Shown here piece by piece: positions 1-64,000 of a DNA stretch of 64,000 nucleotides; position 1 is the stretch's first letter; each line of letters starts with the position of its first letter. Below the pieces are notes generated by a model. It saw nothing but the letters and a program-made list of their open reading frames with translations, was not told the DNA's origin and ran no database searches. The translations under genes were made by a program, and so were the position numbers. The DNA is from Maritimibacter alkaliphilus (GTDB lineage: Bacteria > Pseudomonadota > Alphaproteobacteria > Rhodobacterales > Rhodobacteraceae). The stretch is from NCBI RefSeq assembly GCF_019801605.1, contig NZ_JAHVIT010000001.1, positions 1,612,001 to 1,676,000 on the forward strand, written 5' to 3'.

Positions 1-584
1 AGCGCCACGAGACCCTTCTCGGGCTCGGAGGAGTAGCGACCGTTCTGGGGACCGGGCACCGGCACCTCGCCCTTGGCGAGCTCGTCGATGATCTCTCCCA
101 GCCGCTTGGCGGTGAGGTCCTCGTAGTAGTCCTTGCCGATCTGGGCCATGGGTGCGTTGGCGCAGGCCCCGAGGCATTCGACCTCTTCCCAGCTGAACTT
201 GCCGTCGGCCGACAGGGTGTGCGGCTTCTCGGCGATCTTTTCCTTGCAGACGCCGATCAGGTCCTCGGCGCCGCAGATCATGCAGGTCGTGGTGCCGCAG
301 ATCTGGATGTTCGCAACGGAACCAACGGGTTGCAGCTGGAACATGAAGTAGAACGTCGCCACTTCGAGCGCGCGGATATAGGCCATGCCCAGCATGTCCG
401 CGACATATTCGATGGCGGGCTTGGTCAGCCAGCCTTCCTGTTCCTGCGCCCGCCACAGCAGCGGAATGATCGCCGAGGCCTGACGACCTTCGGGATACTT
501 GGTGATCTGCGCCTCCGCCCAGGCCATGTTGGCGGGCGTGTATGCGAAGCTGGCAGGTTGTTCGGGGTGAAGACGGCGCAGCAT
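1..584 (-). CDS. nuoE: NADH-quinone oxidoreductase subunit E, partial (left edge)
   Basis: This is the 24-kDa subunit of respiratory complex I. It carries the N1a [2Fe-2S] cluster and forms the NADH-oxidising module with NuoF on the cytoplasmic side. About 194 N-terminal residues are visible and the 3' end lies outside the window. The thioredoxin-like fold keeps all four cluster ligands: C96 and C101 (C-x4-C in CGTTTC) and C137 and C141 (C-x3-C in CLGAC). The ATG at 584-582 overlaps the stop of the upstream lipoprotein gene (TGATG), so translation is probably coupled. It is the most downstream visible gene of the nuo operon, and nuoF is expected beyond the left edge. Identification is secure; only the length is unknown. 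Confidence 0.95.
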
Positions 585-877
585 CAGGCACAGGCTCCGG
601 TTGTCAGTTTCACGCCGCCGCCCTCGAGGGGCACGGCTTCGTCACGGGACATCAGGTACTGCCCCATCGCAATGGTCTGCTCGCGGGTCATGCCGGTCTG
701 CAGCTCGACGGGGAGGTAATCCCGCTCCGTCTTCATCTCGCAGCCGATCGAGGCGACGGCAGCCTTGTAGCTCTCCGCATCCTCGGGGGTGACACCCTCG
801 GGGATCGGCTCACAGGCGGCGAGAAGGAGCGGCAGGGCCAGCAGGCCCCCCGCCACGCGTTTGGAAAACAGGCCCAT
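584..877 (-). CDS. small lipoprotein embedded in the nuo operon
   Basis: This is a 97-residue predicted lipoprotein. The N-terminus has basic residues (K6, R7), a hydrophobic stretch and a lipobox LLAAC with the lipidated Cys at about residue 22, followed by an acidic soluble part with two further Cys (in ASIGCEM and TTGACA). Its start codon overlaps the nuoD stop and its stop codon overlaps the nuoE start (both TGATG), so it is an integral cistron between nuoD and nuoE. No canonical complex I subunit occupies this slot. A periplasmic assembly or accessory role for complex I is an inference from position only. The lipobox and the coupling are seen directly; the function is unknown. Confidence 0.85.
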
Positions 878-2091
878 CAGCGGTCCACCTCGCCGAACAC
901 GATATCGAGCGTCCCGATGATCGCCGCCACGTCGGCCAGCTGGTGGCCCTTGCAAACATAGTCCATCGACTGCAGGTGCAGGTACCCCGGCGCGCGGATC
1001 TTGGCGCGGTAGGGTTTGTTGCTGCCGTCCGACTTCAGGTAGACGCCGAATTCGCCCTTGGGCGCCTCGACGGCGGCATAGACCTCGCCGGCCGGCACGT
1101 GGAAGCCTTCGGTGTAGAGCTTGAAGTGGTGGATCAGGCTCTCCATCGAGGTCTTCATGTCCGACCGTTTCGGCGGCGTCAGCTTGCCGCGGGCCAGAAC
1201 GTCGCCGGTGGCTTCGCGCAGCTTCACGATGGCCTGACGGATGATCTTGGTCGACTCCCGCATCTCGGCCATGCGGACAAGGTAGCGGTCGTAGCAATCG
1301 CCGTTCTTGCCGACGGGGATCTGGAAGTCGAACTCGTCATAGCACTCATAGGGCTGCGCGCGCCGCAGGTCCCACGCCAGGCCCGAGCCCCGGACCATAA
1401 CGCCCGAATAGCCCCAGTTCTGGATGTCTTCCTCGGAGATCACACCGATGTCGACGTTGCGCTGCTTGAAGATCCGGTTCTCCGTCAGCAGCCCGTCGAT
1501 GTCGTCCAGCCTGTTGGGGAAACGGATCGCCCATTCCTCGATATCGTCGAGCAGCTTGTCGCTGATATCCTGGTGCACCCCGCCCGGGCGGAAATAGGCC
1601 GCGTGCAGACGCGCGCCACAGGCCCGCTCGTAGAAGATCATCAGGTCTTCACGTTCCTCGAAGCCCCAGAGCGGCGGCGTCAGAGCGCCCACGTCCATGG
1701 CCTGCGTGGTGACGTTCAGCAGGTGGTTCAGCACCCGGCCGATTTCCGAGTAGAGCACGCGGATCAGCGAGGCCCGGCGCGGCACGACGGTGCCGGTCAG
1801 CTTCTCGATCGCCAAGCACCAGGCATGTTCCTGATTCATCGGCGCCACGTAGTCCAGCCGGTCGAAATACGGCAGGTTCTGGAGATAGGTCCGGCTCTCC
1901 ATCAGCTTCTCGGTGCCACGGTGCAGCAGGCCGATATGCGGATCGCAGCGTTCCACGATCTCGCCGTCCAGCTCCAGCACGAGGCGCAGCACGCCGTGCG
2001 CTGCCGGGTGCTGCGGGCCGAAGTTGATGTTGAAGTTGCGGATCTTCTGTTCGCCGGTCAGGGCGTCTTCGAAACCTTTCGAGCCGTCCAT
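877..2091 (-). CDS. nuoD: NADH-quinone oxidoreductase subunit D
   Basis: This is the 49-kDa subunit of complex I. It is homologous to the large subunit of [NiFe] hydrogenases and forms the quinone pocket with NuoB. It has 404 residues and contains the hallmark [21 protein letters not shown] near the N-terminus and the C-terminal [20 protein letters not shown] region. I start at the ATG at 2091 ([11 protein letters not shown]) because it overlaps the nuoC stop; an upstream in-frame extension of 18 codons lacks family resemblance. The hydrogenase nickel-ligand cysteines are absent, as is normal for NuoD. nuoC and nuoD are separate genes here, unlike the fused form of enterobacteria. Confidence 0.97.
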
Positions 2092-2708
2092 CACTTCGCC
2101 TCCGCCTTGTCGTCGCCGGGCAGGATGTATTCGGCACCCTCCCACGGGGACATGAAATCGAACTGCCGGTATTCCTGCACCAGTTTCACCGGCTCGTAGA
2201 CCACGCGTTTCTGGACCTCGTCATAGCGCACCTCGGTGTAGCCCGTGGTGGGGAAGTCCTTGCGCAGCGGGTGGCCCGTGAAACCGTAGTCGGTCAGCAG
2301 GCGCCGCAGGTCGGGGTGACCGGTGAAGAGGATGCCGAACATGTCGTAGACCTCCCGCTCGAACCAGTTGGCCGAGGGGTGGACTCCGGTGATCGAGGGC
2401 ACCATCTCGTCCTCGCGGATCGAGACCCGCAGGCGGATGCGCTGGTTCTGGTACATGGACAGGAAGTGGTACACCACGTCGAACCGCTTGGCCCGGTCGG
2501 GGTGGTCCACGGCGGTCACGTCCACCAGCGAGGAAAACTTGCAGTTGCTGTCGGTGCGCAGGAACTCCACGAGCCCGGCGATGTTCGCCGGGGCCACGTC
2601 GACGTTCAACTCGCCGTAGGAGACATCCCACGACAGGACGCAATCGGGGCGCTTGGCCTCGATCAGCGTGCCGAGTTCGGAGAGGGCTGCGGTCTGTGCG
2701 TCGCTCAT
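2091..2708 (-). CDS. nuoC: NADH-quinone oxidoreductase subunit C
   Basis: This is the 30-kDa peripheral-arm subunit of complex I, 205 residues long. The signature is in the middle and C-terminal part ([31 protein letters not shown], about residues 112-142), which is the family's most conserved block. The start [13 protein letters not shown] lies 3 bp downstream of the nuoB stop and the stop overlaps the nuoD ATG. This fits a tightly coupled operon A-B-C-D. It carries no cofactor; its role is structural, linking the Q module to the NADH module. Confidence 0.97.
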
Positions 2709-2711
2709 GCC

Positions 2712-3245
2712 TTACCTCGTGATCGTGCCGGTGCGGCGAATTTTCCGCGCCAGTTGCAGGATGCCGTAGAGCAGCGCCTCGGCGGTCGGGGGGCAGCCGG
2801 GGACATAGATGTCCACGGGCACGACCCGGTCACAGCCGCGCACGACGGAATAGCTGTAGTGGTAGTAGCCGCCGCCGTTCGCGCAGGAGCCCATCGAGAT
2901 CACGTAACGCGGCTCGGGCATCTGGTCGTAGACCTTGCGCAGCGCGGGGGCCATCTTGTTGGTCAGCGTGCCGGCGACGATCATTACGTCGGACTGGCGC
3001 GGGGAGGCCCGGGGCGCGACGCCGAAGCGTTCGGCGTCGTAGCGCGGCATCGAGGTGTGCATCATCTCGACGGCGCAGCAGGCCAGACCGAAGGTCATCC
3101 AGTGCAGCGAGCCGGTGCGCGCCCAGTTGATCAGGTCCTCGGTCGAGGTCAGCAGGAAGCCCTTGTCCTGCAGCTCGCGGTTCAGCGCCTGGGTGGCGAC
3201 CTCGCGGTCGCCGCCGGCGGTGTTGGCTCCGGTCATCACTCCCAT
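2712..3245 (-). CDS. nuoB: NADH-quinone oxidoreductase subunit B
   Basis: This complex I subunit (PSST) carries cluster N2, the last iron-sulfur centre before quinone. Numbered from the chosen start, the four ligands are visible: adjacent C56-C57 in LACCAVEM, C121 in MGSCANGG and C151 in [10 protein letters not shown] choose the ATG at 3245 ([12 protein letters not shown]) because an AAGGGGG Shine-Dalgarno lies a proper distance upstream. The internal ATG at 3236, which exactly overlaps the nuoA stop, has GGAG too close to it. The ORF could extend 7 codons further upstream, but that part would lie wholly inside nuoA. The gene overlaps nuoA by 10 bp. Confidence 0.96.
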
Positions 3246-3601
3246 TCCAGAGCCCCCTTCTTCCATTCGTAGGCAAAGCCGATGGTCAGCACGGCAAGGA
3301 AGACCATCATCGACCAGAACGCCGCCATCGAGATTTCACCGAAGGACACGGCCCAGGGGAACAGGAAGGCGATCTCGAGGTCGAAGATGATGAACAGGAT
3401 CGACACGAGGTAGAACCGGACATCGAATTTCATCCGCGCATCGTCGAAGGCGTTGAAGCCGCATTCGTAGGCGCTGACCTTTTCGGGGTCGGGGTTGCGG
3501 ACGGCAACGATCAAGGCGGCGAGGATCAGAACAAGCCCCAGCCCGATCGCGACGGCCAGAAAGACGAGAATGGGAAGATATTCCCGCAACATCTCTTCCA
3601 C
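3236..3601 (-). CDS. nuoA: NADH-quinone oxidoreductase subunit A
   Basis: This is a small membrane subunit of complex I (121 residues, three predicted transmembrane helices). The conserved loop [47 protein letters not shown] (about residues 38-84) identifies the family; the Cys of YECGF lies in the loop at the quinone-channel entrance. The start is a GTG at 3601 with AAAGGAG six bases upstream. The ATG three codons later (3592) has a poorer ribosome-site distance. It is the first gene of the nuo operon, so the operon promoter should lie in 3602-3900. Confidence 0.95.
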
Positions 3602-4274
3602 AGGTGGCTCCTTTCATGCGCGGTGCGCTGCCGGACGAGACCGGCACTGGCTGGGTCCGGGTTTACTCTCGCCCCCCCTCAGCGTCAACCTGACGGGCGC
3701 AGATTCCGCAGCGCAGAAAGGCGGAAACGTCACGCAGCACGCAACGGTATTCTTTAGTACACAAAGACAGGGGTTCCCCGCCCCCCGGCGGGGCGAATTT
3801 GCAAGCCGCATCAGCGATAAGCGCAGAGCCTTTAACGCGGCGTTAATCAGGGTTTCCTGAACGCATGGCGCGAATCCCGTGCGACGAATCGAAGCGCTGC
3901 CGAAGTGGACAGGCACTCCGGTTGTGCGGTGACGTGGCGCCTCGCCCGACCCCGGATTTCAGCGCGCCGCACCTCGCCGCAGTGCAGAAATACGGGAAGC
4001 TTGATCTGGTCGACCGGCGCGAAAACGGACATCGGGTGTTCGGCGCGCCGCGCCACCGCGATCGCCGCGCGCAGCGCAGGCGACGTCTCGCAGTTGTGAG
4101 GGAAGCCCGCAGGCCAGTGCCCGGAGGGCGGGCTGCCCGGCCCGACGGAGGGCCAGAACCGACGGCATCGAGCCCGGTGCAACGGGCGGGCGGAGCCGCT
4201 TTCCAGCCCCGGCTCCCCCCGTTCAGGGCCCCATCAGCGCCCGGGCGGCCGCCCCACGCGGCCCCGATCCGGGC
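3602..4274. other. 673-bp gap upstream of nuoA, no convincing gene
   Basis: The longest open frame (minus, 3847-4182) resembles no protein family I know and has no good ribosome site, so I do not call it. The gap should contain the nuo promoter. Visible landmarks are a GC hairpin with arms CCCCGCC/GGCGGGG at 3776-3793 and an AT-rich palindrome at 3832-3846, listed separately. The distal half (3900-4270) is GC-rich with no clear structure. It is also the 3' flank of the minus-strand liu run, and I see no canonical U-tract terminator. Confidence 0.5.
3832..3846. promoter_or_regulatory. TTAA-N7-TTAA palindrome (CtrA-like box) upstream of nuo
   Basis: The bases TTAACGCGGCGTTAA form a perfect inverted repeat (7-bp arms, 1-bp centre) about 231 bp upstream of nuoA. 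It also fits TTAA-N7-TTAA, the core of the alphaproteobacterial CtrA site (TTAA-N7-TTAAC), without the final C on either strand. The palindrome is seen directly; the CtrA assignment is inference. Confidence 0.3.
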
Positions 4275-5066
4275 TCAGCCCTGGCTCCCGCCCTGCCAGC
4301 CCGGTTTGCGCTTGTCGAAGAAGGCGGCGATGCCCTCGGGCGCCTCCGTCCCCTCCCAGCAGGCCACCAGTTCGGCCACCGAATGGGCGATGTCCTCCTC
4401 CGAGATCGACGGCCCGAGGCGGCGCAGCAGCGCCTTGGCGCGGGCCACCGCCTGCGGGGCGCAATCGAGGTAGGGCGCGATCTCCTCCTCGATGGCGGGG
4501 TCCAGCATGTCGTCCTTCACCACCTTCGCCAGCAGCCCCAGCCGCTCCGCCTCGGCCGCATCGAAGCGGCGGCCCGACATGAAGACCCGGCGCGCGTTGC
4601 CCTCGCCCATGCGGGCCGCGACATAGGGGCCGATGGTGGCCGGGATCAGGCCGAGACGCGTTTCGGTCAGGGCCATGGTCACGTCGGGCACCGCCACGGC
4701 CACGTCGCAGACCGAGACCATGCCGATCCCGCCGCCAAAGCAATTGCCCTGCACCCGTCCGATCAACGGCTTGGGCAGGGTGTTGAGCGCCTGCAGCATC
4801 CGCGCCAGCGCCCCCGCCTCCCGCGCCCGGGTGGCCGGGGCCGCGTTGAACTGGTCGCGCATCCAGCCGAGGTCGCCCCCCGCGCAGAAGCTGCGCCCCC
4901 GGGCCGCCAGCACCACCACGCGCACCGAGCGGTCCGCGCCGAGGATGCGGGCGGCCTCGTGCAGCTCCGCGATCATCTGGGCCGAGAGCGCATTGTGCTT
5001 CTCCGCCCGGTCCAGCCAGAGCCAGGCGACGCCGCGCCCATCGTGCTCGATCGAGATCGTCTCCAT
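4275..5066 (-). CDS. liuC: enoyl-CoA hydratase family, likely methylglutaconyl-CoA hydratase
   Basis: This is a crotonase-fold protein of 263 residues. In leucine degradation the family member LiuC hydrates 3-methylglutaconyl-CoA to HMG-CoA, the substrate of the neighbouring liuE lyase. Visible motifs are the first oxyanion-hole segment SFCAGGDLGWM (59-69), the second GNCFGGGIGM (107-116) and TETRLGLIPATIGPYV (134-149). The start METISIEHDG is preceded by GGAGGTGA; an 11-codon upstream extension is in frame but has no ribosome site. It is the last gene of the minus-strand liu run. Substrate specificity rests on context, since sequence alone gives only crotonase superfamily. Confidence 0.88.
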   Translation of the reverse strand: METISIEHDGRGVAWLWLDRAEKHNALSAQMIAELHEAARILGADRSVRVVVLAARGRSFCAGGDLGWMRDQFNAAPATRAREAGALARMLQALNTLPKPLIGRVQGNCFGGGIGMVSVCDVAVAVPDVTMALTETRLGLIPATIGPYVAARMGEGNARRVFMSGRRFDAAEAERLGLLAKVVKDDMLDPAIEEEIAPYLDCAPQAVARAKALLRRLGPSISEEDIAHSVAELVACWEGTEAPEGIAAFFDKRKPGWQGGSQG

Positions 5067-5098
5067 GCTCACCTCCCCGGTGCCCTCACCGTCCTGCA

Positions 5099-5146
5099 CC
5101 CAAGAATTTTAGAAAATTCTTGGGAAAATTCTTCGAAGAATTTTTT
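5099..5146. repeat. palindrome pair, family A site 1
   Basis: Two AT-rich palindromes lie back to back. 5099-5124 has 12-bp arms (CCCAAGAATTTT and its complement) around AG. 5125-5144 is the perfect 20-bp AAAATTCTTCGAAGAATTTT. Both stand out from GC-rich surroundings. They sit between liuE and liuC in the minus-strand transcription unit and would fold as RNA hairpins on either strand. Confidence 0.85.
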
Positions 5147-5225
5147 GCGCCAGCCGCGGCCGACACGCGAAACCCTTCCCGATCCGGGGCCGTCGCACAA
5201 CCTGCGCATCCCCCCTCCGTGCTGC

Positions 5226-5270
5226 CCGGAATTTTCAAAAATTCCGGTCCGTTTTCTTCGAAGAAAACGG
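5226..5270. repeat. palindrome pair, family A site 2
   Basis: 5226-5247 has 10-bp arms (CCGGAATTTT) around CA. 5249-5270 is a perfect 22-bp palindrome with core GTTTTCTTCGAAGAAAAC. The second ends one base from the liuE stop codon (5272-5274), so an RNA hairpin would form immediately after the liuE coding region. The same pair recurs at 49304-49348. Confidence 0.85.
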
Positions 5271-5271
5271 G

Positions 5272-6123
5272 TTATCCGCTGCGCAGGGCCCGCGCCATGG
5301 CCGCCGCCTCGTCCAGCACCGCGCCGTCGAGCCCGGTGTCCACCCCCAGTTCCGCCATCCGCGCCGCAACGGCCTCCGTCGCCACGTTGCCCGCGGCCCC
5401 CGGTGCATAGGGGCAGCCCCCCAGCCCCCCCACCGCCGCGTCGAAGACCGCAAGGCCGAGCGCCATGGAGGCCTCTATGTTCTCCAGCGCCCGGCCGGCC
5501 GTGTCATGGTAATGCCCCGCGAGCCGCGCCGCCGGAACCTCTGCCAGCACCGCCTCCAGCATGGCGCGGATCGTCTGCGGCGTGCCCTGCCCGATGGTGT
5601 CGCCGAGGCTGATCTCATAGCACCCCATGTCCCTCAGCGCCGCCGCGACACGGGCGACGGAGGTCGGGGCCACCGGCCCGTCGTAGGGGCAATCGGTCAC
5701 GCAGGAGATATAGCCCCGCAGCGGCACGCCCCGGGCCTGCGCCGCCTCCGCCACCGGGGCGAACCGGGCGAGGCTCTCGTCGATGGAGGCATTGATATTG
5801 GCCCGGCTGAACCCCTCCGAGGCGGCGCCGAAGATCGCCACCTCGTCCGCCCCCGCGGCCACCGCCTCCTCGAAGCCGCGCATGTTGGGGGTCAGCGCCG
5901 CATAGGACACGCCCGGCGCCCGTGCGATCCCCGCCAGCACCTCGGCCGAGCCCGCCATCTGCGGCACCCACTTGGGGCTGACGAAGCTGGCGCATTCGAT
6001 CCGCCGGAACCCGGCACGGGACAGGCAGTTTACCAGCGCGACCTTCTCGGCCACGGGGATGTACTGCTTTTCGTTCTGCAGCCCGTCGCGCGGGCCGACC
6101 TCGAAGATCTCGATCCTGTCCAT
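5272..6123 (-). CDS. liuE: hydroxymethylglutaryl-CoA lyase
   Basis: It cleaves HMG-CoA to acetoacetate and acetyl-CoA, the last step of leucine catabolism. The 283-residue TIM-barrel enzyme shows the N-terminal GPRDGLQNE (10-18) with the catalytic Arg/Asp pair, the metal-binding H204 and H206 in GHYHDTAG, and the family signature GGLGGCPYAPGAAGN with the catalytic Cys at 237. The length is normal. Its ATG (6123-6121) overlaps the stop of the upstream transferase gene (TGATG), and it lies between that gene and liuC. A palindrome pair abuts its stop codon. Confidence 0.95.
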   Translation of the reverse strand: MDRIEIFEVGPRDGLQNEKQYIPVAEKVALVNCLSRAGFRRIECASFVSPKWVPQMAGSAEVLAGIARAPGVSYAALTPNMRGFEEAVAAGADEVAIFGAASEGFSRANINASIDESLARFAPVAEAAQARGVPLRGYISCVTDCPYDGPVAPTSVARVAAALRDMGCYEISLGDTIGQGTPQTIRAMLEAVLAEVPAARLAGHYHDTAGRALENIEASMALGLAVFDAAVGGLGGCPYAPGAAGNVATEAVAARMAELGVDTGLDGAVLDEAAAMARALRSG

Positions 6124-6788
6124 CAGCCCTCCGGCACCGGGTAGAACTCACGGACGAAGAGGCCCTGCCCCGGCTCGGGCAGCGAGGCCTGGAAGGCGGG
6201 CCGCTCGGTGATGCGGGCGTACCAGGCCGCTGTTTCGGGGAAGTCGTCCAGCTTTGCATAGTGCCGCGCCATGTAGACCGCCTGCCCCACGGCGATATCC
6301 GCGGCGGAGAAGCCGCTGGTCAGCAGGTGATCGCGGTTCTCCACCGGGGTCGAAAGCCGGGCCTCGATGGCGGCATAGCATTTCTTCAGCCGCGCGGCCT
6401 CCAGCTTCATCACGATGGGAGAGCGCATGTGGTCCTCGTAGAGCGCCACGTGCTGCTGGGTCAGCGCCGCGCAATGCTGGCTGACGGTCTCGGCGAAATG
6501 CACCCATTGCAGCCAGTCGACCCGGTCGAGCGCACCGGGCAGCCGCCCCAGCCCGACCTCGGGGAAGCGTTCGCAGAGGTATTCCAGCATCGCCCCGCTC
6601 TCGAACATGGTCTCGCCGTCGATCTCCAGCCCCGGCACCCGTCCGGCAGGCGAGATCGTCAGGTATTCCGGATTGCGCAGCGTCTTGTCGAAGGGGTGCA
6701 CCACCAACTGATAGGGCACGCCCAGTTCATTGAGCAGCCAGAGCACCCGCATGGAGCGGCTCTGCGGTACGTGATGCAGGGTGATCAT
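6123..6788 (-). CDS. glutathione S-transferase family protein
   Basis: This is a 221-residue two-domain GST. The N-terminal thioredoxin-like domain begins MITLHHVPQSRSMRVLWLLNELGVPYQL and contains the glutathione-binding cis-Pro and Glu-Ser segments (AGRVPGLEID, TMFESGAML); the C-terminal domain is all helical. A Ser in the N-terminal active-site loop (QSRSMR) could be the catalytic residue. The start at 6788 follows AAAGGACGCA. An alternative ATG at 6860 (MDSETLTSDRG) also has AGGAAAC upstream and would add 24 residues that do not look GST-like. It is translationally coupled to liuE, so it is part of the leucine operon; its substrate is unknown. Confidence 0.88.
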   Translation of the reverse strand: MITLHHVPQSRSMRVLWLLNELGVPYQLVVHPFDKTLRNPEYLTISPAGRVPGLEIDGETMFESGAMLEYLCERFPEVGLGRLPGALDRVDWLQWVHFAETVSQHCAALTQQHVALYEDHMRSPIVMKLEAARLKKCYAAIEARLSTPVENRDHLLTSGFSAADIAVGQAVYMARHYAKLDDFPETAAWYARITERPAFQASLPEPGQGLFVREFYPVPEG

Positions 6789-6969
6789 TGCGTCCTTTCC
6801 CCGGGCCGGGCCCGGTGCAGCGGATGACCCCCGGTCGGAGGTCAGGGTCTCGCTGTCCATGTTTCCTCGCTCCTCCATCTGGCGCAAGCGTGCGGCGGGT
6901 CCAGCGCCGCCGGTCGGGCATGACCCGCGCCGCCCTTGATGCCCGACGCCCCCCGGGGCCGCCACAGTC

Positions 6970-8922
6970 TCAGGCGGCGGCGTCCTCCTCTGATGCCTCC
7001 AACCGGATCAGCGCGGCCCCGGCCTCGACCTGCGTGCCTGCGCTGACCATGACCTCGGCCAGCACCCCGTCGCGCGGCGCCAGCAGGGCGTGTTCCATCT
7101 TCATCGCCTCCAGCACGGCAAGGCGCTGTCCCTCGGTAACGGTCTCGCCGGCCTCGGCAAAGACCGCCTTCACCAGCCCCGGCATCGGCGCCTCGATCAC
7201 GTCGGCGCCCGCCCCGGCGGCCGCCGCGCGGGCCAGCGGATCGACGATGGAGAGGCTCAGCCCATGAGCGCGGAAGAGCGTGATGCGCGCGCCATCCCGA
7301 TGCGCTGCCACCGCAGGCCGCCCGCCGATGCGCCAGAGGGAGCCGTAACGCGTGCAGGTCACCTCCTCCCCGCCCACGTCGGCGCGGACGTGATCCGGCC
7401 CGCTGACCCGCAGCGTCACCACGTGATCCTCGCCATGGGCCGTGAGCCCCACCTGCCGCGCAAGCGGCTGCCAGAGGGTGAAGCCGGCAAGCGGCCCGGA
7501 AGCGCCATCGAGCCCCGTGGCGACAAGTGCCGCCTGCGCAAGGTCCGCCGCCGTGACCTCGGGCACCACAGTCAACCGGTCGAGGTCCCGCGCGATCAGC
7601 CCCGTGTCGACCTCGCCCCGCGCAAACCCCTCCTGCGCCGCAAGCGCCCCGAGGAAGGCGAGGTTGGTCACCGTCCCCGCCACCTCGCAGCCCTTCAGCG
7701 CGGCGCGCAGGCGCGACAGCGCGATCTCCCGCGTGGGGCCGTGGGTGATGACCTTGGCGATCATCGGATCGTAGAACGGGCTGATCGTGTCGCCGCTGCG
7801 CACGCCGGTATCGGCGCGGCAGCCTGCCGGGAACGCCAGATGCGCCAGCGTGCCGGTGGCGGGCAGGAAGCCCGCGGGCACGTCCTCGGCATAGAGCCGC
7901 GCCTCGAAGGCGTGGCCGGTGATCGTCAGCGCCTCCTGCGCCACGGGCAGCGGTTCGCCGGAGGCCACGCGGATCTGCCACTCCACCAGATCGACACCGG
8001 TGATCGCCTCGGTCACCGGATGTTCCACCTGCAGGCGGGTGTTCATCTCCATGAACCAGAAGCCGTCGGGGCGCAGCCCGTCGCTGCCGTCCACGATGAA
8101 CTCCACCGTGCCCGCGCCACTATATCCTATGGCCTCTGCCGCACGGACGGCGGCCGCGCCCATGGCGGCGCGCATCTCCTGCGTCATGCCCGGCGCGGGG
8201 GCCTCCTCGATCACCTTCTGGTGGCGGCGCTGGAGCGAGCAGTCCCGCTCGAAGAGATGTACGGCGCGGGTGCCATCGCCGAAGACCTGCACTTCTATAT
8301 GGCGCGGCTTCTGGATGTATTTCTCCACCAGCACGTCGGGGTTGCCGAAGGCGGTGCGGGCCTCGCTGCGGGCACTCTCCAGCGCCTCGGCGAAATCGGC
8401 GGCCCGCTCCACCAGACGCATCCCCTTGCCGCCACCGCCCGCGACGGCCTTGATCAGCACCGGATAGCCGATCTCCTCCGCCGCGCGGCTGAGGGTGTCC
8501 TCGGACTGGTCCGCGCCGTGGTAGCCGGGCACGACGGGCACGCCCGCCTCCTCCATCAGCGCCTTGGCGGCGTCCTTCAGCCCCATGGCGCGGATCGCCC
8601 TGGCCGAAGGACCGATGAAGGTCAGCCCCGCCGCCTCAACCGCCGCGACGAAATCGGGGTTCTCGGAGAGGAAGCCATAGCCCGGATGCACGGCCTGCGC
8701 GCCGGTGGCCTGCGCCGCGGCGATGATCGCCTCCCCGCGCAGGTAGCTCTCCGCCGGGGCAGCCCCGCCGATATGCACGGCGGCATCGGCCATCTGCACG
8801 TGGCGGGCCCCGGCGTCGGCGTCGGAATAGACCGCGACGCAGCGCAGCCCCATGGCGCGGGCGGTCTCGATGACTCGGCAGGCGATCTCGCCCCGGTTGG
8901 CGATCAGCAACGTATGAAACAT
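6970..8922 (-). CDS. liuD: methylcrotonyl-CoA carboxylase, biotin-containing alpha subunit
   Basis: This is the ATP-dependent biotin carboxylase plus biotin carrier half of 3-methylcrotonyl-CoA carboxylase (leucine pathway). It has 650 residues. The carboxylase domain begins FHTLLIANRGEIACRVIETA and includes the glycine-rich ATP loop KAVAGGGGKGMR and the catalytic EMNTRLQVEHPVTE. The C-terminal biotinyl domain has EAMKM with the biotinylated Lys at about 608. The start at 8922 (MFHTLL) is the family start, and the in-frame 15-codon extension is rejected. Substrate specificity is inferred from liuB, liuC, liuE and liuA nearby; propionyl- or acetyl-CoA carboxylase would be the alternatives. Confidence 0.93.
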   Translation of the reverse strand: MFHTLLIANRGEIACRVIETARAMGLRCVAVYSDADAGARHVQMADAAVHIGGAAPAESYLRGEAIIAAAQATGAQAVHPGYGFLSENPDFVAAVEAAGLTFIGPSARAIRAMGLKDAAKALMEEAGVPVVPGYHGADQSEDTLSRAAEEIGYPVLIKAVAGGGGKGMRLVERAADFAEALESARSEARTAFGNPDVLVEKYIQKPRHIEVQVFGDGTRAVHLFERDCSLQRRHQKVIEEAPAPGMTQEMRAAMGAAAVRAAEAIGYSGAGTVEFIVDGSDGLRPDGFWFMEMNTRLQVEHPVTEAITGVDLVEWQIRVASGEPLPVAQEALTITGHAFEARLYAEDVPAGFLPATGTLAHLAFPAGCRADTGVRSGDTISPFYDPMIAKVITHGPTREIALSRLRAALKGCEVAGTVTNLAFLGALAAQEGFARGEVDTGLIARDLDRLTVVPEVTAADLAQAALVATGLDGASGPLAGFTLWQPLARQVGLTAHGEDHVVTLRVSGPDHVRADVGGEEVTCTRYGSLWRIGGRPAVAAHRDGARITLFRAHGLSLSIVDPLARAAAAGAGADVIEAPMPGLVKAVFAEAGETVTEGQRLAVLEAMKMEHALLAPRDGVLAEVMVSAGTQVEAGAALIRLEASEEDAAA

Positions 8923-8940
8923 GGCACGGCGCCCTCCCTT

Positions 8941-9008
8941 CTTCTCTTTCCATTTACCTCGGGCCAACTACCCCCGGAGGGGTGTCGAAGGCGGGGGCAG
9001 CGCCCCAA
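8941..9008 (+). repeat. diverged family B element
   Basis: The stretch between liuD and the ASCH gene resembles a degraded copy of the family B element: a CTTT-rich start, then CCCCCGGAGGGG and finally GGGGGCAGCGCCCC, a GC hairpin that closes most copies. The head motif is poorly preserved, so the assignment is tentative. Confidence 0.45.
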
Positions 9009-9013
9009 CAGCC

Positions 9014-9424
9014 TCACCGCCCCGCCAGGTCCTCGACAAGCTCGAACCGCTCCATCAGCATAGGCGCATCAGGCGAATACCGCCCCGCCCGTGTCAGATA
9101 CGCTTGGTACCCCTGCCGCCAATGCGCGAGGTCGCGAAACTCTCCCTGCTCCGCCACCCGCGCTTCGGTCATCTCGTCAAAGCGCAGCCACACAAGCTCC
9201 AAGGTCCTCAGCGCCAACGCCGGTCTCCCGCCCCAGTCGAGCGCAAGATCGACCCGCCCCACTTCGGGCAGCGCCTCGCCGGTCTCGGCGAAATAAGCGA
9301 CCGCCTCGCAACTGGCCGTCTTGCGCCCAGAACGCATCAAGCCGAGGATCTCCGCATTCAGCGCCGCGCTGTCACCGGGCCGGTAGCTCTGCGCCCCCGG
9401 CCAGCGCTCCGACGCCCCGCTCAC
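9014..9424 (-). CDS. ASCH domain-containing protein
   Basis: This 136-residue protein has the ASCH pattern: an N-terminal helix, then the loop [14 protein letters not shown] (about 29-42) and a beta-barrel segment [31 protein letters not shown] domains have a PUA-like fold, and some members bind RNA or hydrolyse N4-acetylcytidine. The start is a GTG at 9424 that overlaps the liuB stop by 4 bp (GTGA), so it is translationally coupled between liuB and liuD. That insertion in a leucine catabolic operon is unexpected. The residues seen do not let me separate an enzyme from an RNA binder. Confidence 0.85.
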
Positions 9425-11025
9425 ATCCGGAACACGCCGAAGCGTGTCTCCTCGATCGGGGCGTTCAGCGCGGCCGAGAGGCTCAGCGCCAGCACGTCGC
9501 GGGTCTTGCGGGGGTCCACGATGCCGTCATCCCAGAGCCGGGCCGAGGCATAGAGCGGATGCGACTGTTCCTCGAACATGTCGATGGTGGGCTGCTTGAA
9601 GGCAGCCTCCTCCTCGGCGCTCCACGTCCCGCCCGCGCGTTCGATGGCATCGCGTTTCACCGTCGCCAGCACGCCCGCCGCCTGCGGCCCGCCCATGACG
9701 GAAATCCGGCTGATCGGCCAGGACCACATGAAGCGCGGCTGATAAGCCCTTCCGGCCATGCCATAATTTCCCGCCCCGAAGGAACCTCCCACCACCATGG
9801 TGATCTTGGGAACCGAGGTCGTGGCCACCGCCGTCACCATCTTGGCGCCATGCCGGGCGATGCCCTCGTTCTCGTACTTGCGGCCCACCATGAAGCCGGT
9901 GATGTTCTGCAAGAAGACCAGCGGGACATTGCGCTGCGAGCAGAGCTCGACGAAATGCGCGCCCTTCTGGGCGGCCTCGGAAAAGAGCACCCCGTTGTTG
10001 GCGACGATCCCCACCGGGCAGCCCCGGATATGGGCAAAGCCCGTGACCAGCGTCTCGCCATAGCGCGGCTTGAACTCGTCGAAGCGCGAGCCGTCCACGG
10101 TGCGGGCGATCACCTCGCGGATGTCATAGGGCGTGCGCAGGTCGGGGGGCACGACACCCAACAGCTCCTCCGGGTCATAGGCGGGCTCTTCCACGCTCTC
10201 CCATTTCACCGTTGCGGGCTTCTCGCGGTTCAGCGACCCCACGGCCCGCCGGGCGAGCGCAAGCGCATGGGCGTCATCCTCGGCGAGGTAATCTGCCACG
10301 CCGGACAGCCGCGTGTGCACGTCGCCGCCGCCGAGGTCCTCGGCGCTCACCACCTCGCCGGTGGCGGCCTTCACCAGCGGCGGCCCGGCAAGGAAGATCG
10401 TCCCCTGCTCCCGCACGATGATCGTCACGTCCGACATGGCCGGCACATAGGCCCCGCCCGCCGTGCAGGAGCCCATGACCACGGCGATCTGCGCGATGCC
10501 TTTTGCGCTCATCCGCGCCTGATTGTAGAAGATGCGCCCGAAATGGTCCCGGTCCGGGAAGACCTCATCCTGGTTGGGCAGGTTCGCGCCCCCGCTGTCC
10601 ACGAGATAGAGACAGGGCAGATGGTTCTCCTCGGCGATCTCCTGCGCGCGCAAGTGCTTCTTGACCGAGATCGGGTAATAGGTGCCGCCCTTCACGGTGG
10701 CGTCGTTGCAGACCACCATGACCTCCTGCCCCATGACCTGTCCCACGCCCGCGATCAGCCCGCCGCAGGGGGCGGCGTCCCCGTACATCCCGTGGCCCGC
10801 GGTGGCGCCGATTTCCAGAAACGGCGTGCCGGGGTCGAGCAGGTTGGCCACGCGGTCGCGTGGCAGCATCTTGCCCCGGCTCACGTGCCGGTCCCGGGCC
10901 CGCGCGCCCCCCCCGGCCGCCGCTGCCTCGGCCGCCGCACGGACAAGATCGAGCGCCTCCAGATGGCCCGCGCGGTTGGCGCGGAAGGCCTCGCTGGTGG
11001 TCAGTGCTGCGCTGGAAAGCTTCAT
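9421..11025 (-). CDS. liuB: methylcrotonyl-CoA carboxylase, carboxyltransferase beta subunit
   Basis: This is the carboxyltransferase half of 3-methylcrotonyl-CoA carboxylase, moving CO2 from the biotin of LiuD to 3-methylcrotonyl-CoA. It has 534 residues in two crotonase-like halves. Visible blocks are [37 protein letters not shown] and [15 protein letters not shown] in the N-half, and [27 protein letters not shown] with [25 protein letters not shown] in the C-half. The LPNQ/FYNQ pattern is typical of methylcrotonyl rather than propionyl carboxylases. The start at 11025 follows GGAGGAGGCGGC. It is divergent from ompW with a 182-bp shared regulatory region. Confidence 0.95.
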
Positions 11026-11132
11026 GCCGCCTCCTCCCCTACCTCCTGCCCGGCCCGCGCAAAAGGCGCAGCCGATATACATATTTTCCGTTTATTCCCA
11101 AAGGGTAAGCGCGTCACGAATTCGTCGCGAAC

Positions 11133-11146
11133 TTGATCTGGATCAG
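11133..11146. promoter_or_regulatory. FNR/FnrL-type box between liuB and ompW
   Basis: The sequence TTGATCTGGATCAG matches the FNR/FnrL/Dnr consensus TTGAT-N4-ATCAA at every defined position except the last. It lies 62 bp upstream of the ompW ATG and 108 bp upstream of the liuB start. FNR-type control of OmpW-family porins is known in gammaproteobacteria, which supports the assignment. Binding has not been shown here. Confidence 0.6.
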
Positions 11147-11207
11147 GGAGGCGACTCACGTAGAGGCGCATAAGGCCCCCATCAAATCGACCAAAGGGAC
11201 ACTCCCC

Positions 11208-11810
11208 ATGAAGACGCTCATTTCCGCCCTCGCCCTGACGGCTGCCGCAGCCGCTTTCGCGACGCCTGCCGCCGCGCAGTCGAAGGGTGATTTCACGCTG
11301 GGTATCGGCATCGCCAACGTGAACCCGAAAGACAACAACGGCACGCTCGCCGGCGCCCGGGCCACGATCAACGACGACACCCAGCTGTCGCTGACCGGCG
11401 AATACTTCGTGATGGACAACGTCGGCATCGAGCTGCTGGCCGCCACGCCCTTCAGCCATGACATCAAGCTGGGCGGCACCTACGCCGGCAAGACCAAGCA
11501 CCTGCCGCCGACGCTCTCGCTGAACTACCACTTCCCGACCGCGTCGAACTTCAAGCCGTTCCTCGGCATCGGCGTGAACTACACCACCTTCTTCGACGAG
11601 GAGAGCCCGCTCGGCAAACTCCGCCTCGACGACAGCTGGGGCGTGGCCTTCAACGCAGGCGCAGACTGGATGGTCTCGGACGCCGGCGCGATCCGCTTCG
11701 ACGTGCGTTACATGAAGATCAGCACCGACGCGAAGCTCGACGGCGCCAAGATCGGCACCGCGGACATCGACCCGGTCGTGGTGGGCCTGGGCTACGTACA
11801 CCGCTTCTGA
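11208..11810 (+). CDS. ompW: OmpW family outer-membrane protein
   Basis: This is a 200-residue eight-stranded beta-barrel protein of the outer membrane. A signal peptide (MKTLISALALTAAAAAFATPAAAQS) is cleaved after about residue 24. The mature part has the OmpW features LGIGIANVNPKDNNGT, SLTGEYFVMDNVGIELLAATPFSHDI, LPPTLSLNYHFPT, the FLGIGVNYTTFFDE strand, and a terminal aromatic residue (YVHRF) needed for barrel insertion. OmpW channels are linked to small hydrophobic-molecule uptake and stress. The start is chosen for the signal peptide; longer in-frame starts would put charged residues before it. An FNR-type box lies upstream. Confidence 0.93.
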   Translation: MKTLISALALTAAAAAFATPAAAQSKGDFTLGIGIANVNPKDNNGTLAGARATINDDTQLSLTGEYFVMDNVGIELLAATPFSHDIKLGGTYAGKTKHLPPTLSLNYHFPTASNFKPFLGIGVNYTTFFDEESPLGKLRLDDSWGVAFNAGADWMVSDAGAIRFDVRYMKISTDAKLDGAKIGTADIDPVVVGLGYVHRF

Positions 11811-11842
11811 TCCTTCCTCTCGGTTTCTCGACCTTCCCGGGG

Positions 11843-11912
11843 CCGGGCGGCTGCACCACCGCCCGGTTTCGCGGGACAACGGGCGTCTCCTGCTCTGGAA
11901 GGGGGCGCCCGT
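11843..11912 (+). terminator. hairpins after ompW
   Basis: CCGGGCGG (11843-11850) pairs with CCGCCCGG (11859-11866) and is followed by TTT, a plausible intrinsic terminator for ompW. A second hairpin, ACGGGCG (11879-11885) with CGCCCGT (11906-11912), follows, between the convergent ompW and liuA ends. Confidence 0.6.
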
Positions 11913-11932
11913 CTTGCGTTTCGGGCCGTGCG

Positions 11933-13093
11933 TCACATGCTGTTCATCAGCTCGCGGCCGACCAGCATCCGCCGGATCTCCGATGTGCCCGCACCGATCT
12001 CCATCAGCTTGGCATCGCGGAAGATCCGCGCCACCGGCGCGTCCGCAAGGAAGCCCGCCCCGCCCATCGCCTGCACCGCCTGGTGGGCGACCTTCATCGC
12101 CTCCTCGCTGGCATAGAGCACGCAGGCCGCCGCATCCTGCCGGGTCACCTCGCCCCGGTCACAGGCCTTGGCCACCTCGTAGACATAGGCCCGGGCCGAG
12201 TTCATCGCCGTGTACATGTCGGCGATCTTGCCCTGCATCAGCTGGAAGTTCCCGATCGACTGGCCGAACTGCTTGCGCTCGACCATGTAGGGCATGACCT
12301 CGTCGAGGCAGGCCGCCATGATCCCCGTCCCGATGCCCGAGAGCACGACCCGCTCGTAGTCGAGCCCGGACATGAGCACACGCACGCCCTTGCCCTCCTC
12401 GCCGAGCACGTTCTCGAAGGGCACCTCGACATCCTCGAAGATCAGCTCCGCCGTGTTCGAGCCGCGCATCCCCAGCTTGTCGAAATGCGGGCTGGTGGAG
12501 AAGCCGGCCATCTCCTTCTCGATCAGGAAGGCCGTGATCCCCTTGGAGCCCGCCTCCGGATCGGTCTTGGCATAGACCACCAGCGTGTCCGCATCCGGGC
12601 CGTTGGTGATCCAGTACTTGTTGCCGTTCAGGATGTAGCGGTCGTTCTTCTTCTCGGCCCGCAGTTTCATCGAAACCACGTCCGACCCCGCACCCGGCTC
12701 CGACATGGCCAGCGCGCCCACATGTTCGCCCGAGACGAGACCCGGCAGGTACTTGCGCTTCTGCTCTTCGGTGCCGTTCAGCTTGATCTGGTTCACGCAG
12801 AGGTTGGAATGCGCGCCATAGGACAGCGAGACGCTGGCCGAGGCCCGCGCGATCTCCTCCACCGCGACCGTATGGGCGAGATAGCTCATCCCCGCCCCGC
12901 CGTATTCCTCCGGCACGGTGACGCCCAGCAGGCCCATCTCGCCCATCTCGCGCCACAGCGCGGCGGGGAATTCGTTGCTCCGGTCGATCTCTGCCGCAAG
13001 CGGCTTCACACGCTCCTGCGCCCAGCGATGCACCGCATCGCGCAGCCCATTCACGTCCTCCCCCAGATCGAAACGCATCGAGGCGGTGAACAT
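11933..13093 (-). CDS. liuA: isovaleryl-CoA dehydrogenase
   Basis: This flavoprotein oxidises isovaleryl-CoA to 3-methylcrotonyl-CoA, the first committed step of the liu pathway, passing electrons to ETF. It has 386 residues with the acyl-CoA dehydrogenase signatures [13 protein letters not shown] (127-139) and, near the C-terminus, [36 protein letters not shown]. The catalytic Glu lies in [11 protein letters not shown] (E247), the position used by isovaleryl-CoA dehydrogenases rather than the C-terminal Glu of medium-chain enzymes, which fixes the substrate class. It stands about 0.9 kb from liuB, separated by ompW on the other strand, so it needs its own promoter. Confidence 0.95.
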
Positions 13094-13113
13094 CGCGCCC
13101 CTCCTCCCATTAA

Positions 13114-13127
13114 TGAACGCTTGTTCA
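13114..13127. promoter_or_regulatory. operator-like palindrome upstream of liuA
   Basis: TGAACGCTTGTTCA is an inverted repeat with arms TGAAC/GTTCA around GCTT, 21 bp upstream of the liuA start codon in the liuA/PPOX divergent region. The form is typical of TetR-family operators. No such regulator is encoded in the window, so the protein that binds it is unknown. Confidence 0.45.
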
Positions 13128-13254
13128 CAGATTAACCGCCTCGTGCCCCGTCCGTCAACAGGCTTCCCGCCCGCGGGACGGCGACGGAACAGGCCGGGCC
13201 CGGCTGCGTTGGGTCCCCGACAGGATGCAAAGACAGAGACGAAAGGAGCCTCTC

Positions 13255-13725
13255 ATGAGCCGCGACCTGAAAAGTGATTTCTGGAAAGGACTTGGCGACA
13301 CCCGCGCCGGCCTGCTGGCCGCCGGGGGCGAACAGCCCGTGCCCATGGCCCCCCATGCCGATGCCGAGGCGGGAGTGATCTGGTTCATCACCGCTCAGGG
13401 CACCGCGGCCGATCGCGCCGCCCGTGCGTCCGGCACCGCCAGCTTCCACGTCGCCGATTCCCGCGCCAACCTCTACGCCAATGTCCGCGGCCGGCTGGAG
13501 GTCTCCGACGACCCGAAGAAGCTCGACGAGATCTGGAGCGCCGTGGCCTCCGCCTGGTTCGAGAACGGGCGCAAGGACAGCGCCGTGCGCCTGCTGCGCA
13601 TGACGCCCGAGGAGGCGGAGGTCTGGTCCGGTGACGGCGGCGCCAGTTTCCTCTATGAGATCGCCAAGGCCAAGATGACCGGTGACACGCCCGACGTGGG
13701 TGATCATGGCCGGCTGATCTTCTGA
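13255..13725 (+). CDS. pyridoxamine 5'-phosphate oxidase-fold protein (general stress type)
   Basis: This is a split-barrel flavin-binding-fold protein of 156 residues, similar to the general-stress protein 26 group. It contains the strand and loop pattern PVPMAPHADAEAGVIWFITAQGTAADRAARASGTASFHVADSRANLYANVRGRLEV and a C-terminal extension VWSGDGGASFLYEIAKAKMTGDTPD that is conserved in this subgroup. These proteins bind FMN, FAD or F420-like flavins; the substrate is unknown. AAAGGAG lies at the correct distance from the ATG at 13255, which rules out the start 10 codons earlier. A six-unit 14-bp tandem array begins on its stop codon. Confidence 0.88.
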   Translation: MSRDLKSDFWKGLGDTRAGLLAAGGEQPVPMAPHADAEAGVIWFITAQGTAADRAARASGTASFHVADSRANLYANVRGRLEVSDDPKKLDEIWSAVASAWFENGRKDSAVRLLRMTPEEAEVWSGDGGASFLYEIAKAKMTGDTPDVGDHGRLIF

Positions 13726-13803
13726 GGCCCACCTACTCGGGCCCGTCTACTGTGGCTCACCAGCCGGGGCCTGCCTGCTGAGGCTCACCAACTGAGTCCG
13801 GCC
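13720..13803 (+). repeat. 14-bp tandem array (6 units) anchored on a stop codon
   Basis: Six consecutive 14-bp units run from 13720 to 13803 with no indels. Unit 1 contains the TGA stop of the preceding gene (13723-13725). The units share the pattern TNCTGNGGCYCACC with substitutions; units 3 and 5 are closest to it. Because 14 is not a multiple of three, read-through would change frame from unit to unit. Confidence 0.75.
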
Positions 13804-13834
13804 CTATCCGGGCCGGCCTCATCCGCGCGTTCCG

Positions 13835-13861
13835 CCCGGGCTCCATCGGCCCGGGTCTTTT
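13835..13861 (+). terminator. intrinsic terminator between PPOX gene and creA
   Basis: CCCGGGC (13835-13841) pairs perfectly with GCCCGGG (13849-13855) around a 7-nt loop and is followed by TCTTTT. It would end transcription from the PPOX gene just 18 bp before the creA start codon. Confidence 0.7.
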
Positions 13862-13879
13862 CCGTGAAGGATATCGCCC

Positions 13880-14374
13880 ATGCTCAAGACCACCGCTCTC
13901 AAGACGGCCCGCCGCGCCCTGCTCTGCCTGCTGCCCCTGCCGCTCGCCCTGCCCCTCCACGCCGAACAGGTCGGCGAAGTGGGCGTCGACTGGGTCGGCA
14001 ATGACATCGTGATCGAGGCGGTGGCCGATCCCGAGGTCGAGGGCGTGACCTGCCACATCGCCTATTTCGAACGGGGCCTGATCGACCGGCTCTCCAAGGG
14101 CAACTGGTTCGAAGACCCGTCGAATGCCTCCATCGCCTGCCGCCAGACCGGCCCGATCACCATCGGCGATATCGACCGCGACGAGGACGGCGAGGATGTC
14201 TTCAGCACCTCGCGCTCGATCATCCTCAAATCCCTGCGGGTGAAGCGGATCTACGACGAGGGCAACCAGACCCTGATCTACCTCGCCCATGCCGCGGAAC
14301 TCGCCGACGGCTCTGCCAAGCTGGCGGTCTCGACCGTGCCGCTCTACGGCACCGAGGTGACCTGGAAAGACTGA
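13880..14374 (+). CDS. creA: CreA family periplasmic protein
   Basis: This is a 164-residue exported protein of the CreA family (function unknown). The N-terminus is a signal peptide (two basic residues, then LLCLLPLPLALPLHAEQ). The mature part shows the family blocks EQVGEVGVDWVGNDIVIEAVADPEVEGVTCHIAYFERG, SNASIACRQTGPI, DVFSTSRSIILKSLRVKRIYDEGNQTLIYLAHA and the C-terminal AVSTVPLYG. Two cysteines (in VTCHI and IACRQT) may form a disulfide. It appears monocistronic, with a terminator upstream and a family B element downstream. Confidence 0.9.
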   Translation: MLKTTALKTARRALLCLLPLPLALPLHAEQVGEVGVDWVGNDIVIEAVADPEVEGVTCHIAYFERGLIDRLSKGNWFEDPSNASIACRQTGPITIGDIDRDEDGEDVFSTSRSIILKSLRVKRIYDEGNQTLIYLAHAAELADGSAKLAVSTVPLYGTEVTWKD

Positions 14375-14400
14375 CGGGACAGCGCCTGCGGCGGGCGGGT

Positions 14401-14470
14401 CGAGGGGGCGCTGCCCCCTCTTGGCCTGCGGCCAATTCACCCCCGGAGGATTTGCGGAAAGATGAGGGCA
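14401..14470 (-). repeat. family B element, reverse orientation
   Basis: Read on the minus strand it gives TCATCTTTCCGCAAAT, then CTCCGGGGG, the hairpin TTGGCCGCAGGCCAA and the hairpin GGGGGCAGCGCCCCC. This is one of the best-preserved copies. It fills the gap between creA and the convergent aminotransferase gene, so it may double as a bidirectional terminator. Confidence 0.8.
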
Positions 14471-14512
14471 GGCCCCTTCATTTCCGTTTCCGAAATATCC
14501 CCGCCGTAGGCC

Positions 14513-15730
14513 TCAAATCTCCTGCGGGGCCCCCTCGGCCTGCCACACCGCCGCCACTTCCGCGCGGATGATCCGCGCGATCAGGGCACAATCCTCGACG
14601 CTGAAGGTCAGCGGCAGCCGCATGTCCATGATCCCCTTCAGGATCCGGTCCGTTGCGGGCATCGGCTCCACCGGGGCATAGCGCCAGCTGTCGTAGCGCG
14701 AGGTGAAGGCCACCGGCTCCGCGCCGCCAAACCACTTCAACTCGACCCCGCGGGCCGCGCAGCGCTCCAGCACCGCGCCGATGGCGCGCTCCGGCCAGTC
14801 GAGCAGCAGGAACTGGATCGAGGAGCCGACGTAATGTTCCGCCTCGGGGCGCTCGATCACCGTCAGGCCGGGCGTGTCGCGCAGGCCGTCCTCCACCACC
14901 TTGTAGCGTGCGTTCCAGGCCTCGCATTGCTGCGCGAGGGCTTTCACCTGCGGGCGCAGGATCGCGGCGCGCAGGTTGTCCATCCGGGCCGAGACGTTGG
15001 GCGTGGTGTATTTCACCCGCTCGAAGACCTCGGCCGGCGGCGCGGCAAGGTGCCGACCGTAGAGCATGTAGCTGCCCGAGAGGATGATCGCCCGGGCCAT
15101 GGCCTCGTCGTCGTCCGAGATCAGCAGCCCGCCCTCGCCGGAATTCATGTGCTTGTAGGTCTGGGTGGAATAGCAGCCGAAGACCCCGTGCCGGCCCGAG
15201 AGCGTCCCCTTCCAGCGCGCGCCCATGGTGTGGGCGCAATCCTCGATCACCTTCACCCCTGCCGCATCGCAGATCGCCATCAGCCGGTCCATGTCGCAGA
15301 TATGGCCGCGCATGTGGCTCAGCAGCAGGACACGCACCGAGGGGTCTCCGACCTTCACCTCGAGATCGTCGAGGTCGATGGTCAGCGCCTCGGTCACGCC
15401 GACATAGGCCGGCACCGCGCCGAGGGAGGCAATCGCGCCCGGCACGGGCGCCAGCGTGAAGGCATTGGTCAGCACCTTCTCGCCCGGCTTCACCTCAAGC
15501 GCGCGCAGCGCCGTGGCCAGCGTCTGCCCGCCCGAGGCCATGGCGAGGCAGTAGTCCGCCCCCATGGCCTGTGCGAACTCCTGCTCCAGCAGGGCGGTCT
15601 CGGCGATCTCGCCGGGGGCCGTGTTGTAGCGGTGCAGGCGCCCGTGGCGCAGGACGGTCAGCGCGGCCTCGATCCCCGCCTCGGGGATCGGCTCCTGCTG
15701 GGTGAAATTGCCGGTGAAACGCTCGCTCAT
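14513..15730 (-). CDS. DegT/DnrJ/EryC1/StrS family aminotransferase
   Basis: This is a PLP enzyme of 405 residues of the sugar-aminotransferase family, which usually transaminates nucleotide-linked keto sugars. PLP ligands are visible: KVIEDCAHTMG (Asp at about 164), the SGGQT phosphate cup near residue 66, and the Schiff-base Lys at 193 in TYKHMNSGEGG. The start MSERFTGNFTQ follows AAGGATGCGCCC. No nucleotide-sugar epimerase or dehydratase is adjacent; the neighbours are creA and a phosphatase, so the usual context is missing and the substrate is unknown. Confidence 0.85.
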   Translation of the reverse strand: MSERFTGNFTQQEPIPEAGIEAALTVLRHGRLHRYNTAPGEIAETALLEQEFAQAMGADYCLAMASGGQTLATALRALEVKPGEKVLTNAFTLAPVPGAIASLGAVPAYVGVTEALTIDLDDLEVKVGDPSVRVLLLSHMRGHICDMDRLMAICDAAGVKVIEDCAHTMGARWKGTLSGRHGVFGCYSTQTYKHMNSGEGGLLISDDDEAMARAIILSGSYMLYGRHLAAPPAEVFERVKYTTPNVSARMDNLRAAILRPQVKALAQQCEAWNARYKVVEDGLRDTPGLTVIERPEAEHYVGSSIQFLLLDWPERAIGAVLERCAARGVELKWFGGAEPVAFTSRYDSWRYAPVEPMPATDRILKGIMDMRLPLTFSVEDCALIARIIRAEVAAVWQAEGAPQEI

Positions 15731-15847
15731 GGGCGCATCCTTGGCCCCTGCGGCAGGCTGCGTCAATGCGATTGCGCCCCGGCGCGCGCGGCGGTTGGCT
15801 GTCCCGGCGCGCAGCGCGCAGCGGGGGCGCCGCGGGGCGCGCGCGGA

Positions 15848-16516
15848 TCAGGCCAGAAGCCGCGCCACCGTGCCGGGAAGCTCGTCGAAGTGACCGATCA
15901 GCGCCTCGGGGTCCAAGGCCTGCATCCGTTCGCCCTGCCCCTCCGGCCCGAAGGTCACGAGGATCGAGGGCACGCCCGCCGCCCGCGCCGTGTTGCGGTC
16001 GGTGTCGCTGTCGCCCACGAGGCAGGTCATGCGCGGGTCTCCGCCGGCGCGGCGCGCGGCCTCGAAGAGCGGCTCGGGGTCGGGTTTCTTCACCGTCAGC
16101 GTATCGGCCCCCACAAGCGAGGCGAAGGCATCGCGCACGCCCAGCCGGGTCAGCAGTACCTCGGCCAGATACTCGGGCTTGTTGGTGCAGATGCCGACGC
16201 GGTAATTCGCCATCAACAGCGCCTCCACCGCCTCCATCGCGCCGGGATAGAGCACGGTGTGGGTGTCGATATCGCGGGCGTAATGGGACAGGAGCTGGGG
16301 ATAGAGCACGTCGATCCCGGGATCGTCCTCGGCCCGGCCCGCGCGGGAGAAGCCGAGGCGCAGCATCGCCCGGCCGCCGCGCACCGCGACCCATTCGTCG
16401 CCCGCGCCCAGCAGATCGCCCATGCCGATGCCGCGGAAGCAGGCATTGGCCGCCGCCAGCAGGTCGCCGCTGGTGTCCGCCAGTGTCCCGTCCAAATCGA
16501 AGATCACGCTTTTCAT
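15848..16516 (-). CDS. gph: phosphoglycolate phosphatase (HAD family)
   Basis: This is a 222-residue HAD-superfamily phosphatase with the nucleophile motif IFDLDGTLAD (D7, D9), motif II in GICTNKPEYLAEVLLTRLG, the motif III Lys in VKKPDPEPLFEAARRAGG and motif IV GDSDTDRNTARAAG. This pattern and the cap domain match Gph, which hydrolyses 2-phosphoglycolate from oxygenase reactions or DNA repair. The start follows GGAGGCAGGGCAG. It is divergent from glmU with 125 bp between. HAD substrate assignment is always somewhat uncertain. Confidence 0.88.
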   Translation of the reverse strand: MKSVIFDLDGTLADTSGDLLAAANACFRGIGMGDLLGAGDEWVAVRGGRAMLRLGFSRAGRAEDDPGIDVLYPQLLSHYARDIDTHTVLYPGAMEAVEALLMANYRVGICTNKPEYLAEVLLTRLGVRDAFASLVGADTLTVKKPDPEPLFEAARRAGGDPRMTCLVGDSDTDRNTARAAGVPSILVTFGPEGQGERMQALDPEALIGHFDELPGTVARLLA

Positions 16517-16641
16517 CTGCCCTGCCTCCTGCGGGGCCCCTCGACACATTCCGCAATGGAAGGTGAAGGGGGTCGCCCTTGCGCCTGTTTCCCATCCCGA
16601 TAAAACGGATGCCGACAAGGCGCAAAGCAAAAAGGGCAGTC

Positions 16642-18000
16642 ATGACGGAGAAGGCGCTGGTGATCCTCGCCGCGGGCAAGGGCACGCGAATGAACTCGGA
16701 TCTGCCGAAGGTTCTGCATCCGGTGGCGGGCGCCCCGCTGCTGGTCCACGCAATGAAATCCGGCGCCATGCTGGAGCCCGCACGCACGGTGATCGTCACC
16801 GGCCACGGGGCCGCAGCGGTGGCGCAGGCCGCCTCCGACTGGGACGAGGAGGCGGTGAGCGTCCTGCAAGAGGAGCAGCTCGGCACGGCCCATGCGGTGG
16901 CGCAGGCGCGCCCCGCGCTGGAGGGCTTCGAAGGCGACGTCTTCGTGCTCTACGGCGACACCCCCTTCATCCGGCCGGAAACGCTGGAGGCGATGGCCGA
17001 GGCGCGACTGCGCCACGACGTGGTGGTCCTGGGCTTCGAAGCCGCCGATCCGGGCCGCTACGGCCGGCTGCTGATGCAGGGCGAGGTGCTGGAGAAGATC
17101 GTCGAATTCAAGGACGCCTCGGAGGAGGAACGCGCCATAACGCTGTGCAATTCCGGCGTGATCGCGACGGATGCCAGGGTGCTCTTCGATCTCATCGACG
17201 CGGTCGGCTGCGAGAACGCGGCCGGTGAATACTACCTGACCGACGTGGTCGGCCTGGCGCGGGACCGCGGGCTGTCGGCCACCGCCGTGGCCTGCCCGGA
17301 AGAAGAGACCATGGGCATCAACTCCCGCGCCGAACTGGCGCAGGCCGAAGCCGCCTTCCAGACCCGCGCCCGCGCGCAGGCGATGGAGGACGGCGTGACC
17401 CTGACCGCGCCCGAGACCGTCTTCTTCGCCCATGACACCGTCGTGGGCCGCGACACGGTGATCGAGCCGAACGTGGTCTTCGGCCCCGATGTCACCGTCG
17501 AGAGCGAGGCGCATATCCGCGCCTTCTCGCACCTCGAGGGCTGCCATGTCAGCCGCGGCGGGGTCATCGGCCCCTATGCCCGCCTGCGCCCCGGCGCGGA
17601 GCTGGCCGAGGACGTGAAGGTCGGCAACTTCGTCGAGATCAAGGCGGCCCGGATCGACCGCGGCGCCAAGGTGAACCACCTCAGCTACATCGGCGACGCC
17701 GAGATCGGCGAGGAGACCAATGTCGGCGCGGGCACGATCACCTGCAACTACGACGGCGTGTTCAAGCACCAGACGCGGATCGGTGCGCGGGCCTTCATCG
17801 GGTCGAACACCATGCTGGTGGCGCCGGTGTCGGTCGGGGATGACGCGATGACCGGCTCGGGCTCGGTCATCACACAGGACGTGGAGCCGGGCGCCCTTGC
17901 GCTTGGCCGGGCCAAGCAGGTGAACAAGCCGGGCTTTGCGCGGAAATTGTTCGAAATGTTGAAGGCACGGAAGGCGAAAGCCGCCAAGGAGGCGCAATAA
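16642..18000 (+). CDS. glmU: bifunctional UDP-N-acetylglucosamine pyrophosphorylase / glucosamine-1-phosphate acetyltransferase
   Basis: It makes UDP-GlcNAc for peptidoglycan and lipid A. It has 452 residues. The N-terminal uridyltransferase domain has LAAGKGTRMNSDLPKVLHPVAG (9-30) and the LYGDTPFI metal site. The C-terminal left-handed beta-helix carries hexapeptide repeats and the acetyltransferase block IKAARIDRGAKVNHLSYIGDAEIGEETNVGAGTITCNYDG with the catalytic His. AAAAGGG precedes the ATG at 16642. The stop codon overlaps the glmS start (TAATG), so the two consecutive pathway enzymes are coupled. Confidence 0.97.
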   Translation: MTEKALVILAAGKGTRMNSDLPKVLHPVAGAPLLVHAMKSGAMLEPARTVIVTGHGAAAVAQAASDWDEEAVSVLQEEQLGTAHAVAQARPALEGFEGDVFVLYGDTPFIRPETLEAMAEARLRHDVVVLGFEAADPGRYGRLLMQGEVLEKIVEFKDASEEERAITLCNSGVIATDARVLFDLIDAVGCENAAGEYYLTDVVGLARDRGLSATAVACPEEETMGINSRAELAQAEAAFQTRARAQAMEDGVTLTAPETVFFAHDTVVGRDTVIEPNVVFGPDVTVESEAHIRAFSHLEGCHVSRGGVIGPYARLRPGAELAEDVKVGNFVEIKAARIDRGAKVNHLSYIGDAEIGEETNVGAGTITCNYDGVFKHQTRIGARAFIGSNTMLVAPVSVGDDAMTGSGSVITQDVEPGALALGRAKQVNKPGFARKLFEMLKARKAKAAKEAQ

Positions 18001-19823
18001 TGTGCGGAATTATCGGGTACCTCGGAAATCACGAAGCCGCCCCCTTCCTGCTCGACGCGCTCCGTCGGCTGGAATACCGCGGCTATGACAGCGCCGGCAT
18101 CGCGACGCTGAACCATGGCAAGCTGGACCGCCGCCGCGCGGTCGGCAAGCTGGTGAACCTCGCCGACCTGCTGGTGCATGAGCCGCTGCCGGGCAAGGCC
18201 GGGATCGGCCACACCCGCTGGGCCACCCATGGCGCGCCCACGGTGCCCAACGCCCACCCGCATCAGGCGGGCCGCGTGGCCGTCGTGCACAACGGGATCA
18301 TCGAGAACTTCCGCGAGCTGCGCGCCGAACTGGCCGAGGCCGGCGTGCCCTTCCAGACCGAGACAGATACCGAAACCGTCGCCCTGCTGGCCAACCACCT
18401 GATGGAGGGCGGCATGGGCCCGGTCGAGACCGTGACCGAGGTGCTGCACCGGATCGAGGGGGCCTATGGGCTGCTCTTCCTCTTCGACGGCGAAGAGGAC
18501 CTGATGATCGCCGCGCGCAAGGGCTCCCCCCTCGCCGTTGGCTATGGCACGGGCGAGAACTTCGTAGGCTCCGACGCCATCGCGCTTGCGCCCCTGACGG
18601 ACCGGATCACCTACCTCGAAGAGGGCGACATGGCCGTGGTCACCCGCAATTCGGTCGAGATCCGCGATGCCACGGGCCAGCTGGCCAACCGCGAGATCAA
18701 GACGATCCGCATCGACAGCGCCCGCGTCGACAAGGCCGGGCACAAGCACTTCATGGCCAAGGAGATCGCCGAGCAGCCCAAGGTCATCGGCGACGCCCTG
18801 CGCCACTACCTGACGCCCGACAGCGCGGCGATCACCCTGCCCGGCGAGGGCGTGGACTTCACCAAGGTGAACCGCCTGCTGCTGGTGGCCTGCGGCACGG
18901 CCTACTATGCCTGCCTGACCGCGAAATACTGGTTCGAGCAGATCGCGCAGCTGCCGGTCGAGGTCGATATCGCCTCGGAGTTCCGCTACCGCGAGCCGCC
19001 GATCACCGAAGGCACGCTGGCGCTCTTCGTCTCGCAATCGGGCGAGACGGCGGATACGCTGGCCGCGCTGCGCTATTGCCAGGGCAAGGCGGCGCGCATC
19101 CTCTCGGTGGTGAACGTGGCCGAAAGCTCGATCGCGCGGGAAAGCGACCTCGCCCTGCCGATCCTCGCGGGCGCCGAGATCGGGGTGGCCTCCACCAAGG
19201 CCTTCTCCTGCCAGCTGACCGTGCTGATGATCCTCGCGCTGGAAGCCGCGCAGCAGCGCGGCGCGATCAGCGCCGAGAAGCTGGCCGAGCTGCTGGGGGC
19301 GCTTCAGGGCCTGCCCGGGCTCTTCAATGCCGCCATGGACAGCAACGCCCTGACCGAAAGCATCTCGGCCGACCTGTCGGAGGTTTCGGACGTGCTCTTC
19401 CTCGGGCGCGGGCGGATGTATCCGCTGGCGCTGGAAGGCGCGCTGAAGATGAAGGAGCTCAGCTACATCCACGCCGAGGCCTATGCCAGCGGAGAGCTGA
19501 AGCATGGGCCCATCGCGCTGATCGACAGCCACCTGCCGGTGGTCGTCATGGCGCCGCGCGACGCGCTCTTCGACAAGACGATCTCGAACATGCAGGAGGT
19601 CATGGCGCGGGCCGGCAAGGTGCTGCTGATCTCCGATGCCGCCGGCATCGCCGAGGCCGGGGATGGCGTCTGGCAGAGCGTGGAGATGCCCACCGTCGCG
19701 CCGGAACTGGCCCCGATCCTCTATGCCCTGCCCGCGCAGCTGCTGGCCTATCACACCGCCGTTGCCAAGGGCACGGATGTTGACCAGCCGCGCAATCTGG
19801 CGAAATCTGTCACGGTCGAATAA
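18000..19823 (+). CDS. glmS: glutamine--fructose-6-phosphate aminotransferase (isomerizing)
   Basis: It converts fructose-6-phosphate and glutamine to glucosamine-6-phosphate. It has 607 residues. The N-terminal class II glutaminase has the catalytic Cys directly after the initiator Met (MCGIIGYLG) plus GHTRWATHG and HNGIIENF. Two SIS domains follow (ACGTAYYA, SQSGETADTLAALR) and the C-terminus is the canonical RNLAKSVTVE. There is no glmS ribozyme upstream, since the start overlaps the glmU stop. The stop codon lies in a 12-bp tandem repeat, listed separately. Confidence 0.97.
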   Translation: MCGIIGYLGNHEAAPFLLDALRRLEYRGYDSAGIATLNHGKLDRRRAVGKLVNLADLLVHEPLPGKAGIGHTRWATHGAPTVPNAHPHQAGRVAVVHNGIIENFRELRAELAEAGVPFQTETDTETVALLANHLMEGGMGPVETVTEVLHRIEGAYGLLFLFDGEEDLMIAARKGSPLAVGYGTGENFVGSDAIALAPLTDRITYLEEGDMAVVTRNSVEIRDATGQLANREIKTIRIDSARVDKAGHKHFMAKEIAEQPKVIGDALRHYLTPDSAAITLPGEGVDFTKVNRLLLVACGTAYYACLTAKYWFEQIAQLPVEVDIASEFRYREPPITEGTLALFVSQSGETADTLAALRYCQGKAARILSVVNVAESSIARESDLALPILAGAEIGVASTKAFSCQLTVLMILALEAAQQRGAISAEKLAELLGALQGLPGLFNAAMDSNALTESISADLSEVSDVLFLGRGRMYPLALEGALKMKELSYIHAEAYASGELKHGPIALIDSHLPVVVMAPRDALFDKTISNMQEVMARAGKVLLISDAAGIAEAGDGVWQSVEMPTVAPELAPILYALPAQLLAYHTAVAKGTDVDQPRNLAKSVTVE

Positions 19824-19854
19824 TCGGGCGAATAATCGGGCGAACAACCGGGCG
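19819..19854 (+). repeat. 12-bp tandem array (3 units) on the glmS stop codon
   Basis: AATAATCGGGCG occurs twice exactly (19819-19830, 19831-19842), followed by the variant AACAACCGGGCG (19843-19854). The stop codon TAA of glmS lies in unit 1 and is duplicated in frame in unit 2; unit 3 has CAA at that place. Because the encoded C-terminus matches the GlmS family end, the array was probably added after the original stop. Confidence 0.85.
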
Positions 19855-19871
19855 CGCAGCGGCGCGCCCGG
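19848..19871 (+). terminator. GC hairpin after glmS
   Basis: CCGGGCGCGC (19848-19857) and GCGCGCCCGG (19862-19871) form a perfect 10-bp stem with loop AGCG. There is no U tract, so termination efficiency is uncertain. The left arm overlaps the third unit of the 12-bp array. Confidence 0.5.
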
Positions 19872-19914
19872 CGGCCCGCGCCCCTGCTCCCACCGACCCT
19901 GACCGGAGGCTCCC

Positions 19915-20472
19915 ATGGCCAAGCAGTTCACAGAGATCGAGGACGCCCACCGCGCCTTCATCGAGGATCAGCATATCTTCTTCACCGGCACCGCCGGGGC
20001 GGAAGGCTATGTCAACGTCTCGCCCAAGGGCATGGACAGCCTGCGCGTGCTGGGGCCGAACCGCATTCTGTGGCGCAACCTCACCGGTTCGGGCAACGAG
20101 ACGGCGGGCCATCTGGCGCAGGTGAACCGCATCACGCTGATGTGGTGCTCCTTCACCAAGCGCCCGCTGATCCTGCGCTGCTACGGCACCGCGCGGGTGA
20201 TCCACCGCAACGATCCCGACTGGGCGGCGCTGAACGCGGAATTCCCCGAGGAACGCGGCGCGCGGCAGATCTATGACGTGGCGGTCGAGATGGTGCAGAC
20301 CTCCTGCGGTTATTCGATCCCCTTCTTCGACTATGTCGCGGAGCGTGACACGCTGCACAAATGGGCCGAGACCAAGGGCGATGACGGCCTGCGGGACTAC
20401 TGGCTCGAGAAGAACACCCGCACCCTGAACGGCGCGGAGACCGGTATCGCGGAAGGCAATATACCCACATGA
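19915..20472 (+). CDS. pyridoxamine 5'-phosphate oxidase family protein
   Basis: This 185-residue protein has a split-barrel N-terminal domain: IFFTGTAGAEGYVNVSPKGMDSLRVLGPNRILWRNLTGSGNETAGHL and ITLMWCSFTKRPLILRCYGTARVI are the usual PPOX strands and flavin-site loop. A C-terminal helix-rich tail (VQTSCGYSIPFFDYVAERDTLHKWAETKGDDGLRDYWLEKNTRTLNG) is typical of the subgroup common in proteobacteria. Substrate and flavin are unknown. It follows glmS by 91 bp and its stop overlaps the next start (ATGA), so it is co-transcribed with the AlkD-like gene. Nothing links it directly to amino-sugar synthesis. Confidence 0.87.
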   Translation: MAKQFTEIEDAHRAFIEDQHIFFTGTAGAEGYVNVSPKGMDSLRVLGPNRILWRNLTGSGNETAGHLAQVNRITLMWCSFTKRPLILRCYGTARVIHRNDPDWAALNAEFPEERGARQIYDVAVEMVQTSCGYSIPFFDYVAERDTLHKWAETKGDDGLRDYWLEKNTRTLNGAETGIAEGNIPT

Positions 20473-21158
20473 CCCTGCCCGGAACGGCTGAAGAGGCCCT
20501 GGCCCTGCTCGAACCCCACGCGGAACCGGGCAAGGCCGAGGAGATGCTGGCCTATCATAAGGTGCCGCGCCGCTATCTGGGCGTCGCGAACCCGGTGATC
20601 AACGACATGACGACCGAGTGGCGCCGCGCCCTGACGCTGGAGCAGCGGCTTTCGCTGGCCGAGGCGCTCTGGGACACGGATGTGCACGAGGGGCGGCTGG
20701 CCGCGGCCAAGCTGCTGACCCAGGCCCGGATCCGCCCCGACGCGGCCGTCTGGGCGCTGATCTGCCGCTGGGTGCCGGATTTCGACGGCTGGGCCGTGGC
20801 CGATCACGCCTGCATCGCCGGGCAGAAGCGCATCATGGCCGATCTCACGCGCCTCGACGAGGTCGAGGGCTGGACGGTCTCGGACCACATGTGGAGCCGC
20901 CGTGCCGCCCTCGTCATCACCCTCCCGCTGGCCAAGCTGAACCACCCCGATGCGGCGCAGGCCGCGGCCCGTGAACGGGTGCTCGGCTGGGCGGCAGGCT
21001 ACGTGGCGGACCGGGAGTGGTTCATCCAGAAGGCCGTGGGCTGGTGGCTGCGTGATCTCTCCAAGCACGACGCAGACCGCGTCCGCGCCTTCCTCGCCGA
21101 CCACGGCGCCCAGATGAAGGGGTTTGCCCGCAAGGAAGCCTCGAAATACCTCGCCTGA
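20469..21158 (+). CDS. DNA alkylation repair (AlkD-like HEAT-repeat) protein
   Basis: This 229-residue all-helical protein resembles the AlkC/AlkD family of HEAT-like DNA glycosylases, which excise N3- and N7-alkylated purines. Family features are YLGVANPVINDMTTEWRR near residue 38, DVHEGRLAAAKLLTQARI, LICRWVPDFDGWAVADHACIAG, MWSRRAALVITLPLAKL and VADREWFIQKAVGWWLRDLSKHDADRVRAFLADHG, with the conserved Trp and Asp expected in the DNA-facing groove. It overlaps the preceding PPOX gene by 4 bp. Activity within this family varies, so true glycosylase function is not certain. Confidence 0.85.
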   Translation: MTLPGTAEEALALLEPHAEPGKAEEMLAYHKVPRRYLGVANPVINDMTTEWRRALTLEQRLSLAEALWDTDVHEGRLAAAKLLTQARIRPDAAVWALICRWVPDFDGWAVADHACIAGQKRIMADLTRLDEVEGWTVSDHMWSRRAALVITLPLAKLNHPDAAQAAARERVLGWAAGYVADREWFIQKAVGWWLRDLSKHDADRVRAFLADHGAQMKGFARKEASKYLA

Positions 21159-21224
21159 TCAGGGGGCTGCACCGCAAAGCTCACGTGCACCGCCCGACCG
21201 GACGAAAGACCTCTCCGCCCGCGA

Positions 21225-21271
21225 GGAAGAGTTTTCGAAAACTCTTCCCAAAAATCTTCGAAGATTTTTGG
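21225..21271. repeat. palindrome pair, family A site 3
   Basis: 21225-21248 is a perfect 24-bp palindrome (core AGAGTTTTCGAAAACTCT). 21248-21271 is a second, with core AAAAATCTTCGAAGATTTTT, sharing one base with the first. The arm sequences differ from sites 1 and 2 but the architecture is identical: a TTTTCGAAAA-centred palindrome followed by a CTTCGAAG-centred one. It lies between convergent gene ends. Confidence 0.85.
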
Positions 21272-21324
21272 TGCCCGGCCGCGTCGCCGGTCATCCTCTC
21301 GGCCGCAGCGACAGGTGAGAGCGC

Positions 21325-21768
21325 CTAGCGCGTCGCGACCTCAAGCGTCGGCAGCCCCGTCAGCGGCGCCCCGATCGCCTGCATGGCAGACAGCGAGATC
21401 CGCGAGCCCGCGCCCGGCTCCCCCGCAATCGGGATCAGCGTCACATCGGCGGTCTTGCCCTCGTAGGCGATCCGGCCCGGCGTCTCGGCCTTCACCAGCG
21501 GCGTCTTGAGCCACATGCCCGCCTCGCCCGGCGCGCCTAGAGAGGCCACGGTGCGGCCCAGCGATCCGGCCGCGGGCGCAATGGCCTCGGCCCCGGGGAG
21601 ATCGGCGTCAGCCTCCTCCTCGACCGTGGATTCGGCGCCCTCCTCCACGGGCATCTGCCCCTCCGCCATCTCGGCGGGGGCCGTGCCCGAAGACGGGCCG
21701 GTTTGCTCCGGCATCGCCGCGCAGGCGGCCAGAAGAAGCGGGCTCAGGATCAGCAGACGTGTCATCAT
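21325..21768 (-). CDS. lipoprotein of unknown function
   Basis: This 147-residue lipoprotein has a signal sequence ending in the lipobox LLAAC (Cys at about 16). A low-complexity acidic linker follows (about 20-58, rich in Glu, Ala, Pro). The C-terminal domain is conserved in Rhodobacteraceae: [64 protein letters not shown]. Such proteins are sometimes annotated as D-galactarate dehydratase, but the size and lipobox contradict that. Two adjacent ATG codons (21768, 21765) are possible starts. The upstream side is the divergent moaA. Confidence 0.8.
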
Positions 21769-21851
21769 GGCGCAAACCTAGCACGCCCGGCACCCGCGGC
21801 AATGCGGAAACAGCCCTTGCCCCGGCCCGTCGGCGGACTTACCTTCCGCCC

Positions 21852-22859
21852 ATGAACACGCCCCTCATCGATCCCTTCCAGCGCGCGATCACCTACCTGC
21901 GCGTCTCGGTCACCGACCGCTGCGATTTCCGCTGCGTCTACTGCATGTCCGAGAACATGACCTTCCTGCCCAAGAAGGAACTCCTCACGCTGGAGGAGCT
22001 GGACCGCATGTGTTCCACCTTCATCCGCATGGGCGTGAAGAAGCTGCGGATCACCGGGGGCGAGCCGCTGGTGCGCCGCGATATCATGACCTTCTTCAAC
22101 GGCATGTCGCGGCACCTCGAGGCGGGCGATCTCGAAGAATTGACCCTGACGACCAATGGCTCGCAGCTGGCCCGCTTCGCCAAGGACCTTTACGCAGCGG
22201 GCGTGCGCCGGGTGAATGTCTCGCTCGACACACTCGACGAGGAGAAGTTCGCCAAGGTGACCCGCTGGGGCCGCCTGCCGCAGGTGATGCGCGGGCTCGA
22301 CGCCGCGCAGGAGGCGGGCCTCAAGGTCAAGCTGAACGCCGTGGCGCTCAAGGGCTTCAACGAGGATGAGCTCTTCACCCTGACCGAGTTTTGCCGCGAC
22401 CGTGGCATGGACCTGACCTGGATCGAGGTCATGCCCATGGGGGACCTCGGCAACGAGGACCGGCTGGACCAGTACTGGCCCCTGACCGACCTGCGCCGCC
22501 AGCTGGCCGAGCGGTATACGTTGACCGAACTGGCCGAGCGCACCGGCGGCCCCGCCCGTTACGTGCGGCTCGAGGAGACCGGCCAGAAGATCGGCTTCAT
22601 CACCCCGCTGACGCATAATTTCTGCGAAAGCTGCAACCGCGTGCGGATGACCTGCACCGGCGAGCTTTTCATGTGCCTCGGGCAGGAAGACATGGCCGAC
22701 CTGCGCCCGGCGCTTCGCAACCATCCCGGCGATGATGCGCCGCTGGAGGCCGCGATCCACCGCGCCATCGGGCTGAAGCCCAAGGGCCACGATTTCGACT
22801 ATTCGCGCCAGCGGCCCGACGGCCAGATGTCGCGGCACATGAGCCACACAGGGGGCTGA
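21852..22859 (+). CDS. moaA: GTP 3',8-cyclase (molybdenum cofactor biosynthesis protein A)
   Basis: This radical-SAM enzyme converts GTP to 3',8-cyclo-GTP, the first step of molybdopterin synthesis. It has 335 residues. The N-terminal cluster motif is CDFRCVYC (C24, C28, C31). The C-terminal second [4Fe-4S] site is [20 protein letters not shown] (C-x2-C-x13-C). The protein ends in Gly-Gly, which is needed for the second step with MoaC. The start [10 protein letters not shown] is the usual one. No other moa gene is adjacent; the next gene is waaA, 8 bp downstream. Confidence 0.96.
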
Positions 22860-22867
22860 CGACGCCC

Positions 22868-24172
22868 ATGCGCCCCGCCGCGCTGCCGCCGCTCTACCAT
22901 CTCTATTCCAACGCCGCCCGCCTCCTCGCCCCCGTGCTCCGCCGTCGCCTGACGGAGAAGCACCTGCGCGAGGGTGGCGATCCCGCACGCGTCGGCGAAC
23001 GCTTCGGCCGCGCCACCCTGCCCCGGCCCGAGGGCCCGCTGCTCTGGGTCCACGCCGTCTCGGTCGGCGAAACGGTCTCGGCGCTGCCCCTGATCGAGGC
23101 GGCGCTGGCCGAAGACCCGACGCTCCATGCCCTGCTGACCACCACCACGATCACCTCGGCCCAGATCGCCGCCGACCGCCTGCCCACCCGCGCGCGGCAC
23201 CAGTTTGCGCCCATCGACGTGCCGCAGGTCTTTGCCCGCTTCCTCGCCCACTGGCGCCCCGACATCGCCGTGCTGACCGAGAGCGAGATCTGGCCCGGCC
23301 AGATCGCCACCCTGCACCGCCGCGGAATCCCGCTGGCGATGGTGAACGCCCGGCTCTCGGCCTCCAGCGCGCGCGGCTGGCAGCGGTTCGCGCCCCGCCT
23401 TGCCCGGGCGCTCTTCTCCCGCGTGGCGCTGATCCTCGCGCAGGACGCGGGCACCAGGACCCGGATGGAGGCCCTCGGCGCCGATCCCGCCCGAAACGAG
23501 GTCACCGGCTCGCTCAAGACGGCCGCCTCCCCGCTCAAGGTGGACCCGCAGGCGCTCACCGCGCTCACCACGGCCATCGGCCCGCGCCCGCTCTGGGTCG
23601 CGGCGTCGACCCATCCGGGCGAGGAGGAGATCCTCCTCGACACCCACAGGACCCTGCTGGCCGATCACCCGCAGGCGCTGCTCCTCCTCGCCCCGCGCCA
23701 TCCCGACCGGGCACAGGAGGTGGCCGCGCTGATCACCGCCCGTGACCTCAGCTATTCCACCCGCTCGGCAGACGGGGTGCCCGGGCCGCGCGATCAGGTC
23801 TTCCTCGCCGACACACTTGGCGAGATGGGCCTCTGGTTCTCGGCCGCGCCGGTGGCCTTCATGGGCGGCTCGCTCCTTGACAATATCGGCGGCCACAACC
23901 CGGTGGAGCCGGCGCAGGCGGGCTGCGCCATCCTCTCCGGCCCCCATGTTGCCAATGCCGAGGAGCTTTACGCCGCGCTGACCGCGGCAGGCGGTGCGCA
24001 GCTTGTCGCGCCAGAGCCCCCCGCGCTTGCCGCCGCCCTCGCCCCCCTGCTAGACGGAACCACGGAGATGGGCGCCCGGGCCCGCGACTGGGTCCGCACC
24101 GCCGCGGCCCGTCCGCAGGAAATCGCCCGCCGCATCCGCGCCCTCGCGCCGCAGAAGGACCCGCAGCCATGA
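22868..24172 (+). CDS. waaA: 3-deoxy-D-manno-octulosonic acid (Kdo) transferase
   Basis: This GT30 inner-membrane glycosyltransferase adds Kdo to lipid IVA in LPS assembly. It has 434 residues. The N-terminal membrane-proximal helix is followed by ERFGRATLPRPEGPLLWVHAVSVGETVSALPLIEA, the first Rossmann domain with PIDVPQVFARFLAHWRPDIAVLTESEIWPG, and the C-terminal donor domain with VAASTHPGEEEILL, LLAPRHPDR and the GGSLLDNIGGHNPVEPAQAG signature. All are diagnostic of WaaA. The stop overlaps the next glycosyltransferase start by 4 bp (ATGA), so LPS-core enzymes are co-translated. Confidence 0.95.
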   Translation: MRPAALPPLYHLYSNAARLLAPVLRRRLTEKHLREGGDPARVGERFGRATLPRPEGPLLWVHAVSVGETVSALPLIEAALAEDPTLHALLTTTTITSAQIAADRLPTRARHQFAPIDVPQVFARFLAHWRPDIAVLTESEIWPGQIATLHRRGIPLAMVNARLSASSARGWQRFAPRLARALFSRVALILAQDAGTRTRMEALGADPARNEVTGSLKTAASPLKVDPQALTALTTAIGPRPLWVAASTHPGEEEILLDTHRTLLADHPQALLLLAPRHPDRAQEVAALITARDLSYSTRSADGVPGPRDQVFLADTLGEMGLWFSAAPVAFMGGSLLDNIGGHNPVEPAQAGCAILSGPHVANAEELYAALTAAGGAQLVAPEPPALAAALAPLLDGTTEMGARARDWVRTAAARPQEIARRIRALAPQKDPQP

Positions 24173-25248
24173 CCGAGACGCCCGAAGTTTTCGTCACCAA
24201 CTACAATACGCGGTTCACCGGCGTCTCCTCCACCGCCGCGCGCATGGCGCTGACCCACCTGAAGCGCTATCGCCTCGCCCTCGTGGGCCATCCGCTGCCG
24301 CTCAAGGGCCTGCCCGCGCCGATCACCCCGGCCGAGGCGCGCCGCCTCAGCAAGGCGCCCCCCGCAGGCCGCCCCTTCGCCATCTGGCACGTGCGCCGTG
24401 ACCCCGAGATGATCTCGGCCCTCTGGGCCCGCGACGTGCTGCGCCTGCCGATCAAGACGGTCTTCACCTCCGCCGCGCGGCACCGGCACTCCGCCTTCCC
24501 CCGCTGGCTGATCTCGCGCATGGACGCCGTTGTCGCCACCTCGGAGGAAGCCGCCAGCTTCTTCCCCGCCGTGGCCGCCACCCTGTCCCACGGCGTCGAT
24601 CTTGAGCAGTTCAAGCCGGTTCCGGACCGCGCCGCCGCCTGGGCCGCGCTGCCCTATGGCGGCAGGAAAGGCGTCGCCATCATCGGCCGCGTCCGCCCCG
24701 AGAAGGGCACCGACATCTTCGTCGATGCCATGATCAAGGTCTGCCAGCAGGACCCGGATGTCACGGCGCTCGTCATGGGCATGGCCAAACCCTCGGAAGA
24801 GGCCTTCCTCAACGACCTCAAGGACCGCGTCGCCAAGGCCGGCCTCACCGAGCGCATCCTATTCCCCGGCTTCGTCAGCCACGAGGACCAGCTCGCCCTG
24901 ATGCCAGCGCTCTCCCTCGTGGTGAACGTGGCGCGCTACGAACCCTTCGGCGTCGTGCCGGTCGAGGGCATGGCGGCGGGCACCCCCTTCGTCTGCTCCG
25001 ACACCGGCTACTACCGCCAGTTCTCCGCCGGAGAGACCACGGGCCGCATCGTGCCCCCCGGCGACGTCGAGGCGGCAGCCGAGGCCGTAGCCAGCCTCCT
25101 CGCCGATCCCGCGAAGATCGAGGAGATGGGCGCCAGGGGCCGCACCCTAGCCGCAGCCGAACATTCGATCCAGCGCGAAGCCGACGGCGTGGCCGAGATC
25201 TACGAACGCCTCTGGGCCGGAGAGAACCTGGCCGTCCACCGCGGCTGA
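24169..25248 (+). CDS. family 4 glycosyltransferase, likely LPS core
   Basis: This is a 359-residue GT-B glycosyltransferase of the GT4 family. The C-terminal donor domain has VAIIGRVRPEKGTDIFVDAMIKV (about 164-186) and the Glu-rich nucleotide-sugar motif ARYEPFGVVPVEGMAAGTPFVCSDTGYYRQF. Translational coupling to waaA and similarity to rhizobial LpcC-type enzymes suggest it adds a mannose-like sugar to Kdo or the next core residue. The exact sugar is inference. Downstream lies a family B plus family A composite, and I see no other LPS gene. Confidence 0.83.
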   Translation: MTETPEVFVTNYNTRFTGVSSTAARMALTHLKRYRLALVGHPLPLKGLPAPITPAEARRLSKAPPAGRPFAIWHVRRDPEMISALWARDVLRLPIKTVFTSAARHRHSAFPRWLISRMDAVVATSEEAASFFPAVAATLSHGVDLEQFKPVPDRAAAWAALPYGGRKGVAIIGRVRPEKGTDIFVDAMIKVCQQDPDVTALVMGMAKPSEEAFLNDLKDRVAKAGLTERILFPGFVSHEDQLALMPALSLVVNVARYEPFGVVPVEGMAAGTPFVCSDTGYYRQFSAGETTGRIVPPGDVEAAAEAVASLLADPAKIEEMGARGRTLAAAEHSIQREADGVAEIYERLWAGENLAVHRG

Positions 25249-25288
25249 CCAGCCCGGCCCAATCCCCCTTCCAAGACCCCGGCCCCCC

Positions 25289-25352
25289 CCCTTCATCTTT
25301 CCCCAAGTACTCCGGGGGAATTGGCCGCAGGCCAATGGGGGCAGCGCCCCCT
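25289..25352 (+). repeat. family B element
   Basis: This is a well-preserved copy: CTTCATCTTTCCCCAAGTAC, TCCGGGGG, hairpin ATTGGCCGCAGGCCAAT and hairpin GGGGGCAGCGCCCCC. It is followed 45 bp later by family A palindromes, as at 40181 and 53658. Confidence 0.85.
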
Positions 25353-25396
25353 GACCGCAAAAGAAAAGCGCGCCACGGTCCCCGAAGCGCGCCCAA

Positions 25397-25452
25397 GTTT
25401 CTTCGAAGAATTTTGCCAAGAATTTTCGAAAATGACCTTCGAAAATTCTTGG
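25397..25452. repeat. family A site 4, interrupted copy
   Basis: A partial CTTCGAAG-centred palindrome (TTCTTCGAAGAA, around 25399-25410) is followed by 15-bp arms CCAAGAATTTTCGAA (25416-25430) and TTCGAAAATTCTTGG (25438-25452) with a 7-bp spacer. The latter looks like the family palindrome with a short duplication or insertion at its centre. Confidence 0.8.
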
Positions 25453-25503
25453 ACGCGGCACCGGCAGGTCCCGCGCCCTTTCAGTATTTGAGCCGGGCCC
25501 CGA

Positions 25504-26670
25504 TCAGGCCGCCGGCATCCGCTCCTCGATGATGCCCGCCCACCAGGAACAGCCTGCCGGGATCGCTTCATCGTTGAAGTTGTAGTTCGGGTTGTGCACG
25601 TCCGCGCTGTCGCCATTGCCTACGAGGATATAGGCCCCGGGGCGCTCCTCCAGCATGTAGGCGAAGTCCTCGCCGCCCATGGTGATCGGCGCATTGGCCT
25701 CGCAGCTGCCCGCGACCTTCTCGGCCACGGAGGCGGCGAAGGCGGTCTGCTCCTCGCTGTTCACCATCGCCGGATAGCCCGGCAGCCACTTGATCTGCGC
25801 CTCGGCGTCGAAGGTGGCGGCGGCGCCGTTGGCGATCGCCTTCAGCCGGGTCTCGGCCAGGGCGCGCGCGGCCTTGGTCATGGTGCGGATCGTGCCGCGC
25901 AGGGTCACGGCGGCCGGAATCACGTTGAACGCCTTCGACGAGCTCTCGATCGAGGTGACGGAGACCACGATCTCGTCCACCGGGTCCGCGCTGCGGCTGG
26001 CGATGCTCTGCAGCGCGCTCACCATGTGGGCGGAGGCGACGACGGGATCGACGGTCTGGTGCGGCTTGGCTCCGTGGCCGCCGCGCCCGACGACCTTGAT
26101 CTCGAACTGGTCGGTGGCGGCGAAGAAGGCACCGGGACGGATCGCGAACTGGCCCAGTGGCACGCCCGGCCAGTTGTGCATGCCATAGACTTCCTGGATG
26201 CCGAATGTCTCCATCATCCCGTCTTCGCACATCTCGCGGCCACCGCCGCCGCCTTCCTCTGCGGGCTGGAAGATCACGATGGCGGTGCCGTCGAAGTTGC
26301 GGGTCTCGGCCAGGTACTTGGCCGCGCCGAGCAGCATGGCGGTGTGGCCGTCATGGCCGCAGGCATGCATCGCCCCCGGCGTCTTGGAGGCATAGTCGAG
26401 CCCGGTCTCCTCGTGGATCGGCAGCGCGTCCATGTCGGCGCGCAGGCCGATGACCTTGCCAGAGGTGTTGGTCTTGCCGCGGATCACGCCCACGACGCCG
26501 GTGCGTCCGATGCCGGTGACGACCTCGTCGCAGCCGAAGGCCTTCAGCTTCTCCTCCACCAGCGCCGAGGTGCGGTGGGTTTCGAAGAGGATCTCGGGGT
26601 TCTCGTGCAGGTCACGGCGCCATTCGGTGATCTCGGGCAGAAGCTCGGCAAAACGATTCTTCACTGGCAT
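25504..26670 (-). CDS. M20 family amidohydrolase (aminoacylase/hippurate hydrolase type)
   Basis: This is a 388-residue dinuclear-metal peptidase-family M20D hydrolase. Metal-site motifs are GLRADMDALPI (about 74-84), HACGHDGHTAML (106-117), FQPAEEGGGGG (140-150), and the dimerisation-domain GRGGHGAKPHQTVDPV. Such enzymes cleave N-acyl amino acids, hippurate or indole conjugates. The start MPVKNRFAELL follows AAAGGATAAGACC. It lies 4 bp downstream of the ArgE-like gene and close to a peptide ABC importer, so it probably processes imported N-acylated amino acids or peptides. The exact substrate cannot be read from the sequence. Confidence 0.9.
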   Translation of the reverse strand: MPVKNRFAELLPEITEWRRDLHENPEILFETHRTSALVEEKLKAFGCDEVVTGIGRTGVVGVIRGKTNTSGKVIGLRADMDALPIHEETGLDYASKTPGAMHACGHDGHTAMLLGAAKYLAETRNFDGTAIVIFQPAEEGGGGGREMCEDGMMETFGIQEVYGMHNWPGVPLGQFAIRPGAFFAATDQFEIKVVGRGGHGAKPHQTVDPVVASAHMVSALQSIASRSADPVDEIVVSVTSIESSSKAFNVIPAAVTLRGTIRTMTKAARALAETRLKAIANGAAATFDAEAQIKWLPGYPAMVNSEEQTAFAASVAEKVAGSCEANAPITMGGEDFAYMLEERPGAYILVGNGDSADVHNPNYNFNDEAIPAGCSWWAGIIEERMPAA

Positions 26671-26674
26671 GGTC

Positions 26675-27889
26675 TTATCCTTCCGAAAGGCTGTCCAGCA
26701 GGCGCTCCATGAAGGCATGGCCCGCGTTGAACTGGTCGATGGTGATGAATTCGTCGGGCTGGTGGGCCTGCGCGATGTCGCCCGGCCCGCAGACCACGGC
26801 CGAGAAGCCGTGGCGCTGGAAGTAGCCCGCCTCGGTGCCGTAGCTGACCACGTGGGTGCCATTGTCGCCGGTGATCCGGCGCACGACGGCCTCTGCCTCG
26901 CCCGCGTCCTCGGGCACGAGGCCGGGACCCCCGAACTTCTTGGTCAGGGTGATGCCCGCGTCCGGGTGGATCGCCTTCATGCCGGCCTCGACCTCGGCCA
27001 CCTTGGCGCGGAAGGCGGTTTCCCACTGCTCGTGGGTGTCGCCGGGCACGATCCTGAAGGAGAGCACGAAGTGGCAGTCCTTGGCTGTGATGTTATGCGC
27101 CGTGCCGCCCTCGATGGTGCCGACATGGACGTTGGTCCAGGCGGGATCGAAGGGGGCCGCCTTGGGCCCCGGGGTGGCGGCGGCGGAGGCCGCGTTCATC
27201 TCGTTGGCCCATTCGATGATCTTGGCCGCTTCCATGATCGCGCTGACGCCCTTGTGGGACATGGAGGAATGCACCTCGTAGCCGCGCATGTGGACGTCGA
27301 AGGCCAGCCCGCCCTTGTGGCCGGTGACGGCCTGCATCATCGTCGGTTCGCCGATGATCGCGGCGGAGGCCTTGGGGAACTTGCCCGCGGCATCCTTGAT
27401 CAGCGGATCGGCCCCCAGCAGGCCCACTTCCTCGTCATAGGTCAGGGCCACCTGCAGCGGGCGCGCGATCCCGCGGTGCTGCGCCTCGACCACCGCCCAG
27501 ATGGCGAGCGCATCGAAGCTCTTCATGTCGGCGCAGCCGCGGCCGTAGTACTTGCCGTCCCGGGTCTCGACCGTGAAGGGCTCGGACGACCAGTCCTGCC
27601 CGTCCACCGGCACCACGTCGGTATGGCCCGAAAGCACGAGGCCGCCCTCCTTCATCGGCCCCGCATGGGCCCAGAGCCCGGCCTTGGGCTGATCGGGATG
27701 CAGGTGCCGGAAGGTGGGGACGCCGTTCTGCTTGAGGTAGTCCTCGACCCAGTCGATCAGCGGCAGGTTGCTGTCCCGGCTGACGGTGGGAAAAGACACG
27801 AGCTTTTCCATGATCTCGTAGGGGGTGAGCCTGTCACCGGAGGCGGCGGTCATCGGGGCATCGGGGTTGGCTGTGGATTGGGCACTCAT
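26675..27889 (-). CDS. argE: acetylornithine deacetylase-like M20 hydrolase
   Basis: This is a 404-residue M20A-type metallohydrolase. Motifs are VLSGHTDVVPVDGQDW, GRGCADMKSFDALAIWAVVEA, TYDEEVGLLGADPLIKD, GEPTMM and KGGLAFDVHMRGYEVHSSMSHKGVSA, with the closing GPGDIAQAHQPDEFITIDQF block of ArgE. Family knowledge gives N-acetylornithine deacetylation. However, the location between a second M20 hydrolase (4 bp downstream) and an ABC importer, rather than with arg genes, suggests a catabolic role on N-acyl amino acids. The start MSAQSTANPDAP is about 25 residues longer than many homologues; MEKLVSFPTV is an internal alternative with less support. Confidence 0.85.
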   Translation of the reverse strand: MSAQSTANPDAPMTAASGDRLTPYEIMEKLVSFPTVSRDSNLPLIDWVEDYLKQNGVPTFRHLHPDQPKAGLWAHAGPMKEGGLVLSGHTDVVPVDGQDWSSEPFTVETRDGKYYGRGCADMKSFDALAIWAVVEAQHRGIARPLQVALTYDEEVGLLGADPLIKDAAGKFPKASAAIIGEPTMMQAVTGHKGGLAFDVHMRGYEVHSSMSHKGVSAIMEAAKIIEWANEMNAASAAATPGPKAAPFDPAWTNVHVGTIEGGTAHNITAKDCHFVLSFRIVPGDTHEQWETAFRAKVAEVEAGMKAIHPDAGITLTKKFGGPGLVPEDAGEAEAVVRRITGDNGTHVVSYGTEAGYFQRHGFSAVVCGPGDIAQAHQPDEFITIDQFNAGHAFMERLLDSLSEG

Positions 27890-28077
27890 GGGGCCTTGGG
27901 CTTTCTTTCTGTCGGCGCGCCGGGGCGCGCAGCCACCGCGATTCCCGCAGGCGGCGTGATCCGGGGATCGTCTCAGCTTTTGCGCGAGGATCAAGAGCGG
28001 CCGGTGAAAAGGCCGCGGTTCTTGGCACGGGGCTGCGGGATGCCGTGGGGGAATGAGGCAATGGCGCGATGTTGATG

Positions 28078-28241
28078 CCTCCCCCACAAGGTCACCGCAG
28101 GGGGCGGCGCTGACCCGCGGGGTGGCGCATCAGCGCCGGTTGCCATTGGTGCGCCATTGGTCCGAGCACCAATGGCGACGGGGGGCGGGTCGGCGCTGCC
28201 CGGCCTTTCGGCCGGGCGGGTGGGAGATGGAGGGCGCAGCG
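28078..28241. repeat. structured direct repeat, copy 1
   Basis: This copy contains, in order: AAGGTCACCGCA, CCCGCGGGGTGGCGCAT, the stem GCCATTGGTGC (28142-28152) / GCACCAATGGC (28166-28176), and the stem GCCCGGCC (28198-28205) / GGCCGGGC (28210-28217) with loop TTTC. A second GCCATTGGT inside the first loop can compete for the same right arm. Confidence 0.85.
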
Positions 28242-28291
28242 CAATGGGCCGAACATGATCGCCGTTCTACTGAGACAGGGTCTCGGCCCAA

Positions 28292-28456
28292 ATCCCCCCA
28301 CCAAGGTCACCGCATAGGGCAGCGCCGGCCCGCGGGGTGGCGCATTAGCGCCGGTTGCCATTGGTGCGCCATTGGTCCGAGCACCAATGGCGAAGGGGGG
28401 CGGGTCGGCGCTGCCCGGCCTCTCGGCCGGGCGGGCGGTGGCTGGAGAGCGAAGCG
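28292..28456. repeat. structured direct repeat, copy 2
   Basis: Same order and nearly the same sequence as copy 1, about 212 bp further on: stem GCCATTGGTGC (28357-28367) / GCACCAATGGC (28381-28391), and stem GCCCGGCC (28413-28420) / GGCCGGGC (28425-28432) with loop TCTC. Differences between the copies fall mostly outside the stems. Confidence 0.85.
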
Positions 28457-28552
28457 TGACTGCCCTCTCTCGACCTCTGTGCGGAGGGTGTGTGGCAAGC
28501 AACCGGGCCACCGCACCACCGAACGCCCAAAAAACAGGCGCCCTGCCCGGCC

Positions 28553-30373
28553 TCAATACCCGCTGTCGGTCGTCAGGATGAAGTGATCCTCGCCCACCTG
28601 CTCGTAGGCCGAGGGCTGCGCGACATAGTCCATGTCGTGGATCGGCGAGGGGATCGGCTTGAACTTCAGCTCGCTGTCGGCCTTGCGGTTGTGCGGGTCG
28701 GCCACCGGAACCGCCTGCATCAGCGCCTTGGTATAGGGGTGCCGCGGGTCCTCGAAGACCGCCTGCCGCGAGCCGATCTCGACGATGCGGCCAAGGTACA
28801 TGACCCCCACCCGGTGCGAGACCCGTTCAACCACCGCCATGTCGTGGCTGATGAAAAGGAACGAGAGCCCCAGTTCGGCCTGCAACTCCATCATCAGGTT
28901 CAGCACCTGCGCCTGCACCGACACGTCGAGCGCCGAGACCGCCTCGTCCGCGACGATCAGCTTGGGGTTCAGGGCCAGGGCGCGGGCAATCGCGACCCGC
29001 TGCCGCTGACCGCCGGACAGTTCATGGGGATAACGCCGCAGGAAGCTCTTCGGCAGTTCCACCCGCTCGAAGAGCATCTCCACCCGCTCGCGCAGCTTGG
29101 CCCCCGAGGCGGTGCCGTAGTTCCGCATCGGCTCGGCCACCTGATCCATCAGGGTCATCTGGGGATTGAGCGAGGCGAACGGATCCTGGAACACCATCTG
29201 CATGTCGAGCCGCGCCTTGCGCAGCGCGCCCTGATCCAGCGCCATGATGTCGGTGCCGTCGAGGTTGATCTGCCCCGAATTCGGCTCCACCAGCCGCAGG
29301 ATCGAGCGCCCGCAGGTCGATTTCCCGCAGCCGGATTCGCCCACGAGGCTCAGCGTCTGGCCCCGCATCAGGTCGAAGGACACGTCCTCGACCGCGTGGA
29401 CCTGCGCCACGGTGCGGCGGAAGAAACCGCCCTTCACCGGGAACCGCGTGGTCAGGTTCTTGACCGAGAGCAGCACCTCGTCGGTGCCCGGGATCGGCTT
29501 GATCTCACCCTGGTCGCGGCCCAGCAGGCGCATCGGCTCGGGCGCGGCCTTGCCGGTCATCTCGCCCAGCTTGGGCACGGCGGCCAGCAGGGCCTTGGTA
29601 TAGGGGTGCTGCGGGTTTTCGAAGATCTGGGCGACGGGCCCCTCTTCGACCTTGTTGCCGCGGAACATGACCACAACGCGGTCGGCCATCTGGGCGACCA
29701 CGGCCATGTCATGGGTGATGAACATCACCGCGGTGCCGGTCTCGCGCTTCAGGCGGTTCATCAGGGCGAGGATCTCGGCCTGGATCGTCACGTCTAGCGC
29801 GGTGGTCGGCTCGTCCGCGATCAGCAGGCGTGGCTCGCAGGCAAGCGCCATGGCGATCACCACCCGCTGACGCATCCCGCCGGACAGCTCATGCGGATAC
29901 TGCTTCAGGCGGCGCTCCGGCTCGGGGATGCGGACCTGTTTGAGAAGCTCAAGCGCGCGCGCCGTGGCGGCCTCCTTGCTCAGCCCCTTGTGCAGGCGCA
30001 GCCCCTCGGTCAGCTGGCGACCCACGGTGAAGACCGGGTTCAGCGCGGTCATCGGCTCCTGGAAGATCATCCCGATCTCGTTGCCGCGGATCGTGCGCAT
30101 CAGCGACTGGTCCGCCTTGGCGAGGTCCAGTTCCTTGCCGTCCTTGCGGTCGAAGATCAGCCGCCCTCCGGCGATCTTGCCGCCGCCGAACTCCACCAGC
30201 CGCATGAGCGACAGCGAGGACACCGACTTGCCGGAGCCGGATTCGCCCACGATGCAGACGGTTTCGCCGGGATTGATGGAGAAGGACACGTCCTCGACGC
30301 CCGCGACGGGGCCGTCCTTGGTCTGAAACTCCACGCGGAGGTTCTCGATCCGGGCGATCGGCTGGTCGAGCAT
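28553..30373 (-). CDS. dipeptide/oligopeptide ABC transporter, fused dual ATPase
   Basis: This 606-residue cytoplasmic ATPase has two ABC domains in one chain (DppD-DppF-like fusion). Domain 1 has Walker A GESGSGKS, signature LSGGMRQRV and Walker [14 protein letters not shown]. Domain 2 has [17 protein letters not shown] and [13 protein letters not shown]. Each is followed by the oligopeptide-family C-terminal zone with the [16 protein letters not shown] sequence. The second Walker B reads DEAVSALD, a normal variant. The start [11 protein letters not shown] at 30373 is spaced 8 bp from AAAGGG; a GTG three codons earlier is less likely. It is divergent from the substrate-binding gene. Confidence 0.94.
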
Positions 30374-30642
30374 CTGGGGCACCCTTTCTGGTGAGAGATT
30401 GTGCAGAGGCTACAGACAGGCAAACGCTCCTGTCAAACCTGTGTGACCGCTCCCTCAGCGTCAGCTTTCAGCGAGGCTTGCAATTTGAGCGTATCCAGTT
30501 TTGCATGATCGCAACCGTGGGGCGGATCCAAGGGGATTTGCGGGAAACTATCAGATGGGGGGCGCCGTCCACGGACCAACGCCCCCTGTTGTACTTGGTG
30601 CCGGACCAGAAAGAGCCCGGACCATCCAACTAGGAGAGAGAG
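30374..30642. promoter_or_regulatory. divergent promoter region of the peptide transporter
   Basis: This 269-bp region lies between the divergent ATPase and substrate-binding genes. It is lower in GC than its surroundings around 30405-30560, as expected for promoters. GGAGAGAG precedes the substrate-binding start. I see no clear operator palindrome and name no regulator. Confidence 0.55.
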
Positions 30643-32346
30643 ATGCGTACGAAATCCCTATTGCTGGGCGCAGCTGCAGCCTTCGCGATGGCCCCGGCGG
30701 CCATGGCGGAGCGTGGCGCGGACGGCCATGTCAACGTGATCTACTGGCAGGCGCCGTCGATCCTGAACCCCTACCTCTCGGGGGGCACCAAGGACATCGA
30801 ATCGTCCTCCGTCGTGATCGAGCCCCTGGGCCGCTACGACCAGGACGGCAACCTCGTCCCCTACCTCGCCACCGAGATCCCGACGCTGGAAAACGGCGGC
30901 GTCTCCGAGGACCTGACCTCGATCACCTGGAAGCTGAAGGAGGGCCTGCTGTGGTCCGACGGCACCCCGGTGACCTCGAAGGACGTGGTCTTCACCGCTG
31001 AATACTGCATGCATCCCGAGGGGGGCTGTGCCCAGCTGGCCAAGTTCAACAACGTGGCCAGCGTCGAGGCGATCGACGACCTGACCGTGAAGGTCACCTT
31101 CGAGAACGCCCAGCCGAACCCCTATGGCCCCTTCATGGGCGGCCAGTCCCCGATCCTCCAGGCCGCGCAGTTCGCCGACTGCCTCGGCGCCGCGGCGCCC
31201 CAGTGCACGGAGGCCAACTTCGGCCCGATCGGCACCGGCCCCTTCAAGGTCGATGAATTCCGTCCCAACGACGTGATCTCGCTCTCGGCCAACCCGAACT
31301 ACCGCGATCCGGCGAAACCCGCCTTTGCCACCATGACCTTCAAGGGCGGCGGCGACGCGGCAGCGGCCGGTCGTGCGGTTCTGGAAACCGGCGAATTCGA
31401 CTACGCCTGGAACCTCCAGCTGGCCCCCGAGGTCATCGCCGAGATGGAATCCGCCGGCAAAGGCAAGACCGTGGTCGGTTTCGGCACGCTGGTCGAACGG
31501 ATCGAGATGAACCTGACGAACCCCTCGTCGGATCTCCCGCCCGAGACCCGCGCCACCGTGGCTGAACCGCACCCGATCCTGACGGACTTCAAGGTCCGCA
31601 AGGCGCTCTCCATGGCGATTGACCGCGAGCTGCTGACCGAGCTCGGCTACGGCCAGGCCGGCCGCGCGACCTGCAACCTCGTGCCCTCGCCCGAGATGTA
31701 CGCCTCGGAAACCAACACCGAGTGCCTGACCCAAGACATCGAAGGCGCCAAGGCGCTGCTCGACGAGGCCGGCTGGACCGTGGGCTCCGGCGGCATCCGC
31801 GAGAAGGATGGCATGAAGCTGAGCCTGCTGTTCCAGACCTCGACCAACGCCGTGCGTCAGGACTTCCAGGCCCTGATCAAGCAGTGGTGGGGTGAGATCG
31901 GCGTCGAGACCGAGCTGCGCAACGTCTCCGGTTCGGTCTTCTTCGGCGGTGACCCGGGCTCGCCCGACACCTTCCAGAAGTTCTATGCCGACGTGGAAAT
32001 GTACGCGAACAACTTCGACGGCACCGACCCGCAGTCCTACCTGTCGATGTACAAGTGCGGCAACGAGCCCAAGCCCTCGAGCCAGTGGCAGGGTGAGAAC
32101 ATCAACCGCTTCTGCAACGAAGAGTATGATGCCCTGCTCAAGGAACTCGCCCAGACCGGCGAACTCGAGAAGCGCGGCGAACTTGCCAAGAAGCTGAACG
32201 ACATCATCACCAAGGAAACCATGACCATCGTTCCGCTGGTGGACCGTGGCCGTGTCTCCGCCCATTCCAACACCCTGGGCGGCGTGGTGCTGAACACCTG
32301 GGACAGCGAACTGTGGAACGTCGCTGACTGGTACCGGATCAAGTAA
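30643..32346 (+). CDS. peptide ABC transporter substrate-binding protein (family 5)
   Basis: This is a 567-residue periplasmic solute-binding protein of the SBP_bac_5 family (dipeptides, oligopeptides, opines, nickel). The signal peptide is MRTKSLLLGAAAAFAMAPAAMAE. The mature protein has IYWQAPSILNPYLSGGTKDIE, the typical WKLKEGLLWSDGTPVTSKDVVFTAEY strand-helix block, GTGPFKVDEFRPND and FKVRKALSMAIDRELL. Several Cys residues suggest internal disulfides. It begins an operon with two permeases and is divergent from the dual ATPase. The adjacent M20 hydrolases suggest acylated amino acids or small peptides as ligands, which is inference. Confidence 0.93.
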   Translation: MRTKSLLLGAAAAFAMAPAAMAERGADGHVNVIYWQAPSILNPYLSGGTKDIESSSVVIEPLGRYDQDGNLVPYLATEIPTLENGGVSEDLTSITWKLKEGLLWSDGTPVTSKDVVFTAEYCMHPEGGCAQLAKFNNVASVEAIDDLTVKVTFENAQPNPYGPFMGGQSPILQAAQFADCLGAAAPQCTEANFGPIGTGPFKVDEFRPNDVISLSANPNYRDPAKPAFATMTFKGGGDAAAAGRAVLETGEFDYAWNLQLAPEVIAEMESAGKGKTVVGFGTLVERIEMNLTNPSSDLPPETRATVAEPHPILTDFKVRKALSMAIDRELLTELGYGQAGRATCNLVPSPEMYASETNTECLTQDIEGAKALLDEAGWTVGSGGIREKDGMKLSLLFQTSTNAVRQDFQALIKQWWGEIGVETELRNVSGSVFFGGDPGSPDTFQKFYADVEMYANNFDGTDPQSYLSMYKCGNEPKPSSQWQGENINRFCNEEYDALLKELAQTGELEKRGELAKKLNDIITKETMTIVPLVDRGRVSAHSNTLGGVVLNTWDSELWNVADWYRIK

Positions 32347-32450
32347 TCCACTGATCCCCGGGGGCGCGTTCGCCGCGCCCCCTTTCCGCCGCCGCGGGCC
32401 TCTTCCGTGCCCCCGCAGCGACCTTTCCTCAGGATCACGGACCCGCCCAG

Positions 32451-33458
32451 ATGCTGACCTATACGATCCGCCGGCTTGTGCTGGCCGTTCCCACCCTCCT
32501 CTTCATTTCCGTCGTGATCTTCCTGCTGCTGCAGCTCGCGCCGGGCGATCCCATGGCGCAGGTGCCGCTGACCGTCCCGCCCGAGGTGAAGCAGAAGATG
32601 CGTGAGGCCCTCGGCCTCGGCGATTCCATCTACGTCCAGTTCTGGAAGTGGCTGGTCCAGTTCTTCTGGGTCGAACCGCAGGTGCTGATCGACAATATCT
32701 TCGGCACCCACTTCGCCGACGGCAAGCTGCGGGTGCTCTCCTGGCAGACCCGCTCGCCCGTGATGGACATCGTGGTGCAGCGCCTGCCCCAGACGCTCTG
32801 GGTCGTGGGCATGTCCTACGTCGTGGGCGTGCTGATCGCCCTGCCCATCGGGATCTACTCGGCCTACCGGCAGTACTCGGTCTTCGACCAGCTGGGGACC
32901 TTCATCTCGATGGTGGGCTTCTCGGTGCCGACCTTCTTCACCGGCGTGCTGCTGATCGTGGTCTTCTCGGTCGGGCTCGGCTGGTTCCCCTCGATCTACG
33001 ACACCACGCTTCAGGTGAACGACTGGGCCAGCTTCAAGCTGCAGATCCGCCAGATGGTGCTGCCGGTCTTCGTGCTGGCGCTCTACAACGCCGCCCAGAT
33101 CAGCCGCTTCATGCGCGCCTCGATGCTGGACAACCTGAACCAGGACTACGTCCGCACTGCCCGCGCCAAGGGCCTGGGCGAGCGCGTGGTGGTCCTCGTG
33201 CACGTGCTGCGCAACTCGCTGATCCCCGTGGTCACCGTGATCGCGCTCGGCGTGCCGCAGGTCTTCGGCGGGGCCATCATCACCGAGCAGGTCTTCAAGG
33301 TGAACGGCCTCGGCCAGCTTCTGATCACCGCGATCGAAGCCAACGACCTGCCCATGGTGCAGACGCTCACCTTCATCTTTGCCGTGCTGATCGTGCTCTT
33401 CAACCTTGTCGCGGATGTGCTCTATGGCATCCTCGACCCGAGGATCCGCTATGACTGA
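32451..33458 (+). CDS. peptide ABC transporter permease (DppB type)
   Basis: This is a 335-residue inner-membrane permease. It has an N-terminal transmembrane helix (RRLVLAVPTLLFISVVIFLLLQLAPGDP), a periplasmic loop and five further helices. The C-terminal EAA loop facing the ATPase is VRTARAKGLGERVVVLVHVLRNSLIPVVTVI, diagnostic of the BPD_transp_1 oligopeptide group. The stop codon overlaps the next permease start by 8 bp. It follows the binding-protein gene by 104 bp. Confidence 0.94.
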   Translation: MLTYTIRRLVLAVPTLLFISVVIFLLLQLAPGDPMAQVPLTVPPEVKQKMREALGLGDSIYVQFWKWLVQFFWVEPQVLIDNIFGTHFADGKLRVLSWQTRSPVMDIVVQRLPQTLWVVGMSYVVGVLIALPIGIYSAYRQYSVFDQLGTFISMVGFSVPTFFTGVLLIVVFSVGLGWFPSIYDTTLQVNDWASFKLQIRQMVLPVFVLALYNAAQISRFMRASMLDNLNQDYVRTARAKGLGERVVVLVHVLRNSLIPVVTVIALGVPQVFGGAIITEQVFKVNGLGQLLITAIEANDLPMVQTLTFIFAVLIVLFNLVADVLYGILDPRIRYD

Positions 33459-34524
33459 CGACACCCGGAAACAGGCTTCCGAGACGGCCCCCGGCCCCGA
33501 CGCAACGCCCGAGGCGACCCCCGCCCCCTACGCGGCCTCCCTCGCCGCCGCAGGCCCGATGCCCTCGGCCCCGCCGCGCAGCCAGTGGTTCGACGTCTGG
33601 CGGCAGTTCACCCACCACAAGGGCGCGATGCTGGGCGGTATCGTGTTCATCCTGATGGTGCTGACGGTCTTCGTCGGCCCGCTCTTCTGGACCGTCGACC
33701 CGACCTTCATCGACATCCGGGCCCGGAACTCGCAGGCCATCACCTCCTGCATCCTGACCTTCAGCCAGATGTTCTCCTGCTTCGCCGATCCGTCGAGCGT
33801 GGGGATCAAGGCCAGCTGGGCGCATCCGCTGGGCGCGGACCAGCTGGGCCGGGACACGCTGGCGCGGATGATGGCAGGCGGGCAGACCTCGCTCTCTGTC
33901 GGCATCGCGGCCATGGTGCTGTCGCTGATCCTCGGCTCGCTCTTCGGCGTGCTGGCGGGCTACTTCCGCAAGCTGGACGGCCCGCTGATGCGGATGACGG
34001 ACCTCTTCCTCGCCCTGCCCCTGCTGCCGCTGCTCCTCGTGATGGTGCTGCTCTTCCGCGAACCTCTCTCGGCCGCCTTCGGCCCCGAGACGGGCATCTT
34101 CATCCTGATCGTGGTCGCCATCGGCATCACCTCGTGGATGCCCGCGGCGCGGATCGTGCGCGGCGACGTGCTGGCCCTGAAGGAGCGCGAGTTCGTCCTC
34201 GCGGCCCGCTCCATCGGGACCACGAACACCAAGATGATCAGCCGGCACATCCTGCCCAACGTCATCTCGCCGATCATGGTCTCGGCCACGCTGGGGATCG
34301 CCAATGCGATCATCACCGAAAGCGCGCTCTCCTTCCTCGGGCTCGGCTTCCCGCCGGACTTCCCGACTTGGGGCCGGCTGCTCTTCGACAGCATCGACTA
34401 CATGCAGCAGAACCCCGAGCGGGTGATTCTGCCCGGCGTCGCCATTTCGCTGACGGTCCTGTCGGTGAACTACCTCGGCGACGGCCTGCGTGACGCGCTC
34501 GACCCGCGCCTGCGCGGACGCTGA
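33451..34524 (+). CDS. peptide ABC transporter permease (DppC type)
   Basis: This is a 357-residue inner-membrane permease, partner of the upstream DppB-type protein. It has a long Pro/Ala-rich cytoplasmic N-terminus (about residues 1-45, variable in the family). A first helix at GAMLGGIVFILMVLTVFVGPLF, a periplasmic loop with three Cys, and helices around DQLGRDTLARMMAGGQTSLSVGIAAMVLSLILGSLFGVLAGY follow. The EAA loop is FVLAARSIGTTNTKMISRHILPNVISPIMV. The start overlaps the preceding stop (ATGACTGA), so the two permeases are coupled. Confidence 0.94.
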   Translation: MTDDTRKQASETAPGPDATPEATPAPYAASLAAAGPMPSAPPRSQWFDVWRQFTHHKGAMLGGIVFILMVLTVFVGPLFWTVDPTFIDIRARNSQAITSCILTFSQMFSCFADPSSVGIKASWAHPLGADQLGRDTLARMMAGGQTSLSVGIAAMVLSLILGSLFGVLAGYFRKLDGPLMRMTDLFLALPLLPLLLVMVLLFREPLSAAFGPETGIFILIVVAIGITSWMPAARIVRGDVLALKEREFVLAARSIGTTNTKMISRHILPNVISPIMVSATLGIANAIITESALSFLGLGFPPDFPTWGRLLFDSIDYMQQNPERVILPGVAISLTVLSVNYLGDGLRDALDPRLRGR

Positions 34525-34538
34525 AGAAAAGACCCTTC

Positions 34539-34566
34539 GTCCGGGCCCGCCGCCGTGGGCCCGGAC
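34539..34566 (+). terminator. hairpin after the ABC operon
   Basis: GTCCGGGCCC (34539-34548) and GGGCCCGGAC (34557-34566) form a perfect 10-bp stem with an 8-nt loop, 14 bp after the permease stop. It has no U tract, so this is a hairpin-type terminator at best. Confidence 0.55.
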
Positions 34567-34728
34567 ATCCGTTCCGCCGGATGCGCGGAATTTGAACACC
34601 CTCCCCCCTCCAGCAGCGCAATCGGAACAGAGGTCTACCCCTGAGCCGGATTCACGCATTCACATAGCTTGATCTGAGCGTTTCTTCCCCGCTATCTGGA
34701 ACAAATTCCCTACCCTCGGGAGAGTCCC

Positions 34729-35781
34729 ATGTTTGAATCCCTCGGTTTCGAGACCCTGACCCCGCAGCAGGCCGCAGTCTGGTTCGGCCTCGGCCTCGGC
34801 CTGCTCTTCGGCGTGCTGGCCCAGTTGTCCGCCTTCTGCTTCCGCCGCGCCCTCGTGGGCGAGGATCGCCGTCAGGCCGCAGGCGTCTGGTTCGCGGCCC
34901 TCGCCATGGCCGTCGCGGGCACGCAGGCTGCACAGGCGGCGGGCTGGATCAGCTTCGCCGATCACCGCTACCTCGCGGGGGACCTGCCGGTGGCCGCCGT
35001 CCTGTTGGGCGGGCTGATGTTCGGTGCAGGCATGGTGCTGACGCGGGGCTGCGTGTCCCGTCTGATGGTGCTCACCGGCTCCGGCAACCTGCGCGCGCTG
35101 CTCGTCCTCGCCGTCTTCGCCGTGGTGGCCCATGCCGCGCTCAAGGGCGTTCTCGCCCCGCTGCGGGTGGCCATCGGCGGCCTCACCGTCTCCCTCGGCG
35201 AGGCGGCGGCGCTGTCGAACTGGGTCGGCGGCCCTTGGGTCTGGACCGCTGTCATCGTGGCCTTTGCCGCGCTGATCGTCGCCCGCTCGGGCGCCCGGCC
35301 CGGCATGCTTGCGCTTGGCGCGTTGATCGGCCTGCTGGTCCCGCTCGGCTGGGTCGGCACCGGCTTCGTGCTTTTCGACGAGTTCGACCCGATCGTCATG
35401 GAAAGCCTCTCCTTCATCTCGCCCTCCTCCGAGGCGCTCTTCTGGACCATCGCATCCAGCGCGGTGCCCGCGGGCTTCGGTGTCGGGCTGATCGGGGGGG
35501 TGCTCTCGGGCGCGCTGATCGCCGCCCTCGCCTCGGGCCGGTTCCAGTGGCAGAGCTTCGAGAGCCCGCGCCAGACCGGCCGCTACCTCGCCGGTGCCGC
35601 GCTGATGGGCGCAGGCGGCGTGCTGGCCGGCGGCTGCACCATCGGGGCGGGCCTCTCGGGCGTGCCGACGCTGGGCCTCTCGGCGATCCTCGCCCTCGGT
35701 GCCATCGCCGCGGGCGGGCTGACCATGAACGCACTCCTGTCGCGCAGCCCGTCGGGCGCACGGCTGGCGCCCGCGGAATAA
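34729..35781 (+). CDS. YeeE/YedE family membrane transporter
   Basis: This 350-residue polytopic membrane protein of the YeeE/YedE (TsuA-like) family has about nine to ten predicted helices. Two inverted halves each contain the family motif with a conserved Cys: GAGMVLTRGCVSRLMVLTGSGNLRALL (about residues 98-124) and GAGGVLAGGCTIGAGLSGVPTLG (295-317). In thiosulfate-uptake TsuA these cysteines guide the sulfur substrate. No sulfur-relay gene (TusA, rhodanese) is adjacent, so the transported sulfur compound is unknown. A strong terminator follows. Confidence 0.88.
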   Translation: MFESLGFETLTPQQAAVWFGLGLGLLFGVLAQLSAFCFRRALVGEDRRQAAGVWFAALAMAVAGTQAAQAAGWISFADHRYLAGDLPVAAVLLGGLMFGAGMVLTRGCVSRLMVLTGSGNLRALLVLAVFAVVAHAALKGVLAPLRVAIGGLTVSLGEAAALSNWVGGPWVWTAVIVAFAALIVARSGARPGMLALGALIGLLVPLGWVGTGFVLFDEFDPIVMESLSFISPSSEALFWTIASSAVPAGFGVGLIGGVLSGALIAALASGRFQWQSFESPRQTGRYLAGAALMGAGGVLAGGCTIGAGLSGVPTLGLSAILALGAIAAGGLTMNALLSRSPSGARLAPAE

Positions 35782-35818
35782 CCACTACCCAAGACGAACC
35801 ACTCACGACGCACGACGC

Positions 35819-35850
35819 ACGGCGCCCCTCCGGGGGCGCCGTTTTCTTTT
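35819..35850 (+). terminator. intrinsic terminator after the YedE-type gene
   Basis: The arms ACGGCGCCCC and GGGGCGCCGT with loop TCCG are followed by TTCTTTT. It is the most canonical terminator in the window. Confidence 0.85.
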
Positions 35851-35961
35851 GCTGCCGTCTCAACGCCTTGCCCCGCCTCGCGCAAGAAAGGTCAGACCCC
35901 GCGTAGGACAAGCCGCCCGCCTTCGTATGCCCTTGTGAAAACGGCAACGACGGAGCAACAG

Positions 35962-36387
35962 ATGAAACACTCCCTCCTCCTCACCGGGCCCCTGCTGGTC
36001 CTTCTGGCGGCCCCCGCGCTCGCCCAATCCGGCGCCCGGCAGGCCGCGGCCTTCGGCAAGGCCGATGCCAATGGCGACGGGGTGATCTCGCGCGCCGAGC
36101 TGATGGCCCGAAAGGGCGCCATGTTCGACCGCGCCGACCGCAACGGCGACGGGCTGATCGATCAGGCCGAGGCCAACCGCCTGCGCCAGATGGCAAAGCG
36201 GGCCGCCGTGGCCGCCGAGGCGAACGCCGGGCTCTCCATCGCCGCCATGGACGTGAACGGCGACGGGCTCCTCAGCCGCAGCGAGTTCACCTCCTACCTG
36301 CCGATGTTCGACGTCGCCGACGCCAATGGCGACAGCGTCCTCGACCAGGGCGAAATGACCCGCATGCGCAGCGCGATCCAGAACTGA
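35962..36387 (+). CDS. EF-hand protein, exported
   Basis: This is a 141-residue calcium-binding protein with a signal peptide (LLLTGPLLVLLAAPALAQS, cleaved at about 22). Four EF-hand loops are visible: DANGDGVISRAE, DRNGDGLIDQAE, DVNGDGLLSRSE and DANGDSVLDQGE. Each has the Asp-x-Asp/Asn-x-Asp/Ser-Gly pattern and a Glu at position 12, so all four could bind Ca2+, the last with Ser in place of Gly. A signal peptide places it in the periplasm or outside. The start at 35962 follows CGGAG; a TTG or GTG 9 codons earlier is less likely. Partner and role are unknown. Confidence 0.9.
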   Translation: MKHSLLLTGPLLVLLAAPALAQSGARQAAAFGKADANGDGVISRAELMARKGAMFDRADRNGDGLIDQAEANRLRQMAKRAAVAAEANAGLSIAAMDVNGDGLLSRSEFTSYLPMFDVADANGDSVLDQGEMTRMRSAIQN

Positions 36388-36470
36388 TCGCTCCGCACAC
36401 CACGGCGGCCCCGCAACGCTGCCGTCCGTCCCCACCAAAAGCCCCCCCAGTCCCCAGAAGGAGACCGACC

Positions 36471-36770
36471 ATGACCCGCAACTTTGCCCCCGCCCTGCTG
36501 ACCGCCCTGACCCTGACCGCCCTCGCGGCGCCCGCGCAGGCCCAGAGCTTCAGCCTGCAGACCGGCCGCGGCACCACCGTGGACAGCACTCGCGACTGCA
36601 TCCGCGGCTCGGGCAGCGCGACCTGCCAGAAGGACACCACGGTGACCTCGCCCGACGGCACCACGCGCAACGCCTCGCGCAACCGCGTGACCACCGAGGA
36701 CGGCACCACGACCACGCGCAACGGCTTTGCCGGGCAGACCGTCAACAAGACCCGCAACGTGACCCGCTGA
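36471..36770 (+). CDS. small exported Thr/Arg-rich protein
   Basis: This 99-residue predicted periplasmic or secreted protein has a signal peptide MTRNFAPALLTALTLTALAAPAQAQS. The mature part of about 74 residues is polar and rich in Thr, Arg, Asn and Asp, with recurring short motifs (TTVTSPDGTTRNASRNR, TTEDGTTTTRNG, NKTRNVTR). Two Cys (CIRGSGSATC) may form a loop. AAGGAG precedes the start. The repeated DGTT/TRN pattern suggests beta-strand or disordered repeats. I do not recognise a function. It lies between an EF-hand gene and an ECF sigma gene. Confidence 0.75.
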   Translation: MTRNFAPALLTALTLTALAAPAQAQSFSLQTGRGTTVDSTRDCIRGSGSATCQKDTTVTSPDGTTRNASRNRVTTEDGTTTTRNGFAGQTVNKTRNVTR

Positions 36771-36902
36771 GGCTGCGTGGCGAAGAGGCATCCGGTGCGG
36801 GCGATGGGGCGCGCACCGGTGGCCGGGGCCGCGTCCGCGGGACAGACAACCTGCGGGCGCGGTACCCTCGAACGGGACGGCGGAACAAGGAAAGAGGCCA
36901 AG

Positions 36903-37490
36903 GTGGATCACCCCCTGCGCGCGACGGACGAGGCCGGGCTGCTTGCCCGGGTCGCGGACGGGGATGAAGCGGCGCTCAACGCCCTCATCCTGCGGCACGG
37001 CCGGGGCATCCGGCTGCTGGCCGCGCGCTACCTCGACGACATGCAGCTGGCGGAGGACATCGCGCAGGAGACTTTCCTGCGGGTCTGGCGCCATGCCGGT
37101 CGCTACGATCCGAACCGGGGCGCTGTCAGCACCTGGATCTACCGGATTGCGACCAACCTGTGCACCGACCGGCACCGCCGGCGGCGCTTTGCCCGGGCCC
37201 TCGGCCTGGAACCGGGTCCGGAGGAGAGCCCGGACGACCTGACCGCGGGGCCCTGGGCCGATGCGGAGCAAACCCTCGCGGGGCGGCAGCAGCTGGCCCG
37301 CGTGCGGGAGGCCATGACCGACCTGCCCGAGAGACAGCGCATGGCGCTGCTGCTTTCGGCGGTGGCGGGCATGGACAACCCGGCAATCGCCGCCGCGATG
37401 GGGACCAGTCGCGGCTCGGTGGAACAACTGCTCGTCCGGGCGCGCAGAACCCTGCGGGACCGGACCCACTCGGGGGAGATACGAGAATGA
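36903..37490 (+). CDS. ECF-type RNA polymerase sigma factor
   Basis: This 195-residue sigma-70 family protein of the extracytoplasmic-function group has region 2 (ALILRHGRGIRLLAARYLDDMQLAEDIAQETFLRVWRHAGRYDPNRGAVSTWIYRIATNLCTD) and region 4 (LPERQRMALLLSAVAGMDNPAIAAAMGTSRGSVEQLLVRARRTLR). The start is a GTG at 36903 with GAGG upstream; the longer frame has no ribosome site. Its stop overlaps the next gene (ATGA), which encodes a membrane-anchored partner. The three genes 36903-38457 form one coupled unit. The signal is unknown, but the Spy-like third protein suggests envelope or metal stress. Confidence 0.93.
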   Translation: MDHPLRATDEAGLLARVADGDEAALNALILRHGRGIRLLAARYLDDMQLAEDIAQETFLRVWRHAGRYDPNRGAVSTWIYRIATNLCTDRHRRRRFARALGLEPGPEESPDDLTAGPWADAEQTLAGRQQLARVREAMTDLPERQRMALLLSAVAGMDNPAIAAAMGTSRGSVEQLLVRARRTLRDRTHSGEIRE

Positions 37491-38023
37491 CTGACACCAC
37501 TCACGACCCGATCACACACCTCTCGCCCGGGGACCGCGCGCGCCTTGCCGCGGCATTCGGGCCCGATCCCGCCCTCTGGCCCGCCCCCTGGGCGCAGCTT
37601 GCGGCGGGAACCGATGACCCGGTGCTCCTGGCGGCAATTTCAGCCGAGCTGCCCCTTCCCTCACTCACGGAAGAGTACCGGCTGGCGCAGGCGACGCTCG
37701 CCCGCGTCCGGCAGGACCGTCGCCGACATGGCGCGCTTGGGGCTCCGCTTCGGGACCTCCGCCTCCCCGACTGGAGGCTCCCGGTGCCCACACCCGCCAT
37801 GGCGGGGACGGTCCTTGCCCTCGCCCTCGTGGCGACGCCGATGCTGATCGCCAAGTATCCCAGCCCGGCACGGGGCCGCGACATGGCGATGGCGGGCCTC
37901 GCCCTCGGCGATCCGCTGGGCTTCGATCCGGTGCTCAGCTTCGTGCTGCGCCTCGGTGCCCCCCCACCAGCGGCCAAACTGCCGCCCAAACTCCCTGCCC
38001 CCGCCCGGAGGGCCCTGCCATGA
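37487..38023 (+). CDS. putative anti-sigma partner, membrane protein
   Basis: This 178-residue protein starts within the sigma-factor stop codon. The N-terminal cytoplasmic part (about 1-100) is rich in Asp, Leu and Arg. One transmembrane helix lies at TPAMAGTVLALALVATPMLIA, and a short extracytoplasmic tail rich in Pro ends APARRALP. Size, single helix and coupling to an ECF sigma gene fit an anti-sigma factor, though I do not see a ZAS zinc motif (no His-x3-Cys-x2-Cys). Its stop overlaps the next start (ATGA). The function is inferred from position only. Confidence 0.65.
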   Translation: MTDTTHDPITHLSPGDRARLAAAFGPDPALWPAPWAQLAAGTDDPVLLAAISAELPLPSLTEEYRLAQATLARVRQDRRRHGALGAPLRDLRLPDWRLPVPTPAMAGTVLALALVATPMLIAKYPSPARGRDMAMAGLALGDPLGFDPVLSFVLRLGAPPPAAKLPPKLPAPARRALP

Positions 38024-38457
38024 CCCCACCACCGACCACGCGCCCCACAAAACGGCATAGGGGCTGGCGCCTGACCTTCTGGGCCGTGCTGGTGCTGTCG
38101 CTCTTCCTCAACGCGGTCACCCTTGGCGTGCTCTGGCGGTTCAACACGATCCGTACCACGCTCAACGGCGACAGCGGGGGGCTCTCGATGATGTCGCAGG
38201 ACCTGCGCAGCGGTGTCATCTTCGCCATGCGCGCCCGGCGCGGCGACTTCACCGCGGGGTTCGAACGCATCGGTGCGGCCCGGCGCGCCATGTTCGAGGC
38301 CGCCAGCGCCCGCCCCTATGACCGCGAGGCCGTCGTCGCCGCCATGGAGGAGGTCCGGCAGGCCACCACGCAGATGCAGGAGATGGGGCAGCATCTGCTG
38401 CTCGAGACCTTCGACGCCGCCGCCGGCGCCACCACGGCCCCCGACAGCGGCAGCTGA
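38020..38457 (+). CDS. Spy/CpxP-like periplasmic heavy-metal sensor protein
   Basis: This 145-residue protein has a basic N-terminus and a signal anchor (RLTFWAVLVLSLFLNAVTLGVLWRF). A helical periplasmic domain follows with LRSGVIFAMRARRGDFTAGFERIGAARRAMFEAASARPYDREAVVAAMEEVRQATTQMQEMGQHLLLE. This helical-hairpin arrangement, the LR/AR positions and the length match the 'heavy-metal resistance' group related to Spy, CpxP and CnrX. Metal ligands are not obvious (Met-rich, one His), so metal sensing is not proven. It is the third gene of the ECF unit and could be its sensor. Confidence 0.75.
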   Translation: MTPPPTTRPTKRHRGWRLTFWAVLVLSLFLNAVTLGVLWRFNTIRTTLNGDSGGLSMMSQDLRSGVIFAMRARRGDFTAGFERIGAARRAMFEAASARPYDREAVVAAMEEVRQATTQMQEMGQHLLLETFDAAAGATTAPDSGS

Positions 38458-38781
38458 CGCCAGCCTCAAGGGGCCCTTTCCGGGGGCCGGCCCTGGCCCC
38501 AATCAGCCCCCCTCGGCGCGACAGCCGCGCCGCGAAGCGCCGCAGGCCAGCGGCCCCGGCGTCCCCATCACCGGCCCGGGGATCGATCTTACCCCGATCC
38601 CCGGCCAGCAGATCACCGGTCACCACAGTGCGGGCCGACAGATCACGGGTCGCAAGACGTCAGGCCAAAAGCTCTCGGGCCACGGCACGATCGCCCGTCG
38701 TTCCACGGGCCACCAGATCACCGGGGCCATGTCCCACCCGCCCCGGTGTGCCCTCAGGCCGTCTCCCCGCGGCCCGGGCAG
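38458..38781. other. 324-bp convergent gap holding a 15-bp tandem array
   Basis: The gap lies between the Spy-like gene and the convergent DUF3422 gene. It contains the eight-unit 15-bp array (next entry) and GC hairpins (around 38466-38500) that may end transcription. I see no gene. Confidence 0.6.
38603..38722. repeat. 15-bp tandem array, 8 units
   Basis: Eight 15-bp units run without indels from 38603 to 38722. The consensus is about GGYCRCMAGATCACS; units 1, 3 and 8 (for example GGCCACCAGATCACC) are closest to it and units 2, 4, 5, 6 and 7 are more diverged. In one forward frame the units read as repeats of Gly-x-x-x-Thr/Ser (such as GQQIT, GRQIT, GHQIT), but no start or ribosome site supports translation. 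Confidence 0.75.
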
Positions 38782-40071
38782 TCAGCCGCCATGCGCATCA
38801 CCCCCGCCATGGCGGCTGCGAATCCCCCGCACCACCAGCCAGACCGCCAGCACCACCGGCGGTACGGCCAGCGCCGTCAGCATCCCCTTGGAGAGGCCGA
38901 TGACCTCGGCCAGCGGATAGGCGAGGTAGCCCACCAGCGACACCGCGTAGTAGCTGATCGCCACGACCGAGAGCCCCTCGACCGTGCGCTGCATCTGCAG
39001 CTGCAGGTCCGCACGCCGGTCCATTGAGGCCAGCAGCGCCTGGTTCTGGCCCTGCCGCTCCACGTCGACCCGGGTGCGCAGCAACTCGCCCGCCCGCATC
39101 GCCCGGTCCGCCATGCCCGCCAGCCGACGCTCCGAGGCCGCCACCGTGCGCATCGCCGGATCGAACCTGCGGCGCATGAACTCGCCCAGCATCTGCCGGC
39201 CCTCGTAGCGCTCCTCGCGCAGCATGGCGATCCGCTCGGTCACGATGGCCTCGTAGGCGCGGGTCGCGGCAAAGCGGAAGGCGGCGCGGGCGGCCATGTC
39301 CTCGAGCTCGGCCGAGATCTCCAGCAGCCCCCCCAGCGTGGCCTCGGCGCTCCGCTCGGTGCTGCGCATGTCGGCCATCAGCTCGGTCAGCTTGCGGTCC
39401 AGCTCGTCCAGCCGCGGGCCCATCTCGCGGGCGCAGGCCAGACCCAGCATCGACATGCTCTTGTAGGTCTCAAGCTCGCAGAGCCGCTGCAGGATGCGGC
39501 CCACGCGCTGCGGCCCGGTCTCCGGCGCCACCTGGATCAGGAACCGCATGTGCCCGGCCGGGTCGATGCGGAAATCGCCCGCCACCACGGCGGCGCCCTC
39601 CATGACCCGGGCCGAGGCAAGGCTCTCGGGCACGAAATGCGCCGCCAGCGCCGCGCCCAGAACGGCATCCTCCGCCAGCGGCTCGATCCGGATCACGGCC
39701 GAGGTCGCCCGCACCCCCGGTGCCGCCTCCAGCCAGTCCGCCGGGAAGACCTCGAACTCCGCCGGATCGAAGGCCCGCGCGGTCAGGCCCGGGGCGAAGG
39801 CGGTGAAGGTGACGAACTCGGTATGGCTCTCCCACTTGAGCACATGGCGACCCACCTGCCCCGACCAATGGGTCGCATCGGGAGCGGGATGATCCGCGCC
39901 ATGACGGTCCAGCAGCGCCAGCAGATGGGCACGCTCCGCCGCGCGGTCGCGGGGCTGGCCCGGATGCGGCGCGATGGCCAGGTAGACGGCCGAAGACGGC
40001 ACGTCGAGGGCCGGAAACGGCCGGGCGTGCAATTCGTTGGCCAGCGGATAGCGCAGCGGGTGATCCTGCAT
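38782..40071 (-). CDS. DUF3422 family membrane protein
   Basis: This 429-residue protein of the DUF3422 family begins MQDHPLRYPLANELHARPFPALDVPS, the family's most conserved segment. The central part (about 190-330) is helical, probably coiled-coil, with LCELETYKSMSMLGLACAREMGPRLDELDRKLTELM. Two C-terminal helices (VAISYYAVSLVGYLAYPLAEVIG and LTALAVPPVVLAVWLVVRG) anchor it in the membrane. No biochemical function is known for the family. The start at 40071 is preceded by AAAGAGGA; a 17-codon upstream extension has no support. Confidence 0.88.
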   Translation of the reverse strand: MQDHPLRYPLANELHARPFPALDVPSSAVYLAIAPHPGQPRDRAAERAHLLALLDRHGADHPAPDATHWSGQVGRHVLKWESHTEFVTFTAFAPGLTARAFDPAEFEVFPADWLEAAPGVRATSAVIRIEPLAEDAVLGAALAAHFVPESLASARVMEGAAVVAGDFRIDPAGHMRFLIQVAPETGPQRVGRILQRLCELETYKSMSMLGLACAREMGPRLDELDRKLTELMADMRSTERSAEATLGGLLEISAELEDMAARAAFRFAATRAYEAIVTERIAMLREERYEGRQMLGEFMRRRFDPAMRTVAASERRLAGMADRAMRAGELLRTRVDVERQGQNQALLASMDRRADLQLQMQRTVEGLSVVAISYYAVSLVGYLAYPLAEVIGLSKGMLTALAVPPVVLAVWLVVRGIRSRHGGGDAHGG

Positions 40072-40180
40072 CGGGAACTCCTCTTTAAGGTCAGGCCAGC
40101 TAGCCCGGGGACACCCTAGCACAGAAGGCGGTGAAATGTCGCAATTTCAACCCCTTAATGGAATACCATCGCATACGGGG

Positions 40181-40245
40181 CTTCATCTTTCCCGAAATAC
40201 CTCCGGGGGGCGCGCGCGCCGCGCGCGGGGGGCAGCGCACCCCGG
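40181..40245 (+). repeat. family B element
   Basis: The head is CTTCATCTTTCCCGAAATAC, then CTCCGGGGGG. The usual AT-containing middle hairpin is replaced by a CG-rich palindrome GCGCGCGCCGCGCGC, and the close is GGGGGGCAGCGCACCCC. It begins the composite element that continues with family A. Confidence 0.8.
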
Positions 40246-40299
40246 CCCCGCTCTCCTCCACGCACCGCCAGGCCAGGCGACCGAACCGTGCCCCCCTGC

Positions 40300-40418
40300 C
40301 CGGATTTTTCAAAAAAATCCGGACCGGAAAATGCGCATTTTCCGGACACCGCCCGAGAGGCCCCGGGACCTCTCCCCGCCCGCCGAAAATTCTTCGAAGA
40401 ATTTTCGGAAATTCTTGG
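40300..40418. repeat. family A site 5, palindrome chain
   Basis: In order: arms CCGGATTTTT (40300-40309) and AAAAATCCGG (40313-40322); the perfect 22-bp palindrome 40324-40345 with core GGAAAATGCGCATTTTCC; a 37-bp spacer; the perfect 26-bp palindrome 40383-40408 with core AAAATTCTTCGAAGAATTTT; then a half copy AAATTCTTGG (40409-40418). The order matches 53722-53859. Confidence 0.85.
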
Positions 40419-40445
40419 ACCCACCCGCCGCACGCGAAACGCAAA

Positions 40446-40471
40446 GGGCCCCGCCGTCGCCGGCGGGGCCC
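40446..40471 (-). terminator. terminator of the pnt operon
   Basis: GGGCCCCGCCG (40446-40456) and CGGCGGGGCCC (40461-40471) form an 11-bp stem with loop TCGC. On the minus strand it is followed by TTTGCGTTTCG. It lies about 22 bp past the pntB stop. Confidence 0.75.
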
Positions 40472-40492
40472 CTCGATGCGGTCTCGTTCGGA

Positions 40493-41914
40493 TCAGCTGA
40501 TCTTGTTCAGCAGATCACCCACGGACTGTTTCGCGTCACCGTAGTACATCCGCGTGTTATCCTTGTAGAACAGCGGGTTCTCGATGCCGGAGTAGCCCGT
40601 GCCCTGGCCCCGCTTGGAGACGAAGACCTGCTTCGCCTTCCAGACCTCCAGCACCGGCATGCCGGCGATGGGGGAGTTCGGGTCGTCCTGCGCGGCCGGG
40701 TTCACGATGTCGTTCGAGCCGATGACGATGACGACGTCCGTGTCCGGGAAGTCCTCGTTGATCTCGTCCATCTCCAGCACGATGTCGTAGGGCACCTTGG
40801 CCTCGGCCAGCAGCACGTTCATGTGCCCCGGCAGACGGCCGGCAACGGGGTGGATCGCGAAACGCACCTCCTTGCCCTTGGCCCGCAGACGGCGGGTCAG
40901 CTCGGCCACGTTCTGCTGGGCCTGTGCCACCGCCATGCCGTAACCCGGAACGATGATCACGCTGTCGGCCTCTTCGAGCGCCGAGGCCACGCCGTCGACG
41001 TCGATGGAGACCTGTTCTCCTTCCACTTCCATCGCCGGGCCCGCCGTGCCGCCGAAGCCGCCGAGGATCACCGAGATGAAGGACCGGTTCATCGCCTTGC
41101 ACATGATGTACGACAGGATCGCACCGGAGGAGCCCACCAGCGCACCCACCACGATCAGCAGGTCATTGGAGAGCGAGAAGCCGATCGCCGCCGCCGCCCA
41201 GCCGGAGTAGCTGTTCAGCATCGAGACCACCACCGGCATGTCCGCGCCGCCGATGCCCATGATCAGGTGGTACCCGATGAAGAGCGCGCAGAGCGTCATG
41301 ATGATGAGCGGGAAGAACCCGCCGGTCGTGCAGTACCAGAACAGGCAGATCACCGAGAGCCCCGCCGCGCTTGCGTTCAGCAGGTGCCCGCCGGGCAGTT
41401 TCTGGGCCTTGGAGGTCACCTTGCCGGCCAGCTTGCCATAGGCGATCACCGAGCCGGTGAAGGTCACCGCGCCGATGAAGATGCCGAGGAACAGCTCGAC
41501 CTGCAGGATGCCCAGTTCGACCGGGCTCTTGTGGGCCACCAGCTCCGCGAAGGTGCCGACCGCCTCCTTGCCGTTGGCAATCGCGCGCATGGTGAAATGC
41601 GCGTTGAAGCCCACGAAGACCGCGGCGAGACCGACCAGCGAGTGCATGGCGGCGACCAGCTGCGGCATCTCGGTCATCTCGACCTTCTTGGCCACGTACC
41701 AGCCGATGATGCCCCCGCCCGCGATCAGGATGACCGAGAGAAGCCACAGGCCCGAGCCGGGCCCGATGAGCGTGGCGAAGACCGCCAGTGCCATGCCGGC
41801 GATGCCGTACCAGACGGCCCGCTTGGCGCTTTCCTGACCCGACAGACCGCCGAGCGAAAGGATGAAGAGAACAGCCGCGACCACATAGGCCGCCGTCGTG
41901 AATCCGAAATCCAT
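40493..41914 (-). CDS. pntB: NAD(P) transhydrogenase subunit beta
   Basis: This is the membrane and NADP(H)-binding subunit of the proton-translocating transhydrogenase, which makes NADPH from NADH using the proton gradient. It has 473 residues. The first 270 or so form about nine transmembrane helices. The C-terminal domain III has the NADP fingerprint [101 protein letters not shown]. It lies 13 bp downstream of pntA and ends at a clear terminator. Confidence 0.97.
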
Positions 41915-41927
41915 GATCCCCTACCCC

Positions 41928-43502
41928 TTACGATTTCTGGAACATGGCGAGCATGCGCCGGGTGACGAGGAAACCGCCGAAGATGTTGATCCCGGCCATG
42001 AAGACAGAGAGCGCCGCCAGCAGGATCACGATGAACGACCCCGAGCCGATCTGCATCAGCGCGCCGAGGATGATGATCGAGGAGATCGCGTTGGTGACGG
42101 CCATCAGCGGCGTGTGCAGCGAGTGCGAGACGTTCCAGATCACCTGGAAGCCCACGAAGACCGACAGCACGAAGACGATGAAGTGCTGCATGAAGCTGGC
42201 AGGCGCAATCAGGCCCACCCCCAGCAGGAGCACGGCACCGACCGCCAGCAGGGTCACCTGCTGCTTGGTCTGCGCCTTGAAGGCAGCCACTTCCGCGGCG
42301 CGCTTCTCTTCCAGCGTCGGTTCCTTGACCTTTTCCTTCGGCTTCTGGGCCGCGATCGCCTTCACCTTGGGCGGCGGCGGCGGGAAGGTCACCGCGCCCT
42401 CGTGGGTCACGGTGGCACCGCGGATCACGTCATCGTCCATGTTGTGGTTGACCACACCGTCCTTCTCGGGCGTGAGGTCGGTCATCATGTGACGGATGTT
42501 GGTGGCGTAAAGCGTCGAGGACTGGGTCGCCATCCGGCTGGGGAAGTCCGTGTAACCGACGATGGTCACACCGTTTTCCGTGATCAGCTTCTCGTCGGGC
42601 TGGGTCAGCTCGCAGTTGCCGCCACGCTCGGCCGCAAGGTCGACGATGACCGAGCCGGGCTTCATCAGCTCGACCATGTCCTTCGTCCAGAGCACCGGCG
42701 CGGCCCGGTTCGGGATCAGCGCGGTGGTGATGACGATGTCGACGTCGGGGGCCAGTTCGCGGAACTTCTTCAGCTGCGCTTCGCGGAACTCAGGGCTCGA
42801 CGGGGCGGCATAGCCGCCGGTGGCCGCGCCATCGGTCTGCGCTTCCTCGAAGTCGAGGTAGACGAATTCCGCGCCCATGGATTCGATCTGCTCGGCCACT
42901 TCGGGCCGCACGTCGAAGGCCAGCGTGATCGCGCCGAGCGAGGTCGAGGTGCCGATGGCGGCAAGACCCGCCACACCGGCGCCGACGACCAGCACCTTCG
43001 CCGGGGGCACCTTGCCCGCCGCCGTCACCTGACCGGTGAAGAAGCGGCCGAAGTTGTTGCCGGCCTCGATGACAGCGCGGTAGCCCGCGATGTTCGCCAT
43101 GGAGGAGAGGGCATCCATTTTCTGGGCGCGCGAAATCCGCGGCACCATGTCCATGGCAATGACCGTGGCCCCGGTCTCCTTGCAGCTTTCCAGCAGCGCC
43201 TCGTTGCTCCCCGGGTAGAAGAAGCTGATCAGCGTCTTCTCCGGGGTCAGCAGGGCGACCTCCTCGTCACTGGGCGGACGCACCTTGGCGATCACGTCCG
43301 CTGCCGCGTACAGCGCCTGCGCGTCGGGCACGAGGGTCACCCCGGCCGCTTCATAGGCGGAGTCTAGGAAGCCGGCTTTCTCGCCAGCCCCACTCTCAAG
43401 GAGGCATTCGTGGCCCAGCTTCTGAAGCTGGAGGGCGGAGTCCGGGGTCATGGCGACCCGGTTCTCACCCGCGAACACTTCCTTTGGCGTTCCGATTTTC
43501 AC
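41928..43502 (-). CDS. pntA: NAD(P) transhydrogenase subunit alpha
   Basis: This is the NAD(H)-binding subunit of the transhydrogenase, 524 residues. The N-terminal domain I starts MKIGTPKEVFAGENRVAMTPDSALQLQKLGHECLLESGAGEKAGF and contains the nucleotide fold VLVVGAGVAGLAAIGTSTSLGA. A charged linker with EKVKEPTLEEKRAAEVAAF (about residue 400) leads to about four C-terminal helices of domain II. The start is a GTG at 43502 with GGGAGA upstream, matching the family N-terminus; the longer frame upstream is not homologous. One chain combines domain I and the helices, as in enterobacteria. Confidence 0.96.
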   Translation of the reverse strand: MKIGTPKEVFAGENRVAMTPDSALQLQKLGHECLLESGAGEKAGFLDSAYEAAGVTLVPDAQALYAAADVIAKVRPPSDEEVALLTPEKTLISFFYPGSNEALLESCKETGATVIAMDMVPRISRAQKMDALSSMANIAGYRAVIEAGNNFGRFFTGQVTAAGKVPPAKVLVVGAGVAGLAAIGTSTSLGAITLAFDVRPEVAEQIESMGAEFVYLDFEEAQTDGAATGGYAAPSSPEFREAQLKKFRELAPDVDIVITTALIPNRAAPVLWTKDMVELMKPGSVIVDLAAERGGNCELTQPDEKLITENGVTIVGYTDFPSRMATQSSTLYATNIRHMMTDLTPEKDGVVNHNMDDDVIRGATVTHEGAVTFPPPPPKVKAIAAQKPKEKVKEPTLEEKRAAEVAAFKAQTKQQVTLLAVGAVLLLGVGLIAPASFMQHFIVFVLSVFVGFQVIWNVSHSLHTPLMAVTNAISSIIILGALMQIGSGSFIVILLAALSVFMAGINIFGGFLVTRRMLAMFQKS

Positions 43503-43537
43503 GGCAGAAATCTCCCTTCTGAACACCTTCTGTCGTC

Positions 43538-43589
43538 GTCCGGACGTTTTCCGGACGCTCATTTGAACGAGTGCGCAATAAAATTGCGC
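43538..43589. promoter_or_regulatory. two inverted repeats upstream of pntA
   Basis: GTCCGG-N7-CCGGAC (43538-43556) lies in the presumed leader. GCGCAAT-AAA-ATTGCGC (43573-43589) lies 71 bp from the start codon. The second is AT-richer, with 7-bp arms, and could be an operator. No regulator can be named. Confidence 0.4.
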
Positions 43590-43627
43590 GCATCAGGAAA
43601 CGGGGATGCCTGTTCTCATCCCCGCTG

Positions 43628-44080
43628 TCAAACCCAACGACGAGTCTTTTGACAGTAGCGTGCATAATCAACACGGAATTGCCTGCGGAGGCGATTTTCT
43701 TCGGCGATGATATAGCGACGCTCCAATATCCACATCAGCAGCGGGATCAGGGGCAGTGACAGCACCGCGTCCCACCTGAGGAGCAGACCGGTCAGAATCA
43801 TGACATCGCCGAGGTAGATGGGATTGCGGGTGCGGGAGAAGATGCCGCTGGTGACCAGCTGGCTGGCCGTGGCGTGCGGCATGGGCGTTGTCCGCTGGCG
43901 CCGCATCTCGTAGAGCGCGAGCACCATCAGCAGCATACCGCCGCCCACCAGCAACCCGCCGAGGAAATCCGCGAAGACCCCGCCGAGGTGCAGCCCGGCC
44001 GAGAAATGACGCGCCTGAAGCCAGCCGATCACCGCGAAGGCCAGCAGCCAGAGTTGGGGCAGATCGAACGTCTTGCGCAT
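43628..44080 (-). CDS. isoprenylcysteine carboxyl methyltransferase-like membrane protein
   Basis: This 150-residue integral membrane protein has four predicted helices. The C-terminal part SGIFSRTRNPIYLGDVMILTGLLLRW and ILERRYIIAEENRLRRQFRVDYARYCQKTRRWV is the NnrU/ICMT-like PEMT signature (RNPxYLG followed by E-E-x-L and Y-x-x-Y). Members methylate small lipophilic substrates or phospholipids using SAM; the bacterial substrate is unknown. It stands alone between pntA and an aminotransferase gene. Confidence 0.85.
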   Translation of the reverse strand: MRKTFDLPQLWLLAFAVIGWLQARHFSAGLHLGGVFADFLGGLLVGGGMLLMVLALYEMRRQRTTPMPHATASQLVTSGIFSRTRNPIYLGDVMILTGLLLRWDAVLSLPLIPLLMWILERRYIIAEENRLRRQFRVDYARYCQKTRRWV

Positions 44081-44304
44081 GGCAGCCTCCCGTATGGTCC
44101 CACTAGAGCTACCGCATCGGCGCCGACCCCCGCCAGAGGGCAGCGCACCGCCGCGTCAATCCGCCATGCGCGTGCGGGCATCAGACACGGGACGTGAGGC
44201 CCGTGGCGTTAGACCGGCCCCGCACCCTGAGCTGCAACCGCTGCCTCGCGGCCCCATGCCAGTCATCGGGTCGCGGTGACAGCCATCGGGCGGCCGTGCC
44301 GTCA

Positions 44305-44325
44305 GGCCGGGCACCTGGCCCGGCC
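44305..44325 (-). terminator. hairpin after the aminotransferase gene
   Basis: GGCCGGGC (44305-44312) pairs with GCCCGGCC (44318-44325) around ACCTG, 9 bp past the stop codon of the minus-strand aminotransferase. No U tract follows. The rest of 44081-44304 contains no recognisable gene, only weakly repetitive GC-rich sequence. Confidence 0.5.
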
Positions 44326-44333
44326 CGAGGGTC

Positions 44334-45578
44334 TCACTCCGCGAGCGCTGCCGCCGGGGCCCGCGTCTCCATCGCCTGCCGGATCAGGCGGCCGAGGCGC
44401 GCGATGCCCGCGTCCATCTTCTCCTTCTCGTGCAGCGTGAAGCACAGGCGCAGGGTGTTTGCATGGCCACCGTCGGCGTAGAAGGCGCTGCCCGGCACGA
44501 AGGCCACGCGTTCGCTCTCCAGCGAAGTCGCCAGCAGGGCCGCGGCGTCCAGCCCCTTCGGCAGTTCCATCCAGACGAACATGCCGCCCTCGGGCCGGGT
44601 ATAGGTCACGCCCTCGGGCATCTCGCGGTCCAGCGCCGCCAGCATCAGGCGGCGCCGGCGGCCATAGACCTCGCGCAGACCGGCCACGTGGGCGTCGAAA
44701 TCCTGCTCCGCAACCCGCAGCGTCGCGATCTGGTTCAGCGTGGCGCTGTGCAGGTCGGCGGCCTGCTTCAGCAGCACCATCCGGTCGATCACGTCGCGCG
44801 CGGCCACGACCCAAGCCACCCGGAGCCCCGGCGCCAGCACCTTGGAGAAGGAGCCGGAATAGATCGTGCGGCAGGCATTCACGTCGCCTTTCTGCGCGAT
44901 CTCCATGGCCATCAGCGTCGGGATCACCTCGCCCTCGTAGCGCAGCGCCTGATAGGCACCGTCCTCGATGATCGCGCAGTCCAGGTCCTCGGCGAGGGCC
45001 AGCAGCCGTTCGCGCCCCGTCAGGTCCAGCGTCTCGCCGGTGGGGTTGGCGAAGTCGGGCGAGAGATAGGCGAATTTCACCTTGCCGCCCGCCGCCTCTG
45101 CCGCCGCGCGGTAGTCCTCCGCCCCGCGGTTGCCGTTCAGCGACAGCTGGTCATAGGTCGGCTCATAGGCGTTGAACGCCCCGAGCGCGCCGAGGTAGGT
45201 GGGCCAGGTCACCAGCGCCGTATCGCCCGGGTTGATCAGCAGCTTGCCGAGGTAGTCGAGCGCCTGCTGCGACCCCGAGGTGATCATCACGTTCTCCTCG
45301 GTGCAGGCGATGCCGATCCGGCCCATCTCCTTGGCGATCCAGCGCCGCAACGGGCGGAAACCTTCGGAGACCGAGTATTGCAGCGCGACCGAGGCCTCGG
45401 ACCCGCCGAGGATATCCGACATCGCCTTGCCGAACTTCTCCGCCGGGAAGAGTGCCGGGTCGGGGATGCCGCCGGCAAAGGAAATGATGTCGGGCTGGTC
45501 CAGCAGCTTCAGCAGTTCCCGGATCTCGGAAGCCTTCATGCGGCCCGTGCGGCCGGCCAGAACGTGGGTCCAGTCCAT
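44334..45578 (-). CDS. PLP-dependent aminotransferase, class I/II
   Basis: This is a 414-residue fold-type I aminotransferase of the 2-aminoadipate/MocR catalytic-domain group (LysN-like). Visible are the N-terminal segment RTGRMKASEIRELLKLLDQPDIISFAGGIPDPALFP, the PLP stacking site SGSQQALDYLGKLL, NPTG (Asn ligand at about 178), the Asp of AIIEDGAYQALRYEGE (206) and the Schiff-base Lys 246 in YSGSFSKVLAPGLRVAW. No GntR DNA-binding domain is attached, so it is the enzyme alone. Substrates in this group include branched-chain, aromatic and adipate amino acids. The neighbouring PuuD-type hydrolase suggests amino-acid or polyamine catabolism. Confidence 0.9.
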   Translation of the reverse strand: MDWTHVLAGRTGRMKASEIRELLKLLDQPDIISFAGGIPDPALFPAEKFGKAMSDILGGSEASVALQYSVSEGFRPLRRWIAKEMGRIGIACTEENVMITSGSQQALDYLGKLLINPGDTALVTWPTYLGALGAFNAYEPTYDQLSLNGNRGAEDYRAAAEAAGGKVKFAYLSPDFANPTGETLDLTGRERLLALAEDLDCAIIEDGAYQALRYEGEVIPTLMAMEIAQKGDVNACRTIYSGSFSKVLAPGLRVAWVVAARDVIDRMVLLKQAADLHSATLNQIATLRVAEQDFDAHVAGLREVYGRRRRLMLAALDREMPEGVTYTRPEGGMFVWMELPKGLDAAALLATSLESERVAFVPGSAFYADGGHANTLRLCFTLHEKEKMDAGIARLGRLIRQAMETRAPAAALAE

Positions 45579-45803
45579 CCTCTATTCCTTCTCGTGCAGC
45601 GATGTCCTTGCGGTGCGGCGCGCCCTGTTGCGCGGAGCCCCCGGCTTCATTTCCGAATATTACCGGAAGAAGCCGCCCCTCGCACATAAATGTCGCCAGA
45701 AGAAAGGTCAAGAGAGCAGACCTTTCTCGAATCTGCATGGCCGCAATGCGACAGGCGCCCACCGGGGTGGACGCCTGCTGGAAACCGGTGACGCTGGGGC
45801 GGA

Positions 45804-46583
45804 TCAGGCGGAGCGGAGCACGCCCCGGCCGGACTTCTGCGCCGACCATTCGGTGGCCGCGCGGCCGAAGGCCTCGAACAGCGGGCGCGAGACGGGATCG
45901 TTGGCCGCGTCATATTCCGGGTGCCACTGCACCGCGAGGGTGAAGCCGGTGGCGCCGTCCACGTAGGCGGCCTCGGGCGTGCCGTCGGGCGCCGTGCCCT
46001 CGACCTTGAAGCGGCGGCCGGGCTGGGTGACGCCCTGCCCGTGCAGCGTGTTGGTCATCACCTCCGGCGCGCCCATCAGGCGGTGGAAGACGCCGCCTTC
46101 CTTGAAGGTCACCTTGTGGCGCAGGGCGAATTTCTCCTCGATGGTGCCATCGGGCGGCATCCGGTGGTTCAGCCGCCCGGGCAGGTCGCGGATCTCGGGA
46201 TGCAGGGTCGAGCCCATGGCCACCGCCACCTCCTGGAAGCCGCGGCAGATGCCGAGGAAGGGCTGGCCGCGTTCCACGCAGGCCCGCACCAGCGGCAGGG
46301 TGATCGCATCGCGCGCCCGGTCGAAGGTGCCATGGGCCTCGGTCTCGTCCTCGCCGTATTCCGAGGGGTGGACGTTGGGCCGCCCGCCGGTGAGGACGAA
46401 GCCGTCGAAGGTGTTGAGCAACTCCTCGACCGATACGTACCGCGGATCGGCGGGGATCAGCAGCGGCATGCAGCGCGAGACGTTGGCGACCGCCTCGGTG
46501 TTCATGATGCCGCCGGAATGGGTCCGGTAGGAATTGTCGATGACATTCTTGTTGGTGATGATGCCGACGATGGGTCGCGTCAT
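45804..46583 (-). CDS. gamma-glutamyl-gamma-aminobutyrate hydrolase-like (PuuD family)
   Basis: This is a 259-residue class I glutamine-amidotransferase-like hydrolase (peptidase family C26). The triad is visible: nucleophile C113 in PFLGICRGFQE, H221 and E223 in VQWHPEYDAAND. Members hydrolyse gamma-glutamyl amides such as gamma-Glu-GABA in putrescine use. The start MTRPIVGIITNKN is normal. The gene lies 225 bp upstream of the aminotransferase on the same strand. The other puu genes are absent here, so the substrate stays open. Confidence 0.88.
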   Translation of the reverse strand: MTRPIVGIITNKNVIDNSYRTHSGGIMNTEAVANVSRCMPLLIPADPRYVSVEELLNTFDGFVLTGGRPNVHPSEYGEDETEAHGTFDRARDAITLPLVRACVERGQPFLGICRGFQEVAVAMGSTLHPEIRDLPGRLNHRMPPDGTIEEKFALRHKVTFKEGGVFHRLMGAPEVMTNTLHGQGVTQPGRRFKVEGTAPDGTPEAAYVDGATGFTLAVQWHPEYDAANDPVSRPLFEAFGRAATEWSAQKSGRGVLRSA

Positions 46584-46754
46584 GAGGGTCTCCGCATTCT
46601 GCGGGCCAGACTACGCCCGCCGCGCTGCGGAATAAACCGCCCAGCCTGTGCAATGATGCAGGATCGGACATGTTGCCCGCGCATTGGGCACTCCCGCAAA
46701 GCCGCAGGCCCCGCCCGATCCTTGGGCAGCCCCCGGAAGGCCTGGCCTCGCCCG

Positions 46755-46894
46755 CTTCATCTTTCCAAAAATACTCACTGCCCCGCTCTCACCCCGCGCA
46801 CCGCCCGCCCCTGCCCACACCGGCCCACAATGGCCCACACTGGCCTCACCGAGCGCCCGAGCCCCCCCATCATCTTTCCGCAAATACTCACTGC
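46755..46894 (+). repeat. two short family B elements flanking a 10-bp tandem repeat
   Basis: Heads are at 46755-46781 and 46868-46894, each ending TACTCACTGC. At 46811-46850 four 10-bp units follow one another (CTGCCCACAC, CGGCCCACAA, TGGCCCACAC, TGGCCTCACC). The whole may be a partial duplication of one element with its flank. Confidence 0.7.
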
Positions 46895-47000
46895 TCCACG
46901 CCCAACCCGCGCGCCGCCCGACCCGACACGCCCCGGCATCAGCCATCGCCCATGGGCCCAACGTCCTCCGCACATGCAATGGAAAGGCGGCCCACCACGG

Positions 47001-47026
47001 AAAAGGGCGGACCTGCCGGCCCGCCC
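47001..47026 (-). terminator. terminator of glcB
   Basis: GGGCGG (47005-47010) and CCGCCC (47021-47026) pair around a 10-nt loop. On the minus strand the stem is followed by TTTT. It lies 22 bp beyond the malate synthase stop. Confidence 0.65.
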
Positions 47027-47047
47027 CTCCCTGTCTCTCTCCGCGCC

Positions 47048-49201
47048 TCAGCCCTTGCGCTGCAGCCGCCGCCGGTGCAGCACCGGCTCGGTATAGCCCG
47101 AGGGCTGGATGCGGCCGCGAAACACCAGGTCGCAGGCCGCCTGGAAGGCAACACCGTCGTAGTCCGGCGCCATGGGGGCATAGAGCGGATCGCCCGCGTT
47201 CTGCCGGTCCACCACCGCGGCCATCTTGCGCATCGCGGCCATCACCTGCCCCTCGCTGACGACCTCGTGGTGCAGCCAGTTGGCCAGCGCCTGGGACGAG
47301 ATCCGGCAGGTGGCCCGGTCCTCCATCAGGCCCACGTCATGGATGTCGGGCACCTTGGAGCAGCCGACGCCCTGGTCGATCCAGCGCACCACGTAGCCGA
47401 GGATGCCCTGCGCGTTGTTCTCGATCTCGCGGGTCAGTTCCTCTTCGCTGAGGTTGCGGCCGCGCATGACGGGCACGGTCAGCAGCGCCTCCAGCGTGCC
47501 GCGCGGACCACCACGGGCGATCTCCTCCTGCCGGGCCAGCACGTCGATGACGTGGTAGTGGGTCGCGTGCAGCGTGGCGGCGGTGGGCGACGGCACCCAG
47601 GCGCAGTTCGCGCCCGCCTGCGGATGGCCCACCTTGGCCGAGAGCATCTCTTCCATCAGGTCGGGCATGGCCCACATGCCCTTGCCGATCTGGGCCCGGC
47701 CCCGCAGCCCGCAGGCGAGGCCGATGTCGACGTTGCGATCCTCGTAGGAGGCGATCCACGCGGTGGACTTCATCTCGCCCTTGGGCAGGAAGGGGCCGGC
47801 CTCCATCCCGGTGTGGATCTCGTCCCCCGTCCGGTCGAGGAAGCCGGTGTTGATGAAGGCGACCCGGTCCTTGGCGGCGCGGATGCATTCCTTGAGGTTG
47901 ACCGAGGTGCGTCGCTCCTCGTCCATGATGCCCAGCTTGACGGTGTTCGCGGGCAGGCCCAGCAGGGCCTCGACCTTGGTAAAGACCGCATCGGCAAAGG
48001 CCACTTCCTCGGGCCCGTGCATCTTGGGCTTGACCACGTAGACCGAGCCCTCGACCGAGTTCCGCGCCCCGCCCGACTTGGCAAGGTCGTGGATCGCGAT
48101 CGTGGTGGTGACCATGGCATCCATCAGCCCTTCGAAGACCTCCTTGCCCTCGGCGTCCAGCACCGCGGGGTTGGTCATCAGGTGGCCGACATTGCGCACC
48201 AGCATGAGGGCCCGGCCCTTGACGCGCAGCTCCTCCCCGTCGGGCCGGGTGAAGAGCATGTCGGGCGCCAGCTTGCGGGTAAAGGTGCTGCCCGCCTTCT
48301 CCACGCTCTCGGTCAGGTCGCCGCGCATCAGGCCCAGCCAGTTGCCATAGGCCTGCACCTTGTCGGCCGCATCGACGCAGGCCACGCTGTCCTCGCAGTC
48401 CATGATGGCCGAGACGGCGCTTTCCAGCCGCACGTCCGAGATGCCGGCCGGGTCCTGACGGCCCACGTCGGTGGAACTGTCGACCCGAACCTCGATCAGC
48501 AGGCCATTGGCACGCAGCAACACCTGCAGCGGCACCCGCCCGCCTTCCAGATAGCCGACAAAGGCCGCCGGATCGGCCAGCCCGGTCTCGTCGCCATTGC
48601 GCACCAGCACCAGCTGCCCATCGCGCACCGCCAGCCCCGTCACATCGGCCCAGCTGCCCTGTGCCAGCGGCACGGCGCGGTCCAGATGCGCCTTGGCCCA
48701 TGCGATGACGCGCGCCCCACGGGCGGGGTCATAGCCCCCGCCATGGGGCAGATCGCCAAGCGCATCGGTGCCATAGAGCGCATCATAGAGAGAGCCCCAC
48801 CGCGCATTGGCCGCGTTCAGGGCGTAGCGCGCATTGGTGATCGGCACCACCAGCTGCGGCCCGGGAATATGCGCGATCTCGGGATCGGTGTTCTGGGTCC
48901 CGATGGTGAAATCCGGCCCCTCCTCCACGAGGTACCCGATCTCGCGCAGGAAGGCCTCGTCCGCCGCCGGGTCCATGGGCTGGCCGGCGCGGGAGATATA
49001 GTAGGCGTCGATCTTCTGCTGCAGCGCATCGCGCTTTTGCAGCAGCGCCCGGTTCTGGCCGGAGAACTCCCCCAGCAGGGCCGCGAAGCCCTCCCAGAAG
49101 GCCGCGGCCTCCACCCCCGTTCCGGGCAGCGCCCGCTCTCCGATGAAGTCGTAAAGCTCGCGCGCGACCTGAAGGCCTGCCACCGACACCCGTTCCGCCA
49201 T
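47048..49201 (-). CDS. glcB: malate synthase G
   Basis: It condenses glyoxylate and acetyl-CoA to malate, completing the glyoxylate shunt or glyoxylate use. It has 717 residues, the length of isoform G. Visible are the N-terminal clasp, [51 protein letters not shown], the catalytic Arg in [34 protein letters not shown], the Mg-binding [17 protein letters not shown] and the CoA-site region [20 protein letters not shown]. No isocitrate lyase gene is nearby. A family A palindrome pair lies about 100 bp upstream. Confidence 0.97.
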
Positions 49202-49541
49202 GATCCCTCCTCACAGGTCAAATCCCGCGCATGGTAGACCGCCGCGCCGCTGCGCCGCAATTGCCGATCCGCATGGCCTTGGGGCAGCCGGGGCCGCCCT
49301 GCCCGGAATTTTCGAAAATTCCGCTCCGTTTTCTTCGAAGAAAACGGAAAGCGCCGCCCGCGCCCCGTTAGAACCACTCTCTCAGGGCGGGACGCCAACA
49401 CCCCACGGATCCGGGTCTTCAGGGAAAATTTCCTAATACCCCCCTGCAAGGCGGTTGCCCTCCCGGGGTCCGGCCTTGCAATTCCCGGTCCCGTGCCACA
49501 GCTATTTGGCAAAGACGCATTCCCCGAGACGGAGCAGACAG
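49202..49541. other. 340-bp divergent region glcB/pepN with a palindrome pair
   Basis: This region should contain the promoters of glcB (minus) and pepN (plus). The main visible structure is family A site 6 in its centre. No operator besides that is apparent. Confidence 0.6.
49304..49348. repeat. palindrome pair, family A site 6
   Basis: 49304-49323 is the perfect 20-bp palindrome CGGAATTTTCGAAAATTCCG. 49325-49348 is the perfect 24-bp palindrome with core GTTTTCTTCGAAGAAAAC. It is the same pair as site 2, but here it lies in a divergent promoter region rather than at a gene end, so it cannot be only a terminator. Confidence 0.88.
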
Positions 49542-52094
49542 ATGAAAGACATGGCAGGCCCCACGATCTACCTCTCGGAGTACGCCCCGCCCGCCTACCT
49601 CGTGGACGAGGTCCATCTGACCTTCCGCCTTGACCCGAACGCCACCCGCGTCCTCTCCCGCATCCGCTTTCGTCCGAACCCCGAGGCGACGGACACGACC
49701 TTCTTCCTGCACGGCGAACAGCTGACCCTGATCTCGGCGGCCATCGACGGCCAGCCGGTCAGCCCCGAGGTCAGCGACGAGGGCCTCACCTGCGCGGTGC
49801 CCGACGCCCCCTTCACATGGGAGGCCGAGGTCGAGATCGCGCCCGCACGGAACTTCGCCCTCGAAGGGCTCTACATGTCGAACGGCATGTACTGCACCCA
49901 ATGCGAGGCCGAGGGTTTCCGCAAGATCACCTACTACCCGGACCGTCCCGATGTGATGGCCACCTTCACCGTGCGGATCGAGGGCGATGAGAAGGTGAAA
50001 CTCTCCAACGGCAACCCCGGCGCTTCCGGCGAGGGCTTTGCCGAATGGCACGACCCCTGGCCCAAGCCCGCCTATCTCTTCGCCCTCGTGGCCGGGGACC
50101 TCGTGAACCATCCCGACCGGTTCACCACCAAATCCGGCAAGGATGTGGAGCTGAACATCTGGGTCCGCCCCGGGGACGAGGGCAAATGCGCCTTCGGCAT
50201 GGAGGCGTTGAAGAAGTCCATGACATGGGACGAAGACGTCTATGGCCGGGAATACGACCTCGACATCTTCAACATCGTCGCCGTGGATGACTTCAACATG
50301 GGCGCGATGGAGAACAAGGGGCTGAACATCTTCAACTCCTCCTGCGTCCTCGCCTCGCCGGAAACCTCGACCGATGGCAACTTCGAACGGATCGAGGCGA
50401 TCATCGCGCATGAGTATTTCCACAACTGGACCGGCAACCGGATCACCTGCCGCGACTGGTTCCAGCTGTGCCTCAAGGAAGGGCTGACGGTCTACCGCGA
50501 CAGCCAGTTCACCGCCGACATGCGCTCCGAGCCGGTCAAACGCATCTCCGACGTGATCACCCTGCGCGCGCGCCAGTTCCGCGAGGACAACGGCCCGCTG
50601 GCCCATAACGTGCGCCCCGAGAGCTTCCAGGAGATCAACAACTTCTACACCGCCACGGTCTATGAGAAAGGCGCCGAGGTCATCGGCATGCTCAAGGAGC
50701 TTGTGGGGGACGAGGCCTATGACAAGGCGCTCGACCTCTACTTTACCCGTCACGACGGGCAGGCCTGCACCATCGAGGACTGGCTGACGGTCTTCGAGGA
50801 GACCACGGGCCGCGACCTGAGCCAGTTCAAACGCTGGTATTCGCAGGCCGGCACCCCGCGCCTGAAGGTGCGCGAGGCGTGGGAGGACGGCACCTACACG
50901 CTCCACTTCAGCCAGATGACCCCGCCGACGCCCGGCCAGCCCGACAAGCTGCCGCAGGTGCTGCCGATCGCCGTGGGCCTGCTGGGCCCGAACGGGGACG
51001 AGGTGCAGGAAACGACGCTGCTGGAGATGACCGAGGCCGAGCAGAGTTTTGCCTTCCCCGGCCTTGCGGCGAAACCCGTGCCCTCGATCCTGCGCGGCTT
51101 CTCCGCCCCCGTGATCCTCGAGCGCGAGACCACGAACGCCGAACGCGCCTTCCTGCTGGCCCATGACACCGACCCCTTCAACAAGTGGGAGGCGGGGCGG
51201 ATGCTGGCCAAGGACGGGCTGCTGCGCATGATCACCGATGGCGCGGCGCCCGATGCCGCCTACCTCGGCGCGCTGCAGGCAACGCTGTCGGACGACAGCC
51301 TCGATCCCGCCTTCCGTGCCCTCGTGCTGGCCCTGCCCTCGGAGGAGGACCTCGCCCAGACCCTCTTCGATGCGGGCGTGACCCCGGACCCGGACGCGAT
51401 CCACGCCGCGCGTGAACGGCTGCTCGAGGCCATGGCGGAAGAGCTGGAGCCGCTGCTGACCCGGCTCTACCACGACCACCAGGTGCCCGGGGCCTATTCC
51501 CCCGACGCCGGCCCCTCCGCAGCCCGCGCGCTTGCCAACGGGGCGCTCGCCCTGCTGTCGCGCCGGGATGGCGGGGCGCTTGCCGCGCAGCAATACGCCG
51601 CTGCCGACAATATGACCCAGCAACTGGCCGCGCTGACCTGCCTGCTGATCGCCGGCAAAGGGGCCAACGAGGTCAAGGCCTTCTACGACCAATGGCAGGC
51701 CGACCGGCTGGTGATCGACAAGTGGTTCGCGCTCCAGATCGCCTATGCCGCGCCGGGCGAGGCCGCCGGGGTGACGGGTATGCTGACCCAGCACCCCGAC
51801 TTCACCATGAAGAACCCCAACCGCTTCCGCGCCACCCTCGGGGCGCTCGCGGGCAATCCGGCGGGCTTCCATGCGAAGGACGGGGCCGGCTACCGGCTGC
51901 TGGCGGACTGGCTGCTCCAGCTCGACCCGCTGAACCCGCAGACCACGGCGCGGATGTGCTCCGCCTTCGAGACATGGAAGCGCTACGACGCCGATCGGCA
52001 GGACCTGATCCGCGCCGAGCTTGAGCGGATTGCCGCCAAACCCGGGCTTTCCCGTGACACATCGGAGATGGTTGGCCGCATTCTTGCCGCTTGA
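49542..52094 (+). CDS. pepN: aminopeptidase N
   Basis: This is an 850-residue M1-family zinc aminopeptidase that removes N-terminal residues from peptides. It shows the exopeptidase motif GAMENKG (254-260) and the zinc site HEYFHNWTGNR (H290, E291, H294) with the third ligand Glu in KEGLTVYRD. The long C-terminal helical domain (about 440-850) closes the cavity and is typical of the PepN/ERAP size class. The start at 49542 (MKDMAGPTIYL) has CGGAG at 7 bp. Location is cytoplasmic (no signal peptide). Confidence 0.96.
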   Translation: MKDMAGPTIYLSEYAPPAYLVDEVHLTFRLDPNATRVLSRIRFRPNPEATDTTFFLHGEQLTLISAAIDGQPVSPEVSDEGLTCAVPDAPFTWEAEVEIAPARNFALEGLYMSNGMYCTQCEAEGFRKITYYPDRPDVMATFTVRIEGDEKVKLSNGNPGASGEGFAEWHDPWPKPAYLFALVAGDLVNHPDRFTTKSGKDVELNIWVRPGDEGKCAFGMEALKKSMTWDEDVYGREYDLDIFNIVAVDDFNMGAMENKGLNIFNSSCVLASPETSTDGNFERIEAIIAHEYFHNWTGNRITCRDWFQLCLKEGLTVYRDSQFTADMRSEPVKRISDVITLRARQFREDNGPLAHNVRPESFQEINNFYTATVYEKGAEVIGMLKELVGDEAYDKALDLYFTRHDGQACTIEDWLTVFEETTGRDLSQFKRWYSQAGTPRLKVREAWEDGTYTLHFSQMTPPTPGQPDKLPQVLPIAVGLLGPNGDEVQETTLLEMTEAEQSFAFPGLAAKPVPSILRGFSAPVILERETTNAERAFLLAHDTDPFNKWEAGRMLAKDGLLRMITDGAAPDAAYLGALQATLSDDSLDPAFRALVLALPSEEDLAQTLFDAGVTPDPDAIHAARERLLEAMAEELEPLLTRLYHDHQVPGAYSPDAGPSAARALANGALALLSRRDGGALAAQQYAAADNMTQQLAALTCLLIAGKGANEVKAFYDQWQADRLVIDKWFALQIAYAAPGEAAGVTGMLTQHPDFTMKNPNRFRATLGALAGNPAGFHAKDGAGYRLLADWLLQLDPLNPQTTARMCSAFETWKRYDADRQDLIRAELERIAAKPGLSRDTSEMVGRILAA

Positions 52095-52345
52095 CCGTAA
52101 AGCGCGCGTTAACCCGCACAGCCTACGCCCCCGCACGGAGCAGATCCGCGCGGGGACGTTTTCGTTTCATGACAGCGCCTTACGGGGACGCCAATCAACA
52201 AATCAGCCAGTCAACCCCGGGCTGTTTCCGCCCCGGAAACCGGCCTCTCGGCCCCGGTAAATCCCCTCAATCGGCCACAAGTCGTCACGTTTCGGCCCGA
52301 AACCGGCATCACAGATATGGCACCTAACAGCCGGAGCCCCACAAG

Positions 52346-53653
52346 ATGCACAAGTTCACGCGCCTGAGCACCTTCCTGTCCTCGGCCTTCCGTCGCGACG
52401 CCGTCGCGCCCGAGGCCTTCGCGGATATCGCTCTGCCGCCGCTGGCACGTGTTGCGGGCGAAACGCTCACCGGCGACACCTGCGAACAGCTCGAGCTTCC
52501 CAGCTGCGACGAGACCGAGGAAGAGCGCCTGCGCGCGGAATACACCGCCCGCGGCCAGTTCCTCGCCCGCCAGGACTGCTGGGCCGACCTCGACGTGCAG
52601 ATCCGCAATGCCGACGCCTCGCGCCGGGCCACGCCGGGGGGCACCAGCCTCGCCGGGCTGCTGGCCCGCGGCGCACGCAAGGACGCGGTGCAATCGGCGC
52701 TCACGGATATCGCCAACGGCCAGCCCCTGCGCCGCGGCGGGATCGACGCGCTGGAGGACCTCGTGGAGGACCATCCGGGCTGCTGGGGCGTGGCCCTCGT
52801 GGTGGCCCGCGCCCATATGGACATCGGCTGGGGCTACCTCGGACGCCCGATGGGCGGCCGCCCGCAGGATGGCCGGCAGGCCGACAGCGCCCAGTTCGAC
52901 CACCACGTGGCCCGCGCCGCCGCGCTGCTGGAACCCTATTGCGCGCTTGAACTCGACAGCCCCGAGCTGGCCGCCGCCGCCTGCGACCTCGCCCTGGCCG
53001 AGGCCGCGCCGGGCGCGCAGAGCGCCGACATGCTGATGGATGCCTACGAGGACGTCATCGACCTCGACCCGCACAACCCGGCACATCCCCGCGCCATGGG
53101 TCCGCTGCTGCTGCCGCGCTGGTTCGGCAGCTACGAACGCCTCGACCAGCAGGCCCGCGACACCGCCAAGCGTACCGCGGACATCTGGGAGGACGGCGGC
53201 TATGCCGCGGTCTGGACCGAGGCGCTTGCCACCGACCCGGAGGCCGCCGCCCACGTCGACGTGGCGCTCTTCATCGAGGGGCTGCACGACATCCTGGACC
53301 AGCGCCCGGACCAGCACACCGCCAACCGCTTCGCCGCCTTCGCGGCCCTGACCATGGCGCCCGGTGCCGCCCCCGGCGACATCTCCCGCGCGGCCCGCGA
53401 CAACCGCGCCACGATCCACGCCGCCGCGGGCTGGATCCTGCGCCACCACCTGCGCGAGTTGCACCCGATCGTCTGGGCGGATGCCGCCCTGCCGCTGAGC
53501 GACACACGGCCCACGCCCTCGCGCTCGGCCCGGATCACCCAGGGCACCCTGCTCGCCCGCCGCGCCATCTCGGCCCAGTTCGCGCGCGAGATCGCCGCCG
53601 GCCAGCGGATCACCTTCTCGCCCCTCGGGTTGAACCTGCAGCCGATGGCCTGA
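52346..53653 (+). CDS. conserved hypothetical protein, helical repeat type
   Basis: This 435-residue soluble protein has no signal peptide or membrane segment. Codon use matches its neighbours, so it is a real gene. It is Ala/Asp/Leu-rich and mostly helical, with segments recalling tetratrico-like repeats (ALEDLVEDHPGCWGVALVVARAHMDIGWGYLG, AYEDVIDLDPHNPAHPRAMGPLLLPRWFGSY). A Trp/His-rich C-terminal part (GWILRHHLRELHPIVWADAAL) follows. I do not recognise a named family or function. It lies between pepN (252 bp upstream) and a repeat-rich gap before gatB, with no operon partner. Confidence 0.8.
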   Translation: MHKFTRLSTFLSSAFRRDAVAPEAFADIALPPLARVAGETLTGDTCEQLELPSCDETEEERLRAEYTARGQFLARQDCWADLDVQIRNADASRRATPGGTSLAGLLARGARKDAVQSALTDIANGQPLRRGGIDALEDLVEDHPGCWGVALVVARAHMDIGWGYLGRPMGGRPQDGRQADSAQFDHHVARAAALLEPYCALELDSPELAAAACDLALAEAAPGAQSADMLMDAYEDVIDLDPHNPAHPRAMGPLLLPRWFGSYERLDQQARDTAKRTADIWEDGGYAAVWTEALATDPEAAAHVDVALFIEGLHDILDQRPDQHTANRFAAFAALTMAPGAAPGDISRAARDNRATIHAAAGWILRHHLRELHPIVWADAALPLSDTRPTPSRSARITQGTLLARRAISAQFAREIAAGQRITFSPLGLNLQPMA

Positions 53654-53657
53654 CCCC

Positions 53658-53723
53658 GCTTTATCTTTCCCCCAATACTCCGGGGGAATTGGCCCCCCGG
53701 GGGCCAAGGGGGCAGAGCCCCCC
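53658..53723 (+). repeat. family B element
   Basis: Head CTTTATCTTTCCCCCAATAC, then TCCGGGGG, the extended hairpin TTGGCCCCCCGGGGGCCAA and the hairpin GGGGGCAGAGCCCCC. It runs directly into the family A chain with no gap. Confidence 0.85.
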
Positions 53724-53859
53724 GGAATTTTCCAAAATTCCGGTCCGGAAAATGCGCATTTTCCGGTCAGCGCCCGGTTTGACCGGAGCGTGCCCTTCGC
53801 ACCTAGGCCCGGAAAATTCTTCGAAGAATTTTCCCCAAGAATTTTCGAAAATTCTTGGG
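53722..53859. repeat. family A site 7, palindrome chain
   Basis: In order: 53722-53743 (arms CCGGAATTTT), 53745-53766 (core GGAAAATGCGCATTTTCC), a spacer of 44 bp, 53811-53834 (core AAAATTCTTCGAAGAATTTT) and 53834-53859 (core AAGAATTTTCGAAAATTCTT, perfect 26 bp). It is the most complete copy of the composite. Confidence 0.9.
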
Positions 53860-53924
53860 CGCGGGAGGACGACGCGCGCGCCCCTTCGCCGCCTGTCCGG
53901 ACCTCAAGCCCAGAGGGGGCCGTC

Positions 53925-53972
53925 TGCCCCCCGGGCGCGCTGCGCCCGTCCCCCGAGGATATTTGCGAACAG
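53925..53972 (-). repeat. family B element, reverse and partial
   Basis: On the minus strand it reads TTCGCAAATATCCTCGGGGG followed by a hairpin GGGCGCAGCGCGCCC. The head TCATC is missing. It gives the gap family B elements in both orientations around the palindromes. Confidence 0.6.
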
Positions 53973-54058
53973 TGGATGAGTGGGGCCGGAGCCCTTGCCC
54001 CGGGGCAGGGAGCGGCGTAGAACCCGAGCCGACGAATTTTCAGCCCGAGAGGACGCCC

Positions 54059-55570
<1,512 letters not shown>

Positions 55571-55608
55571 GCCCGGCACGGACGAGACAGGCACGGATAG
55601 ACAGGTAG

Positions 55609-55634
55609 AGGGCGGGGATATCCCCGCCCTTTTG
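55609..55634 (+). terminator. intrinsic terminator of gatB
   Basis: AGGGCGGGG (55609-55617) and CCCCGCCCT (55622-55630) form the stem with loop ATAT, followed by TTTTG. Just before it (55574-55607) a short tandem repeat (GGCACGGA twice, 15 bp apart) follows the gatB stop. Confidence 0.85.
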
Positions 55635-55681
55635 CGTTCCAATGGCGCGGTTCCCCATTAGGGGGACGCCCGCCGCGCGCG

Positions 55682-55766
<85 letters not shown>

Positions 55767-55906
55767 AACAGGGCACCGACCAGACAGGCCCCTGCAAGGG
55801 TCCGGCCCCACGAATTGCTTGCGCGGAGGCTCCGGCAAAGTCCAGCCTCGCCCTCCCCTTGCCCTGACCGACCCCTCTGCTAGGCTCCGGCCCGAAAGGA
55901 GACCTC

Positions 55907-56377
55907 ATGGCGCATAGCTTCACCTCTCAGCCGATGACCCTCAAACCCGAGTGGATCGACTACAACGGCCACCTCAACATGGCCTACTACGGTCGGCTCT
56001 TCGATGACGGCGTGGAGGAATACTTCACCAAGATGGGCATCGGCGAGGACTACGCCCGCAGCAGCGGGCACACCACCTATTCCGCCGAGTTCCGCATCCG
56101 CTACCTGCGGGAGCTGCCGCCGGACGCGGTGGTGCGCGTGACCTTCCGCATTCTCGACCTCGGCCCCAAGAGCCTGCATTACGCACAGGAGATCCTCCAC
56201 GAGGACGGCTGGGTCAGCGCCACCGGCGAGGGCATCAGCCTGCATATCGACCAGTCCGGCCCCCGCGTCGCCGCCTACCCCGAGGAGGTCGCCGCGCGGC
56301 TTGCTGCCGAAGCCGAGGCCCATGCGGCGGAGCCCGTGCCCGAGTGGGTCGGCGCGCCGATGAAAATCCGCAAGTGA
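55907..56377 (+). CDS. acyl-CoA thioesterase, hot-dog fold
   Basis: This is a 156-residue single-domain 4HBT-type thioesterase. The active-site helix is WIDYNGHLNMAYYGRLFDDGVEEYF (about 16-40), with the catalytic Asp/Asn and His typical of the family, followed by strands with EFRIRYLRELPPDAVVRVTFRILDLGPKSLHYAQEIL. This subgroup includes thioesterases found with carnitine dehydrogenase (betainyl-CoA type), but no carnitine gene is present here, so the substrate is open. AAAGGAG precedes the ATG. The (CCTGAG)14 tract is upstream. Confidence 0.85.
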   Translation: MAHSFTSQPMTLKPEWIDYNGHLNMAYYGRLFDDGVEEYFTKMGIGEDYARSSGHTTYSAEFRIRYLRELPPDAVVRVTFRILDLGPKSLHYAQEILHEDGWVSATGEGISLHIDQSGPRVAAYPEEVAARLAAEAEAHAAEPVPEWVGAPMKIRK

Positions 56378-56512
56378 GCCGAAGGGGTCCGGATGACCGG
56401 ACCCCGCTTCAGGCCGTGCCCGCGGTCGAACCGCGGCCGCCGGAGCCTTCCGGCCTGATCCGCAGCCCCCGCCGCGGGACCCACACGAAGAAGGGCAGAG
56501 GATCGCTCCCCT

Positions 56513-56538
56513 GCCCTTCATCTTTCCCCAAATACTCA
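56513..56538 (+). repeat. short family B element
   Basis: It is the head only: TCATCTTTCCCCAAATACTC followed by ACC, as in the two copies at 46755 and 46868. The GC hairpins are missing. It lies 26 bp from the 15-bp tandem array. Confidence 0.75.
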
Positions 56539-56563
56539 CCTCCCGACCGTCAGGCCGGGCGCC

Positions 56564-56653
56564 CGGTCCCTTGAAGGCCCGTCGATTGAAGGCCCGTCGC
56601 TTGAAGCACCGTCCCCTGAAGTCTGGTCCCCATAAGCCCCGTCACTTGAAGTT
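56564..56653. repeat. 15-bp tandem array (6 units) on the J-domain gene stop codon
   Basis: Six 15-bp units without indels (plus-strand type CCGTCGCTTGAAGNN). The last unit (56639-56653) contains the end of the J-domain gene. In the coding direction the units read TTC AAG TGA CGG GGC (gene end), TTC AGG GGA CGG TGC, TTC AAG CGA CGG GCC, TTC AAT CGA CGG GCC, TTC AAG GGA CCG GGC; one further unit is diverged. The stop TGA therefore replaces CGA or GGA of the other units. Confidence 0.85.
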
Positions 56654-57274
56654 CCGGCTGTCCTTGATCTGGTCCCAGGCCCACATGACTTCCTGCAACT
56701 GCTCCTCCTGAGAGCGGTCGCCGCCGTTCATGTCGGGGTGCAGCACCTTGATCAGCGACTTGTAGGCCTTGCGGACCTCGGCCTTGGTCCAGTGGTCCTT
56801 GCCTTCGAGGATCTCCAGCGCGCGCCGTTCGGTCGGCGGCAGCCGGCGACCGGCGGTCGCGCCGCCATTGCGGCCCGGGTTGCGGGTCGCGTTGTCCCCC
56901 AGCACCTGGTGCGGATCCTCGATCCCCAGCCGGGCCCAGGCCCGCGCCTCGGGGTCGCCGAGCGGCTTGGTGGTGCGTTCCCAGACCTTGTCCTTGGACA
57001 TCTGGGCGTTCATCTCCGCTTCGGTCGTGCCGTCGAAGAAGTTCCACTTGAGGTTGTACTCGCGGATGTGCTCCTTGCAGAACCAGTAGTATTCATCCAG
57101 CACGTCGGGCGCCTTTGGCGCGCGGTAGACGCCCGGTTCCTCACAGCCCTCATGTTCGCAGACGCGCGTCGAGGTCTCCGAGGCACCGGACATTCCGCGC
57201 CGACCGCGCGTGTTCTTTTTCTTCTTTGCCGACGAGACGGACATGTCGAACCCAAAGGGGTCATTCTTGGCCAT
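56642..57274 (-). CDS. J-domain protein with putative N-terminal zinc site
   Basis: This is a 210-residue DnaJ-family protein. The J domain is at the C-terminus (about 150-208), with HPD at 179-181 in YKSLIKVLHPDMNGG, so it can stimulate a DnaK ATPase. The N-terminus is basic (KKKKNTRGRRG), followed by VCEHEGCEEPGVY and WFCKEHIREYN; C39, C44, C66 and H69 could bind zinc. A central region with FFDGTTEAEMNAQMSKDKVWERT follows. C-terminal J domains with this N-terminal part are common in alphaproteobacteria. It is divergent from bolA with 73 bp between, and a repeat array covers its stop codon. Confidence 0.9.
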   Translation of the reverse strand: MAKNDPFGFDMSVSSAKKKKNTRGRRGMSGASETSTRVCEHEGCEEPGVYRAPKAPDVLDEYYWFCKEHIREYNLKWNFFDGTTEAEMNAQMSKDKVWERTTKPLGDPEARAWARLGIEDPHQVLGDNATRNPGRNGGATAGRRLPPTERRALEILEGKDHWTKAEVRKAYKSLIKVLHPDMNGGDRSQEEQLQEVMWAWDQIKDSRNFK

Positions 57275-57347
57275 GCGATCACCTTTCCGAGTCAGGCGAT
57301 GCAGTTTAGACTGATCACCACGAGATTGAAGAGGCTGGAGAGAAAAA

Positions 57348-57605
57348 TTGAGCGTGACGGCAGAGATCCGCGAAAAACTTGAACAGGCCTTCGGGCCGGA
57401 ACTGCTGGAGGTCGTGGACGACAGCGAACGCCACCGCGGGCACGCCGGGTATCAGGAGGGCGGCGAGAGCCATTTCATCGTGACGATGCGTGCGCCGGCC
57501 TTCGCGGGCCAGTCCCGCATTGCCCGCCACCGCGCCGTGCATGGCGCGCTCGGCCCGGATCTCCTGGGCCGCATCCACGCGCTGAACCTGCATCTGGACG
57601 CCTGA
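57348..57605 (+). CDS. bolA: BolA family protein
   Basis: This is an 85-residue BolA/YrbA fold protein, a partner of monothiol glutaredoxins in iron-sulfur handling. It has the typical N-terminal MSVTAEIREKLEQAFGPELLEVVDDSERHRGHAGY, the central GGESHFIVTMRAPAFAGQSRIARHRAVHGALGPDLLGRIHALNLHLDA with conserved His residues used for cluster ligation. The start is a TTG at 57348, supported by GGAG at 7 bp; the GTG two codons later is too far from the ribosome site. The J-domain gene is divergent. Confidence 0.92.
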   Translation: MSVTAEIREKLEQAFGPELLEVVDDSERHRGHAGYQEGGESHFIVTMRAPAFAGQSRIARHRAVHGALGPDLLGRIHALNLHLDA

Positions 57606-57619
57606 GGACACCTGAACGG

Positions 57620-57647
57620 CGCCCGGCCCTGTTTCAGGCCCCGGGCG
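57620..57647. terminator. hairpin between convergent bolA and DUF4177 genes
   Basis: CGCCCGG (57620-57626) pairs with CCGGGCG (57641-57647), with a further inner stem CCTG/CAGG around TTT. It serves both convergent genes; there is no long U tract. Confidence 0.55.
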
Positions 57648-57668
57648 TCGTCCCGGCAACCGGAGCGA

Positions 57669-58391
57669 TCACTCCTTGGAACTGTCCGGTGTTTCGCTCC
57701 GGCCCATGACCTGCGCCGCACGGCGGCGCAGCATGTCCGAGAACCCCGCATCGAGCGTATCCGTGTCCTCGACCCCATTGTCCCGGTCCAGGGCTGCCGG
57801 TGCGCTGCGCGAGGCTCCGCCGAGGGCGGGCGACGGGCCACCGGGCCCACCTGCGGGCCCCAGCTTGCCGGAGGCGGCAGCGCGATCCCCGCTCGGCGCG
57901 GGATTCGTGATCCCTTTCGCCGTGTCGGGCAACTCGGGGCGCGTCTCAGTCTCGGTCGGCTCGTCTGCACCGGTCTGTGGCGCAACGCTCTCCGGTTCCG
58001 CGGTCGCGGGCACATCGGAGGCGGGCGGCGCGTCCGACTGCTCCTGCGCGACCTCGGGCCGTGCGGCAGGAGTTTCGGACGGTGTCGTGGGGGCCACGAG
58101 GATCGGCTTCGGTGCGCCGGTCTCCAGCAGCTCGGGCTGGAAGGGCGCGGCATCCGCAGGGCGCGGGCGCCGGAAGACGAGGACATTGCGGTAGGTCGTG
58201 GTGGTCGAGGTGAAGCCGGAGCGTTCCTCGCTCGGCAGCGTCTCGGCCCGGAGGTATTCCCAGCCCTCCGCTGCCATGTCGTTCATCACCTGCTCGAGGG
58301 CATGGGCGAAGCGGCTCTCGGGGGTCTTGACCCCCTTCGCCTTCTGGCCGCGGACGGGCGCGGGCACCACCTTGTATTCGAAACGCGTCAT
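57669..58391 (-). CDS. DUF4177 domain protein with long disordered tail
   Basis: This is a 240-residue protein. The N-terminal DUF4177 domain (about 1-75) begins MTRFEYKVVPAPVRGQKAKGVKTPESRFAHALEQVMNDMAAEGWEYLRAETLPSEERSGFTS and ends in the strand YRNVLVFRR. The rest (about 80-240) is low complexity, rich in Pro, Ala, Glu, Ser, Thr and Gly, and probably disordered, with a short basic end (MLRRRAAQVMGRSE). The function of the domain is unknown. It is convergent with bolA. Confidence 0.82.
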   Translation of the reverse strand: MTRFEYKVVPAPVRGQKAKGVKTPESRFAHALEQVMNDMAAEGWEYLRAETLPSEERSGFTSTTTTYRNVLVFRRPRPADAAPFQPELLETGAPKPILVAPTTPSETPAARPEVAQEQSDAPPASDVPATAEPESVAPQTGADEPTETETRPELPDTAKGITNPAPSGDRAAASGKLGPAGGPGGPSPALGGASRSAPAALDRDNGVEDTDTLDAGFSDMLRRRAAQVMGRSETPDSSKE

Positions 58392-58487
58392 GGGACTCCT
58401 ATGCGCCGGATGGCCCCATGGCGCAAGGGGCGTCCGGGCCTGCAGAACGCGCCAGGGCTGATCCCTGCCGACGCGTCGCCGAAACGC

Positions 58488-58658
58488 TCACTTGGGGGCG
58501 GTACTCTGCATGGCAGCCAGCGGCGACGGAAGGAGCCGGTTCCCCCCGGCCTGTGCCTGTCCGTCCTGAAGCCAGCTTCCGACGATCGCGACAGCGGTCA
58601 TCGTGATGACAAGACCGGCCGTCAGATAGCGTCTGTTCGAATTGGTGAACATGAACAT
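58488..58658 (-). CDS. possible small membrane protein (about 56 residues)
   Basis: This short frame has a predicted transmembrane or signal segment: MFMFTNSNRRYLTAGLVITMTAVAIVGSWLQ, then a polar tail (DGQAQAGGNRLLPSPLAAMQSTAPK). Starts at 58658 and 58652 are possible. Upstream DNA is AT-rich, as for a promoter, but no good ribosome site is visible; a GTG at 58772 would add 38 residues without family resemblance. Small hydrophobic proteins of this kind are common in Rhodobacteraceae. I call it with low confidence; function unknown. Confidence 0.4.
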   Translation of the reverse strand: MFMFTNSNRRYLTAGLVITMTAVAIVGSWLQDGQAQAGGNRLLPSPLAAMQSTAPK

Positions 58659-58697
58659 AGTGAGTTGGTCTTTATTCTTGTTGCCCGAGCACACCGC

Positions 58698-58775
58698 AAA
58701 ATGCGGCACTGCAGCATAATCTAGATCGGTCATAGCCGCGTGGCCAGCGTCAGACAAGACAAAATGCAGCACTGG
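58698..58775. repeat. AAAATGC-RGCACTG direct repeat pair
   Basis: AAAATGCGGCACTGC (58698-58712) and AAAATGCAGCACTGG (58761-58775) are near-identical and lie 63 bp apart, upstream of the possible small gene. On the minus strand the shared part reads CAGTGC-N-GCATTTT. It may be a pair of regulator binding sites; TGC-rich sites are reported for PhaR in related bacteria, but I cannot confirm the protein. Confidence 0.45.
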
Positions 58776-58847
58776 CGGAAAGTTGCTGGGGTTTCTTCGC
58801 GGGATCCATACGCGACCGGACGACAGCCACAGGGGGTCAGAGCGGGA

Positions 58848-59558
58848 TCAGAGCCGCTCTGCCACCCCCGTTGCCAGCACGTCGCCGGTGGGCGCCCCGG
58901 TGGGCGAGCCCCCCGCGGGTTCATCCGACACGGCCAGAACGGCGCCCGGCAGGGCCTCGGCCAGATCCGACGGAAGCGTCAGGTCGAGGCGATCCACCCC
59001 GTCCGGCCAGACGACGACGGACACCGGCGCAGCGGAGCCGGCGATCAGCCAGACCTCGAGCGAGCGCCCGGCCGCGGCGGACCCGTTGAGCCGCTCCAGT
59101 TGCAGCACGCCTGCGCCCTGGTCGAAGCCCGCGCGGAAATGCACCGGCGTGTCGATGCGACCGATCTCGGCCATGATCTCCACACCCGCGGGCGTCTGTA
59201 CGCCGCGCTGCGGGCCCAGCAGGTCGAAGCTCACCGCGACCCAGAGCACCGTGGCCGCAACGGCCGCGCCCCCCATCATCTGCGGCAGTCCCAGGCGGCG
59301 CCAGAAGGGCCGCGTGTCATCGGGGAAGATCCGATCCGAGATCGCATGCCAGACCCGGGCGGGCGGCGTCACCTCGGGCATGTCGCGGGTCAGGCCGCTG
59401 AGTTGCTCGGACCAGTCGGCCACCTCGGCACGCAGGACGGCATCGGTGCGCAGGCTGCGCTCCACCGCGGTGACCTGCGCAGGCGCCAGCAGCCCCAGCA
59501 CGTATTCCGCCGCCAGCATGTGGTCTTCCTCGCCCTTTTCGTCCCGCTCGCCGCTCAT
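58848..59558 (-). CDS. anti-sigma factor (RskA-type)
   Basis: This is a 236-residue membrane anti-sigma factor. The N-terminal cytoplasmic part has the anti-sigma helix pattern [47 protein letters not shown]. One transmembrane helix is at [20 protein letters not shown]. The C-terminal domain, RskA-like ([41 protein letters not shown] and [26 protein letters not shown]), is extracytoplasmic. Its start overlaps the stop of the sigma gene (ATGA), so sigma and anti-sigma are made together. Signal and proteolytic release are unknown. Confidence 0.9.
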
Positions 59559-60121
59559 CGCGTCAGGCACTCCCGCAATTTCATCAGGCTGCGCCGCAGC
59601 CAGGTCCGCATCGTGTTCACCGGCACGCTGTAACGTGCAGCCAGCTCGGCATAGGTTTCGCCCAGAAGATAGGCACGCTGCACCGCCTCGGCGCGCTGCC
59701 GCTCAAGTTCGCCCAGACAGCGCATCAGCGCCGCCCGCTCCGAGGAGGCCAGCACCGCGGCCTCGGGCCCCGGGGCGCCATCCGGCACCGTATCCGCATC
59801 CTCGAGAGGCGCGCTGCCGGAGCGGCGCTTGCGCAGGCGGTCGATGGCGTGGTTGCGCGCGATGGTGATCAGCCAGGTCATGGGGCTGTAGCCGACCACC
59901 CGGTAGCGGTCCGCGTTGCACCAGATCTTGACGTAAATCTCCTGCAAGGCGTCCTCGGCTTCCTGCTCTTTCGACAAGACACGCAAGCAGATGCCAAAAA
60001 GTTTCGCGGAGGTGAGCTGATAAAGTCGTCCGAAGGCCGCGCGGTCCCCCATTGCGGTCCGCGCGAGGAGCTCTTCGAGTTCCTCCAGCGCCGCGGCCCC
60101 TGCCCGTTCCATCGTTGCCAT
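59555..60121 (-). CDS. ECF-type RNA polymerase sigma factor (SigK-like)
   Basis: This is a 188-residue sigma factor. Region 2 is visible as [85 protein letters not shown]. Region 4 is [42 protein letters not shown]. The GYSPMTWL segment matches the group paired with RskA-type anti-sigma factors, here its downstream neighbour. The start at 60121 (MATMERAG) has GGGGGA four bases upstream; a second ATG lies three codons in. It is divergent from cobS with 171 bp between. Confidence 0.93.
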
Positions 60122-60292
60122 GTAGTCCCCCGACTGCCCCACCTGCCCGCCGTTTCGGCGGCGCCCTTCCCGCGCCAGGGATCGGGCATGTCCTTTTTGC
60201 CCTTTCCCTTGTCTGGCGCTTCGATATGTTGCAAGGCGGACGGGCCCAGCGGGCCCCTCGCCCCCATATTTCGACAGAAGGACAGGCACACC

Positions 60293-61276
60293 ATGGCCGA
60301 CGGAACCATCGATATCAATGCAAAGCCGACCGAAGAAATCTCGGTCCGCGAAGTTTTCGGCATCGATACGGACATGGTCGTGAAAGGCTTCGAAGAACGC
60401 ACCGACCGCGTTCCCGAAATCGACCCGACCTACAAGTTCGACCCCGATACCACACTCGCCATCCTCGCCGGTTTCTCGCACAACCGCCGCGTCATGGTGC
60501 AGGGCTACCACGGTACGGGCAAATCGACCCACATCGAACAGGTCGCGGCCCGGCTGAACTGGCCCTGCGTCCGCGTCAACCTCGACAGCCACATCTCCCG
60601 GATCGACCTGATCGGCAAGGATGCGATCAAGCTGAAGGACGGCGTGCAGGTCACCGAGTTCCACGAGGGCATCCTGCCCTGGGCCCTGCGCAACCCCACC
60701 GCCATCGTCTTCGACGAATACGATGCGGGCCGCGCCGACGTGATGTTCGTGATCCAGCGGGTTCTGGAAACCGACGGCAAGCTGACCCTTCTGGACCAGA
60801 ACGAGGTCATCACGCCGAACAAGTACTTCCGCCTGTTCGCCACCTCGAACACCGTGGGCCTCGGTGATACCACCGGCCTCTACCACGGCACCCAGCAGAT
60901 CAACCAGGCCCAGATGGACCGCTGGTCGCTCGTCGCCACGCTGAACTACCTCAGCCATGACGCCGAGGCCGCCATCGTCCTGTCGAAGGCGCCGCATTAC
61001 AACAACGAGAAGGGCCGCAAGACCGTCGCGCAGATGGTGACGCTGGCCGGCCTGACCCGGACCGCCTTCATGAACGGCGATCTCTCGACCGTGATGTCGC
61101 CCCGGACCGTGATCACCTGGGCTCAGAACGCCGAGATCTTCCGCAACGTGGGCTATGCCTTCCGCCTGACCTTCCTCAACAAGTGCGACGAGCTCGAACG
61201 CCAGACCGTGGCCGAGTTCTTCCAGCGCTGCTTCGACGAGGAACTGCCGGAAAGCGCCGCCTCGATCGCCAGCTGA
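60293..61276 (+). CDS. cobS: cobaltochelatase subunit CobS
   Basis: This is the AAA+ subunit of the aerobic cobaltochelatase CobNST, which inserts cobalt into hydrogenobyrinic acid a,c-diamide in B12 synthesis. It has 327 residues. Walker A is GYHGTGKST (71-79), Walker B IVFDEYD (139-145), with the [28 protein letters not shown] insertion and sensor [31 protein letters not shown], all diagnostic of CobS. The start [11 protein letters not shown] is standard. cobT follows after two small genes; cobN is not in the window. Confidence 0.96.
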
Positions 61277-61298
61277 TCCCGAGGGGGAGGACCGCGCC

Positions 61299-61979
61299 AT
61301 GCATATCGGCCTGATCGGCGGTATCGGTGTCGCGGCCTCCCTCGTCTACTACGACAAGCTCGCGCGGCGCGTGGCCGAAACCGGCCAGCCGCTCGAGATG
61401 ACCCTCGTTCACGGCGACATCCGCCAGCTGATCGAGAACAACCTCGCATGGCGCCCCGACGCGCAGGCCGAGGCCTTCCGCATCCTCATCGACCGTCTTC
61501 AGGCCGCGGGCGCCGACTGCGCCACGCTGACCTCGCTCGGCGCGCATTTCTGCTATCCCGAGACCGCCGCCCTGTCCTCCCTGCCCCTCGTCAGCGCCAT
61601 CGCGCCGCTGGACGATCACTTCGCCGGGCTGGGGCTGAAGAAGGTCGGGCTGCTCGGCACGGCGAACACCATGCGCACCCGTCTCTTCGGCCAGATGACC
61701 CGGGTTCAGCCGCTCGCGCCCGCCGGGGACCTGGACGCGCTCGGCATGCTCTACCAGTCGGTCGCCGTGGCCGGGACCTGCACCGGGACGCAGCGGCAGG
61801 CCTTCTTCGACGCAGGCCGCGAGATGGTCGAGGAGCAGGGCGCCGAGGCGGTGATCCTCGCCGGTACCGACCTGAACCTTGCCTTCGACGGGCGCGACCC
61901 CGGCTACCCGGTCTACGATGCGCTCGACGTCCACGTGGCGCTGCTGGCGGATCTGGCGACGGGCCGCGCCAGCCTGTGA
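61299..61979 (+). CDS. Asp/Glu racemase-like protein lacking both catalytic cysteines
   Basis: This is a 226-residue protein with the aspartate/glutamate racemase fold (MHIGLIGGIGVAASLVYYDKL at the N-terminus; KKVGLLGTANTMRT; VAVAGTCTGTQRQAF). In active PLP-independent racemases, one Cys lies in a CNTAH-like block and the other in a GCTE-like block. Here the aligned places read LTSLGAH (Ser 79) and ILAGTDL (Gly 189), so neither Cys is present. Other Cys (74, 85, 161) are not in the catalytic positions. It may have another activity or a binding role. It sits between cobS and cobT, 22 bp after cobS; its stop is in a 15-bp tandem array. Confidence 0.82.
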   Translation: MHIGLIGGIGVAASLVYYDKLARRVAETGQPLEMTLVHGDIRQLIENNLAWRPDAQAEAFRILIDRLQAAGADCATLTSLGAHFCYPETAALSSLPLVSAIAPLDDHFAGLGLKKVGLLGTANTMRTRLFGQMTRVQPLAPAGDLDALGMLYQSVAVAGTCTGTQRQAFFDAGREMVEEQGAEAVILAGTDLNLAFDGRDPGYPVYDALDVHVALLADLATGRASL

Positions 61980-62012
61980 TGCGCCAGCCTGTCGTGCGCG
62001 GGCCTGTCGTGA
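61968..62012 (+). repeat. 15-bp tandem array (3 units) on the racemase-like stop codon
   Basis: GCCAGCCTGTGATGC (61968-61982), GCCAGCCTGTCGTGC (61983-61997), GCGGGCCTGTCGTGA (61998-62012). In the coding frame, unit 1 reads Ala-Ser-Leu-stop-Cys and units 2-3 Ala-Ser/Gly-Leu-Ser-Cys/stop: the stop TGA corresponds to TCG in the copies. The start of the next gene lies inside the array. Confidence 0.85.
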
Positions 62013-62386
62013 ACCGGGCGGCCATCGCGCCGCCCCTCGTGAAAGCCCTGCCGACATCCGCCCTGCTCGCCCTTCTGCTCGCCCAGCCGATCAGCGTGCA
62101 GGCCCAGCCGATCCCCGCGGACCCGAACGCCAGGTGTGCCGCCTTCTACCGGGCCCTGACCCGCTTCGACGGCGCCACGCCTGCCTTTTCCCTGCCCCGG
62201 GAGGAGGCCCAGCGACTCGCGCGCCTCTTTGCCACCCGCACGCAGGCCCCGGACCGCAGCCTCACGCAGCGCCAGCTGGCGATCGAGCGTGACCTGCGCC
62301 GGCTCTCCGGCGCGACCGAGGGCCCGGTCTTCGAACGCCTCGACCGCATCGCGGGTGACTGCGCCGCGCGGCTGACGCGGGAGTGA
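61979..62386 (+). CDS. small exported protein of unknown function
   Basis: This protein is 135 residues if started at the ATG overlapping the previous stop (TGATG), or 115 from the GTG at 62039 ([24 protein letters not shown]), which gives a cleaner signal peptide. The N-terminal extension of the first option is made of tandem-repeat codons. The mature part (about 85 residues) is helical with two Cys (ARCAAF, GDCAAR) that could be joined, and the motif [32 protein letters not shown]. It lies between the racemase-like gene and cobT. I do not recognise a family. Confidence 0.65.
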
Positions 62387-62474
62387 GCGCCCCGCCCCGG
62401 GGACGCCCGCGAAAATTCCGCCCCCTGCGCGCATCCTCTTGCCGCCGCCCCGGCGGAGTGCTTTACCTCTCCCC

Positions 62475-64000
62475 ATGAGCAAGCCCACCGACAACCCCGC
62501 AGATCCGTTCAAGAAGGCGCTCGCCGAGGCCACCAAGGTCATGGCTGATGATCCGGAGCTGACGGTGAACTATTCGGTCGACCCCTCGGGGAAGACCACC
62601 GACACGATCCGCCTGCCCCAGGTCAGCCGCCGCATGACCAAGGACGAGGTCCTGCAGGCCCGCGGCGCGGCCGATGCACTCGCGCTGCACCACCGGTACC
62701 ATGATGCGGCGACCCATACGAAATACGCCCCCCCGGGCCAGATGGCGCGTGACCTCTACGAGTCGATGGAAACCGCCCGCTGCGAGGCCATGGGCGCCCG
62801 CGACATGCCCGGCACCGCCAAGAACATCGACGCCAAGATCGGCGCCGAGGCGCGGCGCATGGGCTACGACCAGATCAAGCAGGCCGCCGACGCGCCCCTG
62901 CCGGTGGCCGCGGGCTACCTGATCCGCCACCTCGCCACCGGGCGCGAGATGCCCGAAGGCGCGCAGAACGTCATGGAACTGTGGCGCCCCTTCATCGAGG
63001 AACAGGCCGGCGCGACGCTCGAAGACCTGCAGCAGATGCTCTCGGACCAGCAGGCCTTCGCCCGCTTCGCCCGCCGCATCATCGAGGACCTCGGCTATGG
63101 CGACCAGCTGGGCGAGGACCCGGACGGCACCGATGACGAGGCCGCGGACGAGGCCGAGGACCAGGGCGGCAACGACGACGAGGAACCGGATAGCACCGGC
63201 CAGGACGAGGACCAGGATCCCGAGAGCGAGGCCGCCCCGGAGCAGAGCCAGGAGGAGCAGCAGGACAGCTCCGAGGCGCAGGTCTCCATGGACGACATGG
63301 CCGACGAGGAGATGTCCGAAGAGGCCGAGATGCCCGAGGGCGAGGCCCCGCTGGAGCCCCCCGCGCCGCAGCCGGTCTCGGATGCCGATCCGAACTACAC
63401 CGTGTATGACAACAGCTTCGACGAGGAAGTCCTCGCCGAGGAACTGGCCGATCCGGAAGAGCTGGAGCGCCTGCGCGCCTACCTCGACCAGCAGCTCGAC
63501 CCGCTGAAGGGCGCCGTGTCGCGCCTCGCCAACAAGCTGCAACGCCGGCTTCAGGCGCAGCAAAACCGCTCGTGGGAATTCGACCGCGAGGAAGGCATCC
63601 TCGACGCCGGTCGGCTGGCGCGCGTGGTGGCCAACCCGACCACGCCGCTCTCCTTCAAGATCGAGAAGGACACCGAGTTCCGCGACACCGTGGTGACGCT
63701 GCTGCTCGACAACTCCGGCTCGATGCGCGGCCGCCCGATCTCGATCGCCGCGATCTGTGCTGACGTGCTGGCCCGGACGCTGGAACGCTGCAACGTGAAG
63801 GTCGAGATCCTCGGCTTCACCACGCGCGCGTGGAAAGGCGGGCAGAGCCGCGAGAAATGGCTTCAGGACGGCCGTCCGCAGCAGCCCGGCCGCCTGAACG
63901 ACCTGCGCCACATCGTCTACAAGAGCGCGGATTCGCCCTGGCGCCGCGCCCGTCCCAACCTCGGGCTGATGATGAAGGAAGGCCTCCTGAAGGAGAACAT
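62475..64000 (+). CDS. cobT: cobaltochelatase subunit CobT, partial (right edge)
   Basis: This is the metal-ion-dependent adhesion-site subunit of cobaltochelatase, forming a ring complex with CobS. About 508 residues are visible from [19 protein letters not shown]; the 3' end lies outside. Features are an N-terminal helical domain (1-210), a strongly acidic linker (about 215-310, rich in Asp, Glu and Gln), then [39 protein letters not shown] and the von Willebrand A-type domain with MIDAS DNSGSM starting at D412. All are typical of CobT. It confirms the aerobic (late-cobalt) B12 route. Confidence 0.96.

Follow-up and report, generated by a model that had tools for sequence, protein, structure and literature searches.

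The window analysed here, a stretch of 64,000 nucleotides from Maritimibacter alkaliphilus, holds a duplicated, hairpin-rich block behind an ABC ATPase gene. This raises the question whether the block is a structured RNA, a terminator pair, a switch for neighbouring genes or a mobile repeat. It is likely a tandem pair of a REP-like dispersed intergenic palindromic repeat (F1) of the Pseudooceanicola/roseobacter family, in which a second palindrome (F2) replaces the apical hairpin of each copy; F1 would be old and non-autonomous, F2 younger and mobile. A dispersed, possibly mobile repeat had been among the readings originally offered, and it is supported by further copies and by the conserved fold.

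The duplicated block and its fold

The tandem pair (28081-28456, no strand assigned) consists of two copies of 161 nt each, at 28081-28241 and 28296-28456, with 16 mismatches (90% identity) and a start-to-start spacing of 215 nt. The duplication described in the original prediction is thus confirmed, except for its length, which had been given as 163 bp. Both copies are located between a dapE-like Peptidase_M20 gene (26675-27889, minus strand, start codon approximate), which reads away from the repeats, and a gene for an oligopeptide ABC ATPase with two ABC_tran stretches and oligo_HPY (28553-30382, minus strand), which reads towards them. The dapE protein is 98% identical to its counterpart in P. 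nanhaiensis DP2Y115-3, from which the genus was assigned as Pseudooceanicola, and in P. nanhaiensis the same site carries one short element. The 120-nt cores of the two long-form F1 elements lie on the plus strand at 28101-28220 and 28316-28435 and were identified by BLAST, a sequence profile and the model R1, to which they score 49.1 and 63.4 bits, respectively. At 56518-56590 of the window the F1 model also matches the minus strand weakly (19.4 bits), which may reflect a decayed copy or chance.

The first stem of the original prediction, GCCATTGGTGC / GCACCAATGGC, is found at 28142-28152 / 28166-28176 in copy 1 and at 28357-28367 / 28381-28391 in copy 2, and the terminal stem GCCCGGCC / GGCCGGGC at 28198-28205 / 28210-28217 and 28413-28420 / 28425-28432. 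The extra GCCATTGGT is located at 28153-28161 and 28368-28376. These stem positions hold in both copies. On the other hand, folding on the plus strand revealed a larger stem that had been missed, with 17 positions around all else, pairing 28102-28118 with 28185-28201 in copy 1 and 28317-28333 with 28400-28416 in copy 2. The stems had been described as exactly kept between the copies, which is true of those listed, but this outer stem differs in its left arm. Also absent from the earlier description are the inner small hairpins at 28124-28137 (GGCGC-loop-GCGCC) in copy 1 and at 28339-28352 in copy 2. The terminal hairpins (28198-28217 and 28413-28432) overlap the foot of the outer stem and share their first bases with it. 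The competing hairpins themselves make up the F2 cassette, at 28138-28178 in copy 1, where P. nanhaiensis has a short-form apex at the same site, and at 28353-28393 in copy 2, assigned by sequence pattern. The 120-nt cores fold at z scores of -5.1 and -4.7, and none of 200 shuffles folded equally well.

The original prediction held that each copy has two mutually exclusive folds. Both pairings are present in the sequence but they are unequal: with the cassette folded alone, the longer one is the minimum-energy fold as well as the centroid in both copies. Two left arms competing for a single right arm could suggest a terminator/antiterminator switch controlling the dapE and M20 genes. Such a switch is extremely improbable, as one pairing dominates, the stems are not followed by a U-tract, and the same cassette occurs at many unrelated places. 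Furthermore, when the F1 model was applied to 80 fetched dapE loci (E<=0.001; some loci incomplete), 79 gave no match and P. nanhaiensis was the sole match. We infer that the competing folds are F2's own anatomy and do not switch the neighbouring genes. Because of the 79 loci without a match, the distribution suggests that the window site was gained in the shared lineage of the source species and P. nanhaiensis.

That the block is a terminator pair for the ABC gene is not supported either. In addition to the lack of U-tracts after the stems, the gene has a terminator-like site of its own ahead of the repeats, a U-tract site at 28549-28535 (minus strand) that is a consensus match only and was found by a terminator scan tool but missed by a stricter scan of our own. 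Both terminator-like sites in 27850-28700 fall outside the elements. Across the source genome, 26 of 64 unique gene ends that face a copy have a U-tract hairpin within 120 nt; of the 116 other gene ends in the stretches around the copies, which probably include many operon-internal ones, 15 do.

F1 as a dispersed repeat with a conserved fold

F1 is a dispersed intergenic repeat. A profile run over the stretches around BLAST and model hits in the source genome gave 50 places, comprising 49 F1 places and one with the inner cassette alone. The element exists in an 83-nt short form and a 120-nt long form, and GCCCCA(T/G)GGGGGC in the short form takes the place of the CCATTGG hairpin of the long form. 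The 49 places divide into 23 long (108-120 nt, the shortest truncated), 22 full short (74-86 nt) and 4 partial copies (52-54 nt). A BLAST search of the whole genome with the block gave at least 56 matches (40 of the 144 candidates scored), and a covariance model at least 73 raw hits, counting opposite-strand duplicates (150 of 10825 candidates scored); the latter adds 5 weaker places (32-58 bits) that the sequence profile did not confirm.

The 52-54 nt forms are L024:212-264, L031:1546-1597, L038:1497-1550 and L039:1594-1646. Three of them have an 81-84 nt ortholog in P. nanhaiensis, and L039 has none among the fetched stretches; by eye, L024, L031 and L039 look like a deletion between two GCGCC repeats. 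At another locus (L034, around 1627-1700, minus strand) the F1 left arm (AGGGCAGCGCCGACCC and variants) is repeated as tandem partial units upstream of a short F1.

For the distribution searches a covariance model was built from 15 short copies. It matches 17 of 22 genus genomes (E<=0.001) and 194 of 394 family genomes (E<=1e-6), the source genome included in both counts. In a class sample, the family's share of which is not stated, 5 of 289 genomes matched, and four of these, the source genome among them, are from the same family. The further copies that a covariance search had been expected to reveal thus exist, within the source genome as well as across the family. Because the short element of a relative (L336) matches 46 roseobacter plasmid records from Leisingera, Phaeobacter, Sulfitobacter and Tritonibacter (BLAST, E<=1e-3), F1 also rides on plasmids. 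The long element of the window gave one 57-nt partial match to a plasmid, from Paracoccus, and no match to phages. The terminal pattern of F1 is present in 7 viral contigs, and F1 was seen in a few IMG/VR viral contigs (L338:2281-2410, L337:9056-9185, L343:6765-6894); the first of these reaches exactly the score of the copy in the congener genome G002, 95.6 bits, and may therefore be a provirus of that genome.

Rfam gave no match above threshold in the window, the sub-threshold match with the lowest E-value scoring 19.5 bits against a required 35, and a known RNA family was dropped as the identity of F1. For annotators, F1 is a family-wide element that is missing from the Rfam version searched. 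Neither F1 nor F2 was found described in published titles and abstract openings, a search outside which most subscription papers lie.

Conservation of the fold was assessed in an alignment with one sequence for each of 39 genomes (a copy from the source genome and 38 from relatives), from which the further rows L302 and L334 were left out. Sixteen of the 28 predicted pairs show double, compensatory changes that keep pairing. Paired cells amount to 94.0%, compared with 81.5% in shuffled alignments and 38-49% with slid partners, and 121 double-change cells were observed against 39 in the shuffles. Because a structure model served to collect the rows, and the structure itself comes from this alignment, the result leans towards the fold; we judge the double changes too numerous to stem from this way of collecting rows alone. 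The pairs co-vary, and the fold of the dispersed repeat is conserved.

G-U cells exceed A-C cells by 77 to 5 in this alignment, whose rows were chosen by structure. When copies from the two Pseudooceanicola genomes are collected by sequence instead and one fixed T-G pair is excluded, G-U outnumbers A-C by only 37 to 21, and T-T mismatches (37) match G-U in frequency. Because G-U exceeds A-C, one strand may be what matters, either as RNA or as single-stranded DNA, and the evidence for this is moderate.

This leads to the question whether F1 is a functional RNA, either a transcribed 3'-end hairpin that stabilises or ends mRNAs or a multi-copy small RNA, with selection on the RNA keeping the fold. 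The compensatory changes and the 77 to 5 ratio, a sign that one strand is read, speak for it, and so does the position of F1 after genes. According to a simple codon-usage gene caller, the 50 places of the source genome include none in called genes, 19 between convergent genes, 27 between tandem genes (15 sense, 12 antisense), 2 between divergent genes and 2 unassigned. In stretches of P. nanhaiensis 45 places comprise 16 convergent, 27 tandem and 2 divergent ones, most of them orthologous to the former and hence not independent. Among 36 loci of relatives, 28 from the genus search (two being P. nanhaiensis copies) and 8 from other genera, 6 are convergent, 26 tandem (13 sense, 13 antisense), none divergent, 1 in a called gene and 3 unassigned. 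Convergent places thus outnumber divergent ones by 25 to 2 in the source genome and relatives together (p = 6e-6, loci treated as independent), although selection against insertion into promoters alone may explain the scarcity of divergent sites. Two Leisingera plasmids also favour an RNA, in that the matched part occupies a gap between convergent genes, at distances of 51-54 and 15 nt from them. In Sulfitobacter the element is likewise between convergent genes, and in Phaeobacter it lies between rfbB and a small annotated frame ahead of rfbD, overlapping the start of this small frame by 12 nt.

Other observations make an RNA role rather unlikely. The tandem loci of the source genome and relatives are 28 sense and 25 antisense (a subset of 26 versus 21 gave p = 0.56), and because its orientation to genes is unbiased, F1 fits a role in mRNA badly. 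A U-tract hairpin already precedes the element at 30 of 66 facing gene ends in the source genome (two ends enter the count twice), and a median of 175 nt separates stop codon and element; in relatives the distances are often shorter. The weaker 37 to 21 ratio of the sequence-collected copies and the lack of an Rfam family match count against an RNA as well.

The reading of F1 as an old non-autonomous palindrome would imply that it spread long ago and that its single-strand fold was the target of selection or of past mobilisation. It would have survived downstream of genes, the place where insertion is least harmful, being tolerated or kept like REP elements, and its persistence could reflect a weak function of the fold or slow loss.

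F1 and described palindromic repeats

In the loose sense F1 is REP-like, as it is palindromic, multi-copy, intergenic and mostly found after genes. REP and BIME elements, the RAYT-associated GTAG superfamily, are described as multi-copy short palindromes of intergenic regions, where the neighbouring genes are mostly convergent or tandem, and as also forming dimers (PMC3733652), and F1 resembles them in build, placing and paired copies. It differs in its length of 83-120 nt, in its 17-position outer stem with a separate terminal hairpin, and in its occurrence without RAYT. A search for RAYT (Y1_Tnp, PF01797) gave 0 of 22 genus genomes including the source genome, two of them 66% and 77% complete, and was positive in 5 of 14 controls. 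On inspection F1 begins with AGGGC and ends with GGGCGGGACA, and a GTAG tag beside a 6-9 bp stem is absent. A REPIN, in which a RAYT transposase moves a pair of REPs, would agree with the palindromic build, the intergenic sites and the paired copies, but is highly unlikely as the identity of the block given the missing enzyme and the missing tagged stem; REPINs and RAYT-dependent REPs were set aside on the lack of RAYT in the 22 genomes.

The CGTC REPs are alphaproteobacterial, have no dedicated transposase and sometimes occur within genes (PMC3733652), three properties shared by the present repeats, with their occasional in-gene copies. They are described as having a CGTC tag, an 8-9 bp stem beginning with AT, a loop of 4-5 and a tail that is mostly CCA, and the main text of that paper does not name Rhodobacter, Paracoccus, Ruegeria, Roseobacter or Rhodobacterales (PMC3733652). 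Neither F1 nor F2 has this build, a distinction drawn from the textual description. Judged by its sequence against the text of PMC3733652, F1 fails the tested marks of both described REP superfamilies, GTAG with RAYT and CGTC. Being non-autonomous, F1 is also reminiscent of MITEs, and in some copies inverted-repeat ends CTCTCCATCCACCACG / GGTGGTGGATGGAGAG can be seen by eye. A target duplication, the other mark of MITEs, was not found for F1, the flanks being too diverged to show a clean empty site.

RPE-4 and RPE-6 of the Rickettsia palindromic elements are said to be located in open protein-coding frames (PMC3733652). F2, a small palindrome found in coding frames that are left open, is likened to them by description; it differs in that its frames are mainly IS transposases and that it also enters a non-coding repeat.

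Palindromic repeats for which no transposase is known pose an unsolved problem in Alphaproteobacteria. F1 and its nested F2 matter here, as no enzyme that moves either repeat was found (Y1_Tnp searched, 22 genus genomes).

Mostly fixed F1 sites and an exchanged apex

Forty stretches of the P. nanhaiensis genome (G007) around model hits, part of its 91 raw hits, were compared with the source genome (G000). Full or partial counterparts at the same P. nanhaiensis site were found for 46 of the 49 own F1 places (partial for L026 and L042), which counts against F1 being mobile today, and L009, L039 and L215 could not be placed. Conversely, the aligned G000 stretches lack a counterpart of the P. nanhaiensis copies in L254 and L260. 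At L254 neither a clean empty site nor a target duplication was seen, the intergenic DNA being too diverged to show one; at L260 (3074-3155, compared with L348) the alignment of the two species stops near the F1 copy.

In total 44 of the 49 places were paired and read. In 14 copies, at 13 sites, the source genome has the long form where P. nanhaiensis has the short one, and the opposite was never seen; both species have the long form in 4 pairs and the short form in 17. The remaining 9 pairs, being partial or ambiguous, were left out (six partial copies, the two of site L027 and the diverged L216). The two long copies of the window share one P. nanhaiensis short copy. At these 13 sites a single small insert distinguishes the otherwise orthologous repeats of two related sequenced species, so the spread of such palindromes and what keeps their fold are directly testable.

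In all 14 long copies the arms resemble the orthologous short copy (0.935) more closely than the other short copies of P. nanhaiensis (0.893), and 16 of 17 short copies are likewise nearer to their own ortholog. The resident element thus stayed, its arms vertically inherited, while in one lineage its apical hairpin was exchanged for F2. Conversion of the whole element was rejected on the same aligned columns, a fixed-cut result to the contrary (1 of 14) being in our view a cutting artefact. Between the species the elements are 0.939 identical (median of 17 short pairs), compared with 0.77 and 0.78 for the 60-nt flanks.

The short form is probably ancestral, because the F2 pattern was not found in the congeners G019, G014 and G002, all of which carry F1. 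G006 carries a long F1 and G005 a similar element (L127, L128), and therefore F2 entered F1 before the species split or more than once.

As judged from the alignments, the exchange of the apex fits both an insertion with loss of about 6 bases and a short-tract conversion. F2 could have spread by the latter, long copies having converted short ones by ectopic short-tract recombination from a few founder sites without any insertion. We regard this as a real possibility, though less likely than not. The F2 site lies between homologous arms of 38 and 42 nt, and the loop beside F2 is unlike that of the ortholog in 12 of 14 long copies. F2 borne by F1 in the source genome also mostly ends in CCAATGGC, whereas stand-alone F2 in the congeners G008, G015 and G001 mostly ends in ACAATGGC, an ending that the 28-base F2 family pattern itself favours. 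However, the arms as a whole remain orthologous in all 14 cases, and short pairs show differing loops at a similar rate (12 of 17; matching loops in 2 of 14 long versus 5 of 17 short copies, p = 0.41). In addition, F2 elsewhere occupies unrelated DNA, which argues that it can insert. The reading of F2 as the younger mobile palindrome would have it insert into existing hairpins with the loss of few target bases.

F2 itself, about 41 nt long, is a palindrome separate from F1 (GCCATTGGTGC/GCACCAATGGC plus a further GCCATTGGT) that stands where F1 otherwise has its small apical hairpin. The 28-base pattern (<=2 mismatches) was found in 87 of 394 family genomes and its reversed control in none. In the source genome 23 of 24 hits of a related F2 pattern fall in F1. 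Stand-alone F2 was found in 34 of 36 loci examined, by eye often next to G-runs or within open frames. Thirteen F2-bearing frames were picked from 11 of the 36 loci, and 8 match transposase domains, namely L355, L381, L137, L375, L382, L363 and L371 (rve, rve_3 or HTH_21) and L379 (HTH_Tnp_1). The other five comprise one DDE_Tnp_1 below the Pfam cut-off, one lectin domain and three without a match. In L363, L382 and L371 the cassette precedes the matched domain and possibly falls outside the gene. The sole domain match spanning F2 is that of L381, where rve_3 (435-512) runs across the cassette at residue 466.

A further, speculative proposal, which we consider doubtful, treats F2 as an independent mobile element, a palindrome of about 41 nt with two kinds of target, hairpin-forming DNA such as the F1 apex and IS transposase genes. 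It would swap out few bases on entry and move without a RAYT-type enzyme, a hyperparasite of repeats responsible for rewriting 13 or more F1 sites in a single Pseudooceanicola lineage.

Two minor observations concern these insertion places. In other congeners (L133, L141 and L129, around 1450-1620) the F1 apex carries, by eye, different hairpins unrelated to CCATTGG, so the apex may be a recurrent insertion site. The CCATTGG palindrome is found in IS3-type transposase frames at L381:1501-1528 and near 1501-1528 in L355, L375 and L137, with the frame open; in the latter three the flanks read by eye as transposase on both sides, by their likeness to IS3 proteins.
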